This document shows, one piece after another, positions 1 to 64,000 of a stretch of DNA of 64,000 nucleotides. The DNA comes from Dyella lipolytica. GTDB taxonomy: Bacteria; Pseudomonadota; Gammaproteobacteria; Xanthomonadales; Rhodanobacteraceae. Numbering within the stretch: the first letter of the stretch is position 1; every line of letters starts with the position of its first letter. A program made the position numbers and the translations under genes. The stretch is from contig NZ_BSNQ01000003.1 of NCBI RefSeq assembly GCF_030160075.1, positions 1,858,328 to 1,922,327 on the forward strand. Reading direction: 5' to 3'. The notes below the pieces were generated by a model. It searched no databases, was not told the origin of the DNA, and was given only the letters and a program-made list of their open reading frames with translations.

Positions 1-317
1 GACTGCTTCCCGCCGAACTGTCCGGCGGCGAAAAGCAGCGCGTGGCCATCGCGCGTGCGTTGGCGAAGGAGCCCGAATTGCTGTTTGCCGACGAACCGAC
101 CAGCTCACTGGATTCCGCGAACGGCCAGATCGTGATTGATATCTTGCATCGCATCGCCCGCAATCACGGCACCACCGTGCTTTGCGTAAGTCACGACCCG
201 CGCCTGGTCGGCCATGCCGATCGGGTGCTAGCGATGGAAGATGGCCGGATTCTGAGCGACCATGTCCCGCCGGCATCGTTATCCACCACGCTCGAGGCCA
301 AGGAGCCCTCTGCATGA
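1..317 (+). CDS. ABC transporter ATP-binding protein, C-terminal part (5' end outside window)
   Basis: The reading frame is open from base 3, so only the last ~104 residues are present. They include the ABC signature [15 protein letters not shown], the Walker B stretch LLFADEP, the D-loop SSLDSA and the H-loop VSHD. This is the MacB/LolD/DevA-type family of small ATPases that energise tripartite or FtsX-type exporters. Its stop overlaps the start of the HlyD-type adaptor (ATGA), so the two are one operon, and the permease is presumably upstream of the window. The substrate cannot be inferred. Confidence 0.9.
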
Positions 318-1234
318 ATCCGCGTGATCTTCGCCTTCCGCTCGCCCTGCTCGCGGCCACGTTGCTGGCCGGCTGCTCGCATGACGACGCGCCGGCGACC
401 ACTAGCACGACGACGCCGGCTTATGTCGCCGTTGCACGCGGACGCATCGACATCGAAGGCGGCCTACTCAAGCTCGCCATGCCTAGTGAAGGCATTGTCG
501 TCAGCGTTGGCGCACACGAAGGCGATCACGTGCACAAAGGACAGTTACTCGTCCAACTCAACGTCGAGCCGGCCAAGCTGGCGCTCGACTCTGCGCTAGC
601 CGAACAACAGCAAGCCAGTGCCCAGGCCAGTGCACTGGAAGAACGGGTGAAATCCGCCAACTTGCGCGCATCCCGACTGCAGCAGGCCGCCAAGGCCGGT
701 GCAGGCGACGTCCAGAGCGCGGATGACGCGACGGAAAATGCGCAACAAATACAGGCCGAGCTCGACAATGCACACGCCGCCGCTACGCTTGCCGCGCAGA
801 AAGTCGCCGGCGCGCGCTATCAGCTCGATCTACGCAGCTTGCGCGCTCCGATCGACGGCCAGATCGTGCAACGCATGGTGCAACCCGGTGCTTCCGTATC
901 GCCGGCGGCCGGACCGATCTTCGTATTGCTACCGGATTCGCCGCGCATCGTGCGCGCCGAGCTCAACGAATCCTTCGTCGGTGTCGTGCATGACGGCATG
1001 CCGGCCGAAGTGGATGACGACAGCGGTAGCGGCCTGGCCCCGTTGAAGGCACATGTACTGCGTATCGGCGACGTGTTCGGCGCCAGCACGCTGGAAGACG
1101 ACCCGCAGGTGCGCGCCAATTCGCGCACAGTGGAATGTGTGCTGTCGTTCGATCAACCGCCTGCGACGACGCTGCGCATTGGGCAGCGTGTCATGGTGAA
1201 ATTCGATCCCAAGCAGACGACTGCGTCGCACTGA
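314..1234 (+). CDS. HlyD/RND-type periplasmic adaptor lipoprotein
   Basis: 306 aa. I chose the ATG at 314, which overlaps the ATPase stop by 4 bases, because it gives a clean lipoprotein signal with lipobox LLAGC (Cys21); an upstream in-frame start at 182 lies inside the ATPase gene. The central part (~residues 115-175) is rich in Ala, Gln and Glu with heptad-like character, typical of the adaptor alpha-hairpin. It is flanked by biotinyl-lipoyl-like halves ([20 protein letters not shown] and [20 protein letters not shown]). It should link the inner-membrane ABC exporter to the outer membrane. The family is clear; the cargo is unknown. Confidence 0.88.
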
Positions 1235-1247
1235 GCGACGTCGCACA

Positions 1248-1565
1248 TCAGCGATCGTCGCGCGTCCAGATCAATCCATCGCTTTCACGAATCGGAAAAC
1301 GGGCGATTGGCTCATAGGCGGGCGGACAAGTCGGTGCGCCCGTGCGCAGGTCGAACCGCGCACCATGGCGTGGGCATTCCACTTCGAAACCAACGACGTC
1401 GCCTCCGGCCAGTTCACCGCCGTCATGCGTGCAGATGTCTTCCACCGCATACAGATCGCCGTCGATGTTGAACACGGCGATAGCCGTATCACCGTCCCAA
1501 ACCACTTTGTATTCGCCCGGCAACAGCTCCGAACGCGTGCCTACTTCCACCCACGCCTCACTCAT
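1248..1565 (-). CDS. Rieske-type [2Fe-2S] ferredoxin
   Basis: 105 aa, the usual size of a small soluble Rieske ferredoxin. The two cluster-binding boxes are visible: CTHDG (Cys45, His47) and CPRHGARFD (Cys64, His67). Such proteins pass electrons to oxygenases or serve as NirD-like subunits. No oxygenase is adjacent, so the partner is unknown. Its ATG overlaps the stop of the upstream GNAT gene by 4 bases, indicating translational coupling. Confidence 0.92.
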   Translation of the reverse strand: MSEAWVEVGTRSELLPGEYKVVWDGDTAIAVFNIDGDLYAVEDICTHDGGELAGGDVVGFEVECPRHGARFDLRTGAPTCPPAYEPIARFPIRESDGLIWTRDDR

Positions 1566-2110
1566 GCGGCAGCTCCCGGGAAATCCTTGATCAGCAATTC
1601 GAAGCGTAGATCGTCGCGGCGCGGAACACCAAAGCGTTCCTCCCCATAAGGAAACGGCTTGTATTGGCCGGTACGGCGATAACCACGCCGTTCATACCAT
1701 GCGATCAGCTCGCTGCGCAGGTCGATCACCGTCATATGGATGGTGCGACAGTGCCAGGTTTCGCGCGCTATTCGTTCTGCTTCCGCCAACACCCGCCGGC
1801 CGAGGCCGCTGCCCTGCCAGGGTGGATCGACGGCGAACATGCCGAAGTAGGCCGAATCCTCGTGCCGTTCGATGTGACAGCAGGCGCGCAGCGCGCCATC
1901 GATAGTCGCCAGCAGCACCATGCTGTCGGGTTTGGTCAGCAGTTCGGCTACCAGTTCGGCATCGGTGCGCCGCCCGTCGAGCAGATCGGACTCGGTGGTC
2001 CACCCACGACGGCCGGATTCACCGCGATAGGCGGACTCGACCAGCGTAACTACGGCCGCTACATCGGCCTGATCGGCCGCACGGAAGACAGGAGCGATAT
2101 CGGAGATCAT
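1562..2110 (-). CDS. GNAT family N-acetyltransferase
   Basis: 182 aa. The acetyl-CoA binding motif A is seen as FAVDPPWQGSGLGRRVLAEAE (~residues 92-112, compare Q/RxxGxG/A), followed by the C-terminal IAWYERRGYRRTGQYKPF typical of GNAT motif B. The acceptor substrate is not predictable from sequence. It is the first gene of a two-gene minus-strand unit with the Rieske ferredoxin. Confidence 0.9.
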   Translation of the reverse strand: MISDIAPVFRAADQADVAAVVTLVESAYRGESGRRGWTTESDLLDGRRTDAELVAELLTKPDSMVLLATIDGALRACCHIERHEDSAYFGMFAVDPPWQGSGLGRRVLAEAERIARETWHCRTIHMTVIDLRSELIAWYERRGYRRTGQYKPFPYGEERFGVPRRDDLRFELLIKDFPGAAA

Positions 2111-2168
2111 CGGTCAATGATAATCCGCCTACGCAACCAGCCATAGATAGCCCCCACCCAAGCACCAC

Positions 2169-2525
2169 TCACGGCAAGCGCATACCGCCCTGCCTACCGT
2201 TATAGAACCAGAACCCCGGACGATAGACGTGCAAGCGGCACACATCGAAGCCCTGGGCGACGATCATGCGGCCATCCGACAACATCGCGCGGAAATCGCG
2301 CAAACAAACGTCGTCGTCGTGCCACTCGAGCATGACGGCAAGCTGAGAGTCGAACGGACGATCCCCAAAATCTACATTGATCCAGCGACTGCTGCCGGTA
2401 GGTGCGATAGCAAAGGCGACAATCCTGTTCCGCGTATCGTTAATAACCTTGATGCTGTGACGGGATTCAGCGGTCGCAATCATCGGAAGACACGCGAGTA
2501 AAACGACAAGTGTCCACGAGCGCAT
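2169..2525 (-). CDS. Small secreted protein of unknown function
   Basis: 118 aa with a clear Sec signal peptide (MRSWTLVVLLACLPMIATA, cleavage near residue 19). The mature part is beta-rich in appearance, with two cysteines (in DDVCLRDF and FDVCRLHV) that could form a disulfide in the periplasm, and several aromatic residues near the C-terminus. I do not recognise a named family. A good Shine-Dalgarno (AAGGAGAA in the gene's sense) lies just upstream of the ATG. Confidence 0.72.
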   Translation of the reverse strand: MRSWTLVVLLACLPMIATAESRHSIKVINDTRNRIVAFAIAPTGSSRWINVDFGDRPFDSQLAVMLEWHDDDVCLRDFRAMLSDGRMIVAQGFDVCRLHVYRPGFWFYNGRQGGMRLP

Positions 2526-2733
2526 GATGTTCTCCTTTTAAAAGGCGCAGCAAGGCCCGCGATGGCATGACATCACGCCATCGTTCGGCACCTCGATTTA
2601 GAGAGACGCAACTAGATAGATGCAGGAAAACGGAATCCAGTTGCATAGCCCTCGGCTGCAACCGTTGCGCGGCTGGGCGTATCTATGTCCCTATAGACGC
2701 CCATAGCGGCGCTTGAGAATCCGGGAGGACATC
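2526..2733. other. Intergenic region between divergent small genes
   Basis: About 208 bases that must hold the promoters of the divergent secreted protein (minus) and small membrane protein (plus). I see a GGGAGGA ribosome-binding site at 2723-2729 for the plus gene. I could not identify convincing promoter hexamers or an ECF-type promoter. Confidence 0.4.
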
Positions 2734-3069
2734 ATGGAACACGATTTGGTCCCACTGACGCTTTTCGTCTGCATCACTTTCGGCATTACGTATGCCATCA
2801 AATTGCTGGTCAACGCGCGAGTGCGCATCAAGATGTTGCAGGCTTGTGACTCGAAAGAGCTGATCGAGTCCATCGTGCGAGGCGAGGATCATCTCGGCCG
2901 AATGGCATCCTTGCGTTGGGGGCTAGTACTTTTGCTGGAGGGATTGGGCTTTGGAGCCATTCAGTATTCGGGTTGGACGACCATTACCCCCGGCGCGATA
3001 GCCGTACTAATCGGCGCCTTCGGGTTGGGCTCACTGATCTATTTCCTGATCGCCCAACGTCTCAGCTAA
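2734..3069 (+). CDS. Small inner-membrane protein (DUF6249-like), upstream of ECF sigma module
   Basis: 111 aa. The ATG at 2734 is preferred over an upstream TTG (2713) because GGGAGGA lies 4-10 bases ahead. Three hydrophobic segments are apparent (~residues 5-24, 62-81, 88-107), with a short charged loop (CDSKELIESIVRGEDH) between the first two. Its architecture resembles DUF6249 proteins often found beside ECF sigma genes in Xanthomonadales; I base this on general appearance only. It sits 50 bases ahead of the sigma factor and may be co-transcribed with it. Confidence 0.7.
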   Translation: MEHDLVPLTLFVCITFGITYAIKLLVNARVRIKMLQACDSKELIESIVRGEDHLGRMASLRWGLVLLLEGLGFGAIQYSGWTTITPGAIAVLIGAFGLGSLIYFLIAQRLS

Positions 3070-3119
3070 TCGATCGGTCCGCATCCGGCCAGCCGAGTGT
3101 TGCCGAACCTACGCACTGC

Positions 3120-3692
3120 ATGAACCACTTCTCCGATCGCCCGATCGTCGATGCCGTACTGGCGAACGCGCCTGGCGCGTTCGAGCGGCTCGTGCGCGAG
3201 CATCAGCAGCTGTGCTGGCACATTATCTATCGCATGGTTCACCACCCCGAGGATACCCGCGAGTTGTGCCAGGACACCTTCCTGCGCGTGCACCAGAACC
3301 TGCGACAGTATCGTTACGAAAGCGCGTTAAAGTCCTGGATCGGCCGCATCGCCTACACCGTTGCGTTGCGTTATCTGGAACGCAAACGTATTGCCGTGGT
3401 CGACCCTCCATCGGATGACGATTCGCCCTGCCTGGTCGAAAATATCGGCGACGGCTTCGATCTCGAGACCGCTTACGCTGACAGCGACATCGCCTCGCGT
3501 CTTCACACTGCCATCGAGGCGCTGCCGCCTCTGCAACGCACTGTGCTGACGCTCTATCATCTCGATGAATTGCCAATCGGCGAGATCGCCAACATCACAG
3601 GATTGGCAGCAGGCACGATCAAGAGCCACCTGTTTCGCTCACGTCTGCGCCTGCGTGAAATGCTCGAGTCTGTGAACGGAGTGCCGTCATGA
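3120..3692 (+). CDS. ECF-type RNA polymerase sigma factor
   Basis: 190 aa from the ATG at 3120; the frame is open further upstream but overlaps the previous gene. Region 2 is seen at ~18-85 (AFERLVREHQQLCWHIIYRMV, DTRELCQDTFLRVHQNL, SWIGRIAYTVALRYLERKR). Region 4 is at ~130-185 (LPPLQRTVLTLYHLDELPIGEIANITGLAAGTIKSHLFRSRLRLREML), with the classic GTIKSHLFRSR helix. It should direct RNA polymerase to a small regulon. The downstream overlapping membrane protein is its probable anti-sigma factor. Confidence 0.9.
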   Translation: MNHFSDRPIVDAVLANAPGAFERLVREHQQLCWHIIYRMVHHPEDTRELCQDTFLRVHQNLRQYRYESALKSWIGRIAYTVALRYLERKRIAVVDPPSDDDSPCLVENIGDGFDLETAYADSDIASRLHTAIEALPPLQRTVLTLYHLDELPIGEIANITGLAAGTIKSHLFRSRLRLREMLESVNGVPS

Positions 3693-4138
3693 ACCACGAA
3701 CCACGATCACCGCACGATGAAGCCGCAGAACGCGAATGGGCACTGCAGGAACAGGCTGTCAACGCGGAACGGCTCAGCCTCGACCCCACCGATGACGCGG
3801 CCGTTTCACGTTATCGCATCGTCGCCCGTATGCTGCGGCAACCGTTAGACGAATCGTTGCCGCTCGACTTCGCCGACCAGGTCGCTGCTCAGGCTCGCCG
3901 CCGTAATGCAGTCGACATGCGGCTCGAGTTATGCCTGAGCGTGACGCTGCTGGGTCTGCTGGCAGCGGTGCTGGTCGTGCTTACCGCGTTCCATGGTCAG
4001 GAATGGCTGCAGCTCATCCGCGCCGTCTTACCGACGCATGCGTTGATGAATCCCTGGCTGCTGCTACTGGCTGTCTGCATTGCCTTGTCAGCCGCTTTGG
4101 ACAGGCTCATTCTCGCACGAGGATCCACTCCACGTTGA
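3689..4138 (+). CDS. Putative membrane anti-sigma factor
   Basis: 149 aa; starts within the sigma stop (ATGA overlap), so the pair is translationally coupled. The N-terminal ~75 residues are soluble and helical, followed by two hydrophobic segments (~88-106 and ~122-142). No HxxxCxxC zinc anti-sigma motif is present, so this is not a classical ZAS protein. Assignment rests on gene order and topology. Confidence 0.68.
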   Translation: MNHEPRSPHDEAAEREWALQEQAVNAERLSLDPTDDAAVSRYRIVARMLRQPLDESLPLDFADQVAAQARRRNAVDMRLELCLSVTLLGLLAAVLVVLTAFHGQEWLQLIRAVLPTHALMNPWLLLLAVCIALSAALDRLILARGSTPR

Positions 4139-4155
4139 CGGGAGAGCCTGCGCGG

Positions 4156-5415
4156 TTACATCAGCAGTTTGCGCACTTTCAACAAGGCAGCAACGAAAGC
4201 ATCGACTTCTTCGCGCGTGTTGTAGAAGGCCAGCGATGCCCGCAATGTGGCAGGAACACCGTAGAACTGCATCAGCGGATGCGCGCAATGATGTCCCGAA
4301 CGCACTGCCACGCCTTCCAGGTCCAGCAACGTGGCCATGTCGGTGGCCTGTGCACCTTCGATGAGGAAGGAGATCACCGGCTCTTTCTCCGCCGCCTCAC
4401 CAAAGATGCGCAGGCCTGGAATCTCTCGCAAACGCTCGGTGGCGTAGATGAGTAGTTCGTGTTCCCACGCACGGATCGCGCTAAAGCCAAGCGACTGGTA
4501 GTAATCGATCGCCGCGCCTACGCCGGCGAAACCGGCGATGTTCGGGGTTCCCGCTTCGAACTTGTGCGGCGGCTCGGCAAAGGTGGTGCCATCGAAGCGC
4601 ACTTCGCGAATCATCTCGCCACCGCCGAAGAATGGTGGCATCGCCTGCAAGTGCTCCCGCTTCGCCCACAGCACACCGGTACCGGTCGGCGCCAGCATCT
4701 TATGTCCGGTCAGTGCGTAGAAATCGCAGCCCAGCGCCTGCACATCCACGGGGCGGTGCGGCAAGGCCTGCGAACCGTCTACCAGCAAAGGAATGCCGCG
4801 TCGGCGGCATTCGCGCGCGATGTCGCGTACCGGATTCACCGTACCGAGCACGTTGGAGACATGCGTGACGCAGGCCAGTTTCACTTCCGGCGTCAGCATG
4901 TCAAAGAATTTCTCGACGATCAGCTCACCGCGTTGATCGATCGGCGCCGCCTTGACGGTGGCGCCGCTGCGTGCCGCAACCAGCTGCCACGGAACGATAT
5001 TGGCGTGGTGTTCCATTACCGTAGTCAGAATCGCATCGCCTGGTTTCAGGCGCGGCAACGCGTAGCTGTAAGCCACCAGGTTCATCGATTGTGTAGTGCC
5101 CGAAGTCAGCACCACATCTTCGCGCGATCCAGCGTTGATAAAAGTAGCCAATTTGTCGCGCGCATTTTCGTAGGCGGCCGTAGCTTCTTCGCCCAGCTGA
5201 TGCACAGCGCGAGCCACATTTGCATTGTGTTCGCGGTAGTGGTTGTCGACCGCCTCGATCACCTGCAACGGCTTTTGACTGGTGTTGGCGTTATCGAAAT
5301 ACACCAGCGGCTTGCCGTGCACTGTGCGCGCCAGCAACGGAAAATCCCTGCGTATGCGCTGCACATCGAAATCGGCGGAAGGCTGGAGTGGCTTGGCATT
5401 CATGACAGGGTTCAC
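4156..5415 (-). CDS. sufS: Cysteine desulfurase SufS
   Basis: 419 aa, last gene of the suf operon. It takes sulfur from cysteine via a persulfide for Fe-S cluster assembly on SufBCD. The PLP lysine is Lys239 in the motif TGHKML, the PLP-contact segment is DGSQALPH (~213-220), and the active-site cysteine is Cys377 in RSGHHCAHP, the group II (SufS/CsdA) form. Start overlaps the sufD stop by 4 bases. No sufE or sufU follows; the next gene converges from the other strand. Confidence 0.97.
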   Translation of the reverse strand: MNPVMNAKPLQPSADFDVQRIRRDFPLLARTVHGKPLVYFDNANTSQKPLQVIEAVDNHYREHNANVARAVHQLGEEATAAYENARDKLATFINAGSREDVVLTSGTTQSMNLVAYSYALPRLKPGDAILTTVMEHHANIVPWQLVAARSGATVKAAPIDQRGELIVEKFFDMLTPEVKLACVTHVSNVLGTVNPVRDIARECRRRGIPLLVDGSQALPHRPVDVQALGCDFYALTGHKMLAPTGTGVLWAKREHLQAMPPFFGGGEMIREVRFDGTTFAEPPHKFEAGTPNIAGFAGVGAAIDYYQSLGFSAIRAWEHELLIYATERLREIPGLRIFGEAAEKEPVISFLIEGAQATDMATLLDLEGVAVRSGHHCAHPLMQFYGVPATLRASLAFYNTREEVDAFVAALLKVRKLLM

Positions 5416-6725
5416 GGCAGATGCGCGAGCAGGGCGCTAGAGAAGTGTTCGCGCAGGGTTTCGTTCGGCAGCGATGCGAATACGGCGCGGCAAAATGCCG
5501 TCGTAAGCAGCGCACGCGCTTCGGCATGCGGCAAGCCGCGCGAACGCAAGTAAAACAACGCGCGCTCGTCGAGCTGACCCACCGTGGCACCGTGGGCGGC
5601 CTTCACTTCGTCGGCGTAGATTTCCAGTTCCGGCTTGGTGTCGATTTCGGCTTGCGACGAAAGCAGCAGATTCTTGTTGCTAAGGCTCGCATCGCTACCG
5701 TCGGCACCTTGCGCGACCACGATGGCGCCACGGAACACGCCGCGTGCACGCTCATCGGCGACACCGCGCCAGATCGATTCCGACGCCGTATTGAGCGCCT
5801 GATGACGAATCGCCAGCTGCGTATCGACGTGCTGACGTCCACGTAACACGAAGACGCCTCGCGTATCCAGGCGCGCCTCGTCGCCGCGCAGCTCGGCATG
5901 CACATCGTGGCGAACCAACCCGCCCCCGAGTTCCAACACATGCAGTGCGGCGTGCGACTTCGCACCCATATGCAGGCTGCCGTGCCGAATCAGCGTACTG
6001 TCTTCGGACGCATGCTGTAACACCATGTGCTGCAGTTTGGCGCGGTCCTGCAAAACGATATCGCTGACCAAGGTCGCCAGGTGCTTCTGCGGGGCGTTCG
6101 ACAGGTGGTGTTCGACGAGATCCAGTTCGGCGCCTTCGCCGAGCTCGATGACGTTGCGGGCATGCCACGCAAGATCGCCATCGGCCGACGCGCCCACGAA
6201 ACACAGATGCACCGGCTTGCCAATCCTTGCGCCCGCGGCAACGCGCAGCACCACGCCATCACCCGCCAGCGCAGCATTGAGCCGGGCGAAAGCATCGCTC
6301 GCTTCGCGGTAATGGCGGCTCAGCGCGAAACGCAGCGGCTCCGGGTCCTGCTCCAGCACCTGCGAAAGTGGCTGAAGAGTAAGGCCAGCGGGAAGTGTGT
6401 CGAGCCGCGACAGATCGGCGCGAAACACACCATTGACGAATACCAGTCGCGGACCGTCGACGCCCGGGAGCGTCAGTATTTTCGGGTCGATGGCGCGTGA
6501 TGTGGCCGTGTGGTCGCCCCATGCAAAGCGACGCTGACTCAGCGCACGCAACGCGGTGTATTTCCATGCCTCCGCGCGTGTATCGGGTAAACCAGCCGCA
6601 ATGAAAGCGTCGAGATTTTCGCGCCGCGCAGCGTCCAACCAGGCATGACCGCTGCCGGGCAGACGCAGATCAGCGGCGGCGCGCAGCCCGTCGACAAAAG
6701 GTACCGGGGCCGGGGACTGGCTCAT
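5412..6725 (-). CDS. sufD: Fe-S cluster assembly protein SufD
   Basis: 437 aa, normal for SufD. It is a beta-helical scaffold partner of SufB in the SufBC2D complex. Recognisable C-terminal segments include the SufBD-family run KNLLLSSQAEIDTKPELEIYADEVKAAHGATVGQLDE and the pattern LFYLRSRGL. The start overlaps the sufC stop by 4 bases. The sequence order B-(lprI-like)-C-D-S matches the usual SUF order apart from the inserted gene. Confidence 0.96.
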   Translation of the reverse strand: MSQSPAPVPFVDGLRAAADLRLPGSGHAWLDAARRENLDAFIAAGLPDTRAEAWKYTALRALSQRRFAWGDHTATSRAIDPKILTLPGVDGPRLVFVNGVFRADLSRLDTLPAGLTLQPLSQVLEQDPEPLRFALSRHYREASDAFARLNAALAGDGVVLRVAAGARIGKPVHLCFVGASADGDLAWHARNVIELGEGAELDLVEHHLSNAPQKHLATLVSDIVLQDRAKLQHMVLQHASEDSTLIRHGSLHMGAKSHAALHVLELGGGLVRHDVHAELRGDEARLDTRGVFVLRGRQHVDTQLAIRHQALNTASESIWRGVADERARGVFRGAIVVAQGADGSDASLSNKNLLLSSQAEIDTKPELEIYADEVKAAHGATVGQLDERALFYLRSRGLPHAEARALLTTAFCRAVFASLPNETLREHFSSALLAHLP

Positions 6726-7495
6726 GCACGCGCCTCGGAAGCGAGTGCCGGATCGCGCTCCGCGACCCAGGCATAGCCGTGTTCCTCAAGCTTCAGCGCC
6801 AGCGTCTTGTCGCCGCTTTCCACGATGCGGCCGTCGGAAAGCACGTGCACGAAGTCCGGCTCGATGTAGTCGAGCAGGCGCTGATAGTGCGTAATGACAA
6901 GGAAGGCGCGATCCGGCGAACGCAATGCGTTCACGCCTTGTGCCACCTGCTTGAGCGCGTCGATGTCGAGGCCGGAGTCGGTCTCGTCGAGAATCGCCAG
7001 CTTCGGCTCCAGCACCGCCATCTGGAAAATCTCGTTGCGCTTCTTCTCGCCACCGGAGAAGCCTTCGTTGACGGCGCGATGCAGCAGCTCGTCGGAAATC
7101 TGCATGATTTTCAGCTTCTCGCGCACCAGCTTGAGAAACTGCATGGAATCCAGCTCTGCTTCACCGCGCTTTTTGCGTTGCGCATTGAGGGCCGCGCGCA
7201 GGAAGTACGTGTTGTTGACGCCGGGAATTTCGACCGGATACTGGAACGCGAGGAACACACCAGCGGCGGCACGTTCTTCCGGCTCCAGTGCCAGCAGATC
7301 GCGCCCTTCGAAGGTCACGGAACCTGCCGTCACTTCATAACCCTCGCGACCGGACAACACATTGCCTAGCGTCGATTTGCCGGCGCCGTTCGGCCCCATG
7401 ATGGCGTGCATCTCGCCGGGGTTCACCGTGAGGCTGAGTCCCTTGAGAATGTCCTTGCCCTCGACGCGGGCGTGCAGGTTTTCAATCTTCAGCAT
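6722..7495 (-). CDS. sufC: Fe-S assembly ATPase SufC
   Basis: 257 aa from the ATG at 7495, which gives the canonical SufC N-terminus MLKIENLHA and has AGGAAG 5 bases upstream; the frame is open further back to 7594. Walker A is GPNGAGKST, the signature is FSGGEKKRNEI, Walker B is LAILDETDSGLD. SufC drives conformational change of SufB/SufD. A 12-bp tandem duplication covers the start region: the sequence at 7491-7502 recurs at 7507-7518, creating a second, out-of-frame ATG just upstream. Confidence 0.96.
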   Translation of the reverse strand: MLKIENLHARVEGKDILKGLSLTVNPGEMHAIMGPNGAGKSTLGNVLSGREGYEVTAGSVTFEGRDLLALEPEERAAAGVFLAFQYPVEIPGVNNTYFLRAALNAQRKKRGEAELDSMQFLKLVREKLKIMQISDELLHRAVNEGFSGGEKKRNEIFQMAVLEPKLAILDETDSGLDIDALKQVAQGVNALRSPDRAFLVITHYQRLLDYIEPDFVHVLSDGRIVESGDKTLALKLEEHGYAWVAERDPALASEARA

Positions 7496-7518
7496 GTCGC
7501 TTCCTGAGCATGTCGCTT
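7491..7518 (-). repeat. 12-bp tandem duplication over the sufC start codon
   Basis: AGCATGTCGCTT occurs at 7491-7502 and again at 7507-7518. In mRNA sense this places AAGCGACATGCT twice, 16 nt apart. The upstream ATG (7511-7509) opens a 9-codon frame (MLRKRHAED) that overlaps the true sufC start out of frame. Confidence 0.8.
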
Positions 7519-7559
7519 TCTGTTGGGCACCGGCCATCGCCGTGCCTTGAGATTCAGTC

Positions 7560-8032
7560 TTAACTGTTTGCCTGATACGAGCCGGCGCAGACATCGCCTT
7601 CCTGCGTACCTTTGAGCCATCCGCGCAATTCCTCGATGCGCTTGCGCGTCAACCCTTCGAGTTCGTTGTCGGCGCACATCGGGTACACGCTGCCGTAGTT
7701 GCTCTTGTCGTTATCGGGATAACGCGCCGCCAGCTCGGCATCGCGAAACGCCAGCCACGCTTTCTGTGCGGTTTTGAGCTTGGCGATGAACACCGTGTCC
7801 TTGGCGTACTTGCGAAGCACCTGTTGGTAGACCTGATTGAGTTCCTTGTCCGCGGCGTCCAGGCTCTTCATGGCGCACCCGGTCATATCCGCCTGCGACT
7901 GCGCATGATCCATGCACGTGTCGCCGCTCGAAGCGGACGCCGCTGTTGCGGCCGATGCCGGCGCAGTACCGGCAGTAGCCACGCCGCTCATTGCCAGCGC
8001 AGAAACGACTACCCACATCGCTATCGAACGTT

Positions 8033-8036
<4 letters not shown>
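7560..8036 (-). CDS. LprI-like (DUF1311) secreted protein embedded in suf operon
   Basis: 158 aa; start at 8036 overlaps the sufB stop (ATGA), so translation is coupled to SufB. A signal peptide covers ~residues 1-22, followed by an Ala/Ser-rich linker. The conserved part has the DUF1311/LprI look: [14 protein letters not shown], then [19 protein letters not shown] and [18 protein letters not shown]. LprI-family proteins are periplasmic, and some inhibit lysozyme. Nothing known links the family to Fe-S assembly, so its position between sufB and sufC is unusual. Confidence 0.85.
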
Positions 8037-9495
<1,459 letters not shown>

Positions 9496-9499
<4 letters not shown>

Positions 9500-9957
9500 G
9501 ATGCGGTCCTGCCTTTCACTTCGGTAAGCGCGACGGTGGTGACGGTCGGGTGCGCAGCGGGGTGCAGCATGTCGGCCAGGCTCATCGTGCGCAGAGCGTT
9601 ATCCAAGACGTTGTTGATGCGCTGCCAGCTGCCGCGCACGCTGCATTGCGCTTCGCGCTCGCACTGGCCTTCGCTGATGCTGCATTCGGTCATGCCGAGC
9701 GGACCTTCCATCGCTTCCACGATCTCGGCCACGCTGATCTCGTGCGCCGGCCGCGCCAGGCGATAGCCGCCGTTGACGCCACGGAAGGAATCCACCAGCC
9801 CGGCGTGCCCCAGCGACTTCAGCAATTTGCTGACAGTGGGCAATTCCAGGTGGGCTTCTTCGGCGATCTGAGCTGTGCTGAGGACGTCGTCAGGGTGCGC
9901 GGCGATGCAGGTCATCACCACGGTGGCGTAATCCGTCAGTCGGCTGACACGGAACAT
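9496..9957 (-). CDS. Rrf2-family SUF operon regulator (suf_reg_Xantho type)
   Basis: 153 aa. An N-terminal winged helix (residues 1-65, [52 protein letters not shown]) is followed by three cysteines in the cluster-binding pattern [14 protein letters not shown], as in IscR/NsrR. By family knowledge it senses Fe-S status and represses the operon. It is the first gene of the operon, and an IscR-like box lies over its promoter, so autoregulation is likely. Confidence 0.93.
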
Positions 9958-9973
9958 GGGGAGGCACCGCGTT

Positions 9974-9998
9974 AATCCAGACTAAAATGGTACAGATT
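9974..9998 (-). promoter_or_regulatory. IscR/Rrf2-like operator of the suf operon
   Basis: The 25-bp element contains GACTAAAAT at 9980-9988, which fits the core GACTRWWWY of the IscR type-1 consensus exactly. Its outer ends AATC and GATT are inverted. The second half-site matches poorly. It overlaps the predicted -10 of the suf promoter, as expected for repression. Confidence 0.6.
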
Positions 9999-10015
9999 AT
10001 GCGCGGGGCGGTCAA
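9987..10015 (-). promoter_or_regulatory. Predicted sigma70 promoter of the suf operon
   Basis: In minus-strand sense, TTGACC (10015-10010) is separated by 17 bases from TACCAT (9992-9987), about 30 bases ahead of the regulator ATG at 9957. Match is 5/6 for -35 and 4/6 for -10. Confidence 0.6.
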
Positions 10016-10042
10016 TCCGACCTCGGATTCAGCGCAGGCCTT

Positions 10043-10081
10043 TGCACCATGATGGAACGAAGACCGCACCAGATTGGCCGC
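10043..10081 (+). promoter_or_regulatory. Two NtrC-like half-perfect sites
   Basis: TGCACC-N5-GG at 10043-10059 and CGCACC-N5-GG at 10065-10081 resemble the left half of the NtrC consensus TGCACC-N5-GGTGCA. Their centres are 22 bp apart (two helical turns) and they lie ~80-115 bp upstream of the sigma54-type element. The right halves match poorly, so this is tentative. Confidence 0.4.
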
Positions 10082-10157
10082 TATCGAAGTCTATGCCGAG
10101 TCCGGCGCTTCCCATGGAATGGCTCAACAGCGCGGTTCCTTCACGTAACGCCGCCGC

Positions 10158-10173
10158 TGGCATGCATTCTGCT
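10158..10173 (+). promoter_or_regulatory. Sigma54 (-24/-12) promoter for glnK-amtB
   Basis: TGGCATGCATTCTGCT matches TGGCAYRNNNNTTGCW with one mismatch and keeps the GG-N10-GC spacing. It ends 38 bases before the glnK ATG, with an AAGGGGA ribosome-binding site at 10195-10201 in between. NtrC/sigma54 control is the known rule for glnK-amtB. Confidence 0.7.
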
Positions 10174-10196
10174 GTATCGCAACAAAGCCGTCCTAA

Positions 10197-11889
<1,693 letters not shown>

Positions 11890-11897
11890 GACCTGAG

Positions 11898-11926
11898 GAG
11901 CCTGTGCGTCGACGGCGCACAGGCTC
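11898..11926 (+). terminator. Hairpin downstream of amtB
   Basis: An 11-bp perfect stem (GAGCCTGTGCG and its complement) with a 7-base loop lies 9 bases after the amtB stop. There is no clear T-run, so it may be a 3' stabilising structure or a weak terminator. Confidence 0.5.
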
Positions 11927-11959
11927 TAAGCTGTTCGCGTGTCATCTGCGAACGAATCC

Positions 11960-12973
11960 ATGGACCCTATTCTCGACCGCGCCACCGCCCGCCTGGCCTG
12001 GACGCGCGCAAGCCTTGGCGACAACACGCTCACCCTGGAACCGGCTTCGGCCGATGCAAGTTTTCGCAGCTACTGGCGCACGCATCACGATGGCCGTAGC
12101 TGGATCGTGATGGACTCGCCCCCGGCGCAGGAAGATCCGCGCCCATGGCTGGTGATCGGCCAACAGCTCGCAGCGGCCGGCCTGCATGTTCCTGCCGTGT
12201 ATGACAAGGATCTGCAGCAAGGCTTCCTGCTCATCGAGGATCTCGGTTCACGCCTGTACTTGTCGGCATTGAATGACGACAACGCGGATGCGCTCTACAG
12301 CAGCGCGATGGATGCGTTGCTGCGCATGCAAGCAAAGATGGACTACCGCGACCTGCCGCCCTTCGACCGCGACGTAGTGATGCGAGGGCTGGAAATCATG
12401 CCGGAATGGTTTCTTGGCCGTCATCTCGGTCACACACCGGATAACAACGAACAGAACGTTTTGAACGCGGCCTTCGACATCGTATGGCGCAACATGCAGG
12501 AACAACCTCGATGCTTCGTTCACCGCGACTTCCATAGCCGCAATCTACTGATCGTCGAGAACAACAGTCCAGGCATCATAGATTTCCAAGGTGCCCTGAA
12601 CGGACCGATCGCCTACGACCTCGCTTCGCTGCTGCGAGACGGCTACATCGCATGGAAGCGCGAACGCGTCGAAGCGTGGGTGGAGTCCTATCGACGGCGA
12701 CTGAAGGAAGCGCGCTTGATCGGCCCCGAGGTCGATCGCAAACACTTTCTGCGTTGGTTCGATCTCACCGGCCTGCATCGCCATATTCGCGTGCTTGGAC
12801 AGTTCTACCGACTCTGGTATCGCGACGGCAAACCCGGATATCTCGCCGACGTGCCTCGTGTTTACCACTACGTAGTTTCCGTCGCGCAAAGTTATCCGGA
12901 GCTGGCCGACTTCGTTGCGCTGCTCGAACGGCATGCGCACGGCCGTGACCTGACACGGGTGGCGAGCGCATGA
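11960..12973 (+). CDS. amgK: N-acetylmuramate/N-acetylglucosamine kinase AmgK
   Basis: 337 aa from the ATG at 11960 (a GTG at 11939 is also in frame). It has an aminoglycoside-phosphotransferase-like fold: the catalytic loop FVHRDFHSRNLLI (Asp190) and the metal-binding IIDFQGALNGPIAYDLASL. AmgK phosphorylates the anomeric carbon of MurNAc, the first step of the recycling bypass that avoids de novo, fosfomycin-sensitive UDP-MurNAc synthesis. The overlap (4 bases) with murU makes the assignment firm. Confidence 0.9.
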   Translation: MDPILDRATARLAWTRASLGDNTLTLEPASADASFRSYWRTHHDGRSWIVMDSPPAQEDPRPWLVIGQQLAAAGLHVPAVYDKDLQQGFLLIEDLGSRLYLSALNDDNADALYSSAMDALLRMQAKMDYRDLPPFDRDVVMRGLEIMPEWFLGRHLGHTPDNNEQNVLNAAFDIVWRNMQEQPRCFVHRDFHSRNLLIVENNSPGIIDFQGALNGPIAYDLASLLRDGYIAWKRERVEAWVESYRRRLKEARLIGPEVDRKHFLRWFDLTGLHRHIRVLGQFYRLWYRDGKPGYLADVPRVYHYVVSVAQSYPELADFVALLERHAHGRDLTRVASA

Positions 12974-13668
12974 GGCATGCCCTGATTTTTGCTGCAGGCC
13001 TGGGCGAGCGTATGCGCCCATTGACCGATCGCACGCCCAAACCGCTGCTTTCGGTTCGCGGCAAGCCGCTCATCGTATGGCATCTGGAAAAGCTCGCCGC
13101 CATCGGCGTGCACTACGTGGTGATCAACACCTCGCATCTCGCCGATCAATTTCCGGAGGCGCTCGGCGACGGCTCACACTGGGGTTTGCGCATCCGCTAT
13201 GCGTATGAAGGCCCCGTTCCATTGGAAACCGGTGGCGGCATGCTCAATGCTCTTCCGCTCTTGGGACCGGAGCCGTTTATCGCGGTCAGTGGCGATGTCT
13301 GGACCGATGCCGACTTCAGCGCGTTGCCTGCCGAACCTGTCGGTGTCGCGCATGTGTTGCTGGTGGATAACCCACCGCATCATGCGCAAGGGGACTTTGC
13401 ACTCGACAACAGGGGATGGTTGCGCAACGAAGGTGAAACGCGGCTGACCTATAGCGGAATCGGCGTATTTCGCCGTGAATTGCTGGATGACTGGCAGGCG
13501 GTGGTTGGCCACAACTCTGGCACCGATGCAAAACCGCCGCGCTTTAAAATGGCGCCGTTGCTACGCGCAGCGATCGATCGTGGCGCGATCAGTGGCAGTC
13601 GCCACAACGGCATCTGGACCGACGTCGGCACGCCCGAACGTCTGAGATCGTTGGACGCCTCCGACTAG
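12970..13668 (+). CDS. murU: N-acetylmuramate-1-phosphate uridylyltransferase MurU
   Basis: 232 aa. The nucleotidyltransferase signature AAGLGERMRPLTDRTPKPLL is at residues ~8-27, with the metal-site segment VSGDVWTD around 106-113. It converts MurNAc-1-P to UDP-MurNAc, completing the AmgK/MurU salvage route described in Pseudomonas. It starts inside the amgK stop. Confidence 0.9.
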   Translation: MRHALIFAAGLGERMRPLTDRTPKPLLSVRGKPLIVWHLEKLAAIGVHYVVINTSHLADQFPEALGDGSHWGLRIRYAYEGPVPLETGGGMLNALPLLGPEPFIAVSGDVWTDADFSALPAEPVGVAHVLLVDNPPHHAQGDFALDNRGWLRNEGETRLTYSGIGVFRRELLDDWQAVVGHNSGTDAKPPRFKMAPLLRAAIDRGAISGSRHNGIWTDVGTPERLRSLDASD

Positions 13669-13700
13669 CTAGTTACGCTTCGCATCGCTTTCAAAAACAG

Positions 13701-13724
13701 AACGGCCCGGATAACCGGGCCGTT
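13701..13724 (-). terminator. Intrinsic terminator of the secDF operon, possibly bidirectional
   Basis: Perfect 10-bp stem AACGGCCCGG / CCGGGCCGTT with loop ATAA between the convergent murU and secF genes. In minus-strand sense it is followed by CTGTTTTTG, an acceptable U-tract. Confidence 0.85.
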
Positions 13725-13751
13725 GCAGTAAACGAAACAAGCGGCGGTCAC

Positions 13752-14717
13752 TCAAGGGCGACGCGCCAGTTCCGGATTCTCTTTGGTCACCGGCATCAGA
13801 TCCTTCTTCGACACACCGAGCCACAACAGCAGCGGGCTGGCCACGAAGATCGACGACAGCGTACCGACCAGAATACCGATCAGCATGGTCACCGCGAAAC
13901 CGTGCACCGAAGGACCGCCGAAGAAAAACAGCGCGGCCATCGCAATGCTGGTGAACAACGACGTGATGATGGTTCGCGACAGCGTGCTGTTGATAGAGCG
14001 GTTGAGAATCTCTTCCGGATCGGCCTTGCGCGAGGAGCGGAACAGTTCGCGGATACGGTCGAACACCACCACCTTGTCGTTGATCGAATAACCAATCACC
14101 GCCAGCACCGAAGCCAGCACGGTAAGGTCGAATTCGCGCTGCACCAGCGAGATCACGCCAAGCGTCACCAGCACGTCGTGCACTTCGGTAGCCAGTGCGG
14201 CGATCGCGAAGCGGCGCTCGAAGCGAATCCACAGATAGATGCCGATGCCGATGATCACGAAGATCGCTGCCGTGACGCCGTCACTGCGCAGCTGCTCGCC
14301 CACCTGCGGGCCTACATAGTTGCGGCCGGCGATCTTGGCATCGGGACGCGAGGCCTGCAGCGCCTTGCCGACGTCGGCGGCAATCACGTCCAGATTCGGC
14401 GATTGGCCCGTCTGCATCGCGTAGTGCGTGTCGTCCTTGGGCTGAAAACGGAGCGACACCTGCCGGGTACCGCCAACGCTCTGAACGACCGCGTTCTCGA
14501 TACCGCCCTTTTCCAAAGCGCTGCGCACATCCTCGACCGATACCGGCTGGTCATAGCCGACATCAATGCTGACGCCACCTGTGAAATCCAAACCGTAGTT
14601 CAGACTGCGCGTAGCGAGCAGTGCAATAGAGGCAACCATCAGCAAGATGGCGATGCCGACGCTGATCTTCCTCAGGCCGAGGAAGTGGACGTTGCTGTTG
14701 TGGCTAAAAATTTCCAT
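13752..14717 (-). CDS. secF: Protein translocase subunit SecF
   Basis: 321 aa with six predicted membrane segments, the first at ~17-37, and the family motif LNYGLDFTGGVSIDV just after it. The C-terminal membrane domain has VIGYSINDKVVVFDRIRE and SRTIITSLFTSIAMAALFFFGGPSVHGFAVTMLIGILVGTLSSIF. SecDF uses the proton gradient to help complete Sec-dependent secretion. It lies 12 bases behind secD. Confidence 0.97.
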   Translation of the reverse strand: MEIFSHNSNVHFLGLRKISVGIAILLMVASIALLATRSLNYGLDFTGGVSIDVGYDQPVSVEDVRSALEKGGIENAVVQSVGGTRQVSLRFQPKDDTHYAMQTGQSPNLDVIAADVGKALQASRPDAKIAGRNYVGPQVGEQLRSDGVTAAIFVIIGIGIYLWIRFERRFAIAALATEVHDVLVTLGVISLVQREFDLTVLASVLAVIGYSINDKVVVFDRIRELFRSSRKADPEEILNRSINSTLSRTIITSLFTSIAMAALFFFGGPSVHGFAVTMLIGILVGTLSSIFVASPLLLWLGVSKKDLMPVTKENPELARRP

Positions 14718-14729
14718 ATGCTTCCCCGA

Positions 14730-16631
14730 TTACACCGACAGCGTCTTGAGCTTGCGGCCGCCGTGAATCAGCGCGGTGATGGCGTGGGTTACCGTGACCG
14801 AGGTGAACATCGAGGTCAGGATACCGATCAGCAACGTGACGCCGAACCCCTTGATCGGGCCGGAGCCCATCGTGGTCAGCGCCAGCGCGGCGATAAGATG
14901 GGTGACGTTGGCGTCGAGAATGGTGGCCCACGCCTTTTCATAACCGGCGCGGATCGCGGCAAGCGGCGTCGAGCCGTTGCGCAATTCTTCACGCACGCGT
15001 TCGCAGATCAGCACGTTGGCGTCGATTGCCATACCCAGCGTCAGCACGATACCGGCGATACCCGGCATGGTCAGCGTGACGCCGATCATCGACATCACCG
15101 CTACCAGGATCACCAAGTTGAAGAACAGCGCCACGTCCGCCACCAGGCCGAACAGCTTGTAGTAGATCGCGGCAGCCAGCAGCACCAAGCCGAGGCCCAG
15201 CAGCACCGCCTTCAAGCCCTTGTCGATATTGTCCTGGCCCATGCTGGGACCGATCACACCTTCCTGCACGATATCCATCTGTGCTGCCAACGAGCCGCCG
15301 CGCAGCAGCAGGGCCAGTTCGGAGGCTTCCTTGTTGCTGCCCAGGCCGGTGGTCTGGAATTTGTTGCTGAACACGCCGTTGATGCTGGCGTAGTTGATCA
15401 CGGTGTAAGTGGTCTTCGGCGTGCGCACTTCCTTGCCGTCGACGACCTTGGTGTCGGTGGTGCGTTCGACATACACCACGGCCATCGGCTTGCCGACGTT
15501 GTCGCGTGTGAAGTCCAGCATCTTGGCGGCGCCCGCAGAGTTCAGCGTCACGCTGACCATGGGCGAACCGGTCTGCGAGTCGTTGCCGGAAGAAGCGTCC
15601 ACCAACTCATCGCCGCTGGCGATAACGGATTTGCTGACCAGATAAGGACCGCGCGGGTCGCCCTCACGACCAGGATAAAGATGCGCATCCGGCGGGATAT
15701 TGCCGGTCTTCACTGCATCCTGCACAGCCGGATCGCGCCCGTCGCCAATGCCGGCCACGTATTGCAGCGTGGCGGTAGCGCCGATCACCTTCTTCGCTTC
15801 CGCGGGATCCTGCACACCTGCCAGCTCAACCGAAATATGGTCTTCGCCCTGCACCTGGATTACCGGCTCGGACACGCCCAGTGCATTGATGCGGTTGCTC
15901 AGCGTCGCCAGGTTCTGTCGGATTGCGCTGGTTGCGAGATCGCGTAGCTTGTTCGGCTTGATCACGGCGTTGAGCACGTAGCGGTCGCCGGTGTTTGCTC
16001 CGTCAGAGACGCTGAGATCGGTGTACTCCGTGGCGATCGCGTCGCTGGCCGCCGAGCGATCCGCCGCGGAACCGAGCACCACATTCACGCCCTGCCCGCG
16101 CGTGGCGTTGCGCGCCACCGAAATGAACGAGATCTTCTTGTCCTTCAGCAGCGAGGTGATGTCTTGGGTGTAGCGGATTTCCTGCTTGTCGACCACGTCG
16201 TTCTGGTCCACCGCCATCAGGAAGCGCACACCACCTTGCAGGTCCAGGCCAAGCGGCATCGGACGAGCGCCGATGGCACTGAGCCAGGCCGGTACGGTCG
16301 ACTGCAGGTTGAAGGCTTCGGCGTATTCGTCGCCCAGCGCCTGTTTCAAGGCATCCGCCGCGCTCTTCTGCAAATCGCCGTTGGCGAAGCCGATCAGCAC
16401 GTAGTCACCGCGACTCACATCATGCTTGAGGCTCTGATCGATGAAGGGGATCTTGGCACTTTGCAGCGTAGCGGCGATCTTCTGCTGCAACGCCTGGTCG
16501 ACTGGCGCACTGTGGCTCGCCGAGACCTGCACCGCCGGTTTGGGCGGATACAAATTCGGCAGCGCGTACAGAGTGCCTAGCACCAGTACGATGGCGACCA
16601 GGAAGTATCTCCAGCGTGGAAAATCACTCAT
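14730..16631 (-). CDS. secD: Protein translocase subunit SecD
   Basis: 633 aa from the ATG at 16631 (MSDFPRWRYF, the usual SecD beginning); an in-frame ATG at 16640 adds three residues. The P1 periplasmic region contains LGLDLQGGVRFLMAVD, and the C-terminal membrane part has GIAGIVLTLGMAIDANVLICERVREELR and GFGVTLLIGILTSMFTSVTVTHAI. It works with SecF and YajC as the accessory translocase. Confidence 0.97.
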   Translation of the reverse strand: MSDFPRWRYFLVAIVLVLGTLYALPNLYPPKPAVQVSASHSAPVDQALQQKIAATLQSAKIPFIDQSLKHDVSRGDYVLIGFANGDLQKSAADALKQALGDEYAEAFNLQSTVPAWLSAIGARPMPLGLDLQGGVRFLMAVDQNDVVDKQEIRYTQDITSLLKDKKISFISVARNATRGQGVNVVLGSAADRSAASDAIATEYTDLSVSDGANTGDRYVLNAVIKPNKLRDLATSAIRQNLATLSNRINALGVSEPVIQVQGEDHISVELAGVQDPAEAKKVIGATATLQYVAGIGDGRDPAVQDAVKTGNIPPDAHLYPGREGDPRGPYLVSKSVIASGDELVDASSGNDSQTGSPMVSVTLNSAGAAKMLDFTRDNVGKPMAVVYVERTTDTKVVDGKEVRTPKTTYTVINYASINGVFSNKFQTTGLGSNKEASELALLLRGGSLAAQMDIVQEGVIGPSMGQDNIDKGLKAVLLGLGLVLLAAAIYYKLFGLVADVALFFNLVILVAVMSMIGVTLTMPGIAGIVLTLGMAIDANVLICERVREELRNGSTPLAAIRAGYEKAWATILDANVTHLIAALALTTMGSGPIKGFGVTLLIGILTSMFTSVTVTHAITALIHGGRKLKTLSV

Positions 16632-16713
16632 GCCTTGCATCCGTAAAAGCCGCGGGACTAGACCGCGGTAGCGAGAATTGATGGAGGAAAAACCGGCCCG
16701 CGCAGCGGAACGG

Positions 16714-17046
16714 TCAGGACGACTTCAGCGTGCCTTTCGGCAGCACCTGCTGGACAGCGCTTTTCTGCAGCTTGATCTTCACGTTCGGCGCAATCTCCAT
16801 CGTGATGAAGGTGTCGCCCACGTCATCGACACGGCCGGCAATACCACCGTTGCTGACCACCTCGTCGCCCTTGGCCAGACCCGACATCAGTTGACGATGT
16901 TCCTTTTGCCGCTTCATCTGCGGACGGATCATCATGAAATACATCAGGCCGAACAGCACGACCATCATGAGGATCATGGAAAGGCCGCCATTGGCCGCGG
17001 CACCCGGCGCCGCCTGCGCCAGCACGAAAGTGGTCGGAAAATTCAT
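16714..17046 (-). CDS. yajC: Preprotein translocase subunit YajC
   Basis: 110 aa. I chose the ATG at 17046 (MNFPTTFVLAQAAPG) rather than a TTG 15 bases upstream; GGGACGAG precedes it. One membrane segment (~23-43, SMILMMVVLFGLMYFMMIRPQ) is followed by the conserved KRQKEHRQLMSGLAKGDEVVSNGGIAGRV. YajC associates with SecDF. Confidence 0.95.
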   Translation of the reverse strand: MNFPTTFVLAQAAPGAAANGGLSMILMMVVLFGLMYFMMIRPQMKRQKEHRQLMSGLAKGDEVVSNGGIAGRVDDVGDTFITMEIAPNVKIKLQKSAVQQVLPKGTLKSS

Positions 17047-17145
17047 CAGCTCGTCCCGCAAGTTATGGCCGCAGCAGGAATTTTCGCTGCGTGCCCAATA
17101 AAAGACCTTGGATTATGCCATGAGTTATGGCCTTTTGCGTTCGCC

Positions 17146-17168
17146 TCCTCTCCCCTTTGGGGAGAGGA
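17146..17168. repeat. REP-like palindrome, copy 1
   Basis: Perfect 10-bp stem TCCTCTCCCC / GGGGAGAGGA with a TTT loop, between yajC and tgt. Together with the copy at 17256-17280 it forms a head-to-head pair; the flanks GAGGTGAGGGG and CCCCTCACCCCCTC are also inverted. Confidence 0.8.
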
Positions 17169-17247
17169 TTGAGGTGAGGGGTCACGGCTTGCTCCGAGGC
17201 CTCAGCCGAAGCGCGCTCCGAATCAACTTGCAACGCAAGATTGCCCC

Positions 17248-18426
<1,179 letters not shown>

Positions 18427-18434
18427 TCATGCTC

Positions 18435-18455
18435 CCTCTCCCCAAAGGGGAGAGG
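18435..18455. repeat. REP-like palindrome, copy 3, between queA and tgt
   Basis: 9-bp perfect stem CCTCTCCCC / GGGGAGAGG with loop AAA, same core as the other copies, in the 65-base queA-tgt spacer of one operon. Confidence 0.75.
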
Positions 18456-18464
18456 AAGAAAAAG

Positions 18465-19535
18465 CTAAGTACCCTGCGGCAAGATCAGCATCGCGTCGCC
18501 ATAGGAGAAGAAGCGATAGCGCCGCTGCACTGCATGCTGATAGGCCCCAAGGATGAACTCTCGCCCGGCCAGGGCGGAGACCAGCATCAACAAGGTCGAC
18601 TGCGGTAGATGGAAGTTGGTGATCAGTCCATCGATGCTGGTGATGCGGTAGCCCGGAAAGATAAAAATCTGCGTTTCGCCGGCAAACGGACGCAACATGC
18701 CATCCACGGTCGCGCTCTCCAGCGCACGCACCACGGTGGTACCCACGGCGATCACCCGCCCGCCTGCACGGCGGGTGCGATGAATCTGGTCCACCAGCCC
18801 CGCGCCGACGTTGAGCCATTCGCGATGCATCTGATGATGAGCAAGATCTTCGGTGCGCACCGGCTGAAACGTGCCGGCGCCAACGTGCAGCGTTACATAA
18901 CCGAAGTCCACGCCTTTGTCGCGCAATTGCGTCAGCATGTGGTCGTCGAAATGCAGCCCTGCGGTCGGCGCGGCTACCGCGCCGGGTTCGCGCGCATAGA
19001 TCGTCTGGTAACGCTCCATATCGCTGGCATCCGCATGCCTCGCGATATACGGCGGCAGCGGCATCTCGCCAAGCCTGAGCAGCAAACGCTCGAGCGGTTC
19101 GGGCGATTCAAAACGAAGATGGAAAAAACTCTCGTCGCGCCCAAGCACGGTGGCATGACTTCCATCCGCCAGCACGATCACGCTGCCGGTGCGCGGCTTC
19201 TTGCTTACGCCGAGTTGCACGGTGGCTTCATGCGCACCGGTCACGCGTTCGATCAGAATCTCCACCGCCCCGCCACTCGGCTTGTGTCCGTACAACCGCG
19301 CCGGCAATACGCGCGTGTCGTTGAACACCAGCAGATCGCCCTTGCGCAGGAAGGATGGCAGTTCGCGGAACATACGGTCCTGCCAGGTGCGTACGGGCAC
19401 GTCGAGCAGCAGCAGTCGACTCGCGCTGCGTTCGGCCAGCGGCGCCTGGGCGATCAGTTCGGGCGGCAGTTCGAAGTGGAAGTCGGACTTCTTCAAGGCG
19501 AGGTCGTCATGCGGTAACGGGGCATTATCCCGCAA
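18465..19535 (-). CDS. queA: tRNA preQ1(34) S-adenosylmethionine ribosyltransferase-isomerase QueA
   Basis: Adds the epoxycyclopentane of queuosine from SAM. Seen: [24 protein letters not shown] at the N-terminus, [50 protein letters not shown] and [22 protein letters not shown]. The start is uncertain. The outermost frame begins with TTG at 19535 (356 aa), while a TTG at 19496 would give the more usual MKKSDFHF start (343 aa). It heads the queA-tgt-yajC-secD-secF series. Confidence 0.94.
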
Positions 19536-19568
19536 GAAACACCGCGTGTCCCTGCCGCATGGCTTTCG

Positions 19569-20171
19569 TTACAACCAACCCTTCTGCCGCGCCAGCCGAT
19601 AGGCCTCGATGCGATTGGCCGCTCCCAGCTTGCCGATGGCTTCGGAAAGATAATTGCGCACCGTGCCATGCGAAAGATTGAGTTTCGTCGCGATGTCGCT
19701 GGCCGATTGTCCCTCGCCTGCCAGGCGGAGTACCTGGCGTTCGCGATCGTTGAGCGGATCGGCCTCGGACCAGGCCTCCAATGCCAGCTGTGGATCGATG
19801 GAACGACCGCCGCGATGCACTGTGCGCAAGGCTTCGGCAAGATTCTCCGCCGGCGCGTCTTTCAACAGATAGCCCGATACCCCAGCGTCCAGTGCACGAC
19901 GAAGAAAGCCGGGACGTGCAAAAGTGGTCACGATGATGGTCTTCACCGGCAATTCGTGACGATGAATGCGCTGCACCAGTTCGAGCCCGGTGATGCCAGG
20001 CATTTCGATGTCGGTCACCAAGACATCCGGTTTCAACCGCTGCACGTCGCGCCAGGCCGCTTCGCCGTCGGGCGCGGAGCCAAGCACTTCGATATCCGAT
20101 TCGAGATTCAGCAAGGCCGACAGCGCACCGCGCACCATCGCCTGGTCTTCGGCCAGCAGAACGCGGATCAT
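19569..20171 (-). CDS. NarL/DesR-family response regulator
   Basis: 200 aa from the ATG at 20171. The receiver domain (1-120) has the acidic pair ED at 8-9, the phospho-acceptor Asp54 (LVTDIEMPG) and Lys in YLLKDAP. The C-terminal LuxR-type HTH is at ~135-195 (LNDRERQVLRLAGEGQSASDIATKLNLSHGTVRNYLSEAIGKL). It overlaps its sensor kinase gene by 4 bases and probably controls the adjacent ABC exporter. Confidence 0.93.
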   Translation of the reverse strand: MIRVLLAEDQAMVRGALSALLNLESDIEVLGSAPDGEAAWRDVQRLKPDVLVTDIEMPGITGLELVQRIHRHELPVKTIIVTTFARPGFLRRALDAGVSGYLLKDAPAENLAEALRTVHRGGRSIDPQLALEAWSEADPLNDRERQVLRLAGEGQSASDIATKLNLSHGTVRNYLSEAIGKLGAANRIEAYRLARQKGWL

Positions 20172-21373
20172 GCAAAGCTCCGCGTATAACCATCTTGCGA
20201 CGCCGGCGGCGTAGGTTCGGCGGGCGTTCGCGAAGCCTCTTGCTGCACGCGTAGTGGGACACTTACCAGCAGTCGCGTACCGCGATGCGGCGGTGAATCG
20301 ATCTGCATTTGGCCGCCGAGTGCGCGTACACGTTCGCACATTCCGCTCACCCCATTGCCATGCGCGGAAAGTCCGCCGCGTCCGTTATCGCTGATCTGCA
20401 TTTCAAGTTTTTCCGCTGTACGCACAAAACGCACGCTCGCCTCGGAGGCGACCGCGTGCCGATGAATGTTGGTAGTGGCTTCGCGAATGACCAGCGCCAA
20501 GGCACGCTCGACATCCAGAGGAAGCGAATCCGGTAGGTTGCCGTAATCCAGATGCACGGCTGAGGATTCCAGTAGCAATCGTGCCGAGGCGAGTTCCGCG
20601 GCAAGATCGGTGGAACGAATACCGGTCACCGCTGCGCGTACTTCAGCCAAAGCATGTCGCGCCACACGCTCTGCTTCTTCCAGCTCGCGTCGCGCCGCTT
20701 CGCTGTCGCGATCGAACAGTTTGCGTGACAGTTCCAGCTTCAAGGTAATCAATGACAGTGTGTGGCCGAGCAAATCGTGCAGGTCTCGTCCGATGCGCTC
20801 ACGCTCAGCAGTTGCTGCAAGCCGGCGCACTTCCTCGTGCGAAAGTTGCAGCTCTGCGTCTTTCTGATCACTCATCTTCTCGGCGGCAGTGACCATGCCG
20901 ATGATGAACGTCATCAATGGAATCGATACCACCGCCTGCCATGCGTAATGCAGCAGCCACGCCTCCATCAGGCACGTAAGATTGAGTGCCAGCAGGGTTG
21001 CCATGTAGGTGCGAAAGCCCAAGAGGCAACCGCGCAGCATGACGCAGCCAAATACGAAATACGTAAGACCGCTGGGATACCAGGGCATCAACGCCAAGGC
21101 GAGCGCGATCATGGCGAGTGCATAGACCTGTGTGCTCTTTCGCGAAGCCACACAACACTTGGCATAGAGCAGCAGAAAGATCGGATAGCTCAGCAGCGTG
21201 AACAACGCCCACGTCCACGTGTAGTGGTCGAAGATGGGCGTGACGAACACCCATACCGACCACAGCAAATGAACGGCATCGACCCACGGCGACTTGCCCT
21301 TGCGCACACTTTGGGCGGCGTAAGAGTCGGGCGCCGGCGTAAACCAGTTACGAATCGATGAAATCATGGTCAT
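20168..21373 (-). CDS. DesK-like sensor histidine kinase (HisKA_3)
   Basis: 401 aa. Several hydrophobic segments occupy ~35-165, followed by a short coiled linker and the HisKA_3 motif RERIGRDLHDLLGHTLSLITLKLEL with phospho-acceptor His199. An HATPase domain follows (REATTNIHRHAVASEA, ISDNGRGG, GNGVSGMCERVRALGG). This layout matches DesK/LnrJ-type membrane-sensing kinases. It sits 42 bases behind the ABC permease gene. The C-terminal ~30 residues form a Pro/Thr-rich tail. Confidence 0.9.
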   Translation of the reverse strand: MTMISSIRNWFTPAPDSYAAQSVRKGKSPWVDAVHLLWSVWVFVTPIFDHYTWTWALFTLLSYPIFLLLYAKCCVASRKSTQVYALAMIALALALMPWYPSGLTYFVFGCVMLRGCLLGFRTYMATLLALNLTCLMEAWLLHYAWQAVVSIPLMTFIIGMVTAAEKMSDQKDAELQLSHEEVRRLAATAERERIGRDLHDLLGHTLSLITLKLELSRKLFDRDSEAARRELEEAERVARHALAEVRAAVTGIRSTDLAAELASARLLLESSAVHLDYGNLPDSLPLDVERALALVIREATTNIHRHAVASEASVRFVRTAEKLEMQISDNGRGGLSAHGNGVSGMCERVRALGGQMQIDSPPHRGTRLLVSVPLRVQQEASRTPAEPTPPASQDGYTRSFA

Positions 21374-21415
21374 GGCTCATCCCCACGCCGACAGCCTTCC
21401 AGATCGCATCGTACT

Positions 21416-22213
21416 TCAACCGTAGCGCCGCAGTCGGCGAGCGGCGATCACAAAGAAAACCACTGCGAAACCGACCAGTATTCCGACATGCTCCACCAAG
21501 CCGGCATGTTCGAGACCCAGCGCAGCCAGCCCCAACTGATGCAGGTGATAGCTCGGCCAGATCGGCGCTATCTGTTGCAACACCTTAGGTAGCAGGTTGA
21601 TGGGAATCCACAGACCGGAAAGGAACGACATCGGCAGATAGATCAGGTTGAGCATGCCGGGCGCGCCCTGCCCCTTGATAAACGTGCCAACCAGCATGCC
21701 GAGCGCACAGAACGGCAACACACCTAGCACACCCGTCAGCAATAGCAGCCCAGCCTGTTGCGCAGTAAGCGTGACATGCGCCAGCACCAAGCCCATCGCC
21801 AGCAACAGCAGAATCACTATCGCAGCCGCCAACATCGCCATCAGCATCTTGCCTAGCAGATAGGCCCCGGGCGGCATCGGCAATGCGCGTTTGTAGGTAA
21901 GCAGGCCGCCATCGCGTTCCAGCGCCAATGACACGCCGAAACCGAACAATCCGGGACTCATCACACCAAACACGCCATAACTGACCAACAGGTAGCGTGC
22001 GGCATCCGCGCCTTCGGATCGACCCATCACGATGCCGAACAGCAGATAGAACATGGTCGGAAACAACATGATGGGAAGCATGAAGCCTGGGTTGCGCATG
22101 TAACGCACGCATTCGCTGCGCGCCTCGGCTAGATAGGCGCCGAATACGCGCTTGGTGCCCATGCGTGGGGAAGCCATCGTCGTGGTTGATGCGGTGGTCG
22201 TGACGGCGTTCAT
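21416..22213 (-). CDS. ABC-2 type transporter permease
   Basis: 265 aa with about six hydrophobic segments (~45-62, 78-97, 120-145, 155-178, 185-205, 238-258) and an N-terminal cytosolic stretch, as in ABC2_membrane permeases. A single base is shared with the ATPase stop/start (TAATG at 22211-22215). It probably exports a lipid-like or antimicrobial compound, as do related DesKR/LnrJK-linked pumps; that is inference. Confidence 0.88.
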   Translation of the reverse strand: MNAVTTTASTTTMASPRMGTKRVFGAYLAEARSECVRYMRNPGFMLPIMLFPTMFYLLFGIVMGRSEGADAARYLLVSYGVFGVMSPGLFGFGVSLALERDGGLLTYKRALPMPPGAYLLGKMLMAMLAAAIVILLLLAMGLVLAHVTLTAQQAGLLLLTGVLGVLPFCALGMLVGTFIKGQGAPGMLNLIYLPMSFLSGLWIPINLLPKVLQQIAPIWPSYHLHQLGLAALGLEHAGLVEHVGILVGFAVVFFVIAARRLRRYG

Positions 22214-23130
22214 TACGCAGCCTCCTTTTCAACAACCGTTTCTTCGCGGGTGAGTTCGGTGAAGGCTTCGGCCAGGCCTGCCCGTTGCACTTCGAGTTCG
22301 CTCAGCGATACATCGGCGTCAAGCAAGCGACGCAAAACGTTTTCGGCAGCGTTAGTGCTGATGCGCATGCGCTGCCCGTCGCGTTCGGCCGATGCCACTT
22401 GCGGCCACATCGCCACCTCGGCGGCGTCCAGATCGGTAACGCAGCGGATCCGCGTGAGTGGCACCTGCGCGCGTAAGGCGTCCACGCTGCCCTCGCTCAG
22501 CACGCGCCCCTTGCCCATCACCACGACACGTTGCGCCAGCGCTTCGGCTTCTTCGAGATAGTGCGTGGTCAACACGACCGCGCAACCCTCAGCGACCAGG
22601 GCACGCATTGCCGACCAGAGTTTCTGGCGGGCGTCGATATCCATGCCCACCGTCGGCTCATCCAGGAACACCAGTTCGGGCCGGCCGCATAACGCCAGGG
22701 CGAACTGCACCCGTCGCTGTTGACCGCCCGACAGCTTGCCGTAAGGCCGCTGCAGCAAATCGCCGATACCGGCGAGGGCGGCGCTTTCTTCCAAGGGGCG
22801 TGGATTCGGGTAATAGCTGGCGACGAGGCGCAGCAGTTCGCCCACCCGTAAAGTGAGTGGGAGCATGGCTGATTGCAGCATCACGCCGATGCGCCGGCGC
22901 GCGTCGATCTGTTGCGGATCCATGCCAAATAGCTCGACGCGGCCGCCATCGGGGCGGATCAGGCCCAGCAGCAGGCTGATGCTGGTGCTCTTGCCGGCCC
23001 CGTTCGGGCCCAGTACCGCAAGCAGTTCGCCGCGGTGCAGCACAATATCTACGCCATCGAGCGCGGTGAGGCTGCCGTAACGCTTCACGGCACCGGAAAG
23101 ACGGGCTACTACGTCGGACGTGGGGTTCAT
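22213..23130 (-). CDS. ABC transporter ATP-binding protein (drug/lipid exporter type)
   Basis: 305 aa from the ATG at 23130, which has AGGAGA six bases upstream. Walker A is GPNGAGKST, the signature LSGGQQRRVQFALAL, Walker B LVFLDEPTVGMD, and the H-loop TTHYLEEAEAL. The ~80-residue C-terminal extension is typical of CcmA/DrrA-like ATPases. It starts an ATPase-permease-kinase-regulator operon. Confidence 0.92.
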   Translation of the reverse strand: MNPTSDVVARLSGAVKRYGSLTALDGVDIVLHRGELLAVLGPNGAGKSTSISLLLGLIRPDGGRVELFGMDPQQIDARRRIGVMLQSAMLPLTLRVGELLRLVASYYPNPRPLEESAALAGIGDLLQRPYGKLSGGQQRRVQFALALCGRPELVFLDEPTVGMDIDARQKLWSAMRALVAEGCAVVLTTHYLEEAEALAQRVVVMGKGRVLSEGSVDALRAQVPLTRIRCVTDLDAAEVAMWPQVASAERDGQRMRISTNAAENVLRRLLDADVSLSELEVQRAGLAEAFTELTREETVVEKEAA

Positions 23131-23405
23131 GGCAGGTCTCCTTTGCACTGCAGCGTAGGCATGGCAAGGGGTTTTCCCCAGTCGCCGGCGTCAGCTATCC
23201 GGCATGACAGGCGTCATCCGGGGGTACCGGCCACCCCCGCCCGCAGGTTATCCTTTGGCGGTATGCGCCAGCGGTTTCCCCCTTGCGGCGCAGTGCGGCC
23301 GGGCGCATGGCCCGCGGGCCCTCGGTGCCCTCCACGCACGAAATACATGAGTCGGCCTGCTTCGCGCTGGGTGCGAGGCGCTGACGAGATTCGAGGAGAG
23401 TAGTC

Positions 23406-24902
23406 ATGGGTGTGATCGAACAGCTGCGCGACCTGCGCGAATTTGGCGGCAAGCCGCGGACCACCGGCCTCGACGACGCCAGCATCGAACGCATGGCGGC
23501 CATCGATCCGCAGCTTGTACAAGCCGTTTCCGAAGCCGTCGCGCGCCACCATGAGCTGCGCGCCGAGTTGGGCGATTTCCTGAAGCTCGACGAGTCGGAA
23601 CAGCTGGCGCAGGCGCTGGCGGGCTTCGTCAATTTCTATCCGGACGATGCGATCAATCCGTACCTGCCCGCGGCCGCGCGTGGCCCATGGGTTGTGACGC
23701 TGAAAGGTGCCGTCGTACACGACAATGGCGGCTACGGCATGCTCGGTTTCGGCCACAACAACGCGGCAATCGATGCCGCGCTGGCGCGTCCGCAGGTCAT
23801 GGCCAATGTGATGACGCCCAGCGTGTCGCAGCTGCGCTTTACCCAGGCGCTGAATCGTGAACTGGGCTGTCACCGTGGCAGCAATCCGTATGTGCGTTAT
23901 CTATGCCTCAATTCCGGATCGGAATCGGTAGGGCTCGCCTGTCGCATTGCCGACGTCAATGCCAAGCTGATGACCGACGCGGGCGGCCGTTACGCCGGAC
24001 GCACCATCAAGCGCGTTGCCGTGAAAGGCGCGTTCCATGGCCGCACGGACAAACCGGCGCTGTACTCCGACTCCTCGCGCCGCACCTATCAGCAGCATCT
24101 GGCGAGCTATCGCCATGAAGACACGCTGCTCACCGTGGCGCCTTATGACATCGCGCAACTGGAAGCCGTGTTCGCCGATGCCGACAAGCATGGTTGGTTC
24201 ATCGAAGCGATGTTCCTGGAACCGGTCATGGGTGAAGGCGATCCCGGTCGTGCGCTAACTCCGGCGTTCTACCAGGCTGCTCGCCAGCTGACCGAGTCGC
24301 ACGGTTCGCTGTTACTGGTCGACTCGATCCAAGCAGGTCTGCGCGCGCATGGCGTGCTGTCGCTGATCGACTATCCCGGCTTCGAAAAGCTACAGCCGCC
24401 GGATATGGAAACCTTCTCCAAGGCACTCAACGCCGGTCAGTACCCGCTATCCGTACTGGCGGTAAGCGAACGTGCCGCAGGCCTGTATCGCAAGGGCATC
24501 TACGGCAACACGATGACCGCCAACCCGCGCGCGCTGGACGTGGCGCTGGCGACGCTCGACCAGCTCACCGACGAAGTGCGCGCCAATATCCGCGTCCGCG
24601 GCAAGGAATTCGTCGACAAGCTCAATACGCTGAAGGACGAACTGGGCGGCCTGATCACCAAGGTGCAAGGCACCGGCCTGTTGTTCTCCTGCGAGCTGGC
24701 CCCGCAGTTCAAGTGCTACGGCGCCGGCTCCACCGAGGAATACCTGCGCGAGCGCGGTATCGGCGTGATTCACGGCGGCGCCAATTCGCTGCGTTTTACC
24801 CCGCACTTCAAGATCACCAGTGCGGAAGTGGACATGGTGATCGCTCATGTGCGCCACGCCTTGCTGGAAGGCCCCCGCAAGGCCGAAGCCCGCGCAGCCT
24901 GA
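23406..24902 (+). CDS. Class III (subgroup) PLP-dependent aminotransferase
   Basis: 498 aa. The N-terminal ~100 residues form an extension before the fold (GGYGMLGFGHNN). Later segments are RVAVKGAFHGRTDKPA, the PLP aspartate region LLLVDSIQAGLRAHG and the Schiff-base lysine Lys339 in METFSKALNAGQYPLSV. The family includes ornithine, GABA and lysine-epsilon aminotransferases; the amino donor cannot be fixed from sequence. It stands alone, with AGGAGAG before the ATG. Confidence 0.87.
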   Translation: MGVIEQLRDLREFGGKPRTTGLDDASIERMAAIDPQLVQAVSEAVARHHELRAELGDFLKLDESEQLAQALAGFVNFYPDDAINPYLPAAARGPWVVTLKGAVVHDNGGYGMLGFGHNNAAIDAALARPQVMANVMTPSVSQLRFTQALNRELGCHRGSNPYVRYLCLNSGSESVGLACRIADVNAKLMTDAGGRYAGRTIKRVAVKGAFHGRTDKPALYSDSSRRTYQQHLASYRHEDTLLTVAPYDIAQLEAVFADADKHGWFIEAMFLEPVMGEGDPGRALTPAFYQAARQLTESHGSLLLVDSIQAGLRAHGVLSLIDYPGFEKLQPPDMETFSKALNAGQYPLSVLAVSERAAGLYRKGIYGNTMTANPRALDVALATLDQLTDEVRANIRVRGKEFVDKLNTLKDELGGLITKVQGTGLLFSCELAPQFKCYGAGSTEEYLRERGIGVIHGGANSLRFTPHFKITSAEVDMVIAHVRHALLEGPRKAEARAA

Positions 24903-24911
24903 AATAACCGC

Positions 24912-24938
24912 ATCACGGCCGGGCAAGCCGGCCGTGAT
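24912..24938 (+). terminator. Hairpin after the aminotransferase gene
   Basis: 11-bp perfect stem ATCACGGCCGG / CCGGCCGTGAT with loop GCAAG, 9 bases after the stop. No U-tract follows, so termination strength is uncertain. Confidence 0.55.
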
Positions 24939-25067
24939 GAACCGCTGCACCACAAATCCTGAAGCGCTGTGCGTGGCTTACCCCAGACACCTTCCACCCT
25001 GTCATGTCGTAGGCATAGACTGCGTTAGCCGGCAGAACCGCCGGTCATAACTTCAGGAGGAAGCACC

Positions 25068-25382
25068 ATGTCCATGCGTTTCAGCCTGCTTGCCGCCAGC
25101 GCTGTCCTGGCCCTTGCCACCACCGCCGCCTACGCCGCACCACAGGCCACGTCCAGCACGAGCACGGGGCATTCCACCAAGTTGGGCGAGTGCAGCCACG
25201 CCGCGAAAGGAAAGACCGGCGCCGCATACACAGCAGCCCGCGATGCCTGCATGAAGGGCGAGAGTGCCCCTGCAGCAGCGGCCAAGCCTAAGACCATCGG
25301 TGAATGCAACCACGAGAATGCAGGCAAGAAAGGCCAAGCCTACAAAGATGCCGTAAGCGCTTGCATGAAAGGCAGTCACTAA
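25068..25382 (+). CDS. PsiF-repeat periplasmic protein
   Basis: 104 aa with a signal peptide ending AAYAA (~residues 19-23). Two repeats follow: GECSHAAKGKTGAAYTAARDACMKG and GECNHENAGKKGQAYKDAVSACMKG, each with a Cys pair. This is the PsiF-repeat family; E. coli PsiF is a phosphate-starvation-inducible protein of unknown function. A strong AGGAGG precedes the ATG by 7 bases. Confidence 0.88.
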   Translation: MSMRFSLLAASAVLALATTAAYAAPQATSSTSTGHSTKLGECSHAAKGKTGAAYTAARDACMKGESAPAAAAKPKTIGECNHENAGKKGQAYKDAVSACMKGSH

Positions 25383-25496
25383 CAGGGCCATTGCCCAGCG
25401 TTGAGGCTCGTTTAGATTTTCAGGGCGTCGCCATGCTGGCGGCGCCCTTTTCATTTGCCGCTATGCTTGATGCCATCCCATCAACGGTCGCGCCGC

Positions 25497-26132
25497 ATGA
25501 AGATCGTCGAGGTTCGTCACCCGTTGATCCAACACAAGCTCGGCCTGATGCGCCGGGCCGACATCAGCACCAAGGAGTTTCGCGAACTCGCCTCTGAAGT
25601 CGGCTCACTGCTGACCTATGAGGCCACCAAGGATCTGGAAACCGTCGAAGCGCAGATCGAGGGTTGGGCAGGCCCTGTGCGCGTGCGGCAGATCAAGGGC
25701 AAGAAGATCACCATCGTGCCGATCCTGCGCGCCGGCCTGGGCATGCTGCCCGGCGTGCTTGAGCTGATTCCGGCGGCGAAGGTCAGCGTGGTCGGTCTGC
25801 AACGCGACGAACACACACTGCAGCCGATCACCTATTACGAGAAACTCACCGGTCGCATGGACGAGCGCATTGCGCTGATCGTCGATCCGATGCTCGCCAC
25901 CGCGGGTACGCTGATTGCCACGGTGGACATGCTCAAAGCGGCGGGCTGCCGGCGCATCAAGGGGCTGTTCCTGGTGGCTGCGCCGGAAGGCCTCAAGCGC
26001 ATCGAGGCCAGCCATCCGGATATCGAGATCTACACCGCGTCCATCGACGAACGGCTCAACGAGCACGGTTACATCCTGCCCGGTCTCGGTGATGCCGGTG
26101 ACAAGATTTTCGGCACGAAGCCGTTGCCATAA
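25497..26132 (+). CDS. upp: Uracil phosphoribosyltransferase
   Basis: 211 aa from the ATG at 25497 ([19 protein letters not shown], the canonical Upp start). It salvages uracil with PRPP to UMP. The PRPP loop is [15 protein letters not shown] (~125-139), and the uracil-contact C-terminus is [16 protein letters not shown]. Confidence 0.97.
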
Positions 26133-26151
26133 GCCCCAGCCCCTCACCCTG

Positions 26152-26219
26152 CCCTCTCCTCGCTCCCCAAGGCCGAGCACATCCATGTGCTCTCTCCGCG
26201 TGCCCCAAAGGGGAGAGGG
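26152..26219. repeat. REP-like palindrome, copy 4, with nested hairpin
   Basis: The outer arms CCCTCTCC (26152-26159) and GGAGAGGG (26212-26219) are those of the other copies. Here a ~40-base segment is inserted after the left arm, carrying its own perfect 8-bp hairpin GAGCACAT-CC-ATGTGCTC (26175-26192). It sits between the convergent upp and proline iminopeptidase genes. Confidence 0.75.
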
Positions 26220-26242
26220 GATAAAGAAAGCGCCTTCGGCGC

Positions 26243-28662
<2,420 letters not shown>

Positions 28663-28742
28663 GGCGGCTCCGGGAGGAAGCCTCCAGCCTGCCAGCGCAT
28701 CGCATGGGCGTCTAGTGCTGCATCGCGACAAAATCTGGCATA

Positions 28743-28762
28743 GTGTTTAGACATCCAAACAC
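28743..28762. promoter_or_regulatory. Inverted repeat ahead of serA
   Basis: GTGTTT-N8-AAACAC, a perfect 6-bp inverted repeat, ends 9 bases before the serA ATG and lies in the divergent serA/D2HGDH-like spacer. It could be an operator or a hairpin affecting serA initiation. Confidence 0.4.
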
Positions 28763-28771
28763 CGGGCCGCC

Positions 28772-30004
28772 ATGAAGACCTCGTTCCCCAGGCAAGACAT
28801 CAAGGTGCTGTTACTCGAAGGCGTCAGCCGCACGGCCGTGGAAGTGTTCGAGCGCGCCGGCTACAGCCAGATCGAGTACCACGCCAAATCATTGCCTGAA
28901 GACGAACTCAAAGCGCGCGTCGCCGACGCGCATATCATCGGCATCCGATCGCGTACACATCTCACCGCCGAGGTGTTGGAACATGCCAAGCGGCTGATCG
29001 CCGTAGGCTGCTATTGCATCGGCACCAATCAGGTCGAGCTGACCGCCGCAGCACGACTGGGCGTTCCGGTGTTCAACGCACCCTACTCCAACACGCGCAG
29101 CGTGGCCGAGCTGGTGATCGCCGAGGCGATCATGCTGCTGCGTGGCATCCCGCAAAAGAACGCGCTATGCCATCGCGGTGGCTGGACCAAATCCGCGTCG
29201 GGCAGTTTCGAAGTGCGCGACAAAGTTCTGGGCATTATCGGCTACGGGCATATCGGCACCCAGGTTGGCGTGCTGGCCGAAAGCCTCGGCATGCGCGTGA
29301 TTTTTCATGACATCGAGACCAAGCTTTCGCTGGGCAACGCGCGTGCCGCGGGCAATCTGGACGACCTGCTCGAACGCGCCGACGTCGTGACGCTGCATGT
29401 ACCCGAAACGCCCGCTACCAAGCTGATGTTCGGCAAGAACGAACTGGACCGGATGCGTAAGGGCTCGCTGTTGATCAACGCTTCGCGCGGCACGGTGGTC
29501 GACATCGACGCGCTGGCCGATGCGTTGCGCAAGGAACATCTCGGCGGCGCCGCCATCGACGTGTTCCCGGTCGAGCCGAAGGGCAACGACGATCCATTCG
29601 TCTCGCCGCTAATCGGCATGGACAACGTCATCCTCACCCCGCATATCGGCGGCAGTACGCTGGAAGCGCAGGACAACATCGGCATCGAAGTCGCCAGCAA
29701 GCTGGTGCGTTACAGCGACAACGGTTCCACTCTCTCTGCCGTCAATTTCCCCGAAGTCGCGCTGCCCGAGCATCCGCGAAGCCGTCGCCTGCTGCACATC
29801 CATCGCAACGTGCCCGGCGTGCTCTCGCGCATCAACGAATTGTTTTCAGCCGGCAATATCAACATCGACGCGCAGTTCCTGCAGACCAATGCGGACGTGG
29901 GCTATGTGGTGATCGACGTTTCCGCGGACGAGCAGCAGGCCGCTTCGTTGAAAGACAAGCTGGCGGCGATACCAGGGACGTTGCGTACGCGAGTGCTTTA
30001 TTGA
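28772..30004 (+). CDS. serA: D-3-phosphoglycerate dehydrogenase
   Basis: 410 aa, the E. coli SerA-like type with a C-terminal ACT domain. First step of serine biosynthesis. The NAD site is GIIGYGHIGTQVGVLAESLGM (~149-169), and the signature KGSLLINASRGTVVDIDALADAL and the catalytic His in LTPHIGGSTLEAQ are present. The ACT domain is ~338-410 (HRNVPGVLSRINELFSAGNINI), the expected serine-feedback site. Confidence 0.97.
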   Translation: MKTSFPRQDIKVLLLEGVSRTAVEVFERAGYSQIEYHAKSLPEDELKARVADAHIIGIRSRTHLTAEVLEHAKRLIAVGCYCIGTNQVELTAAARLGVPVFNAPYSNTRSVAELVIAEAIMLLRGIPQKNALCHRGGWTKSASGSFEVRDKVLGIIGYGHIGTQVGVLAESLGMRVIFHDIETKLSLGNARAAGNLDDLLERADVVTLHVPETPATKLMFGKNELDRMRKGSLLINASRGTVVDIDALADALRKEHLGGAAIDVFPVEPKGNDDPFVSPLIGMDNVILTPHIGGSTLEAQDNIGIEVASKLVRYSDNGSTLSAVNFPEVALPEHPRSRRLLHIHRNVPGVLSRINELFSAGNINIDAQFLQTNADVGYVVIDVSADEQQAASLKDKLAAIPGTLRTRVLY

Positions 30005-30018
30005 GGGTAACGCCCGCC

Positions 30019-30041
30019 CGGCCGGACCGATAAACCGGCCG
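30019..30041 (+). terminator. Weak hairpin downstream of serA
   Basis: 7-bp GC stem CGGCCGG / CCGGCCG with a 9-base loop shortly after the serA stop. No U-tract. Confidence 0.35.
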
Positions 30042-30132
30042 ACTGGCCTCTACTCAATCAAGTCGCCACAGCCCCGCCTCCGCGTCGCCACAAAGGCGTG
30101 CGAAACTCTTCGCTAGACTCAGGGAGGGTTCT

Positions 30133-33100
30133 ATGAAGCGTCTGTCGATCGGCCGCCGTCTACACGGCGGGTTGGTAGGGCTGTTGTTTTTGGTGTCGCT
30201 GGGCCTGCTGAGCGCATGCCATCACCACGAGGCCGGTAGTCCGGCTTTGCAAGGGGCGCCGGCAGGAAGCAGTTCGACACATGCCGCCGCGACGCAGCCG
30301 TTCTCGCTGCTCTCGGCCAGTTCGCAGACGACTGATTCGCGTACCGCGATCGCTCTGCATTTCAGCGCCGTGTTGGCATCGGCGCAGTCCTTCGACCAGC
30401 TGATTGCCGTGACCGGGCCGAATGGCGAAGTGGTCAGCGGCAGCTGGGGCCTGCAGGACGACGGCAAGACCTTGAACTTCCCGTTCGTGAACCCGGACCA
30501 GCATTACGCCGTGGTACTGCACGCCGGCCTGCTGGCAGCGGATGGACGCACGCTGGGGCACGAGGTGAAGCGCGATGTCTATTCCGGCAATCTGCAGGCA
30601 GCCGTCGGTTTTGCCTCGATGGGCAGCGTGCTACCCGCGCGCGGTTCGCGCGGTCTACCGCTGGTGTCGGTGAACGTGCATGACGCGGACATCGAGTTTT
30701 TCCGCGTGCACGACGATGCGCTTTCGGACCTGTTCTGCGCTTATCCAGACAACAAGCATCGGGATAACTACGAGCTGGACCATCAGCCCAACGATTGGAG
30801 CCGCTGCGAGCATGGCGACCGCGCGAAGCGCGCGATCACCGACATGGGTGACTCGGTTTACGCCAACCATTACACGCTCGGCGGCGCGCAGAACGAACGC
30901 ACCGTTACGTATATCCCCGTGCAGGATGTGTCGCAGCTGGCGCAGCCGGGCGTTTATATGGCCGTGGTCAAACAGGGCGGCACGTTTGCCAACGGTTATG
31001 ACACGGCGATTTTCTTCGTCAGCGATCTGGGTTTGCATCTGCGCGTCTACCACGACAATGTCTTGCTGCATGTCGCGTCGCTGCACGACGGCTCGCCGAT
31101 CAGCGGCGTGGAGGTGGAAATTGACGGTGCCAGCGGCAACGCAAAACTGAAAGCCACCACTGACGGCGACGGCAACGCCTTGATCGCCTACAAGGTGGAC
31201 CCGGCAGATGTATTGATCGCCCGCCACGGTAAAGATGTGTCGGTGCTGCCGTTCAACCGGCCCGCGCTGGATGTTTCCAACTTCGACATCACCGGTCGGC
31301 CGGAAGCGCCGTTCGAAGTGTTCGCCTGGTCCGGGCGCGATCTGTATCGCCCCGGCGAGACGCTGCACGCTTCGGCCTTGCTGCGCGATTACGACGGCAA
31401 ACCGATGAAGCCGCAGGCGCTGTTCGTGCGCCTGAAGCAACCGGACGGACGCAGCCTGGTGGATACCCGCCTGGATCCGCGCGATCTCAACTACTTCGAT
31501 CTCAGTCAGGTGATTCCGGAAGATGCACCCACCGGTCTCTGGCAACTGGAGTTCCGCCTCAACCCGGGTAGCAAGGAAGCGGTGCAGGCCTTCCCTTTCC
31601 ACGTCGAAGAATTCCTGCCTGAGCGCCTGAAAGTGGATCTGGCGAGCCCGCAGGCGCGATTGGTTCCCAACGAACCACTGAAGCTCGCGGTGACGTCCAG
31701 TTATCTCTACGGCGCGCCCGCCGATGGCAATCGCTTCACTGCCAAGTTGCTGGTGAAGCCGGAAGTACATCCGTTGCCGAATCTGCCCGATACCTTCTTC
31801 GGCAATCCGCTAGTCGATCTGCCCAAGAACGCGAACGATGTGGTGGACACCAAGCTGGATGCGCAGGGTCATCTCGAACAAGACGTTGCCCTGCCCGATG
31901 ATGTGAAACCCGTCGCACCGTTGGCGGTGACCCTCTCCGGCAGCGTGTACGAAACCGGTGGCCGCGCCGTCACTCGCCTGTTGAACAAGGTCTACTGGCC
32001 CGCACCTGAACTTGTCGGCGTGCGTCCGCAGTTCGATCCCACCCAAGGCGCAGAAAGCCAGGGGCGTGCATCGTTCGAAATTCTGCGCGCCGATGTGGAC
32101 GGCAAGCTCGTTGCGGGCTCGCATCTGAAAGTACGGTTGCAGCGCGAAATCCGCGACTTCTATTGGCTGTACGAGCACGGCGACGAATGGAAGTCCAACG
32201 CCAACGTGCAATTGCAGCAGATCGATGAAAAAGACATCGACATAGCGGCCGGTCAGCGCGCGCAGGTCGACTTTCCCGTGGAATGGGGCGGCTATCGGCT
32301 GGAGGTGTACGACCCCGATACCAAACTCACCACGGTCTATCCCTTCTTCGCCGGCTATAGCTGGGATGACGAAAACACCGGCAAGGAAGCGCGGCCGGAC
32401 AAGGTGAAACTGGCCCTGGATAAGGCGCGTTATCGCGCTGGCGACACCATGAAGGTCACCGTCACACCGCCGCACGACGGTCCCGGCGTGCTGCTGATCG
32501 AATCGGATCACCTGCTCTACACGCGCAATATCGATGCGACCGCAGGTGCCACGTTCGACATTCCCGTCACCAAGGATTGGGAGCGCCACGATGTCTATGT
32601 CGTCGCGTTGGTGTTCCGCGGCGGCGATGCCACCGAACGCACCACGCCGGCACGCGCGATGGGCATCGAACACGTGACCATGGATCGCAACGACCGTCGC
32701 ATTCCCCTCAAACTGAGTGCGCCGGCGATGATGCGTCCGGGCAATCCACTCGATGTTACGGTGCAGGCGCAAGGACTGTCGGGGCAGCATGCCTACGTCA
32801 CGCTCTCGGCAGTGGATCAGGGCGTGCTCAACATCACCAATTATCCGGTACCCGATGCCTGGGCCTGGATGTTTGCCAAGCGTGCGCTCGGCATCGATGC
32901 CTACGACCTCTACAGCCGTGTGATCGAGGCGATGGACGGTGAACAAGCGAAGCTGCGTTACGGCGGCGACATGAGTAGCAAGGCACTGCCGCATGCGGCA
33001 CGCCTGAACCCGAAAGTGCAGATTGTCGATCTGTTCGCCGGCCCGGTGGCCTTCGATGCGCAAGGCAAGGCGACGCTGCGCGTGCAGGTACCTGATTTCA

Positions 33101-35121
33101 ACGGCAGCCTTCGCCTCGCCGCGCTGGCCTACACCGACGAGCGCTTCGGCAATGCCGATGGCAACATCACTGTGCGCGCGCCGCTGGTAGTCGAACCCAG
33201 CACACCGCGCGTGATGGCCGCAGGCGACAAAGCGCAAATCAGCCTGGATCTGAAAAACCTATCCGGCAAGGATGGCGTAGCCAAGGTCAGTGTGAAGAGC
33301 AGCGATTTTGTCCATGTGGACAACGCCGCACGAAGCGTTCCGCTCAAGGATGGCTCAAGCACGACGCTGCTGATGCCTGTAACAGCCAACGCAGGTGCCG
33401 GTGTGGCCACCATCGATATCCATGCGCAGCTCAACGACTACCAGATCGATCGGCACTTCGAATTCGCGGTGCGTCCGGCGTGGCCGGAAGAAGTGCGCAG
33501 CGTGCCGATGGTGATCGAAGATGGCAAGGCGGTGCGTCTGGATGCGTCGCAAACAGCAGGACTGTTTCCTGCGACAGTGCATAGCCAACTTACGTTGAGC
33601 ACGCTGCCACCACTGCCGTATAACAGCGCGTTGCGCGAGCTCCTGCTCTATCCCTATGGCTGTATCGAGCAGACCACGAGCAAGGGCTACGCGGCCCTGT
33701 ACATGGACGAGAAAACTGCCAAGGCGCTCGGCATCGCGGGTTTGAGCGACGCACAGCGACAAGCCGCCGTGGAAAGCGCACTCGCTCGCATCGCCTCGTT
33801 CCAGGCCAGCAACGGACACTTCAGTTTCTGGGGCGGGACCAGTCCGATCGAGACGTTCACCACGCCCTATGTCGTGGACTTCATGCTCGACGCGCGCGAT
33901 GCAGGCTTCGCCGTGCCGCAGGATGTGTTGCAGAAAGCCCTGCAACGCCTCAGCGACGACTTGCTTGCCGGTGGACACCCCTACTTCAGCTATGAGCATC
34001 ACGATCACATGCGCATTGCCGATGAGGCCTATTCCGGTTTCGTGCTGGCACGTGTCAATCGTGCGCCGCTGGGCACGCTGCGCGCCATTTTCGACAACGA
34101 TCGGCAAAAACTGGTCGGGCCGCTGCCGCTGGTGCACCTGGGCATTGCGCTCAAGCTGATGGGTGACAACGAGCGCGCACAGAAAGCGATCGACGAGGCG
34201 TTTGCCTGGAACAAGGAACGTCCGTGGTACGTAGGCGACTACGGTTCGGACCTGCGCGACCTGGCTGTGATGGTTGCACTGACGCACACCTACGGGATGA
34301 ACAAGCCCGAATACGATGTCAAATTGATTGATTGGGCACGCAATGCCACTGCCAACGTGCGCGCGACTCAGGAAAAGATTCCTTACTACCACTGGTCGTG
34401 GTCTTACCTGAGCACGCAAGAACAGGTGGCGATCGCACGCGTGGCACATGCCTTTGATGCGGCCAGCAACGCACCGCTCGCTGCGTCGTTGAACATCGGC
34501 GGCAAAACCGAACAGGTCCCGTCGGACAAGTTCATCTGGACGCGCAACCTCACACCCGCCGAGCTAGCCAGCGGTGTGTCGGTGCAGCCAAGCGGCAAGG
34601 CCACCGTGTTTGCAACCTTCGATGTTGCGGGCATCCCGTCGAAAGCACCGGCCGCCGACGCTAGCCAAGTCGATGTTCGACGCGCCTACTTCACTACCGA
34701 CGGCAAGTCGTGGAGTGGCGACACGCTCAAGGAGGGCGAAAGCCTGATCGTCGAGCTGGTCATCGAAGCACGCATGAATATGCCCGACGCCATCGTGACG
34801 GACCTGCTGCCGGGTGGACTGGAAGTGGAGAATCTCAATCTCGGCGGCGCACAACAATGGGAAGGTGTGGTGGTCGACGGTATCGAGATGGATCAGCACA
34901 CCGGTGCGGCCGACATCGTGCATGAGGAATATCGCGATGATCGCTATGACGCGGCACTAAGACTGTTGCGCGGCCAGGCAGCCCACGTTTTCTATCTCGT
35001 ACGTGCGGTGACGCCAGGTACGTATGCCGTGCCGCCGCCGCTGGTGGAAGATATGTATCGGCCCGCGGTACGCGGCGTCGGTGCCATGCCACTTAGTTCG
35101 CTGAAGGTGATAGAGCCCTGA
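30133..35121 (+). CDS. Alpha-2-macroglobulin family lipoprotein (YfhM-like)
   Basis: 1662 aa. The lipoprotein signal has lipobox LLSAC (Cys29). Macroglobulin-type beta domains occupy most of the chain. The thioester motif is intact as YPYGCIEQ, with Cys1177 and Gln1180, and the alpha-toroid thioester domain follows. In bacteria these periplasmic proteins are thought to trap invading proteases covalently. The next gene encodes PBP1C, repeating the yfhM-pbpC pairing of E. coli, which suggests guarding of the wall during repair. Confidence 0.95.
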   Translation: MKRLSIGRRLHGGLVGLLFLVSLGLLSACHHHEAGSPALQGAPAGSSSTHAAATQPFSLLSASSQTTDSRTAIALHFSAVLASAQSFDQLIAVTGPNGEVVSGSWGLQDDGKTLNFPFVNPDQHYAVVLHAGLLAADGRTLGHEVKRDVYSGNLQAAVGFASMGSVLPARGSRGLPLVSVNVHDADIEFFRVHDDALSDLFCAYPDNKHRDNYELDHQPNDWSRCEHGDRAKRAITDMGDSVYANHYTLGGAQNERTVTYIPVQDVSQLAQPGVYMAVVKQGGTFANGYDTAIFFVSDLGLHLRVYHDNVLLHVASLHDGSPISGVEVEIDGASGNAKLKATTDGDGNALIAYKVDPADVLIARHGKDVSVLPFNRPALDVSNFDITGRPEAPFEVFAWSGRDLYRPGETLHASALLRDYDGKPMKPQALFVRLKQPDGRSLVDTRLDPRDLNYFDLSQVIPEDAPTGLWQLEFRLNPGSKEAVQAFPFHVEEFLPERLKVDLASPQARLVPNEPLKLAVTSSYLYGAPADGNRFTAKLLVKPEVHPLPNLPDTFFGNPLVDLPKNANDVVDTKLDAQGHLEQDVALPDDVKPVAPLAVTLSGSVYETGGRAVTRLLNKVYWPAPELVGVRPQFDPTQGAESQGRASFEILRADVDGKLVAGSHLKVRLQREIRDFYWLYEHGDEWKSNANVQLQQIDEKDIDIAAGQRAQVDFPVEWGGYRLEVYDPDTKLTTVYPFFAGYSWDDENTGKEARPDKVKLALDKARYRAGDTMKVTVTPPHDGPGVLLIESDHLLYTRNIDATAGATFDIPVTKDWERHDVYVVALVFRGGDATERTTPARAMGIEHVTMDRNDRRIPLKLSAPAMMRPGNPLDVTVQAQGLSGQHAYVTLSAVDQGVLNITNYPVPDAWAWMFAKRALGIDAYDLYSRVIEAMDGEQAKLRYGGDMSSKALPHAARLNPKVQIVDLFAGPVAFDAQGKATLRVQVPDFNGSLRLAALAYTDERFGNADGNITVRAPLVVEPSTPRVMAAGDKAQISLDLKNLSGKDGVAKVSVKSSDFVHVDNAARSVPLKDGSSTTLLMPVTANAGAGVATIDIHAQLNDYQIDRHFEFAVRPAWPEEVRSVPMVIEDGKAVRLDASQTAGLFPATVHSQLTLSTLPPLPYNSALRELLLYPYGCIEQTTSKGYAALYMDEKTAKALGIAGLSDAQRQAAVESALARIASFQASNGHFSFWGGTSPIETFTTPYVVDFMLDARDAGFAVPQDVLQKALQRLSDDLLAGGHPYFSYEHHDHMRIADEAYSGFVLARVNRAPLGTLRAIFDNDRQKLVGPLPLVHLGIALKLMGDNERAQKAIDEAFAWNKERPWYVGDYGSDLRDLAVMVALTHTYGMNKPEYDVKLIDWARNATANVRATQEKIPYYHWSWSYLSTQEQVAIARVAHAFDAASNAPLAASLNIGGKTEQVPSDKFIWTRNLTPAELASGVSVQPSGKATVFATFDVAGIPSKAPAADASQVDVRRAYFTTDGKSWSGDTLKEGESLIVELVIEARMNMPDAIVTDLLPGGLEVENLNLGGAQQWEGVVVDGIEMDQHTGAADIVHEEYRDDRYDAALRLLRGQAAHVFYLVRAVTPGTYAVPPPLVEDMYRPAVRGVGAMPLSSLKVIEP

Positions 35122-35129
35122 ACCCGTAA

Positions 35130-35160
35130 CGGGCTACGCGGCCACGTTCCGCGTAGCCCG
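35130..35160 (+). other. Hairpin between the macroglobulin gene and pbpC
   Basis: 12-bp perfect stem CGGGCTACGCGG / CCGCGTAGCCCG with a 7-base loop in the 55-base spacer. No U-tract; it could be an mRNA processing or partial termination signal between co-transcribed genes. Confidence 0.55.
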
Positions 35161-35176
35161 ACGACGGACGAACGAT

Positions 35177-37564
35177 ATGGATTCCGCATCGCCCGAACCC
35201 ATTCACCCGCAGATACTCCGTTCTGCGCGTATGCCTCGTTTTCTGCGCAACTTGCTTATTGGCGCTGCCGTACTGCTCTTACTGGCCGTGGTGCTGGATC
35301 GTGTATTTCCGCTTCCACTGCCGGCACCCGATACCGGCAGCACCGTAGTACTTGCGCACGACGGCACGCCGTTGCGCGCATTTGCGGACAGCGATGGCGT
35401 GTGGCGTTATCCGACCACATCCAAGCAGGTGTCGCCGTTGTATCTGCAGGCGTTGCTGACTTATGAGGATCGCTGGTTCTATCGGCATCCCGGTGTCAAT
35501 CCGTATGCATTGGCGCGCGGTGTAGCGACTGCGGTGCGTCACGGACATATCGTTTCCGGCGGCTCGACGCTGACGATGCAGGTAGCACGCATCATCACAC
35601 CGATTCCGCACACCGTTGCCGGTAAGTTCGTGCAGATCTTCCGCGCGCTGCAGCTCGAGGTACATCTGAGCAAGGCGCAGATTCTCAATCTCTATCTCAA
35701 CCACGCTCCCTTCGGCGGCCCGATCCAGGGTGTGGAAGCCGCATCGTGGGCTTATCTCGGCAAACCGGCTGATCGGTTGTCTCACGCTGAAGCGGCGCTA
35801 CTGGCCGTACTGCCGCAATCGCCAAGCTTGTTGCGCCCGGATCGCCACTCCGACGCGGCGCGCCGCGCGCGCGACAAGGTGCTCAAGCGCATGCGCGACG
35901 AAGGTCTGTGGAGCGAAGCCCAGGTGCGCGATGCAGAAATTGAACCCGTGGTCGCCCGCTCCCTGCGCGCGCCACTGGAAGCGGCGCTGTTGGCCGAACG
36001 CCTGCATGAACAGCAGCCGCAGGCGAGACGCATCGTCACCACCATCGATGCCAACCTGCAACGTTCAGTGGAAGATCGCGTCAGCGATTACCTCTCGCGA
36101 TTGCCGCCGCGCACGTCTGCTGCCGTGCTGGTAGTCGACAATGCGACGCTTGAGGCGAGGGTCTATGTCGGTACGGCGGAATTCGGTGATCCGCTTCGGC
36201 TTGGACACGTCGATATGGTGCGGGCGCCGCGCTCTCCAGGTTCCACGCTCAAGCCTTTCCTGTATGGCCTGGCGCTCGACGATGGACTCATCACGTCGCA
36301 AAGTTTGCTGGTCGATGCGCCGCAGGACTTCGGTGGTTACAAGCCGGGCAATTTCGATGAAACGTTCAGCGGACCGGTGAGCGTTGCCGAAGCCCTGCAG
36401 CGTTCGCTCAATGTGCCGGCGGTGGATGTGCTCGATCACGTCGGCCCTAACCGTTTCGTGGCGCGGCTGGCCAATGGCGGTATCGACCTGGGTCTGCCGC
36501 AAGGTGCGCAACCAAACCTGTCCATCATTCTCGGCGGCGCATCGACACGGTTGGAGAATCTGGTAGGTGCGTATACCGCTTTCGCGAATGGCGGTATCGC
36601 GGGAGCGCCACGGTATGTACCAGACCAGCCGAAACAGGCGCGTCGCCTGCTCTCGCCAGGTGCCGCATGGATCATCCGCGACATTCTCTCGACCAATCCC
36701 GCCGATGTGGAAGGCGCTCCTTTGGATGGCACTATCAATCAACACGGCGCTGTCGCTTGGAAAACCGGCACCAGCTACGGGTATCGCGATGCATGGGCCA
36801 TCGGCGTTACCGATGGCTGGACGGTGGGCGTGTGGATCGGTCGCCCCGACGGCACGCCGTCCCCCGGACAATACGGCGCGGTGACCTCGTTGCCGCTGAT
36901 GTTCGCTGTGGTCGATATGTTGCCTGACGATCGCACTCACCCTCACGCGACACAGCCCGCGAATGTACGACGGGTGGATATCTGCTGGCCGCTCGGCGGC
37001 GCCGCGTCGGCCACGCCGACTGCACTGTGCCGTCAACGGCGCGTGGCATGGACGCTGGATGGTGCAATGCCGCCCACCTTCGCCGAGCGCGATATCACGG
37101 CCTGGTCGGCGGGATTGATAACGGTACGCGTCGATGCTCAAGGGCATCGCCTCAGCGCAACCTGTCGCAGCAAAGTCGAACACCGTATTCAAATCGCCCG
37201 CTGGCCTGCATTGGCAACGTCGTGGCTGAGTACGGATGACGCAACGCAGGCCGCCCTGCCGCCGCTGGCACCCGGCTGCGCAGCGGATTCGCTCGATGTC
37301 GCCAATCCCATTCGCATTGCCGGGCTTAGCGATGGTGTGCGGCTGCGACAAGCACCGAACAGTGCGCAGCCGCTGCGTGTGACCTTGCAGGCGCTCGGCG
37401 CCTCCGGTGAAGTCCAGTGGCTGCTGGATGGACGCCTGCAAGGGAGCAGCCTCGGCAACGCGAACATGCAGTTGGCGTTGCCGCAGGCAGGTGATCATCA
37501 GATCACTGCGCTGACGCGCGATGGTGCGTTTGCGCAACTTGCGGTGTACGTCGACAAGTCATAG
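35177..37564 (+). CDS. pbpC: Penicillin-binding protein 1C
   Basis: 795 aa, the usual PBP1C length. Cytosolic N-terminus, one membrane anchor (~24-42), glycosyltransferase domain (TYEDRWFYRHPGVNPYALARG, GGSTLTMQVARI), transpeptidase domain with SPGSTLKP (Ser356, Lys359), SLN, and KTGTS (Lys529), then a C-terminal BiPBP_C-type domain of ~90 residues. It polymerises and crosslinks peptidoglycan. It follows the macroglobulin gene as in E. coli. Confidence 0.95.
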   Translation: MDSASPEPIHPQILRSARMPRFLRNLLIGAAVLLLLAVVLDRVFPLPLPAPDTGSTVVLAHDGTPLRAFADSDGVWRYPTTSKQVSPLYLQALLTYEDRWFYRHPGVNPYALARGVATAVRHGHIVSGGSTLTMQVARIITPIPHTVAGKFVQIFRALQLEVHLSKAQILNLYLNHAPFGGPIQGVEAASWAYLGKPADRLSHAEAALLAVLPQSPSLLRPDRHSDAARRARDKVLKRMRDEGLWSEAQVRDAEIEPVVARSLRAPLEAALLAERLHEQQPQARRIVTTIDANLQRSVEDRVSDYLSRLPPRTSAAVLVVDNATLEARVYVGTAEFGDPLRLGHVDMVRAPRSPGSTLKPFLYGLALDDGLITSQSLLVDAPQDFGGYKPGNFDETFSGPVSVAEALQRSLNVPAVDVLDHVGPNRFVARLANGGIDLGLPQGAQPNLSIILGGASTRLENLVGAYTAFANGGIAGAPRYVPDQPKQARRLLSPGAAWIIRDILSTNPADVEGAPLDGTINQHGAVAWKTGTSYGYRDAWAIGVTDGWTVGVWIGRPDGTPSPGQYGAVTSLPLMFAVVDMLPDDRTHPHATQPANVRRVDICWPLGGAASATPTALCRQRRVAWTLDGAMPPTFAERDITAWSAGLITVRVDAQGHRLSATCRSKVEHRIQIARWPALATSWLSTDDATQAALPPLAPGCAADSLDVANPIRIAGLSDGVRLRQAPNSAQPLRVTLQALGASGEVQWLLDGRLQGSSLGNANMQLALPQAGDHQITALTRDGAFAQLAVYVDKS

Positions 37565-37615
37565 AAAGGACTGTCGACGTGCAACCTGCCCGGTCATCGC
37601 CAGCGTTCGGAAACG

Positions 37616-38353
37616 TCACTTCACCCGTTTGACCGCAGCGCGACGTTTCGTGGGTGCCTTGGCGGTTTTTGCCGGCCTGGCCTTCAAGGCCGCCCGCTTT
37701 TTGGCTGCCGGTTTGCGGCGCTTGTCGGAGGGCGCATCAGCATGGGGTTCGTGGCGATGCTGCACGCGCAGCTCCTCGCGGAACGCATCGGCGTAACTTT
37801 TCAGCTCTGTCTTCTGCTTCGCGCTGAGGCCTTTTCCGTGCTCCATATGCTTTTCCATCTGCCGTAGCAGATCGTAGTCGTGGTAGTCGCGGTAGGGCTT
37901 GAGGTCGAGATCGACCGGCACCTTGGTAAGGCGCTCGTCGCCAATGCGCTTGACGTATTTCTGCATGAAGCGGTCATAGGCTTGCCACGTGATGCGTTGG
38001 GCATGCACGGCAGCCTCTTCGGCGCGCGTTGCGATCTGGTGCGCATGGAGATAGTGCAGCTTGAGCTGGTCGATCAGGGTTTTTTCCACTTCCTCGTGCA
38101 GAATCAGGAAGCGATCAACGTCGACGGTGCGGCCGCGAAAGGTAAAGGTCTTGGGTAGATGACGGTCGATATAGATCGTCTGGCCGTCCTGACTGTAGCC
38201 AGCGAGATAGGGGATGTCGTGGTTGCGGTCGAGTTTCTTGACCCGGCGCAGGATGGCATCGAGGGCACGATCCAGCATCAGTGACGAGATGTACCAGTCC
38301 GGGGTCTTCAACTTCACGTGCGGGGCGTTCGGGTGACAGGTGTTGGACGGCAT
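37616..38353 (-). CDS. Conserved protein with HEEVE motif and histone-H1-like basic tail
   Basis: 245 aa, function unknown. The globular part (~1-200) has YIDRHLPKTF at 61-70, the motif HEEVE at 86-90, then YLHAHQIATRAEE (His103, His105, Glu112), a spacing that recalls metal-binding helices of zincin-like proteins. Residues ~210-245 are almost entirely Lys, Arg, Ala and Pro (KKRAALKARPAK, TKRRAAVKRVK), as in bacterial histone-H1-like tails. No signal peptide. It stands alone, convergent with pbpC. Confidence 0.72.
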   Translation of the reverse strand: MPSNTCHPNAPHVKLKTPDWYISSLMLDRALDAILRRVKKLDRNHDIPYLAGYSQDGQTIYIDRHLPKTFTFRGRTVDVDRFLILHEEVEKTLIDQLKLHYLHAHQIATRAEEAAVHAQRITWQAYDRFMQKYVKRIGDERLTKVPVDLDLKPYRDYHDYDLLRQMEKHMEHGKGLSAKQKTELKSYADAFREELRVQHRHEPHADAPSDKRRKPAAKKRAALKARPAKTAKAPTKRRAAVKRVK

Positions 38354-38453
38354 GGGCGGATCTCCTATCGGCGCAGTGGGGACATTGGCGCAGAGACTAG
38401 CGCTTCGCCGTCACTGGCACATGTCCATGCCGGTGGGCTACCGAAACGAAAAA

Positions 38454-38469
38454 CGGCGCCAAGGCGCCG
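38454..38469. repeat. Small hairpin CGGCGCC-AA-GGCGCCG, first copy
   Basis: 7-bp perfect stem. An identical core recurs 30 bases downstream inside the tRNA-Pro terminator, suggesting local duplication. The stretch 38354-38453 ahead of it shows no gene; it should hold the promoter of the HEEVE-motif gene. Confidence 0.6.
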
Positions 38470-38483
38470 ACCACCCAAATAGA

Positions 38484-38505
38484 AAACGGCGCCAAGGCGC
38501 CGTTT
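38484..38505 (-). terminator. Terminator of tRNA-Pro
   Basis: 10-bp perfect stem AAACGGCGCC / GGCGCCGTTT with loop AA. On the minus strand it is followed by TCTATTTG, and on the plus strand by ACTTTTTC, so it could act both ways. Confidence 0.8.
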
Positions 38506-38520
38506 ACTTTTTCACCGAAT

Positions 38521-38597
38521 TGGTCGGGGCGGCGGGATTCGAACCCACGACCCTTTGCCCCCCAGGCAAATGCGCTACCAGGCTGCGCTACGCCCCG
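38521..38597 (-). tRNA. tRNA-Pro (anticodon GGG)
   Basis: 77 nt with encoded CCA (38523-38521). Acceptor stem CGGGGCG/CGCCCCG, the T-arm GTTCGAATC, and an anticodon arm TTTGC-CTGGGGG-GCAAA, whose loop gives anticodon GGG (reads CCC and CCU). Confidence 0.97.
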
Positions 38598-38659
38598 ACG
38601 GATGCGGTAAAGACGGAAAGTGTATCAGCTTGGGCCGAAACCCCGAAAGACTTCGCCGA

Positions 38660-39016
38660 TTACCGGCGAAGCAACGTAAGCACTTCTTCCAGCTCCATGC
38701 GCACCTGGCGCACGATCTGGTGCGACATGCTGGCTTCCATACGGGCCTGCGGGCCTTCCAGCCGAGCGCGGGCTCCGGTAATGGTGAAGCCCTCGTCGTA
38801 CAGCAGGGAACGGATCTGGCGGATCATCAGCACGTCGTGGCGCTGGTAGTACCGGCGGTTGCCGCGGCGCTTGACCGGATTGAGCGCAGGAAACTCCTGC
38901 TCCCAGTAACGGAGCACATGCGGCTTCACCCCGCACAAGTCGCTGACCTCACCAATGGTGAAATAGCGCTTGGCCGGGATGGCAGGTAGTTCGGTGTTAT
39001 TCCCCTGATCCAGCAT
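38660..39016 (-). CDS. MerR-family transcriptional regulator
   Basis: 118 aa. N-terminal MerR helix-turn-helix-wing ([53 protein letters not shown]) and a short helical C-terminus without effector cysteines. This MerR-like gene directly behind ihfA is a standing arrangement in many Proteobacteria. It overlaps ihfA by 20 bases. Confidence 0.93.
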
Positions 39017-39299
39017 AGCCCTCGACTCTCACCTTGAGTTTCTGCCCCGGCCGAAACGTCACCACCCGACGCGCGGAGATCGGAATCTCCTCGCCCGTCT
39101 TGGGGTTACGCCCCGGTCGCTGGTTCTTCTTCCGCAGGTCGAAGTTACCGAATCCTGACAGTTTTACCTGTTCGCCCCTTTCCAACGCTTCGCGGACCAC
39201 CTCGAAATAGGCGTCCACGAACTCTTTTGCCTCACGTTTGTTAAGGCCCACCTCGAGGAATAGGCGCTCGGCCATTTCCGCCTTTGTCAGCGCCGCCAT
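38997..39299 (-). CDS. ihfA: Integration host factor subunit alpha
   Basis: 100 aa from the ATG at 39299 ([14 protein letters not shown]). HU/IHF fold with the DNA-bending arm [27 protein letters not shown] and the conserved intercalating proline in NQRPGRNP. With IhfB it bends DNA and assists sigma54 promoters such as the glnK promoter predicted here. It begins 1 base after the pheT stop. Confidence 0.96.
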
Positions 39300-39300
39300 C

Positions 39301-41691
39301 TTACCCTCGCAATTTTGCCTCGCATGCCGCCTCCAACGCAGACACCGCATTTCGAACGCAGCGATCCGCGTCGTCGTCAGTAAGGGTGCGTGAAGCGTCC
39401 TGCAAAATCAAGCCCATAGCGAGACTTTTGCGGCCAGCTTCGACCCCCTTGCCGCTGTAACGGTCGAACAGGCGCAGCTCCACGAGACCGGTTCCCAGAC
39501 TGCCGCGGATGGCCTGCTCAATTTGTGACCAGCTCACCTGTTCAGGAACGTCGACCGCAATGTCACGGCGAACGGACGGGAAGCGCGGCACCGGCTGCGC
39601 CCTTGGCAGCCGGCGGCCCAGCAATGGGTCCAGGGCCAGCTCAAGCACGTGCACGTCCGGGCCCAGGTCGAGGGCCTTCGCCAACTGCGGATGCAAGGCA
39701 CCCAGGTAGCCGACCGTCAGCCCGTCGCGGGTCAAGCGGGCGCCCCGCCCAGGATGCAGCCATGCCGGTAGGCCATCGGCCTGCACGGACCAGCGTTGGG
39801 GCTCACCGCCCCAGGCGATCAAGGCGTCAAGGTCGCCCTTGATGTCGAAGAAATCCAACGGACGCGCCGACTCGCCCCATTGTTCGGCTCGCGCATGGCC
39901 GCTGGCGACGACGGCAAGGCTGGGTGTTTCCAGCGGCGGGTCGCCTGCGGCGAATACCCGGCCCAGTTCGAACAGACGGACTCGCTCTTGCTGACGGGCA
40001 CGGTTGTGCGACAGGGCGTCGACCAGCCCCGGCAACAAGGATGGCCGCATCACCGCCAGATCCGCCGAAAGCGGGTTGGCCAGCGGCACCAGCTGCTCGG
40101 TCATACCCCAGCGCTGGAGCACATCATGGCCGATGAAGGCGAGGTTTACGGCTTCGTAGTAGCCGCGCGCCGCCAGTTGCTCGCGCACTGCCAGCTCATT
40201 AAGGCGGGCCTCGGGTTCCGCGGCGAGCGTCAACGCGCCGGCCGGCGTGTGCGTGGGAATGTTTTCATAGCCATGGATGCGCGCAACCTCTTCGATCAGG
40301 TCTTCCTCGCGCTCGATGTCAAAGCGGCGACTTGGCGCGGTGACCTGCCAGCCATCGGCCGACGGCTCGACCTTCATGCCAAGCGCCGTGAAGATACGTA
40401 CGACTTCGCCGTCGGCGACGGTGAGGCCAAGCACACGCGCCAGCCGCGCGCGGCGCAGCAGGATCGGCTTCGGCGAACGCAGGTGTTGCGGCAACGTGAC
40501 GTCCACCAGCGGACCGGCGACACCGCCGGCAATGTCGAGGATCAGTCGCGTCGCATACTCGACGGCGATGCCGGGTAGTTCCGGATCGACGCCGCGTTCG
40601 AAACGGTGTCCGGCATCGGTGTGCATGCCCAACTTGCGGCTGCGGCCGATGATGGCCGACGGAATCCAGTGGGCGGCTTCCAGAAACACGTTGCGCGTGT
40701 CGTCGGTGACGCGCGTATCCAACCCACCCATGATCCCGCCGAGCGCAACGGCACGCGCTCCTCGGCCACCACGGCTATCGGAGACCACAAGGAAGTCGTC
40801 ATCCAACTCGACAGTGCGGCCGTCAAGCAGCGCGAGTGGTTCGCGCGCGCGCGCCGGACGCACGACAATCTCGCCTTCCAGCTTGTCTTTGTCGAACGCA
40901 TGCATGGGCTGGCCAAGTTCCAGCATGACGTACTGCGTGACGTCGACGAGAAAGCTGATCGGACGCAGCCCACTGCGACGCAACCGCTCGGCCATCCACA
41001 CCGGCGTTTCGGCTCTGGCGTTCACGTTGTCGATGACGCGACCCGCGAAGCGCGGCACGCGCGGACCCGCATCGAGCACGACCTTCATCGTGGCATCGCT
41101 TTGAGCAGGCACCGGCGCGGTATCGAGCGGGATCACCTCGCTACCCAGCGCTGCGGCAACGTCGAATGCGATGCCACGTACGCTGAAGCAATCGGCACGA
41201 TTAGGCGTAAGTTTGATTTCGATGCTGGCGTCCGGCAGACCGAGGTAGGTCGCAAGCGGCGTACCGATCGGCGCATCGGCGGGGAGTTCGAGCAGGCCCG
41301 ACGCATCGGGATCAACGCCCAGCTCTTTGGCCGAACAAAGCATGCCGAACGATTCAACCCCACGCAGCTTCGCCGCTTTGATTGCGATGCCGCCGGGCAG
41401 ATTGGCGCCAACGGTCGCCAACGGAGCGACCAGGCCAGCGCGTGTATTGGGTGCACCGCAGACGATCTGCACGACGCCGCTGCCCGTGTCCACCTCACAG
41501 ACCTGCAGGTGATCGGCCTCCGGGTGCTTCTGGGCGCTGACGATGCGCGCCACGATCACGCCATCAAGCGAGTTGCCCAATGGAGCGACGTCCTCGACCT
41601 CCAGGCCGATTGCCGTCAGCGTCGCAGCAAGTTCGTCGCGCGAAGCGCGGGTCGGAACATGGTGACGCAACCAATTTTCGGAGAATTTCAT
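39301..41691 (-). CDS. pheT: Phenylalanyl-tRNA synthetase beta subunit
   Basis: 796 aa. The N-terminal tRNA-binding OB domain ([28 protein letters not shown]), B3/B4 editing domain, B5, and C-terminal ferredoxin-like anticodon-binding domain ([29 protein letters not shown]) are all present. Forms the alpha2beta2 enzyme with PheS. It lies 21 bases behind pheS. Confidence 0.97.
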
Positions 41692-41712
41692 GCGTGTCGG
41701 TTCCTGCTGCGA

Positions 41713-42729
<1,017 letters not shown>

Positions 42730-42750
42730 TCACAGAAACACAAACAAAAA

Positions 42751-42779
42751 CGGGGAGAAGGCGTTTGGCCTTCTCCCCG
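42751..42779 (-). terminator. Intrinsic terminator/attenuator between rplT and pheS
   Basis: 12-bp perfect stem CGGGGAGAAGGC / GCCTTCTCCCCG with a 5-base loop, followed in minus sense by TTTTTGTTTG. It lies 42 bases before the pheS ATG, so pheST must be reached by readthrough or anti-termination. No Phe-rich leader peptide is visible in the 33-base gap after rplT. Confidence 0.88.
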
Positions 42780-42812
42780 CTTGATTCACATCATATCGTC
42801 AGTGGTTGACGA

Positions 42813-43172
42813 TCAAGCGGCCAGACTGGCCTTCGCCTTTTCTGCGATGGCCCCAAACGCCTTGATGTCGTGCACGGCGATATCGGCCAGCACCTTGCGA
42901 TCGACGGTGATACCGGCCTTGGCCAGACCGTTGATCAGGCGGCTGTAGGACAGACCGAACTGACGGGCAGCAGCATTGATACGCACGATCCACAGGGCGC
43001 GGAACTGACGCTTCTTCTGCTTGCGGCCGATATAGGCGTACTGACCGGCCTTGATGACGGCCTGGTTAGCAACGCGGAAGACCTTGCGACGGGCGTTGTA
43101 ATAGCCCTTCGCACGGCCGATGATTTTTTTGTGACGACGACGGGCGGTAACGCCACGCTTTACACGAGCCAT
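42813..43172 (-). CDS. rplT: Large ribosomal subunit protein bL20
   Basis: 119 aa, basic, with the family sequence [54 protein letters not shown]. It is needed early in 50S assembly and, in E. coli, represses translation of rpmI-rplT. It lies 16 bases behind rpmI. Confidence 0.98.
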
Positions 43173-43188
43173 GGTTTAGTCCTCCGCC

Positions 43189-43386
43189 TTAGAGATACGG
43201 CAACATGCGTGCTACACCCTTGGTGTCGCAAGCTTTGACGTGGTTGGTGGCGCGCAGGTTGCGCTTACGCTTGGTCGACTTCTTGGTAAGAATGTGCGAC
43301 TTGAACGCATGGCCGGCCTTGAACTTGCCGGACGCGGTCTTGCGAAAACGCTTCGCCGCCGCGCGATTGGTCTTGATCTTGGGCAT
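43189..43386 (-). CDS. rpmI: Large ribosomal subunit protein bL35
   Basis: 65 aa from the ATG at 43386 ([14 protein letters not shown]). The frame is open 66 bases further upstream but this is the universal bL35 start. Highly basic, with [26 protein letters not shown]. Confidence 0.98.
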
Positions 43387-43590
43387 GGGAATGCTCCGTG
43401 ATGGGGGTGCTACCCCGGTTTCTGACTGATCTGGCGGTGGCCTCAGGGCCACGCTTTCCGTCCTGCCACGATCGGTTCACGACCCTTCCTTGCGGGTCGA
43501 ACTGACAAGTATACGTGAGGCGCTGGGCCAAAGCCAGCCAGTTGCCGAGCAACGGCCCTCTCCCTGGCAGGGAGAGGGAAATATGGCGGA
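43387..43590. other. infC-rpmI spacer
   Basis: About 204 bases without a gene. It contains the REP-like palindrome at 43556-43578 near the infC stop and otherwise a GC-rich leader for rpmI-rplT. I could not identify a confident promoter. Confidence 0.5.
43556..43578. repeat. REP-like palindrome, copy 5, after infC
   Basis: 10-bp stem CCCTCTCCCT / AGGGAGAGGG with loop GGC. In minus sense it lies 12 bases after the infC stop and before rpmI. Confidence 0.75.
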
Positions 43591-44115
43591 TTACTTCTTC
43601 TTGGGCCCGATCATCATGACCATCTGCCGCCCTTCCAGACGCGGGAAGGATTCGATCTGGCCGTTCTCGCCCACATCTTCCTGAATCTTCCTGGCCAGGT
43701 TCTGGCCGAGATCCTGGTGGGACATTTCGCGACCGCGGAAGCGGATGGTGACCTTGACCTTGTCGCCCTCTTCCAGAAAGCGAAGCATGTTGCGCAACTT
43801 GATCTGGTAGTCGCCCACGTCCGTCACCGGACGGAACTTCACTTCCTTGATTTCGACCTGCTTTTGCTTCTTCTTGGCCGCCTGGGCCTTCTTCTGGGCT
43901 TCGAACTTGAACTTGCCGTAGTCCATGATGCGGCAGACCGGCGGGTCGCCGTTGGGCTGGATTTCGACCAGATCGAGCCCCGCTTCCTCGGCAGCGCGCA
44001 GCGCCTCGTCGCGGGTAAGAATGCCAAGCTGCTCGGCATCGGGTCCGATCACACGCACACGCGGTACGCGGATCTCATGGTTGCGACGGTTGCCCTTAGT
44101 TTCGGTGGTGGCGAT
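43591..44115 (-). CDS. infC: Translation initiation factor IF-3, with AUC start codon
   Basis: 174 aa. No ATG, GTG or TTG lies at the expected start. The frame runs back through [16 protein letters not shown] to an ATC at 44115-44113, preceded by GGAGGA (44128-44123) with a 7-base spacing, so ATC is the evident start. A later GTG at 44058 would remove the conserved N-terminus. Family motifs include [31 protein letters not shown] and [17 protein letters not shown]. Rare start codons on infC (AUU in E. coli) allow IF-3 to limit its own synthesis. Confidence 0.95.
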
Positions 44116-44156
44116 ACCACTATCCTCCAGAAGATGTTGAAGTCGACCGTACGGCG

Positions 44157-46058
44157 TTAGCGCCGCGTCTCGGTCTCCAGGCGTTCGATGAAGCTGGCTA
44201 GCGGCATGCTGCCCAAGTCTTCGCCCGAACGGGTACGCACGGAAACAGCCCCCGATTCCTTTTCGCGATCGCCGACCACAAGCAGGTAGGGCACTTTCTG
44301 CAACGTATGTTCGCGGATTTTATAGCCGACCTTCTCATTGCGCAAATCGGCGTGCACCCGGAAGCCTTTATCGACAAGGGTTTGCGTTACCTGACGGACA
44401 TAGTCGGCCTGGGCGTCGGTGATGCTGAACACCTGTGCCTGTACCGGCGCCAGCCACGGCGGCAGGTTGCCGGCGTGGTGTTCGATGAGGATACCGATGA
44501 AGCGTTCCATCGAGCCTACGATGGCCCGATGCAACATAACCGGATGTTTGCGTTGACTATGTTCGTCGACGTATTCCGCCCCGAGGCGCTCCGGCATCAT
44601 GAAATCCACCTGCATGGTGCCGACCTGCCAGGCGCGGCCGATCGAGTCTTTCATGTGGTATTCGATCTTGGGGCCGTAGAAGGCACCCTCGCCAGGTAGC
44701 TCGTCCCATTGCACCCCGGCTGAGCGCAAGGCGGCGCGCAGCGCATCCTCGGCGCGATCCCAAACGGCGTCGCTGCCGATGCGCTTGTCGGGGCGCAGGG
44801 CGATCTTCAGCGCGATGTCGTCGAAACCGAAGTCGGTGTAGACCTTCATCGCCTGCTGATGGAAGGCGGTGACCTCCGATTCGATTTGGCCTTCCGTGCA
44901 GAAGATATGGCCATCGTCCTGCGTGAAGGCACGCACGCGCATGATGCCGTGCAGCGCGCCGGAGGGCTCGTTGCGATGGCAGCCACCGAATTCACCGTAG
45001 CGGACCGGTAGATCGCGGTAGCTATGCAAATTGGTGTTGTAGATCTGCACGTGACCTGGGCAGTTCATCGGCTTCAGTGCGTAGGTGCGCTTTTCCGATT
45101 CCGTGAAGAACATGTTTTCCTGGTAGTTGTCCCAGTGGCCGGACTTCTTCCACAGGCTGACATCCATGATCTGCGGACCGCGCACTTCCTGGTAGCCGCT
45201 GCTGCGATAGACGCCGCGCACGTATTGCTCCACGGCCTGCCAGATGGCCCAGCCGTTCGGATGCCAGAACACCATGCCCGGCGCTTCTTCCTGCTGGTGG
45301 AACAGGTCCAGCGCCTTGCCGATCTTGCGGTGATCGCGCTTTTCGGCTTCTTCCAACTGGTGCAAGTAAGCCTTGAGGTCTTTGTCGCTGAGCCACGACG
45401 TTCCGTAGATGCGCGTCAGCATCGCGTTGTTGGAATCACCGCGCCAATACGCGCCGGCCACCTTCATCAACTTGAACGCGCGCAGCTTGCCCGTGTTCGG
45501 CACGTGCGGGCCGCGGCACAAGTCGGTGAATTCACCCTGCGTGTAGAGCGATAGCTCTTCGTTCGCAGGAATGCTCTCGATGATCTCGGCCTTGTATTCC
45601 TCGCCGATACCGCGGAAGAACTTCACCGCGTCGTCGCGCGATTTCACGCTGCGCGTTACCGGCAGTTGTTCCTTCACGATCTTTTCCATCTCCGCCTCGA
45701 TCTTCACCAGATCGTCCGGCGTGAAGGGGCGCTCGTAGGCGAAGTCGTAATAGAAGCCGTTGTCGATCACCGGACCGATCGTCACCTGCGCACCCGGAAA
45801 CAGCCGCTGCACGGCCTGCGCCAGCAAGTGCGCCGTCGAATGACGCAGGATCTCCAGCGCATCCGGGCTTTTCTCGGTAACGATCTCGAGGCTGGCGTTG
45901 TGGTCGATAGGGAAGCTGGCATCCACCAGCTTGCCGTCCACCTTGCCAGCCAAGGTGGCCTTGGCCAGGCCGGCGCCGATAGAGGCAGCCACGTCCTGCA
46001 CCGTCACAGGATGGTCGAAGGGGCGTTTGCTGCCGTCGGGTAGCGTGATCTCAATCAT
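44157..46058 (-). CDS. thrS: Threonyl-tRNA synthetase
   Basis: 633 aa from the ATG at 46058 ([14 protein letters not shown]). N-terminal TGS domain, editing domain with [16 protein letters not shown], catalytic core with [45 protein letters not shown], and an anticodon-binding C-terminus. First gene of thrS-infC-rpmI-rplT-pheS-pheT-ihfA-merR. It has a long leader with three hairpins. Confidence 0.97.
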
Positions 46059-46105
46059 GATTCGTACCTGTACGTCACATCTATGACGTGCTTTTTTTGA
46101 AGAGT

Positions 46106-46176
46106 CCGGCCATGGATGGCCGGTTTTTCTTTGCCCGTCTGGATGACGGGCAAAAATAAAGGCGCCAAGCGCCTTT
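46106..46176 (-). promoter_or_regulatory. Three tandem hairpins in the thrS leader
   Basis: Hairpins at 46106-46123 (CCGGCCAT/ATGGCCGG), 46133-46151 (GCCCGTC/GACGGGC) and 46158-46176 (AAAGGCGC/GCGCCTTT). In minus sense the promoter-proximal one is followed by ATTTTTG, a terminator-like tract. They lie between the predicted promoter and the thrS ATG, so they may attenuate thrS or shape its 5' UTR. Confidence 0.6.
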
Positions 46177-46289
46177 TGTTGGGACACAAGGCGTGGCGGT
46201 TATCAGCGTTGGAAGCGGGTAGTTGCCATGTCACACACTCGACCGACGCCTGGGCGCGGGCCACCTTGTCTCCGTGGGTTCGGAACCGA

Positions 46290-46318
46290 AAATTAGTTTA
46301 GCGCACCGCCGGTGTCAA
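46290..46318 (-). promoter_or_regulatory. Predicted promoter of thrS operon
   Basis: TTGACA (46318-46313) with a 17-base spacer to TAATTT (46295-46290). The -35 is perfect and the -10 weak. It predicts a leader of ~220 nt. Confidence 0.5.
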
Positions 46319-46383
46319 TTCAGCGCATCGGCGAAACGAGCGGCCAACGATAGAATAAACGGGACACCTTTCCGGACATTTGC

Positions 46384-47397
46384 ATGCGCATCCTCGTCAC
46401 CGGCACCGCCGGCTTCATCGGCGCCGCTCTCGCGGAACGATTATTGGCCCGTGGCGACGAGGTCTATGGCATCGACAATCACAACGATTACTACGATCCG
46501 GCGCTGAAAGAAGCACGCCTCGCCCGCTTCGCTACGCATCCGAACTACACCCATCTGCGCGCGGATCTTGCCGACGCTGCGGCGATCGACCGAGCCTTTC
46601 AGGTATTCCAGCCCCAGCGCGTCGCCAACCTGGCTGCGCAAGCCGGCGTGCGTTACTCACTTAAAAATCCGCAGGCCTACGTACAGAGCAACGTAGTCGG
46701 CTTCGTCAACGTGCTCGAAGCCTGCCGCTACGGCAAGGTGGAACATCTGGTGTACGCCTCGTCCAGCTCGGTCTACGGGGCGAATCGCAAGCTGCCCTTC
46801 GCGGTAGAAGACGCTGTCGATCATCCCGTGAGCCTTTATGCGGCCAGCAAAAAAGCAAACGAATTGATGGCGCACACGTACAGCCAACTGTACGACCTGC
46901 CCACTACCGGCCTGCGTTTCTTCACGGTGTACGGCCCCTGGGGCCGCCCGGATATGTCACCGATCCTGTTCGCTGATCGCATCGTGCGCGGCGAGTCGAT
47001 CGATGTCTTCAACTACGGTAACCACAGTCGCGACTTCACTTACGTGGACGACATCGTGGAAGGCGTGATCCGCACACTCGATCATGTTGCGCAACCCGAT
47101 CCGACGTACGACCCGCTGCATCCGAACCCGGGCACATCGAGTGCGCCTTATCGCGTCTACAACATCGGCAACGATCAACCCGTGCAACTGATGCGCTTTA
47201 TCGAGCTACTTGAGCAGCATCTCGGGCGCAGCGCGGAAAAACGATTGCTGCCGATGCAGGCCGGCGACGTGCCCGATACCTGGGCCGATGTGTCGGCGCT
47301 GCGTCGCGACGTGGGCTACGCGCCGAATACGCCGATCGAAACCGGCGTGGCGCGCTTCGCGGAGTGGTATCGCGATTACTATCGCGTCAAAGCGTAA
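46384..47397 (+). CDS. NAD-dependent nucleotide-sugar epimerase (UDP-glucuronate 4-epimerase-like)
   Basis: 337 aa extended SDR. NAD motif TGTAGFIGAALAERL at the N-terminus, then IDNHNDYYDPALKEARL, typical of UDP-GlcA 4-epimerases (CapI/LpsL), catalytic YAASKKANE, and GLRFFTVYGPWGRPDM. It supplies UDP-galacturonate or a related sugar for envelope polysaccharide. No glycosyltransferase genes adjoin it. Confidence 0.9.
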   Translation: MRILVTGTAGFIGAALAERLLARGDEVYGIDNHNDYYDPALKEARLARFATHPNYTHLRADLADAAAIDRAFQVFQPQRVANLAAQAGVRYSLKNPQAYVQSNVVGFVNVLEACRYGKVEHLVYASSSSVYGANRKLPFAVEDAVDHPVSLYAASKKANELMAHTYSQLYDLPTTGLRFFTVYGPWGRPDMSPILFADRIVRGESIDVFNYGNHSRDFTYVDDIVEGVIRTLDHVAQPDPTYDPLHPNPGTSSAPYRVYNIGNDQPVQLMRFIELLEQHLGRSAEKRLLPMQAGDVPDTWADVSALRRDVGYAPNTPIETGVARFAEWYRDYYRVKA

Positions 47398-47417
47398 CTA
47401 CGACGAGTTCCGCCGAT

Positions 47418-47867
47418 TCAGAATGGCTTGGCGAGCACTAGATACAACACGCCGAGCAGCAAAAGCACCGGAAGCTCGTTCAGCCAACGCAACGCGCGCG
47501 CCGAAGGCAAAGCGCCTCCTTTTTCGCTGCGCTTGATCGCCCGGCCGGCCCAACTGAAATAAATCAGCAGCATTACGACGATGCTTAGCTTGGCGTCGAT
47601 CCAGTGCATCGACGCGACCACGTTCGGCATCGTCTGGGGAAAGACGCGCCAGCCCTCCCACAGGATCAGGCCAAACACCGCAGCCATGCCGAACAGGTTG
47701 TGGCCAAAGCGGTACAGCCGGCGGCCCATGAGCTGCAGCCGGGCGCGTACAGCCGCGTCATCGCCCGCCTCGGCGATATTCACCAGAATGCGCGGCAGGT
47801 AGAACACCGTCGACATCCAGGCAATGACGAACAGCAGATGAAACGTCTTGACCCACAGGTAGACCAT
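47418..47867 (-). CDS. HemJ-like / CopD-family membrane protein
   Basis: 149 aa from the ATG at 47867 (MVYLWVKTFHLLFVIAWMSTVFYLPRILV). The sequence fits the HemJ (UPF0093) protoporphyrinogen oxidase pattern with an early conserved His and four membrane segments (~5-25, 58-76, 88-110, 128-147). HemJ makes protoporphyrin IX in bacteria lacking HemG/HemY. It is often annotated simply as CopD family. A start at 47915 would run through the tRNA terminator and is rejected. Confidence 0.8.
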   Translation of the reverse strand: MVYLWVKTFHLLFVIAWMSTVFYLPRILVNIAEAGDDAAVRARLQLMGRRLYRFGHNLFGMAAVFGLILWEGWRVFPQTMPNVVASMHWIDAKLSIVVMLLIYFSWAGRAIKRSEKGGALPSARALRWLNELPVLLLLGVLYLVLAKPF

Positions 47868-47893
47868 GTCCGAAGCCCTCGTTCGCGCAAAGA

Positions 47894-47923
47894 AAAACGG
47901 CGTGCCGTAAAGCACGCCGTTTT
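47894..47923 (-). terminator. Terminator of tRNA-Val
   Basis: 12-bp perfect stem AAAACGGCGTGC / GCACGCCGTTTT with a 6-base loop, followed in minus sense by TCTTTG. It separates the tRNA from the HemJ-like gene. Confidence 0.85.
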
Positions 47924-47932
47924 ATCGGGATT

Positions 47933-48007
47933 TGGTGGGCGGTACAAGGATCGAACTTGTGACCCCTTCCATGTCAAGGAAGTGCTCTACCGCTGAGCTA
48001 ACCGCCC
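47933..48007 (-). tRNA. tRNA-Val (anticodon GAC)
   Basis: 75 nt with encoded CCA. Acceptor GGGCGGT/ACCGCCC, D-arm GCTCAGCGGTAGAGC, anticodon arm CTTCC-TTGACAT-GGAAG giving GAC, T-arm GTTCGATCC. Confidence 0.97.
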
Positions 48008-48059
48008 ACAGCTCGCCCGGCTGGCCGCGCGAGCCGTGCAGTATACGGGAAGACCAAAA

Positions 48060-50096
48060 TCAGCGCAAAGCCCGCTCCCGCAGCTGGTGGATCTGGTCGC
48101 GCAGGCGGGCCGCATCCTCGAACTCCAGATTTTCGGCGTGTTTATACATTTGGGCCTCCAGCCGCTTGATCATGGCCGAGGCCTGAGCCACGTCCAGCGC
48201 CGCATATTCGGCCCCCTGCTCTGCAATGGCCGCAATCGCGCGATCGCGCATCGATTTGCCGCGACCACCACGGCCCGGCACCTCACTGCGCGCCCCTTCC
48301 ATGATGTCGGCAATGCGGCGCACCACCGACGCAGGCGTGATCCCGTGCGCCTCGTTCCAGGTCCGCTGCTTTTCGCGGCGGCGAGCCGTCTCGTCCATCG
48401 CGGCCTTCATCGAGCGGGTGATCTCGTCGGCGTAGAGAATGGCCTTGCCACGGAGATTACGCGCCGCGCGGCCCATGGTTTGGATCAACGAACCGGTGGA
48501 ACGCAGGAAGCCCTCTTTGTCCGCGTCGAGAATGGCGACCAGCGAAACCTCCGGCATGTCCAGACCCTCGCGCAGCAGGTTGATGCCAACCAGCACGTCG
48601 AATTCGCCTAGGCGCAGATCGCGGATGATTTCCACGCGCTCCACGGTTTCGATGTCCGAGTGCAGGTAGCGCACTTTCACATCGTGTTCGCTGAGATATT
48701 CGGTGAGGTTTTCCGCCATGCGCTTGGTGAGCGTGGTGACCAGCACACGGTCGCCCATCGCGATACGCTTCTTGGCTTCGCCCAGCAGATCGTCGACCTG
48801 GGTGCGGACAGGGCGAACTTCCACTTCCGGATCGATCAGGCCGGTAGGACGCACGACCAACTCGACCACCGCATCGCCGGATTTTTCCAGTTCGTAAGCA
48901 CGCGGTGTGGCGGAGACATAGATCGAACGCGGGGCGCGGCGCTCCCACTCCTCGAAACGCAACGGGCGGTTGTCCATCGCCGAAGGCAGACGGAACCCGA
49001 ACTCCACCAGGGTCTCCTTGCGCGAGCGGTCGCCTTTGTACATCGCGCCAAGCTGCGGGATCGTCACGTGCGACTCGTCCACGACGAGCAAGGCATCGGG
49101 CGGCAGATAGTCGAACAGTGTCGGCGGCGGTTCGCCCGGGGCGCGGCGGGTGAGGTGCCGCGAGTAGTTCTCGATGCCCTGGCAATAACCCACCTCGGCC
49201 ATCATCTCGATGTCGAAGCGAGTGCGCTGATCCAAACGCTGCGCCTCGACCAGGCGATTCTCTTTGTAGAGATATTCGAGACGTTCCTTCAACTCGACCT
49301 TGATCGTCTCGATCGCGTTCAACACGCTCTCGCGTGTGCTGGCGTAGTGCGTACGCGGATAGACGGTGTAGCGCGGCACTTTGCGGATCGTCTCGCCGGT
49401 CAGCGGATCGAACAACGAAAGGTTTTCCACTTCGCCATCGAATAGCTCGATGCGCAACGCTTCGGTTTCCGATTCAGCCGGAAACACGTCGATGATTTCA
49501 CCGCGCACACGATAAGTGCCTCGACGCAGCTCCATTTCGTTGCGGGTGTACTGCAGCTCGGTCAGCTGGCGAATCAGCGCGCGCTGATCGATGCGTTCGC
49601 CGCGCGCCAGAATCAGGCGCAGCGACAGGTAATCGTCAGGGTCGCCCAAGCCATAGATCGCCGAGACCGTCGCGACAATCAGGGCATCTTTGCGCGAGAG
49701 CAGCGCTTTCGTGGCCGCTAGGCGCATCTGCTCGATGTGCTCGTTGATCGAGGCGTCTTTCTCGATAAAGGTATCCGACGCGACGACGTAAGCTTCAGGC
49801 TGGTAGTAGTCGTAGTAGCTGACGAAGTACTCCACCGCATTGTGCGGAAAGAATTCCTTGAACTCACCGTACAGCTGCGCGGCCAAGGTTTTGTTCGGCG
49901 CCAGCACGATGGTTGGACGCTGCACCTGGGCAATCATGTTGGCGATAGTGAACGTCTTGCCCGACCCCGTCACGCCGAGCAGGGTCTGCGCAGCCAGACC
50001 GGCTTCGAAACCTTCAACGAGACGGCGGATAGCCTCGGGCTGGTCGCCGGCCGGTTGGTAATCGGATACGAGTTCGAAGCGGTCGCGGTCGGTCAT
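48060..50096 (-). CDS. uvrB: Excinuclease ABC subunit B
   Basis: 678 aa. Nucleotide excision repair helicase-like subunit that loads at lesions. Walker [11 protein letters not shown], the beta-hairpin region [25 protein letters not shown], helicase motifs [13 protein letters not shown] and [10 protein letters not shown], and the C-terminal UVR domain ([36 protein letters not shown]) for UvrC contact. Confidence 0.98.
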
Positions 50097-50216
50097 GTTC
50101 TTACCTTGCGGGCTCTTTGAGCCATTTTAAATGCTGCATGCTGACATAACCTGTCAGCAGCACCCGACGGCTTACCCATCCAGCAACCCGTTGGCCCGCG
50201 AAAAATGAGGCCTAGC

Positions 50217-50792
50217 ATGGCTGGAATGCGGCTATGGAGTGCCAACTTGTCTTTCCGATACACGCAACGAGGCTTTGGACTTATCGAACAGATCATCGTG
50301 CTGGTCGTGCTGGCAGTGGTCGCCACCATAGCCGTGCCGTCGTTTCGACACCTGCTCAATGGGCACGAGCTACGTTTGGCGCAAACCGATTACATCGCCG
50401 CCTTGCAGCACGCGCGCAACCTGGCCGTGAACGAACAAGTGCGCGTCATCTTTTGTCCCAGCAGGAATGCTTTGACTTGCAACGGTAGCAGCTCATGGAA
50501 CGACGGCTGGCTGATAGGGCGAGCGGACCCTCAAAACAAGGGTCAGCTTGTCGGGCCGCCGCTCTACGTAGGTGGCAGATACCGAAGCTCGCTCATCATT
50601 AGCGGTAGCACTGCGAAAAAATACATCTGGTTCGATCCGGATGGCAGCGCCGCCGGCACCAATCTAAGTCTTTTATTCTGTGTCCGGGGCGAGCCCCAGC
50701 GAGTACTGAAGGTGGTGATAGCGCCCAAAGGCCGCGTCAGAGGCGACGTGGTCGACGCGAACGACACCACGCCATGTGCCACATCGGAATAA
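50217..50792 (+). CDS. Type IV pilin-like pseudopilin (GspH/FimT family)
   Basis: 191 aa from the ATG at 50217 (GAGG six bases ahead; ATGs at 50205 and 50226 are also in frame). Prepilin peptidase site RG|FGLIEQ with Glu at +5, followed by a hydrophobic helix (IIVLVVLAVVATIAVPSF) and a GspH-type C-terminal domain with CPSRNALTC. A minor pseudopilin of a type IV pilus or type II secretion system, but no other pilus genes are nearby. Confidence 0.88.
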   Translation: MAGMRLWSANLSFRYTQRGFGLIEQIIVLVVLAVVATIAVPSFRHLLNGHELRLAQTDYIAALQHARNLAVNEQVRVIFCPSRNALTCNGSSSWNDGWLIGRADPQNKGQLVGPPLYVGGRYRSSLIISGSTAKKYIWFDPDGSAAGTNLSLLFCVRGEPQRVLKVVIAPKGRVRGDVVDANDTTPCATSE

Positions 50793-50803
50793 TGCGAGCA
50801 GGA

Positions 50804-51307
50804 TCAAAGCAACACGGGCCGATCCGGCAATTCGTCAGGCCTTGCCTTGCCGTGACTGGGAAAATGCTTTGCCAACAACGCATGCGTATCGGTAATGCCA
50901 CGCAAGGCACCCGCACGCCATTGACCCGCCGCAAAGCTTTCGCGCATGGCGTTACAAATCGCCGTCCATTCTTCAGGTTTGACCCGCCGCGCAATGCCAC
51001 GGTCGGCCACAATCTCGATGCGATGCTCGGCCATCAACAGATACAGCAGCACGCCGTTGTTGTGTTCGGTATCCCAAACGCCCAATTGGCCGAAAATCTG
51101 CCGCGCGCGCGTGTTGGCATCCAACCCCGCCAGCACGGACTGCGGCGCCAGGCGCGCTTCGATCGCGAAACGCACTTCACCCAAATGCGTGTGCTCGCCA
51201 TCCGCAATGGCAGCCGTCATATCGTCCAGCAAGGCGGGCGGAAAGCGACGATGCAGCTGGAACCAGCCATCGAACACATTCGCGAGCAGTCGTTGCGTGC
51301 GCGTCAT
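50804..51307 (-). CDS. TPM-domain protein
   Basis: 167 aa from the ATG at 51307. TPM-like domain: GEVRFAIEARLAP, ARQIFGQLGVWDTEHNNGVLLYLLMAEHRIEIVADRGIARRV. No signal peptide is apparent, unlike its upstream neighbour. Last gene of a lemA-TPM-TPM operon; it begins 1 base after the previous stop. Confidence 0.85.
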   Translation of the reverse strand: MTRTQRLLANVFDGWFQLHRRFPPALLDDMTAAIADGEHTHLGEVRFAIEARLAPQSVLAGLDANTRARQIFGQLGVWDTEHNNGVLLYLLMAEHRIEIVADRGIARRVKPEEWTAICNAMRESFAAGQWRAGALRGITDTHALLAKHFPSHGKARPDELPDRPVLL

Positions 51308-51308
51308 C

Positions 51309-52199
51309 TCACCAGCTCCCCGAAGCACCGCCGCCGCCGAAGCTGCCACCACCACCGCTGAAGCCACCGCCTCCGCCAAAACCACCGCCGCCGCCGAAGC
51401 CTCCACCACCGCCCCAGCCGCCGAATCCACCCCAGCCACCACCGCCGATGGATCGCCCGGCGCCGGCCGGCAGTAGCATGAAAAGACCGCCCACTATCCC
51501 ACCCAGAATGCCGATGCCGGCCGAGGCCAGCATCCACAGCAGCCCGCCGACCACGATGCCACCGAGAGGTGCACGCACAAAGGCGCTGGTGCGACCGAAG
51601 ATGCCGCGCAAGATGATCACGGCGAATATCGCGAGGAAGAAGATGCCTTGCAGATCCGGGCCGTGCTGCTCGACATTGTTACCCTGCACAGGCGGTGGCA
51701 AGGACTCGCCGTTGATCAGCAGGGTCAACGCGCCGATCGCATCGTTGATGCCACCGGCGTAATCGTTACTGCGAAACTTCGGCGCGATGTACTCGCGAAT
51801 GATGCGGGCACAAGCGGCATCGGGAATCGCACCTTCCAGCCCGTAACCCACCTCGATGCGCACCTGCCGATCGTTCTTGGCGATAAACAGCAGAACGCCG
51901 TCATCGACACCTTTGCGACCGAGCTTGTTCGCTTCGGCCACCCGCAACGAATAATCGTCGACGGCGTCGGGTTGCGTGCTGCCCACCATGAGAACGACGA
52001 GCTGCGCACCCTTTTGTTTTTCCAGATTGGTCAGCTGCGCGTTGAGCTGATCGATCTGCTGCGGCGTCAAGGTTCCGGTGAGATCGGTGACGTGCTGCGT
52101 GAGCGTGGGCACCGCCGGAAGATCGTCAGCATACGAAGGCCATGGCGATAGCAGCGCTATCGCCACAACGATCCACAGGCGCACCAAGCGCCGGATCAT
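51309..52199 (-). CDS. TPM-domain (YgcG-like) protein with Gly-rich tail
   Basis: 296 aa. Signal peptide (~1-24), TPM domain (~30-160: VTDLTGTLTPQQIDQLNAQLTNLE, GVLLFIAKNDRQVRIEVGYGLEGAIPD), two membrane segments (~180-245), and a C-terminal run of ~45 residues that is nearly all Gly with Phe, Trp and Ser. Some members of this family aid photosystem repair or act as phosphatases; the role here is unknown. It is paired with LemA, as usual. Confidence 0.88.
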   Translation of the reverse strand: MIRRLVRLWIVVAIALLSPWPSYADDLPAVPTLTQHVTDLTGTLTPQQIDQLNAQLTNLEKQKGAQLVVLMVGSTQPDAVDDYSLRVAEANKLGRKGVDDGVLLFIAKNDRQVRIEVGYGLEGAIPDAACARIIREYIAPKFRSNDYAGGINDAIGALTLLINGESLPPPVQGNNVEQHGPDLQGIFFLAIFAVIILRGIFGRTSAFVRAPLGGIVVGGLLWMLASAGIGILGGIVGGLFMLLPAGAGRSIGGGGWGGFGGWGGGGGFGGGGGFGGGGGFSGGGGSFGGGGASGSW

Positions 52200-52200
52200 G

Positions 52201-52851
52201 TCAGTGTGCCGAAGCAGCAGGTGCCGGACTGGCCGGCGGCTGGGCGGCAGGTGCCGGCGTCCCGGATCCGAAATCGACCGTCGGTGCCGTGGAGATGGCC
52301 TTCTCGTTTTCTACGCTGAAGTTCGGCTTCACCTGGTAACCGAACATCTTGGCCGTAAGGTTGTTCGGGAATGTGCGAATCAGCGAGTTGTATTGCTGCA
52401 CGCCCTGGATATAGCGATTGCGCGCGACGGTGATGCGGTTCTCGGTGCCTTCCAGCTGCGCCTGCAGGTTCTGGAACAGGCCGTCGGCCTTGAGATTCGG
52501 ATAATTTTCGCTAACGGCCATCAGCCGGGATAACGCACTCGTCAGCTGACCTTGTGCCGCCTGGAACTTGGCCAGGGCTTCGGGATCGTTTGCCAACTCC
52601 GGTGTGACCTGGATGCTGCCGACGCGCGAACGGGCATCGGCGACCTCGGTGAAGACCTTGTCTTCATGAGCAGCGTAGCCTTTCACCGTGTTGACCAGGT
52701 TGGGTACCAGGTCGGCGCGCCGCTGATACTGGTTGAGCACTTCCGACCACTGCGCCTTAACGGCTTCATCCTGCTTCTGGATCGAGTTGTAGCCACAGCC
52801 CGAGAGCATCAGGGCGAGCATCAACAGCACGAATACACGCAACGCGTTCAT
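52201..52851 (-). CDS. lemA: LemA family protein
   Basis: 216 aa from the ATG at 52851, which gives a lipobox-like LSGC (Cys19). LemA core: YNSIQKQDEAVKAQWSEVLNQYQRRADLVPNLVNTVKGYA and NRITVARNRYIQGVQQYNSLIRTFPNN. A Pro/Ala-rich tail follows. It is predicted to be membrane-anchored with a helical periplasmic domain. First of three co-directional genes with two TPM proteins. Confidence 0.92.
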   Translation of the reverse strand: MNALRVFVLLMLALMLSGCGYNSIQKQDEAVKAQWSEVLNQYQRRADLVPNLVNTVKGYAAHEDKVFTEVADARSRVGSIQVTPELANDPEALAKFQAAQGQLTSALSRLMAVSENYPNLKADGLFQNLQAQLEGTENRITVARNRYIQGVQQYNSLIRTFPNNLTAKMFGYQVKPNFSVENEKAISTAPTVDFGSGTPAPAAQPPASPAPAASAH

Positions 52852-52927
52852 GGGAGTGCTCCAGTCCAGTGGAGTCGCCATTGCATCATTCCCCAGCCGG
52901 GTACGCAATGCTGCGATGTGGCACGAC

Positions 52928-53305
52928 CTAACCTAACCAGCGCGGCCCCAGAATCAGCCCCCAGCAAAGCGCCACCAGCACCAACAACAGAAACACCGCC
53001 GCCGAGCCCATGTCCTTGGCCCGACCCGCCAGTTCGTGAAATTCCGGGCTGACCTTGTCGACCACCGCCTCGATGGCCGAATTGAGCAGCTCCACCGATA
53101 GCACCAAGATCACTGGGAACACCAGGGCGATCTTCTCCAGCGCACCGTGTCCCACCCACAGTCCGACAGGCACCAGGACCACGGTGAGCATGGCTTCCAG
53201 CCGAAACGAGGCTTCGTGGCGCCAGCCGGCGCGCAACCCGTTCATCGACCAGCGAAAAGCGCGCCAGAGCTGGCGCGGATCGCCACGGAAGCCGTTACCG
53301 GGCAT
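52928..53305 (-). CDS. dgkA: Diacylglycerol kinase (prokaryotic DgkA)
   Basis: 125 aa from the ATG at 53305 (MPGNGFRGD), the normal DgkA size. Three membrane helices and the active-site segment VELLNSAIEAVVDKVSPEFHELAGRAKDMGSAAV. It recycles diacylglycerol from envelope glucan synthesis into phosphatidate. The upstream open frame to 53461 is not supported by family length. Confidence 0.95.
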   Translation of the reverse strand: MPGNGFRGDPRQLWRAFRWSMNGLRAGWRHEASFRLEAMLTVVLVPVGLWVGHGALEKIALVFPVILVLSVELLNSAIEAVVDKVSPEFHELAGRAKDMGSAAVFLLLVLVALCWGLILGPRWLG

Positions 53306-53557
53306 GGCTGGAACTGCTTGCCAATGAGGGAGATACGGCTTTTTTCGGCATGGCGGGCAGCACTCCCAGGCAGCGGGCAACAGGCGCGCAATGATGCCAC
53401 AAGCCGCCGCCGTCACCCTGGCGCCGCAGGATTTTGCTTGCCGCAATGCAACTTCAAGCAAATGACGGATGCGTTACCCTTCGATGAATGTGCCCTGTCC
53501 AAGGGCTGCAAGAACGGGTCGCTCGCGACCTTGCAATAGACGTGCACGGAATACTTC
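53306..53557. other. Divergent spacer dgkA / POT transporter
   Basis: About 250 bases carrying the promoters of the two divergent genes. I saw no convincing palindrome, RNA gene or further ORF. Confidence 0.4.
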
Positions 53558-55108
53558 ATGGCAACTCAAACTCGCCCCGTTTCACAAACCCGCTCGTTCA
53601 GCACGGTCTTCCTGATCGAGATGTGGGAGCGCTTCGGCTTCTACGGCATGCAGGTGTTGATGGTCACCTTCATGATGAAGAAGCTCGGCTTCGTCGACAC
53701 CAAGGCCAACCTGGTGTGGGGCGCCGCCGCTGCGCTGATCTACGCCACGCCGGCGATCGGCGGCTGGGTGGGCGACAAACTGATCGGCACGCGCCGCACG
53801 ATGCTGATGGGCGCGGTGATACTGGCCGTCGGCTACGCGATGCTCTGGGTGCCTTCCGACACGGCCTTTATGACCTACGGCGCGCTGGGCGTGATCATCG
53901 TCGGCAACGGTTTCTTCAAGGCGAACTCCGGCAACCTTGTACGCAAGATCTACGATGGCGAAGACACGAAGATCGATAGCGCCTTCACCATCTACTACAT
54001 GGCGGTGAACATCGGCTCGATGATCTCGATGACGCTGACGCCGTGGATCCGCGACTACATCGGCGGAAAGTACGGCGACTCGATGGGCTGGCACACCGCG
54101 TTCGGCGTCTGCTCCATCGGCCTGATCCTCGGCCTGATCAACTACTCGCTGATGAGCCGCACACTCGCGCATATCGGCTCTCCGACGGACAGCAAACGCG
54201 TCGACAAGGGACGTCTGGCGCTAGTACTGCTTGCTGCGCTCGGCATGGTGTTCGTTTCGATGTTCATCCTGCAGAGCGAGACCGTCGCCAAATGGTGCGT
54301 GTATATCGCCGGCGCGGTGATCCTCGGCATCTTCATTCACATGATTCGCACCAGCCATTCCAGCGAGCGAGCGGGCTTGAGCGCCGCACTGGTGTTGGTG
54401 GTGCAAACCATTTTCTTCTTCATCTTCTATCAGCAGATGTCCACCTCGCTGAATCTGTTCGCGCAGAAGAACGTGGACCTGTCGTTCAACATCTTCGGCT
54501 TCCACCTGTTCACTTGGATCCCGGAGCAGTATCAGAACCTCAATTCGATCTGGATCGTGCTGCTTAGCCCGGTGCTGGTGCTCATCTACAACTCGTTGGG
54601 AAGGGTCGGCAAGGATCCGTCGGTAGCCGCCAAGTTCGCCTGGGGCTTCGCGGCCGTGGCGATCGGCTTCTTCATCTATGGCGTCGGCGCGAAGTTCGCG
54701 GTGAACGGTCAGGTGTCATCGTGGATCATGGTGTGGGGCTACGGTCTTTATTCACTGGGCGAATTGCTGGTGAGCGGCCTGGGTCTGGCGATGATCGCCC
54801 GTTACGTGCCCGAGCGCATGGGCGGTTTCATGATGGGTGCCTACTACGTTGCGTCGGGTATCTCGCAGTATCTGGGCAGCGTGGTGGCGAATTACGCGCA
54901 TATCCCGGAAGGTCTCAATGACCCGCTGCAGTCACTGACCATTTACACGAGCCTGTTCAATAAGCTCGGTTTCGCCGGTGTAGCCTGCACGCTCGTCGCG
55001 GTCGCCATGCTGCCGCTGATGAACAAATTTTCGACCAGCCACTCGGATGCCGCGATCAACCACGACCCGCTGCCCGCTGTGCGCAGCGAGGAATTCAACA
55101 CGCCTTGA
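53558..55108 (+). CDS. POT/PTR2-family proton-coupled peptide transporter
   Basis: 516 aa with ~14 hydrophobic segments. The signature EMWERFGFYGMQ (ExxERFxxYG) is at ~residues 20-31, and the second PTR2 region GNGFFKANSGNLVRKIYD with FTIYYMAVNIGSMISM follows. Imports di- and tripeptides with protons (DtpA/DtpT relatives). Confidence 0.94.
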   Translation: MATQTRPVSQTRSFSTVFLIEMWERFGFYGMQVLMVTFMMKKLGFVDTKANLVWGAAAALIYATPAIGGWVGDKLIGTRRTMLMGAVILAVGYAMLWVPSDTAFMTYGALGVIIVGNGFFKANSGNLVRKIYDGEDTKIDSAFTIYYMAVNIGSMISMTLTPWIRDYIGGKYGDSMGWHTAFGVCSIGLILGLINYSLMSRTLAHIGSPTDSKRVDKGRLALVLLAALGMVFVSMFILQSETVAKWCVYIAGAVILGIFIHMIRTSHSSERAGLSAALVLVVQTIFFFIFYQQMSTSLNLFAQKNVDLSFNIFGFHLFTWIPEQYQNLNSIWIVLLSPVLVLIYNSLGRVGKDPSVAAKFAWGFAAVAIGFFIYGVGAKFAVNGQVSSWIMVWGYGLYSLGELLVSGLGLAMIARYVPERMGGFMMGAYYVASGISQYLGSVVANYAHIPEGLNDPLQSLTIYTSLFNKLGFAGVACTLVAVAMLPLMNKFSTSHSDAAINHDPLPAVRSEEFNTP

Positions 55109-55115
55109 TCATCAT

Positions 55116-55144
55116 GCGATCCGCCGTCATACACGGCGGATCGC
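55116..55144 (+). terminator. Hairpin between the POT gene and regB-like gene
   Basis: 12-bp perfect stem GCGATCCGCCGT / ACGGCGGATCGC with a 5-base loop, 7 bases after the transporter stop. Lacks a U-tract. Confidence 0.6.
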
Positions 55145-55162
55145 AACCACATTCGGCCGGCC

Positions 55163-56440
55163 ATGCCGCACCGCCAACTCAAGCAACCTATCGGACCTTT
55201 CGCGCTGACTCGCACCCTTGCGTGGCTGCGTTTGTGCGCTATCGCCGGCCAAAGCATGGCGGTGCTGGTCTGTGCGTGGTGGATGCAGATCAATATCCCG
55301 ACACTGTCACTGCTGCTTGGCATCGATCTGCTTGCGGTATTCGCGGTATTCGCAGCGTGGCGAATCAGCCAGCCGTGGCCGGTACGCGAGTGGGAAACGG
55401 TGTGCCATGTCGCCGCTGATACGCTGGTACTGGGTTACTTGCTGTACTTCACCGGCGGCGCAAGCAACCCCTTTGTCACCTTGCTATTGGTACCTATCGC
55501 ACTAAGTGCCGCCGCCCTATCGGTGCGCGCCGTGCTGGCCGTTGCCAGCATCGCCGGAGCGGCTTACTTCGTTTTGCTGAGCTGGTATGTACCGTTGCCG
55601 ATGAACGAGCGAATGGGCAGCGATCAAGGCTTCTCGTTGCATGTCGCTGGCATGGGCGTGAACTTCGCCATCACGGCGCTGCTACTCGGCTTCTTCATCA
55701 ACCGATTGGCCACCGCTGTACGTATGCAGCAGCTGGAAGTGCAACGCGCCCGTGAACGAGCATTGCGCGACGAAGGCATCCTGGCCATCGCCACGCAGGC
55801 GGCCGGCGCAGCGCACGAACTCAATACGCCCTTGTCGACCATGCGTACTCTGTTACCGGAACTGCGCCGCGAACATGCTGCGGATGCTGCGCTGGACGAA
55901 GATCTCGTGTTGCTGGAAGGCCAGGTCGAACGCTGCCGCACCATCTTGCGCGAGATGGTCGCGTTCGGAAAAGCGCAGTTGTCGCAGCAATCCGAGCGGA
56001 TCGACTTACCATCCTTCATCCACGGCTGCGTAGAACGCTTCCAGCTTCTGCGCCCGGAGGCAGAACTCGAATTGCGCGTGCAGGCGGGCCTCGAAAACAT
56101 CGTGCTGCGTACGCCACCCGGCTTACGCCATGCCCTGCTCAATTTGCTCAACAACGCCGCCGACGCATCGGCCTTGCGCGACTCCCACAGTGTGATGCTG
56201 GAAGTGCGCCGCGAAGGTCACTGGCTGGATTGGATCGTGCGCGATCGCGGCCCCGGCTTTACGCCCTCGGGCGCTCCAGCCGCGATCGGCGAGAGCGGCA
56301 AGCAAAGCGGCCTGGGTATTGGCTTGGCGCTGGCCGAGGCGACCGCCGAGCGATTAGCCGGCGAGTTGATCACCGCCAATACCGAAAACGGCGCAGAAAT
56401 GTGCTTGCGGCTGCCGATAGCAGTGATCGCTGAAGACTAG
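55163..56440 (+). CDS. regB: RegB/PrrB-type redox-sensing histidine kinase
   Basis: 425 aa. Six hydrophobic segments (~25-175) containing GGASNPF (98-104), which matches the GGxxNPF quinone-binding motif of RegB. The H-box is GAAHELNTPLSTM with His218. Cys258 in VERCRTIL sits where RegB has its redox-active cysteine. The HATPase domain is complete (NLLNNAADASA, VRDRGPGF, GLGIGLALAEATAERLAG). In phototrophs RegB signals respiratory quinone redox state. Followed by a RegA-like regulator after 59 bases. Confidence 0.9.
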   Translation: MPHRQLKQPIGPFALTRTLAWLRLCAIAGQSMAVLVCAWWMQINIPTLSLLLGIDLLAVFAVFAAWRISQPWPVREWETVCHVAADTLVLGYLLYFTGGASNPFVTLLLVPIALSAAALSVRAVLAVASIAGAAYFVLLSWYVPLPMNERMGSDQGFSLHVAGMGVNFAITALLLGFFINRLATAVRMQQLEVQRARERALRDEGILAIATQAAGAAHELNTPLSTMRTLLPELRREHAADAALDEDLVLLEGQVERCRTILREMVAFGKAQLSQQSERIDLPSFIHGCVERFQLLRPEAELELRVQAGLENIVLRTPPGLRHALLNLLNNAADASALRDSHSVMLEVRREGHWLDWIVRDRGPGFTPSGAPAAIGESGKQSGLGIGLALAEATAERLAGELITANTENGAEMCLRLPIAVIAED

Positions 56441-56499
56441 GTGAGCGTTCGGTCTGCGTATCCGGCAAAATAGGCCTGCAGATACGTCAGGAAGTACCC

Positions 56500-57087
56500 A
56501 TGATTCACCCGAACCAAGCAAGCAGCATCCGTCCGCTGTTGATCGTGGACGACGATGCCACCTTCGTGCGCGTACTCAGCAGGGCACTGACATCACGCGG
56601 TTTCGAAGTACTCAGCGCCAGCGATGCCGACGAAGCCCGCGCACTGACACTACGCCATCAACCACGCCATTGCGTACTCGACCTCAAGCTGGGGGACGAA
56701 AACGGATTGCGACTGATACCCGAACTGCACGAACTCGTTCCGGATATGCGCATTCTGCTGCTCACGGGTTACGCATCGATCGCCACCGCTGTCGAAGCCA
56801 TCAAGCGCGGCGCGCACGATTACCTGTCCAAGCCGGTCGACGCGGATGCTGTCGTCCGCGCATTGCTTGACGGCGATACCGCACCACAAGGCGATGACGA
56901 TGTGATGGACGCACCCGAGGCGCCGCTTGCACTGCGTCGCCTGGAATGGGAACACATCCAGCGCGTACTCACCGAATGCGACGGCAACATCTCAGAGACG
57001 GCACGCCGACTCGGCATGCATCGCCGCACGCTGCAGCGCAAATTGAGCAAGCATCCGGTGCGCGAAAGGCCAACAAACGAGGGTTAG
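56500..57087 (+). CDS. regA: RegA/PrrA-type response regulator with Fis-type HTH
   Basis: 195 aa. Receiver with IVDDD (15-19), phospho-acceptor Asp61 (CVLDLKLGDENGL), Thr in LLLTGYASIATAVEAIKRGAHDYLSKPVD, then a linker with acidic and proline residues and a C-terminal Fis-type HTH (HIQRVLTECDGNISETARRLGMHRRTLQRKLSK), nearly the RegA signature. With the upstream kinase it should control respiratory or redox genes. Confidence 0.92.
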   Translation: MIHPNQASSIRPLLIVDDDATFVRVLSRALTSRGFEVLSASDADEARALTLRHQPRHCVLDLKLGDENGLRLIPELHELVPDMRILLLTGYASIATAVEAIKRGAHDYLSKPVDADAVVRALLDGDTAPQGDDDVMDAPEAPLALRRLEWEHIQRVLTECDGNISETARRLGMHRRTLQRKLSKHPVRERPTNEG

Positions 57088-57117
57088 AAATCTGCGTTGC
57101 TGATCGTGCAGCACCCA

Positions 57118-58170
57118 CTACTCCGATGAGATTGGAGAGGGTGTCGACGAAGGCGCTGCTGGCGGATGATTCGAGGGGTCTGTCTCATCGTCATAGATGG
57201 CGACATGCGGCACGCCGTCGGCACCGATCCAACCACGGAACATGCCTTCGGTGTTGTAGGGCATGGCGATGTTGCCGTGGGTATCCAGCGCAATCGCACC
57301 ACCGTTGCCGCCCATGGATGGAATTTCCTGATTGATGACCTCGGCGGCCGCACGTTGCAGCGGCTCGCCCAGCAATGACACCCTCATGCAAATCTCATGA
57401 GCGGCCACCGTGCGCATGTAGAACTCGCCCCAGCCGGTACCCGAAACAGCGCACTGGGCGTTTGCGTAGGTGCCAGCGCCGATGATCGGGGAGTCGCCGA
57501 CGCGCCCCCAACGCTTGTCGGTCATACCTCCGGTCGAGGTACCGGCAGCGAGATGTCCTTCGGTATCCAGTGCTACCGCGCCGACGGTACCGAAATGCTT
57601 AGCGGTCTCGAGATCCGCATGGGGTTGCTTTCCGGCATCCTCTTTCAATGCCTTCTGCAACTGCTGCCAGCGCTCCTCGGTGCGGAAATACGAAGGGTCA
57701 ACCAAGGTGATGCCCTGCTCCTTGGCAAACGCCTCCGCGCCATCGCCGACCAACATCACGTGCGGCGAATGTTCCATCACCGCACGTGCCAACAGGATCG
57801 GATTCTTAACGCGATGCACACCCGCCACCGCGCCCGCGCGCAGCGTGTCGCCATCCATGATCGCGGCATCCAGCTCGTTCTTGCCGTCATGGGTGAATAC
57901 CGAACCCTTGCCGGCATTGAAATCGGAATCGTCCTCCAGCACGCTCAGCGCCGTCGCTACGGCGTCGATGGCGGGCTTGCCGGCCTTGAGTTGCGCGTAG
58001 CCGTCCTCCAGCGCCTTGGTCATCGCCGCGCGCACGGCCTTTTCCTTGGTCGGATTCATGTCGCGCTTCACGACGCCGGCACCACCATGGATCACCAGGA
58101 CTGGCGTGGTCGCGTGGCTCATGAAGGCCATGCCCAAACCGGCTACTGCAACAAACAGGTGGCGATTCAT
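57118..58170 (-). CDS. iaaA: Secreted isoaspartyl peptidase / L-asparaginase (Ntn hydrolase)
   Basis: 350 aa from the ATG at 58170 (GGGAGAG upstream). A signal peptide (~1-20) precedes VLVIHGGAG. The autocatalytic cleavage site is HFG|TVGAVALD with nucleophile Thr195, followed by GHLAAGTSTGGMTDKRWGRVGDSPIIGAGTYAN. It cleaves beta-aspartyl peptides and asparagine. The mature protein should be periplasmic alpha and beta chains. The last ~20 residues are a Pro/Ser-rich tail. Confidence 0.94.
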   Translation of the reverse strand: MNRHLFVAVAGLGMAFMSHATTPVLVIHGGAGVVKRDMNPTKEKAVRAAMTKALEDGYAQLKAGKPAIDAVATALSVLEDDSDFNAGKGSVFTHDGKNELDAAIMDGDTLRAGAVAGVHRVKNPILLARAVMEHSPHVMLVGDGAEAFAKEQGITLVDPSYFRTEERWQQLQKALKEDAGKQPHADLETAKHFGTVGAVALDTEGHLAAGTSTGGMTDKRWGRVGDSPIIGAGTYANAQCAVSGTGWGEFYMRTVAAHEICMRVSLLGEPLQRAAAEVINQEIPSMGGNGGAIALDTHGNIAMPYNTEGMFRGWIGADGVPHVAIYDDETDPSNHPPAAPSSTPSPISSE

Positions 58171-58261
58171 CCCATCACTCTCCCAATAGTGATGCCGTGA
58201 TGGGATGAGTATAACTAGCCATACCCAGGCGGGCGGACAACACTCTGCGACCTTCGTACTA

Positions 58262-58275
58262 GGTGACCGGTCACC
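58262..58275. promoter_or_regulatory. Perfect 14-bp palindrome upstream of the CoA-transferase gene
   Basis: GGTGACCGGTCACC lies 47 bases before the CoA-transferase ATG in the divergent spacer with iaaA. Its size and symmetry suit an operator for a dimeric regulator; the regulator is not adjacent. Confidence 0.5.
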
Positions 58276-58322
58276 GATCCGTCGTATCCTAGGCAGCTGT
58301 CTCCCCGTATGAAGGCACCCCC

Positions 58323-59678
58323 ATGGACAAGGTTTATGCAAGCGCGGCACAGGCTCTGGACGGCCTGCTGTTCGATGACATGACCATCGCGGCAGGCGGC
58401 TTCGGCCTGTGCGGCATTCCCGAGAACCTGATCGGCGCGCTGCTCGCCGCAGGCACCAAGGGTTTGACCATTGTTGGCAACAACGCTGGTGTCGACGATT
58501 TCGGCATGGGTCCGTTGCTGAAGACGCGTCAGGTCAAGTGCGTCTATGCCTCCTACGTGGGCGAGAACAAGGAATTCGAGCGTCAGGTGCTGGCCGGTGA
58601 GTTGGAATTGCATCTGGTACCGCAAGGTACGCTGGCCGAAAAGCTGCGCGCCGGCGGCGCAGGCATCCCTGGTTTCTACACACGCACGGCTTTTGGCACC
58701 AAGCTAGCCGAGGGCAAGGAAACCAAGCGTTTCGGCGACAAGGAATACGTGTTGGAAGAAGCCATTCACGCCGACGTTTCGATCGTAAAGGCATGGAAGG
58801 GCGACAAGCTCGGCAACCTGGTGTTCCGCAAAACCGCACGCAATTTCAACCCGATGATTGCCACTTGCGGCAAGGTCTGCGTCGCTGAAGTGGAAGAGTT
58901 GGTCGACGTAGGCCAACTGGCACCGGATCAGATCCATGTCCCGGGCATCTATGTGGACCGCATCATTCAGGGCGTGAAATACGAGAAGCGCATCGAGTTC
59001 CGCACGGTGGCCGGCGCCAACACCGGCAAGGAAAGCCCGATCCGCATCGCCATGGCCCAGCGCGCGGCGAAAGAGCTGCGCGACGGTTTCTATGTGAACC
59101 TCGGCATCGGCATCCCGACGTTGGTGGCAAATTACATTCCCGCGAACATCGACGTGACGCTGCAGTCGGAAAACGGCCTGCTCGGCATCGGTCCGTTTCC
59201 GGACGACGCCCATGTCGATCCCGACCTGATCAACGCCGGCAAGCAGACGATCACCACCCTGCCCGGCTCCAGTTTCTTTTCCAGCGCCGAATCGTTCGCG
59301 ATGATCCGCGGTGGCCATATCGACCTGTCGATTCTCGGCGGCCTGGAAGTGTCGTGCACGGGCGATCTGGCGAACTGGATGGTGCCCGGCAAGATGGTGA
59401 AAGGCCCCGGTGGCGCGATGGATCTGGTCAGCGGCGTAAAGCGCGTGGTGGTGCTGATGGAACACACGGCCAAAGACGGCTCGCCCAAGATCAAGAACCA
59501 GTGCGATCTACCGCTCACCGGCAAACAAGTCGTGGATCTGATCATCACCGACCTGTGCGTGTTCGAGGTAGAGAAAGGCAAGGGCCTGACGCTGATCGAA
59601 CTGCAGGAAGGCGTAACGGTGGATGATGTGAAGGCGAAGACGGGTTGCGCATTCGCGGTTCATCCGTCGCTGCATTGA
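58323..59678 (+). CDS. Succinyl-CoA:3-ketoacid CoA-transferase, A and B subunits fused
   Basis: 451 aa. Residues 1-~232 are the whole A subunit ([71 protein letters not shown]). After a short linker, ~240-451 is the whole B subunit ([20 protein letters not shown] and the catalytic Glu283 in [13 protein letters not shown]). In most bacteria these are two genes (scoA, scoB); the fusion mimics the mitochondrial enzyme. It activates acetoacetate with succinyl-CoA. Confidence 0.94.
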
Positions 59679-59736
59679 TACGGCTGAAAATCCGCCATGG
59701 GTTGGGGTGAGCGCAGCTAACCCCAACTCAGCCTGT

Positions 59737-60720
59737 CTAAGACACGGGCAACGGTCGCGGAAAACGAATTTCCGCCACATACCGGCTTCCGCCTTGCACA
59801 TGCAAATTCAGCGGCCACGCAAAACGCTCGCTGATTCGCCGCGCGATGGCGTATTCGAACCCCTGCTGCCCGGGCGCAAGAGGATCGTGGTCCATGCCTG
59901 CGGTAGCGCTAACGCTAACCACCCCAGGTAGCACGCTCACCAGCACGGTGCCCTGTCCGGTGTACTGACTGGCATGACGGATCAGTTGCCAGCACAGCAC
60001 CGCGAATACGCGCGGTGATCCGTGCAAAGCGAACGTCGCGGGCTCTTCGAATTTCAATTCGATCGGATGGCCGTGCAGCATCTCGCGCGCATCGACAAGT
60101 TCCTCGCGCAGCACGTCATTCACTACGAAATCCTCTTCGCCCTGGCCGTTATCGGCCTCGCGCGCCAGGATCAGCAGCGCTTCGACCAGCGCTTCCATCT
60201 CGCGTGTCGCGCGCCGGATGCGCTGTACGGAGCGTTGCCCGAATTCGCTGAGCGCCGATTCATCGGCGAGCATGTCAGTCGACATTTTGATCACGGTGAG
60301 CGGACTGCGCAGTTCGTGACTGGCATCGCGGGTGAAGTGGCGTTCGCGCTCGTTGTAACCGGCAATGCGGTTGGCAAAGGCGTGGAATCCGCGCGTCAGC
60401 GCCGCCACATCCGCATCGGTTCGACGCGATAGCCGATCGGGCTGCAAGACGTCCAGGCCACCTTGCCGCTCGTCCCAGCTGCCGACTAGCTGCGCAAGCA
60501 CACTCACCGGCCGCCACACCCGTTGCGCCGCCAACCACGACAGTGCGCTGACGATCACGATCAGCAGCAGCACCGCCCACACCGGTGCGACGTTGTAGTA
60601 ACCCATCAGGCACGCAACCACCACCGCCACGAGCTGCATGCCGAAAATCAGCATCAACCGGCGTTGAAAGCCACCGCGCGCAAGCGCAGCGCGTGGGTGG
60701 GGCGCTCCTCTCGGGGTCAT
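59737..60720 (-). CDS. Sensor histidine kinase with degenerate ATP-binding domain
   Basis: 327 aa. Two membrane helices close together (~22-41 and 47-66) leave almost no periplasmic loop. A HAMP-like linker and the HisKA box ERHFTRDASHELRSPLTVIK (His135) follow. The HATPase domain is eroded. The N-box reads QLIRHASQYT (expected NLLxNAxxYT, so the Mg-ATP Asn is His249). The DxGxG box is replaced by VSATAGMDHDP, and the GxGxG lid by GQQGFEYAIARRISERF. It may be a phosphatase or signal-relay pseudokinase. It lies 24 bases behind its response regulator. Confidence 0.87.
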   Translation of the reverse strand: MTPRGAPHPRAALARGGFQRRLMLIFGMQLVAVVVACLMGYYNVAPVWAVLLLIVIVSALSWLAAQRVWRPVSVLAQLVGSWDERQGGLDVLQPDRLSRRTDADVAALTRGFHAFANRIAGYNERERHFTRDASHELRSPLTVIKMSTDMLADESALSEFGQRSVQRIRRATREMEALVEALLILAREADNGQGEEDFVVNDVLREELVDAREMLHGHPIELKFEEPATFALHGSPRVFAVLCWQLIRHASQYTGQGTVLVSVLPGVVSVSATAGMDHDPLAPGQQGFEYAIARRISERFAWPLNLHVQGGSRYVAEIRFPRPLPVS

Positions 60721-60744
60721 GTAGGTAATCGGGCGGTTGGGCGG

Positions 60745-61476
60745 TTAGGCGATATGGCTGGTGGACGTGGTCTCGGCATCGAGATCGGCCAGGCGATAAC
60801 CGGCCGAATGAATGGTGTGCAGCAGGGGCCGGTCGAACGGTTTGTCGATGAGACGTCGCAGGTTGTAAAGGTGAGAGCGCAACGTGTCCGAATCGGGCAA
60901 GGTATCGCCCCAGATTTCGCGCTCGATGTCGCGCCGGCTCACTACGCGCGGCGATTCGCGCATCAGGATCGCCAGCAACTTCAAGCCGATCGGCGAGACG
61001 GTGAGCTCCTGGCCACCACGCGTTAGACGCAAAGTGGCGGTGTCCAACGTCATGTCGCCAACGGTCAGCACCTCGCTGGACACCTGTCGTCGATCGCGAC
61101 GAATCAGCGCACGCAGGCGCGCCTCCAGTTCGCGTACCTCGAACGGTTTCACCAGGTAGTCGTCGGCGCCCGCCTCGAGGCCGACCAGCTTGTCCTCCAG
61201 CGTGTCCCGCGCGGTAAGCATCAGTACGGGTGTGGACTTCTTGGCCTCGCCACGCAGCTTGCGGCACACATCCAGGCCGTCGATGCCAGGCAGCATCAGG
61301 TCCAACACCACGACGTCGTAGCTGTTGGCTACCGCCAGATGCAGTCCGCTGACACCATCCTGAGCAAAATCAACGGAGTAACCTCGGCGCTCCAGAAATT
61401 CGCCAACCATTTCCGCGATCTGGCGATTGTCTTCGACCAGCAGGATCAATCCGGCGTGTTCGTCACGTGAACTCAT
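60745..61476 (-). CDS. OmpR/PhoP-family response regulator
   Basis: 243 aa. Receiver (1-125) with VEDN at 14-17, phospho-acceptor Asp59 (VVLDLMLPGIDGL), Thr in MLTARD and Lys in YLVKPFE. A winged-helix DNA-binding domain follows (~145-230: LTRGGQELTVSPIGLKLLAILMRESPRVVSRRDIEREIWGDTLPDSDTLRSHLYNLRRLIDKPF). All phosphorylation residues are intact, in contrast to the ATPase domain of the partner kinase. Confidence 0.93.
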   Translation of the reverse strand: MSSRDEHAGLILLVEDNRQIAEMVGEFLERRGYSVDFAQDGVSGLHLAVANSYDVVVLDLMLPGIDGLDVCRKLRGEAKKSTPVLMLTARDTLEDKLVGLEAGADDYLVKPFEVRELEARLRALIRRDRRQVSSEVLTVGDMTLDTATLRLTRGGQELTVSPIGLKLLAILMRESPRVVSRRDIEREIWGDTLPDSDTLRSHLYNLRRLIDKPFDRPLLHTIHSAGYRLADLDAETTSTSHIA

Positions 61477-61498
61477 ATCCGCCTTATGCCCCTTTTGT

Positions 61499-61514
61499 CT
61501 TCACATTTGTGAAG
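61499..61514. promoter_or_regulatory. Inverted repeat upstream of the response regulator
   Basis: CTTCACA-TT-TGTGAAG, perfect 7-bp arms, 23 bases before the regulator ATG. Another TGTGAA occurs at 61541-61546, 33 bp from the TGTGAA at 61508-61513. Possibly an autoregulatory site. Confidence 0.45.
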
Positions 61515-61575
61515 GCTAACCGCGGGGATAGTAAGCAGGATGTGAAATCCGCCGGGCAAAACCGTGGAAACGGTC

Positions 61576-62187
61576 TCAATGCAGCAAAGGTTTGAGTTGC
61601 GGCCATACGGTATCCAGCACGATCGGCTCGCCCGCCGCCAGAGGATGCAGGCCGTCGTCCTGCATCAGCGCCGGATTCAAGGCCACCCCCGCCAGCAGGA
61701 AAGGCACCAGCGCCGCATGCTTTTCACGGGCCAGATCGGCGTACACCGCGCGCAGGCCGTCGCGGTACTGCGGCCCATAGTTCACCGGCATCTCGATGCC
61801 GAGCAGCAGCACCCGGGCTCCCGCCTGTTGGGCCGCATCCACCATGGCAGCCAGGTTGGTGCGCAGGTTGGTCAGCGGCAGCCCTTGCAGGCCGTCGTTG
61901 GCCCCCAGTTCGATCACCACGACGCGCGGATGGTATTGGGCCAGCAGCGCCGGCAGACGATTGCGTCCGCTCAACGAGGTCTCGCCGCTGATGCTGGCAT
62001 TGATCACCGTCCAGCCCGGCTCCATGTCAGCAAGACGTACTTCCAGCAGATGCACCCAGCCGGCTTCTACGGGAATGTTGTGTGCGGCGGATAGCGAATC
62101 GCCGAACACGATCAAGGTTTTCGTGGGCGCCGCCTGCACCGCACCGATACCGCAAAGCAGAACAAGTAGACAAAGGAAACGACGCAT
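61576..62187 (-). CDS. tesA: Multifunctional lysophospholipase/thioesterase TesA (SGNH hydrolase)
   Basis: 203 aa from the ATG at 62187 with a signal peptide (~1-19). SGNH blocks: GDSLSAAHNIP (Ser31), ISGETSLSG, GANDGLQG, and DGLHPLAAGEP (Asp/His). Periplasmic esterase with thioesterase, arylesterase and lysophospholipase activities in relatives. Its start codon overlaps the start codon of the divergent ybbA-like gene through the shared CATG at 62185-62188. Confidence 0.94.
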   Translation of the reverse strand: MRRFLCLLVLLCGIGAVQAAPTKTLIVFGDSLSAAHNIPVEAGWVHLLEVRLADMEPGWTVINASISGETSLSGRNRLPALLAQYHPRVVVIELGANDGLQGLPLTNLRTNLAAMVDAAQQAGARVLLLGIEMPVNYGPQYRDGLRAVYADLAREKHAALVPFLLAGVALNPALMQDDGLHPLAAGEPIVLDTVWPQLKPLLH

Positions 62188-62872
62188 GAGTGGTGGTTCT
62201 CGTCCGGTGCTTGAGGTTCGGGATGTTAGCAAGTCGGTCAACGGCCCCGAGGGGCGGCTGGATATCCTCAGTAACGTCGCGATGCAGGTGAACACCGGCG
62301 AGAGCTTCGCCATCGTTGGCGCCTCCGGCTCGGGCAAGACCACCCTGCTTGGCCTGCTCGCCGGACTCGATACGCCCACAAGCGGCAGCATCCAACTCGA
62401 CGGCCACGCGCTGGAGCGGCTCGACGAGGAAGCCCGCGCCGATCTGCGGCGGCGGCTGGTCGGCTTCGTCTTCCAATCGTTTCACCTGCTGCCGGCACTC
62501 ACAGCCGAGCAGAACGTGATGCTGCCGCTGGAATTGGAAGGCAATCCCGCTGCTCGCGAAAGAGCGCGCGAAGCGCTTGAGGCGGTGGAGCTCAGCGCGC
62601 GACGCAAACACTATCCGGCGCAACTTTCCGGCGGTGAGCAGCAGCGCGTAGCGATCGCCCGCGCGTTCGTGCACAGTCCGCGCGTGCTGTTTGCCGATGA
62701 GCCCACCGGCAATCTGGATCGGCGTACGGGTCGACACGTCTGCGATCTGATGTTCGCCTTGAACCGCGATCACGGCACCACGCTGATACTGGTCACTCAC
62801 GATCTGCAGTTGGCCGAACGCTGCATACGCCGCGTTGAATTGCAGGAAGGCCGGCTGGAACCGCTGGCATGA
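62186..62872 (+). CDS. ybbA: ABC transporter ATP-binding protein (YbbA/LolD-like)
   Basis: 228 aa from the ATG at 62186. Walker A GASGSGKTTL, Q-loop FQSFHLLP, signature [15 protein letters not shown], Walker B VLFADEPTGNLD, H-loop VTHD. AAAGGA lies upstream, inside the tesA coding region. Divergent tesA / ybbA-ybbP is the E. coli arrangement too. It overlaps the permease gene by 4 bases. Confidence 0.93.
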   Translation: MSGGSRPVLEVRDVSKSVNGPEGRLDILSNVAMQVNTGESFAIVGASGSGKTTLLGLLAGLDTPTSGSIQLDGHALERLDEEARADLRRRLVGFVFQSFHLLPALTAEQNVMLPLELEGNPAARERAREALEAVELSARRKHYPAQLSGGEQQRVAIARAFVHSPRVLFADEPTGNLDRRTGRHVCDLMFALNRDHGTTLILVTHDLQLAERCIRRVELQEGRLEPLA

Positions 62873-64000
62873 AAATTCTGCTGCTCGCCTTGCGCAGCCT
62901 TCGTCGCGAATGGCACTTGCCGGAGTTACGCACACTTGCTGCCTCGTTGGTGCTTGCGGTGGTTGCTCTTGGTGTCGTCGCAACACTCTCTGCGCGCATG
63001 GAACACGGCGTGCTGGCCAGCGCCGCCGAACTGATTGGCGGCGATCTCGGCGTATCGGCGCCGCAAAGTATTCCCGACACCTTCGCTGCAGCGGGTCGCG
63101 AGCGTGGACTGGGCATCACCCACACCGCCAGCTTCCCCAGCGTCGCCTTTGCGCAACAGCAAAGCCAGTTGCTCGAAGTGCTGGCTACCGATGCCGCCTA
63201 TCCGCTACGCGGTACCTTGCTGGTAAGCGACGCAAGCGGGCGGCAGATTGTCAGTCATGGCCCTCCAGCAGGCACCGTATTCCTTGATCATCGCGCACTC
63301 GTCGCCTTGCATCGGCAGATCGGCGACAACGTGCAGGTCGGCGGCCGCGACTTGCGCATCGCAGGCGAGCTAGTGCAAGAACCCGACGGCGGCGAACTGG
63401 TGGCGATGGCGCCACGCGCGCTCATGAATCTGGGCGATGCCGAACAGGCCGGATTACTCGGCGTCGGCAGCCGCGCGCGGCACAGTCTGCTGCTGGCCGG
63501 CGAACCCGCTGCCGTGCAGCGCTGGCGCACCTGGGTGCAATCGACCGCGTTGCCGCAAGGCGGCGAACTCATCACACCCGAGCAAACCCAGGAGCGGATG
63601 CGCAATGCTTTCGACCGCGCTGGTGCGTTCTTGCGTTTGACAGCCCTGCTCTCCGCGCTGCTGTCGGGCGTAGCGATCGCCTTGGCCTCGCAACGTTATG
63701 CGCGACGCAAGACAGGCGAGATATCGCTGTTACGCGCGCTGGGTACATCGCGAAAACGTGTGCTCATTCTGCTGCTGGGCACCCTTGGTGGCCTGGCGCT
63801 ACCCGCGGCGCTGCTCGGCGTGGTGCTGGCCCTCGCGCTCGCAGAAGGTGCATGGATGTTCGCCAGCCAAATGTTTGCAGGCGTGCCCACGGTGTTGCCG
63901 ATCCTGCCGTCACTGGCGGCAGCGGGCATGGGCATCGCAGTGCTGGTCGGTTTCGCGTTACCGCCATTGGTACGGCTTGCCGATATTCCGCCCGTGGCGG
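62869..64000 (+). CDS. ybbP: YbbP-like FtsX-family ABC permease, N-terminal part (runs off window)
   Basis: ATG at 62869 (ATGA overlap with the ATPase stop); 377 codons are present and the frame is open at the window end. The first membrane helix is at ~residues 22-42 (LAASLVLAVVALGVVATLS), then a MacB-like periplasmic domain (SAAELIGGDLGVSAPQ), and from ~250 further hydrophobic helices of an FtsX module (LRLTALLSALLSGVAIALASQRYARRKTGEISLLRALGTSRKR). Full YbbP relatives have ~800 residues with two FtsX modules. Function unknown. Confidence 0.9.
   Translation, partial: MKILLLALRSLRREWHLPELRTLAASLVLAVVALGVVATLSARMEHGVLASAAELIGGDLGVSAPQSIPDTFAAAGRERGLGITHTASFPSVAFAQQQSQLLEVLATDAAYPLRGTLLVSDASGRQIVSHGPPAGTVFLDHRALVALHRQIGDNVQVGGRDLRIAGELVQEPDGGELVAMAPRALMNLGDAEQAGLLGVGSRARHSLLLAGEPAAVQRWRTWVQSTALPQGGELITPEQTQERMRNAFDRAGAFLRLTALLSALLSGVAIALASQRYARRKTGEISLLRALGTSRKRVLILLLGTLGGLALPAALLGVVLALALAEGAWMFASQMFAGVPTVLPILPSLAAAGMGIAVLVGFALPPLVRLADIPPVA

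Follow-up and report, generated by a model that had tools for sequence, protein, structure and literature searches.

A histidine kinase that has lost both its sensor and its ATP pocket is strictly maintained beside its partner regulator throughout much of one family of soil bacteria. The representative analyzed here is encoded in a 64,000-nucleotide stretch of the Dyella lipolytica genome, hereafter, the window (Table 1). We give an even chance to the interpretation that this protein is a membrane-tethered, ATP-independent partner that docks its own response regulator and removes its phosphate.

The kinase retains an intact HisKA helix (H135-E136-L-R-S139-P) within a Pfam HisKA match at residues 127–187 (PF00512, 6.4e-14), and has no match to the ATP-binding domain profile HATPase_c (PF02518) even at E ≤ 10. 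Its N-box reads QLIRHASQYT, with Q245 and H249 and neither asparagine; no DxGxG motif is found, the G1, F, and G2 boxes are absent, G287 is the sole glycine left where relatives read GGHGVGL, and the lid is about 13 residues long versus 30 in an intact relative. The two transmembrane helices are separated by about six residues, and there is no sensor or input domain. The start codon is uncertain, the first 14 residues being poorly predicted. Together these features bear out a sequence-only reading of the same DNA, which had described a normal HisKA box with His135, a replaced N-box asparagine, no DxGxG, missing lid glycines, and two membrane helices with almost no sensor loop; the search with the HATPase_c profile agrees with it. 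A sequencing or frame error behind the short protein is ruled out by the 76 orthologues that share this short form with an open frame.

The genome encodes 23 HisKA proteins, of which 22 carry HATPase_c, the protein described here being the sole exception, and four carry a receiver domain (hybrid kinases). Neither a second orthologue nor a full ColS-like kinase was found elsewhere in the genome; the next match is an intact paralogous kinase with 30% identity. A search of a plasmid collection returned distant kinases only, none covering 80% of the query. The window also contains a normal-looking two-component pair nearby (55163–57087, + strand), made up of a RegB/PrrB-like kinase of 425 amino acids with an ATP-binding domain and a RegA/PrrA-like regulator of 195 amino acids.

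Table 1. Features of the eroded kinase gene and its partner regulator gene, in window coordinates.
Feature	Position	Strand	Basis or remark
Eroded HisKA histidine kinase gene, 327 aa	59737..60720	-	Open reading frame; HisKA only
Transmembrane helix 1 (residues 22–40)	60601..60657	-	Hydropathy; helix in AlphaFold2 model
Transmembrane helix 2 (residues 47–65)	60526..60582	-	Hydropathy; AlphaFold2 model
DHp (HisKA) hairpin (residues 125–187), most conserved part, dN/dS about 0.02	60160..60348	-	
Phosphoacceptor His135 codon, then Glu136 and Ser139	60316..60318	-	Orthologue alignment
Catalytic/ATP-binding (CA) domain remnant (residues 196–320), predicted compact alpha/beta fold without lid	59761..60135	-	AlphaFold2, Foldseek
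Degenerate N-box QLIRHA (residues 245–250; NLLRNA in intact relatives)	59971..59988	-	
G1-lid-G2 remnant (residues 275–287), 13 aa versus 30 aa in intact relative	59860..59898	-	
Cognate OmpR/PhoB-type response regulator gene, 243 aa	60745..61476	-	24 bases upstream of kinase gene, same strand
Phosphorylated Asp59 codon of regulator	61300..61302	-	106/106
Met61 (D+2) codon of regulator	61294..61296	-	Met in 104/104 not counted as kinase-less

An AlphaFold2 model of the eroded kinase, built with 75 orthologues (mean pLDDT 79, pTM 0.63), predicts two transmembrane helices, a long DHp hairpin, and a compact alpha/beta domain. The pLDDT of the alpha/beta domain is mostly 85–95, and that of the lid remnant is 65–72; 13 residues lie between the strand at 267–274 and the helix at 288–299, versus 30, including a lid helix, in an equivalent model of an intact relative. 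Foldseek placed the RetS kinase region in complex with the GacS DHp (7n0e) first, then GacS and CpxA, with a loose whole-chain superposition (rmsd 4.6–18), so the match is domain by domain. Set against the published description of ChpT, the model likewise holds a DHp hairpin and a lid-altered Bergerat fold.

Erosion of this kinase is widespread in the family. We collected orthologues from 61 relatives and then from 234 genomes of the family, fetching 138 loci; judged by score, the short form is present in about 137 of the 234 genomes, distributed over 17 genera of this one family. Residue by residue, we compared 76 eroded orthologues with 23 full-length relatives belonging to this family or to others of the order. 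All 76 are open and 324–350 amino acids long. DxGxG and GxGxGL are each found in 0/76 eroded proteins and in 23/23 full-length relatives. HisKA is matched in 75/75 eroded orthologues and HATPase_c in 36/75 at E ≤ 1 (best 2.4e-4); among the intact relatives HATPase_c is matched in 23/23 (best 1.7e-24). The full-length relatives have a periplasmic loop of 85–106 amino acids, and the eroded proteins have a hairpin in place of the sensor, mostly of about six residues where both transmembrane helices were scored. One of the full-length relatives, a kinase from another family (L040 in genome G046, 2378–3478, − strand), is an exception, with only 11 residues between its scored helices but an intact ATP site. 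The His and Glu of the HExx(S/T) motif are kept in 76/76 eroded orthologues, and the H+4 position is Ser in 71 and Thr in five.

Since all 76 eroded forms lie on one side of a single branch (SH-aLRT 100) in a phylogeny of 100 kinases, the combined loss of sensor and ATP site is, on this tree, of single origin in the 76-member clade. The second N-box Asn is kept in 46 of the 76 proteins; in the other 30 it has changed to His (25), Asp (4), or Tyr (1), and it was lost in several lineages, Dyella among them, as would be expected once ATP/Mg binding stops constraining the residue. Its presence in the 46 means that the erosion did not begin with the N-box Asn; the G1, F, and G2 boxes and the sensor were therefore lost first. 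The sequence-only reading had proposed to check whether loss of the N and G1 boxes is conserved: G1 is absent from 76/76, and loss of the second N-box Asn is not universal. A second, independent erosion has occurred in genus g41 (L138/L197 in genome G068 and L198 in genome G064), where the kinases lack transmembrane helices and sensor, have a shortened lid, and show an altered or lost G2. They retain HELRTP, and their regulator retains M61, E26, and F27. The kinase is intact in the other g41 members checked (L136, L183–L192).

Across 18 close eroded pairs compared by codon, dN/dS was lowest in the DHp (0.024), followed by the C-terminal part (0.047), the first half of the CA (0.053), the G1/lid remnant (0.145), and the TM/HAMP region (0.188); the CA as a whole gave 0.075. 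The intact pairs are few (5), and absolute dN/dS differences between the groups should not be over-read. By these values the remnant protein is maintained under strong purifying selection (0.02–0.08 in DHp and CA), and the loosest part of its cytoplasmic kinase core is the old ATP-lid stretch. At matched DHp divergence (60–75% identity), eroded pairs share 34% identity in the G1/lid segment versus 48% for intact pairs, and 86% versus 80% in DHp helix 1.

The partner regulator has a normal receiver and winged helix (Response_reg 1.7e-30, Trans_reg_C 3.9e-16) and, as the sequence-only reading had stated, every phosphorylation residue (E15, D16, D59, T88, K110). E15, D59, T88, and K110 do not vary across 106 orthologues, and 105 of these have D16; identity within the eroded clade is 87–98%. 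Some lineages have the regulator and no kinase. Six species of genus g22 have a regulator beside which the kinase gene is cleanly missing, which brings the end of the CoA-transferase gene, normally located after the kinase, close to the regulator. In genome G174, tesA and the regulator are present, and the kinase and its neighbours are lost; genome G229 has an additional kinase-less regulator copy at a second locus (L181). Contig 7 of G229 holds two extra regulator copies, L181 and L182 (78% and 64% identical), about 12 kb apart, and at least L181 has no adjacent ColS-like kinase. No significant remnant of the kinase gene was detected by tblastn at the orphan-regulator sites. Asp59 is kept in all of the regulators without a kinase gene (L050, L126, L127, L128, L176, L178, L179, L181).

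The residue two positions after Asp59 (D+2, residue 61) is Asn, Ser, and Ser in the three kinase-less lineages (g22, G174, and the G229 copy, respectively) and Met in 104/104 others, alike with a dead or a live kinase partner, one of the 104 (L180) lying at a contig end with its partner out of view. Of 66 near-invariant receiver sites, M61 alone differs in all three lineages, which represent 10.6% of the tree length; three of three would arise by chance with a probability of about 0.001. The g22 regulators have also changed E26A and F27A in receiver helix 1, as well as D91G; this Asp, at T+3, is replaced by Gly in most kinase-less regulators. Residues 26 and 27 lie in a helix that contributes to the choice of kinase partner (PMC2991266). 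Changes at the docking face and active site are confined to regulators without a kinase, and regulators with a dead kinase resemble those with a live one, which suggests continued engagement of the regulator by the dead kinase. From these three lineages, considered after the fact, we infer that the dead kinase serves as an off-switch and that lineages without it compensate through changes in the regulator itself.

On this evidence, all of it comparative, we propose that the protein descends from a ColS/VgrS/DetS-like sensor kinase and now serves its own regulator as an ATP-independent, membrane-tethered partner. The eroded kinase would be unable to autophosphorylate, while its DHp homodimer would still dock the regulator, and the HxxxS/T pair, His135 and Ser139, would hydrolyse or withdraw phosphate from Asp59. 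Phosphate would reach the regulator from another source, either acetyl phosphate or a non-cognate kinase. Regulators with Met/Arg at D+2/T+2 tend to self-dephosphorylate slowly. A regulator with this pair would self-phosphorylate readily yet lose its phosphate slowly by itself, and would therefore depend on a partner for its inactivation; in lineages without the partner gene, Asn or Ser at D+2 would be expected to take the partner's place by speeding self-dephosphorylation. Precedent comes from HK853, in which H260 with T264 catalyses the HisKA phosphatase activity and H260A diminishes it (PMC5727384), and from the finding that Thr or Asn at H+4 is required for phosphatase, not for kinase, activity (PMC3510030). 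The HisKA phosphatase motif, His with Ser/Thr/Asn at H+4, is present in 76/76 eroded orthologues.

Several points weigh against a protein that is a phosphatase only. The Glu after the HisKA His is needed for kinase and not for phosphatase activity (PMC3510030), so its retention as Glu136 in 76/76 fits continued phosphorylation of His135. A phosphotransferase, too, would be expected to show purifying selection on its DHp, and the D+2 pattern is drawn from three lineages, of which one is represented by a second-locus copy. Autophosphorylation from small molecules is likewise influenced by D+2, and the change could compensate for a lost phosphoryl donor instead. An ADP- or ATP-bound CA helps phosphatase activity in some kinases, and the eroded kinase is, judged by its residues, without a usable site for either. 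In an elaboration that we regard as improbable, the phosphatase core would be a sensor-less switch: in an acid cytoplasm His135 would be protonated (as in HK853/EnvZ), turning the phosphatase off and letting acetyl-phosphate-charged regulator accumulate, and other lineages would have dropped the protein and gained an off-switch through D+2.

A histidine phosphotransferase of the ChpT, Spo0B, or PhyT type, in which His135 would relay phosphoryl from another receiver, on a hybrid kinase or stand-alone, to the regulator, is rather unlikely, albeit the alternative to which we give most weight. The predicted architecture is the same, a DHp four-helix bundle with a lid-altered Bergerat fold; membrane-tethered versions are known (Spo0B-TM, PMC12826061; PhyT, PMC5898713); His135 is invariant in the eroded orthologues (76/76); and hybrid kinases are present in the genome, the four noted above. 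However, no receiver adjoins the gene and no upstream receiver was identified, and Spo0B and ChpT are absent from the sequence matches to solved structures at E ≤ 0.01. Moreover, the regulator is still paired with the kinase in its operon and survives loss of the kinase gene in two lineages, and the eroded kinase is therefore no indispensable donor there. Conservation of the His is not decisive between phosphatase and phosphotransferase, as it takes part in both. Somewhat less probable than the relay is a heterodimer, with the CA of another, intact kinase phosphorylating His135 in trans, or with modulation of another kinase as RetS acts on GacS. The kinase-specific Glu136 is kept (PMC3510030), the model's best structural match is the RetS kinase region complexed with the GacS DHp, a lab-evolved ChrS pseudokinase acts via the paralogous kinase HrrS (PMC9491836), and an intact paralogous kinase is encoded in the genome. 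That nearest intact paralogue is only about 30% identical, however, and the D+2 pattern points to chemistry on the protein's own regulator. DHp dimer interfaces are usually selective.

A pure scaffold, holding the regulator at the membrane without phosphoryl chemistry, is an improbable role. PhyT does sequester PhyR at the membrane (PMC5898713), and the main clade retains both transmembrane helices, but the helices are lost in the second eroded lineage, and strict retention of His, Glu, and Ser/Thr together with an active-site pattern at D+2 would be unexpected. An active autokinase using an unrecognised ATP site is very improbable: the CA fold is retained in the model and confidently predicted, yet the G1 Asp that contacts adenine, the F box, and the G2/lid glycines are missing in 76/76 and the second N-box Asn in 30/76, the lid is deleted, and HATPase_c is never above the cut-off. 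The loss of autokinase activity that the sequence-only reading had proposed, and that we likewise infer, is thereby strongly supported across the family. Slightly harder still to credit is a pseudogene in the course of decay; two lineages have indeed deleted the gene, but it is open in 76/76 with the short form conserved across genera, and the low dN/dS in DHp and CA refutes decay as a general reading. Of the three roles that the sequence-only reading had put forward, phosphatase is favoured by the strict HExx(S/T) motif and by D+2 changes confined to regulators without a kinase gene; an adaptor phosphorylated by another kinase and a regulator of a second system are less likely.

By descent, on the available sequences, the eroded kinase belongs to the ColS-like group (RaxH, VgrS, DetS, ColS), because regulator identity is 67–98% (67–88% with the full-length relatives of the order), the regulator–kinase gene order is the same, and the kinase tree places it there. 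It shares with this group the operon and a HisKA/EnvZ-type transmitter; unlike these kinases, which keep a sensor domain and an ATP site, it has neither. The periplasmic domain of the intact relatives mostly lacks the ExxE metal motif, as described for DetS (PMC8306577), which points to DetS, known here by its published description, as a candidate orthologue.

In its likely mode of working the protein resembles several systems, and we would file it with none of the phosphotransferases or the pseudokinases. ChpT (Caulobacter) and Spo0B (Bacillus) are DHp-based and pass phosphate without using ATP themselves, the lid of ChpT is likewise remodelled (PMC3433190), and Spo0B-TM and PhyT are also membrane-bound; ChpT, Spo0B, and PhyT work in phosphorelays, however, whereas the eroded kinase is still in its original operon with its original regulator. 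RetS (Pseudomonas aeruginosa), its best structural match (7n0e), is a large hybrid sensor targeting GacS, and the eroded kinase has no sensor or receiver. DivL and the lab-evolved ChrS pseudokinase are also histidine kinases that act without autokinase activity (PMC4211667, PMC9491836), but DivL senses a regulator with its own output domain, and ChrS_CA-fs is a truncated laboratory mutant whose own His is dispensable. The bifunctional HisKA phosphatases EnvZ, HK853, and CrdS share HExx(S/T), with His and H+4 carrying the phosphatase activity (PMC5727384, PMC3510030), and differ in that they also autophosphorylate, an ability that the eroded kinase would lack. We found no published report of this eroded family, or of a phosphatase-only kinase of its kind, in the open-access literature.

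Kinase-dead histidine kinases have been described as single cases, most of them no longer in their original operon. Here, a single locus preserves ordered stages, from an intact kinase through loss of the sensor and ATP site, then loss of the N-box, to loss of the gene with a retuned regulator, and the second independent erosion adds to this natural series of steps from kinase to another function. Two questions become testable in this family: which of its two activities a bifunctional kinase cannot do without, and how a regulator adjusts once its off-switch is gone. Here, the eroded kinase was most likely kept to switch its regulator off rather than on.
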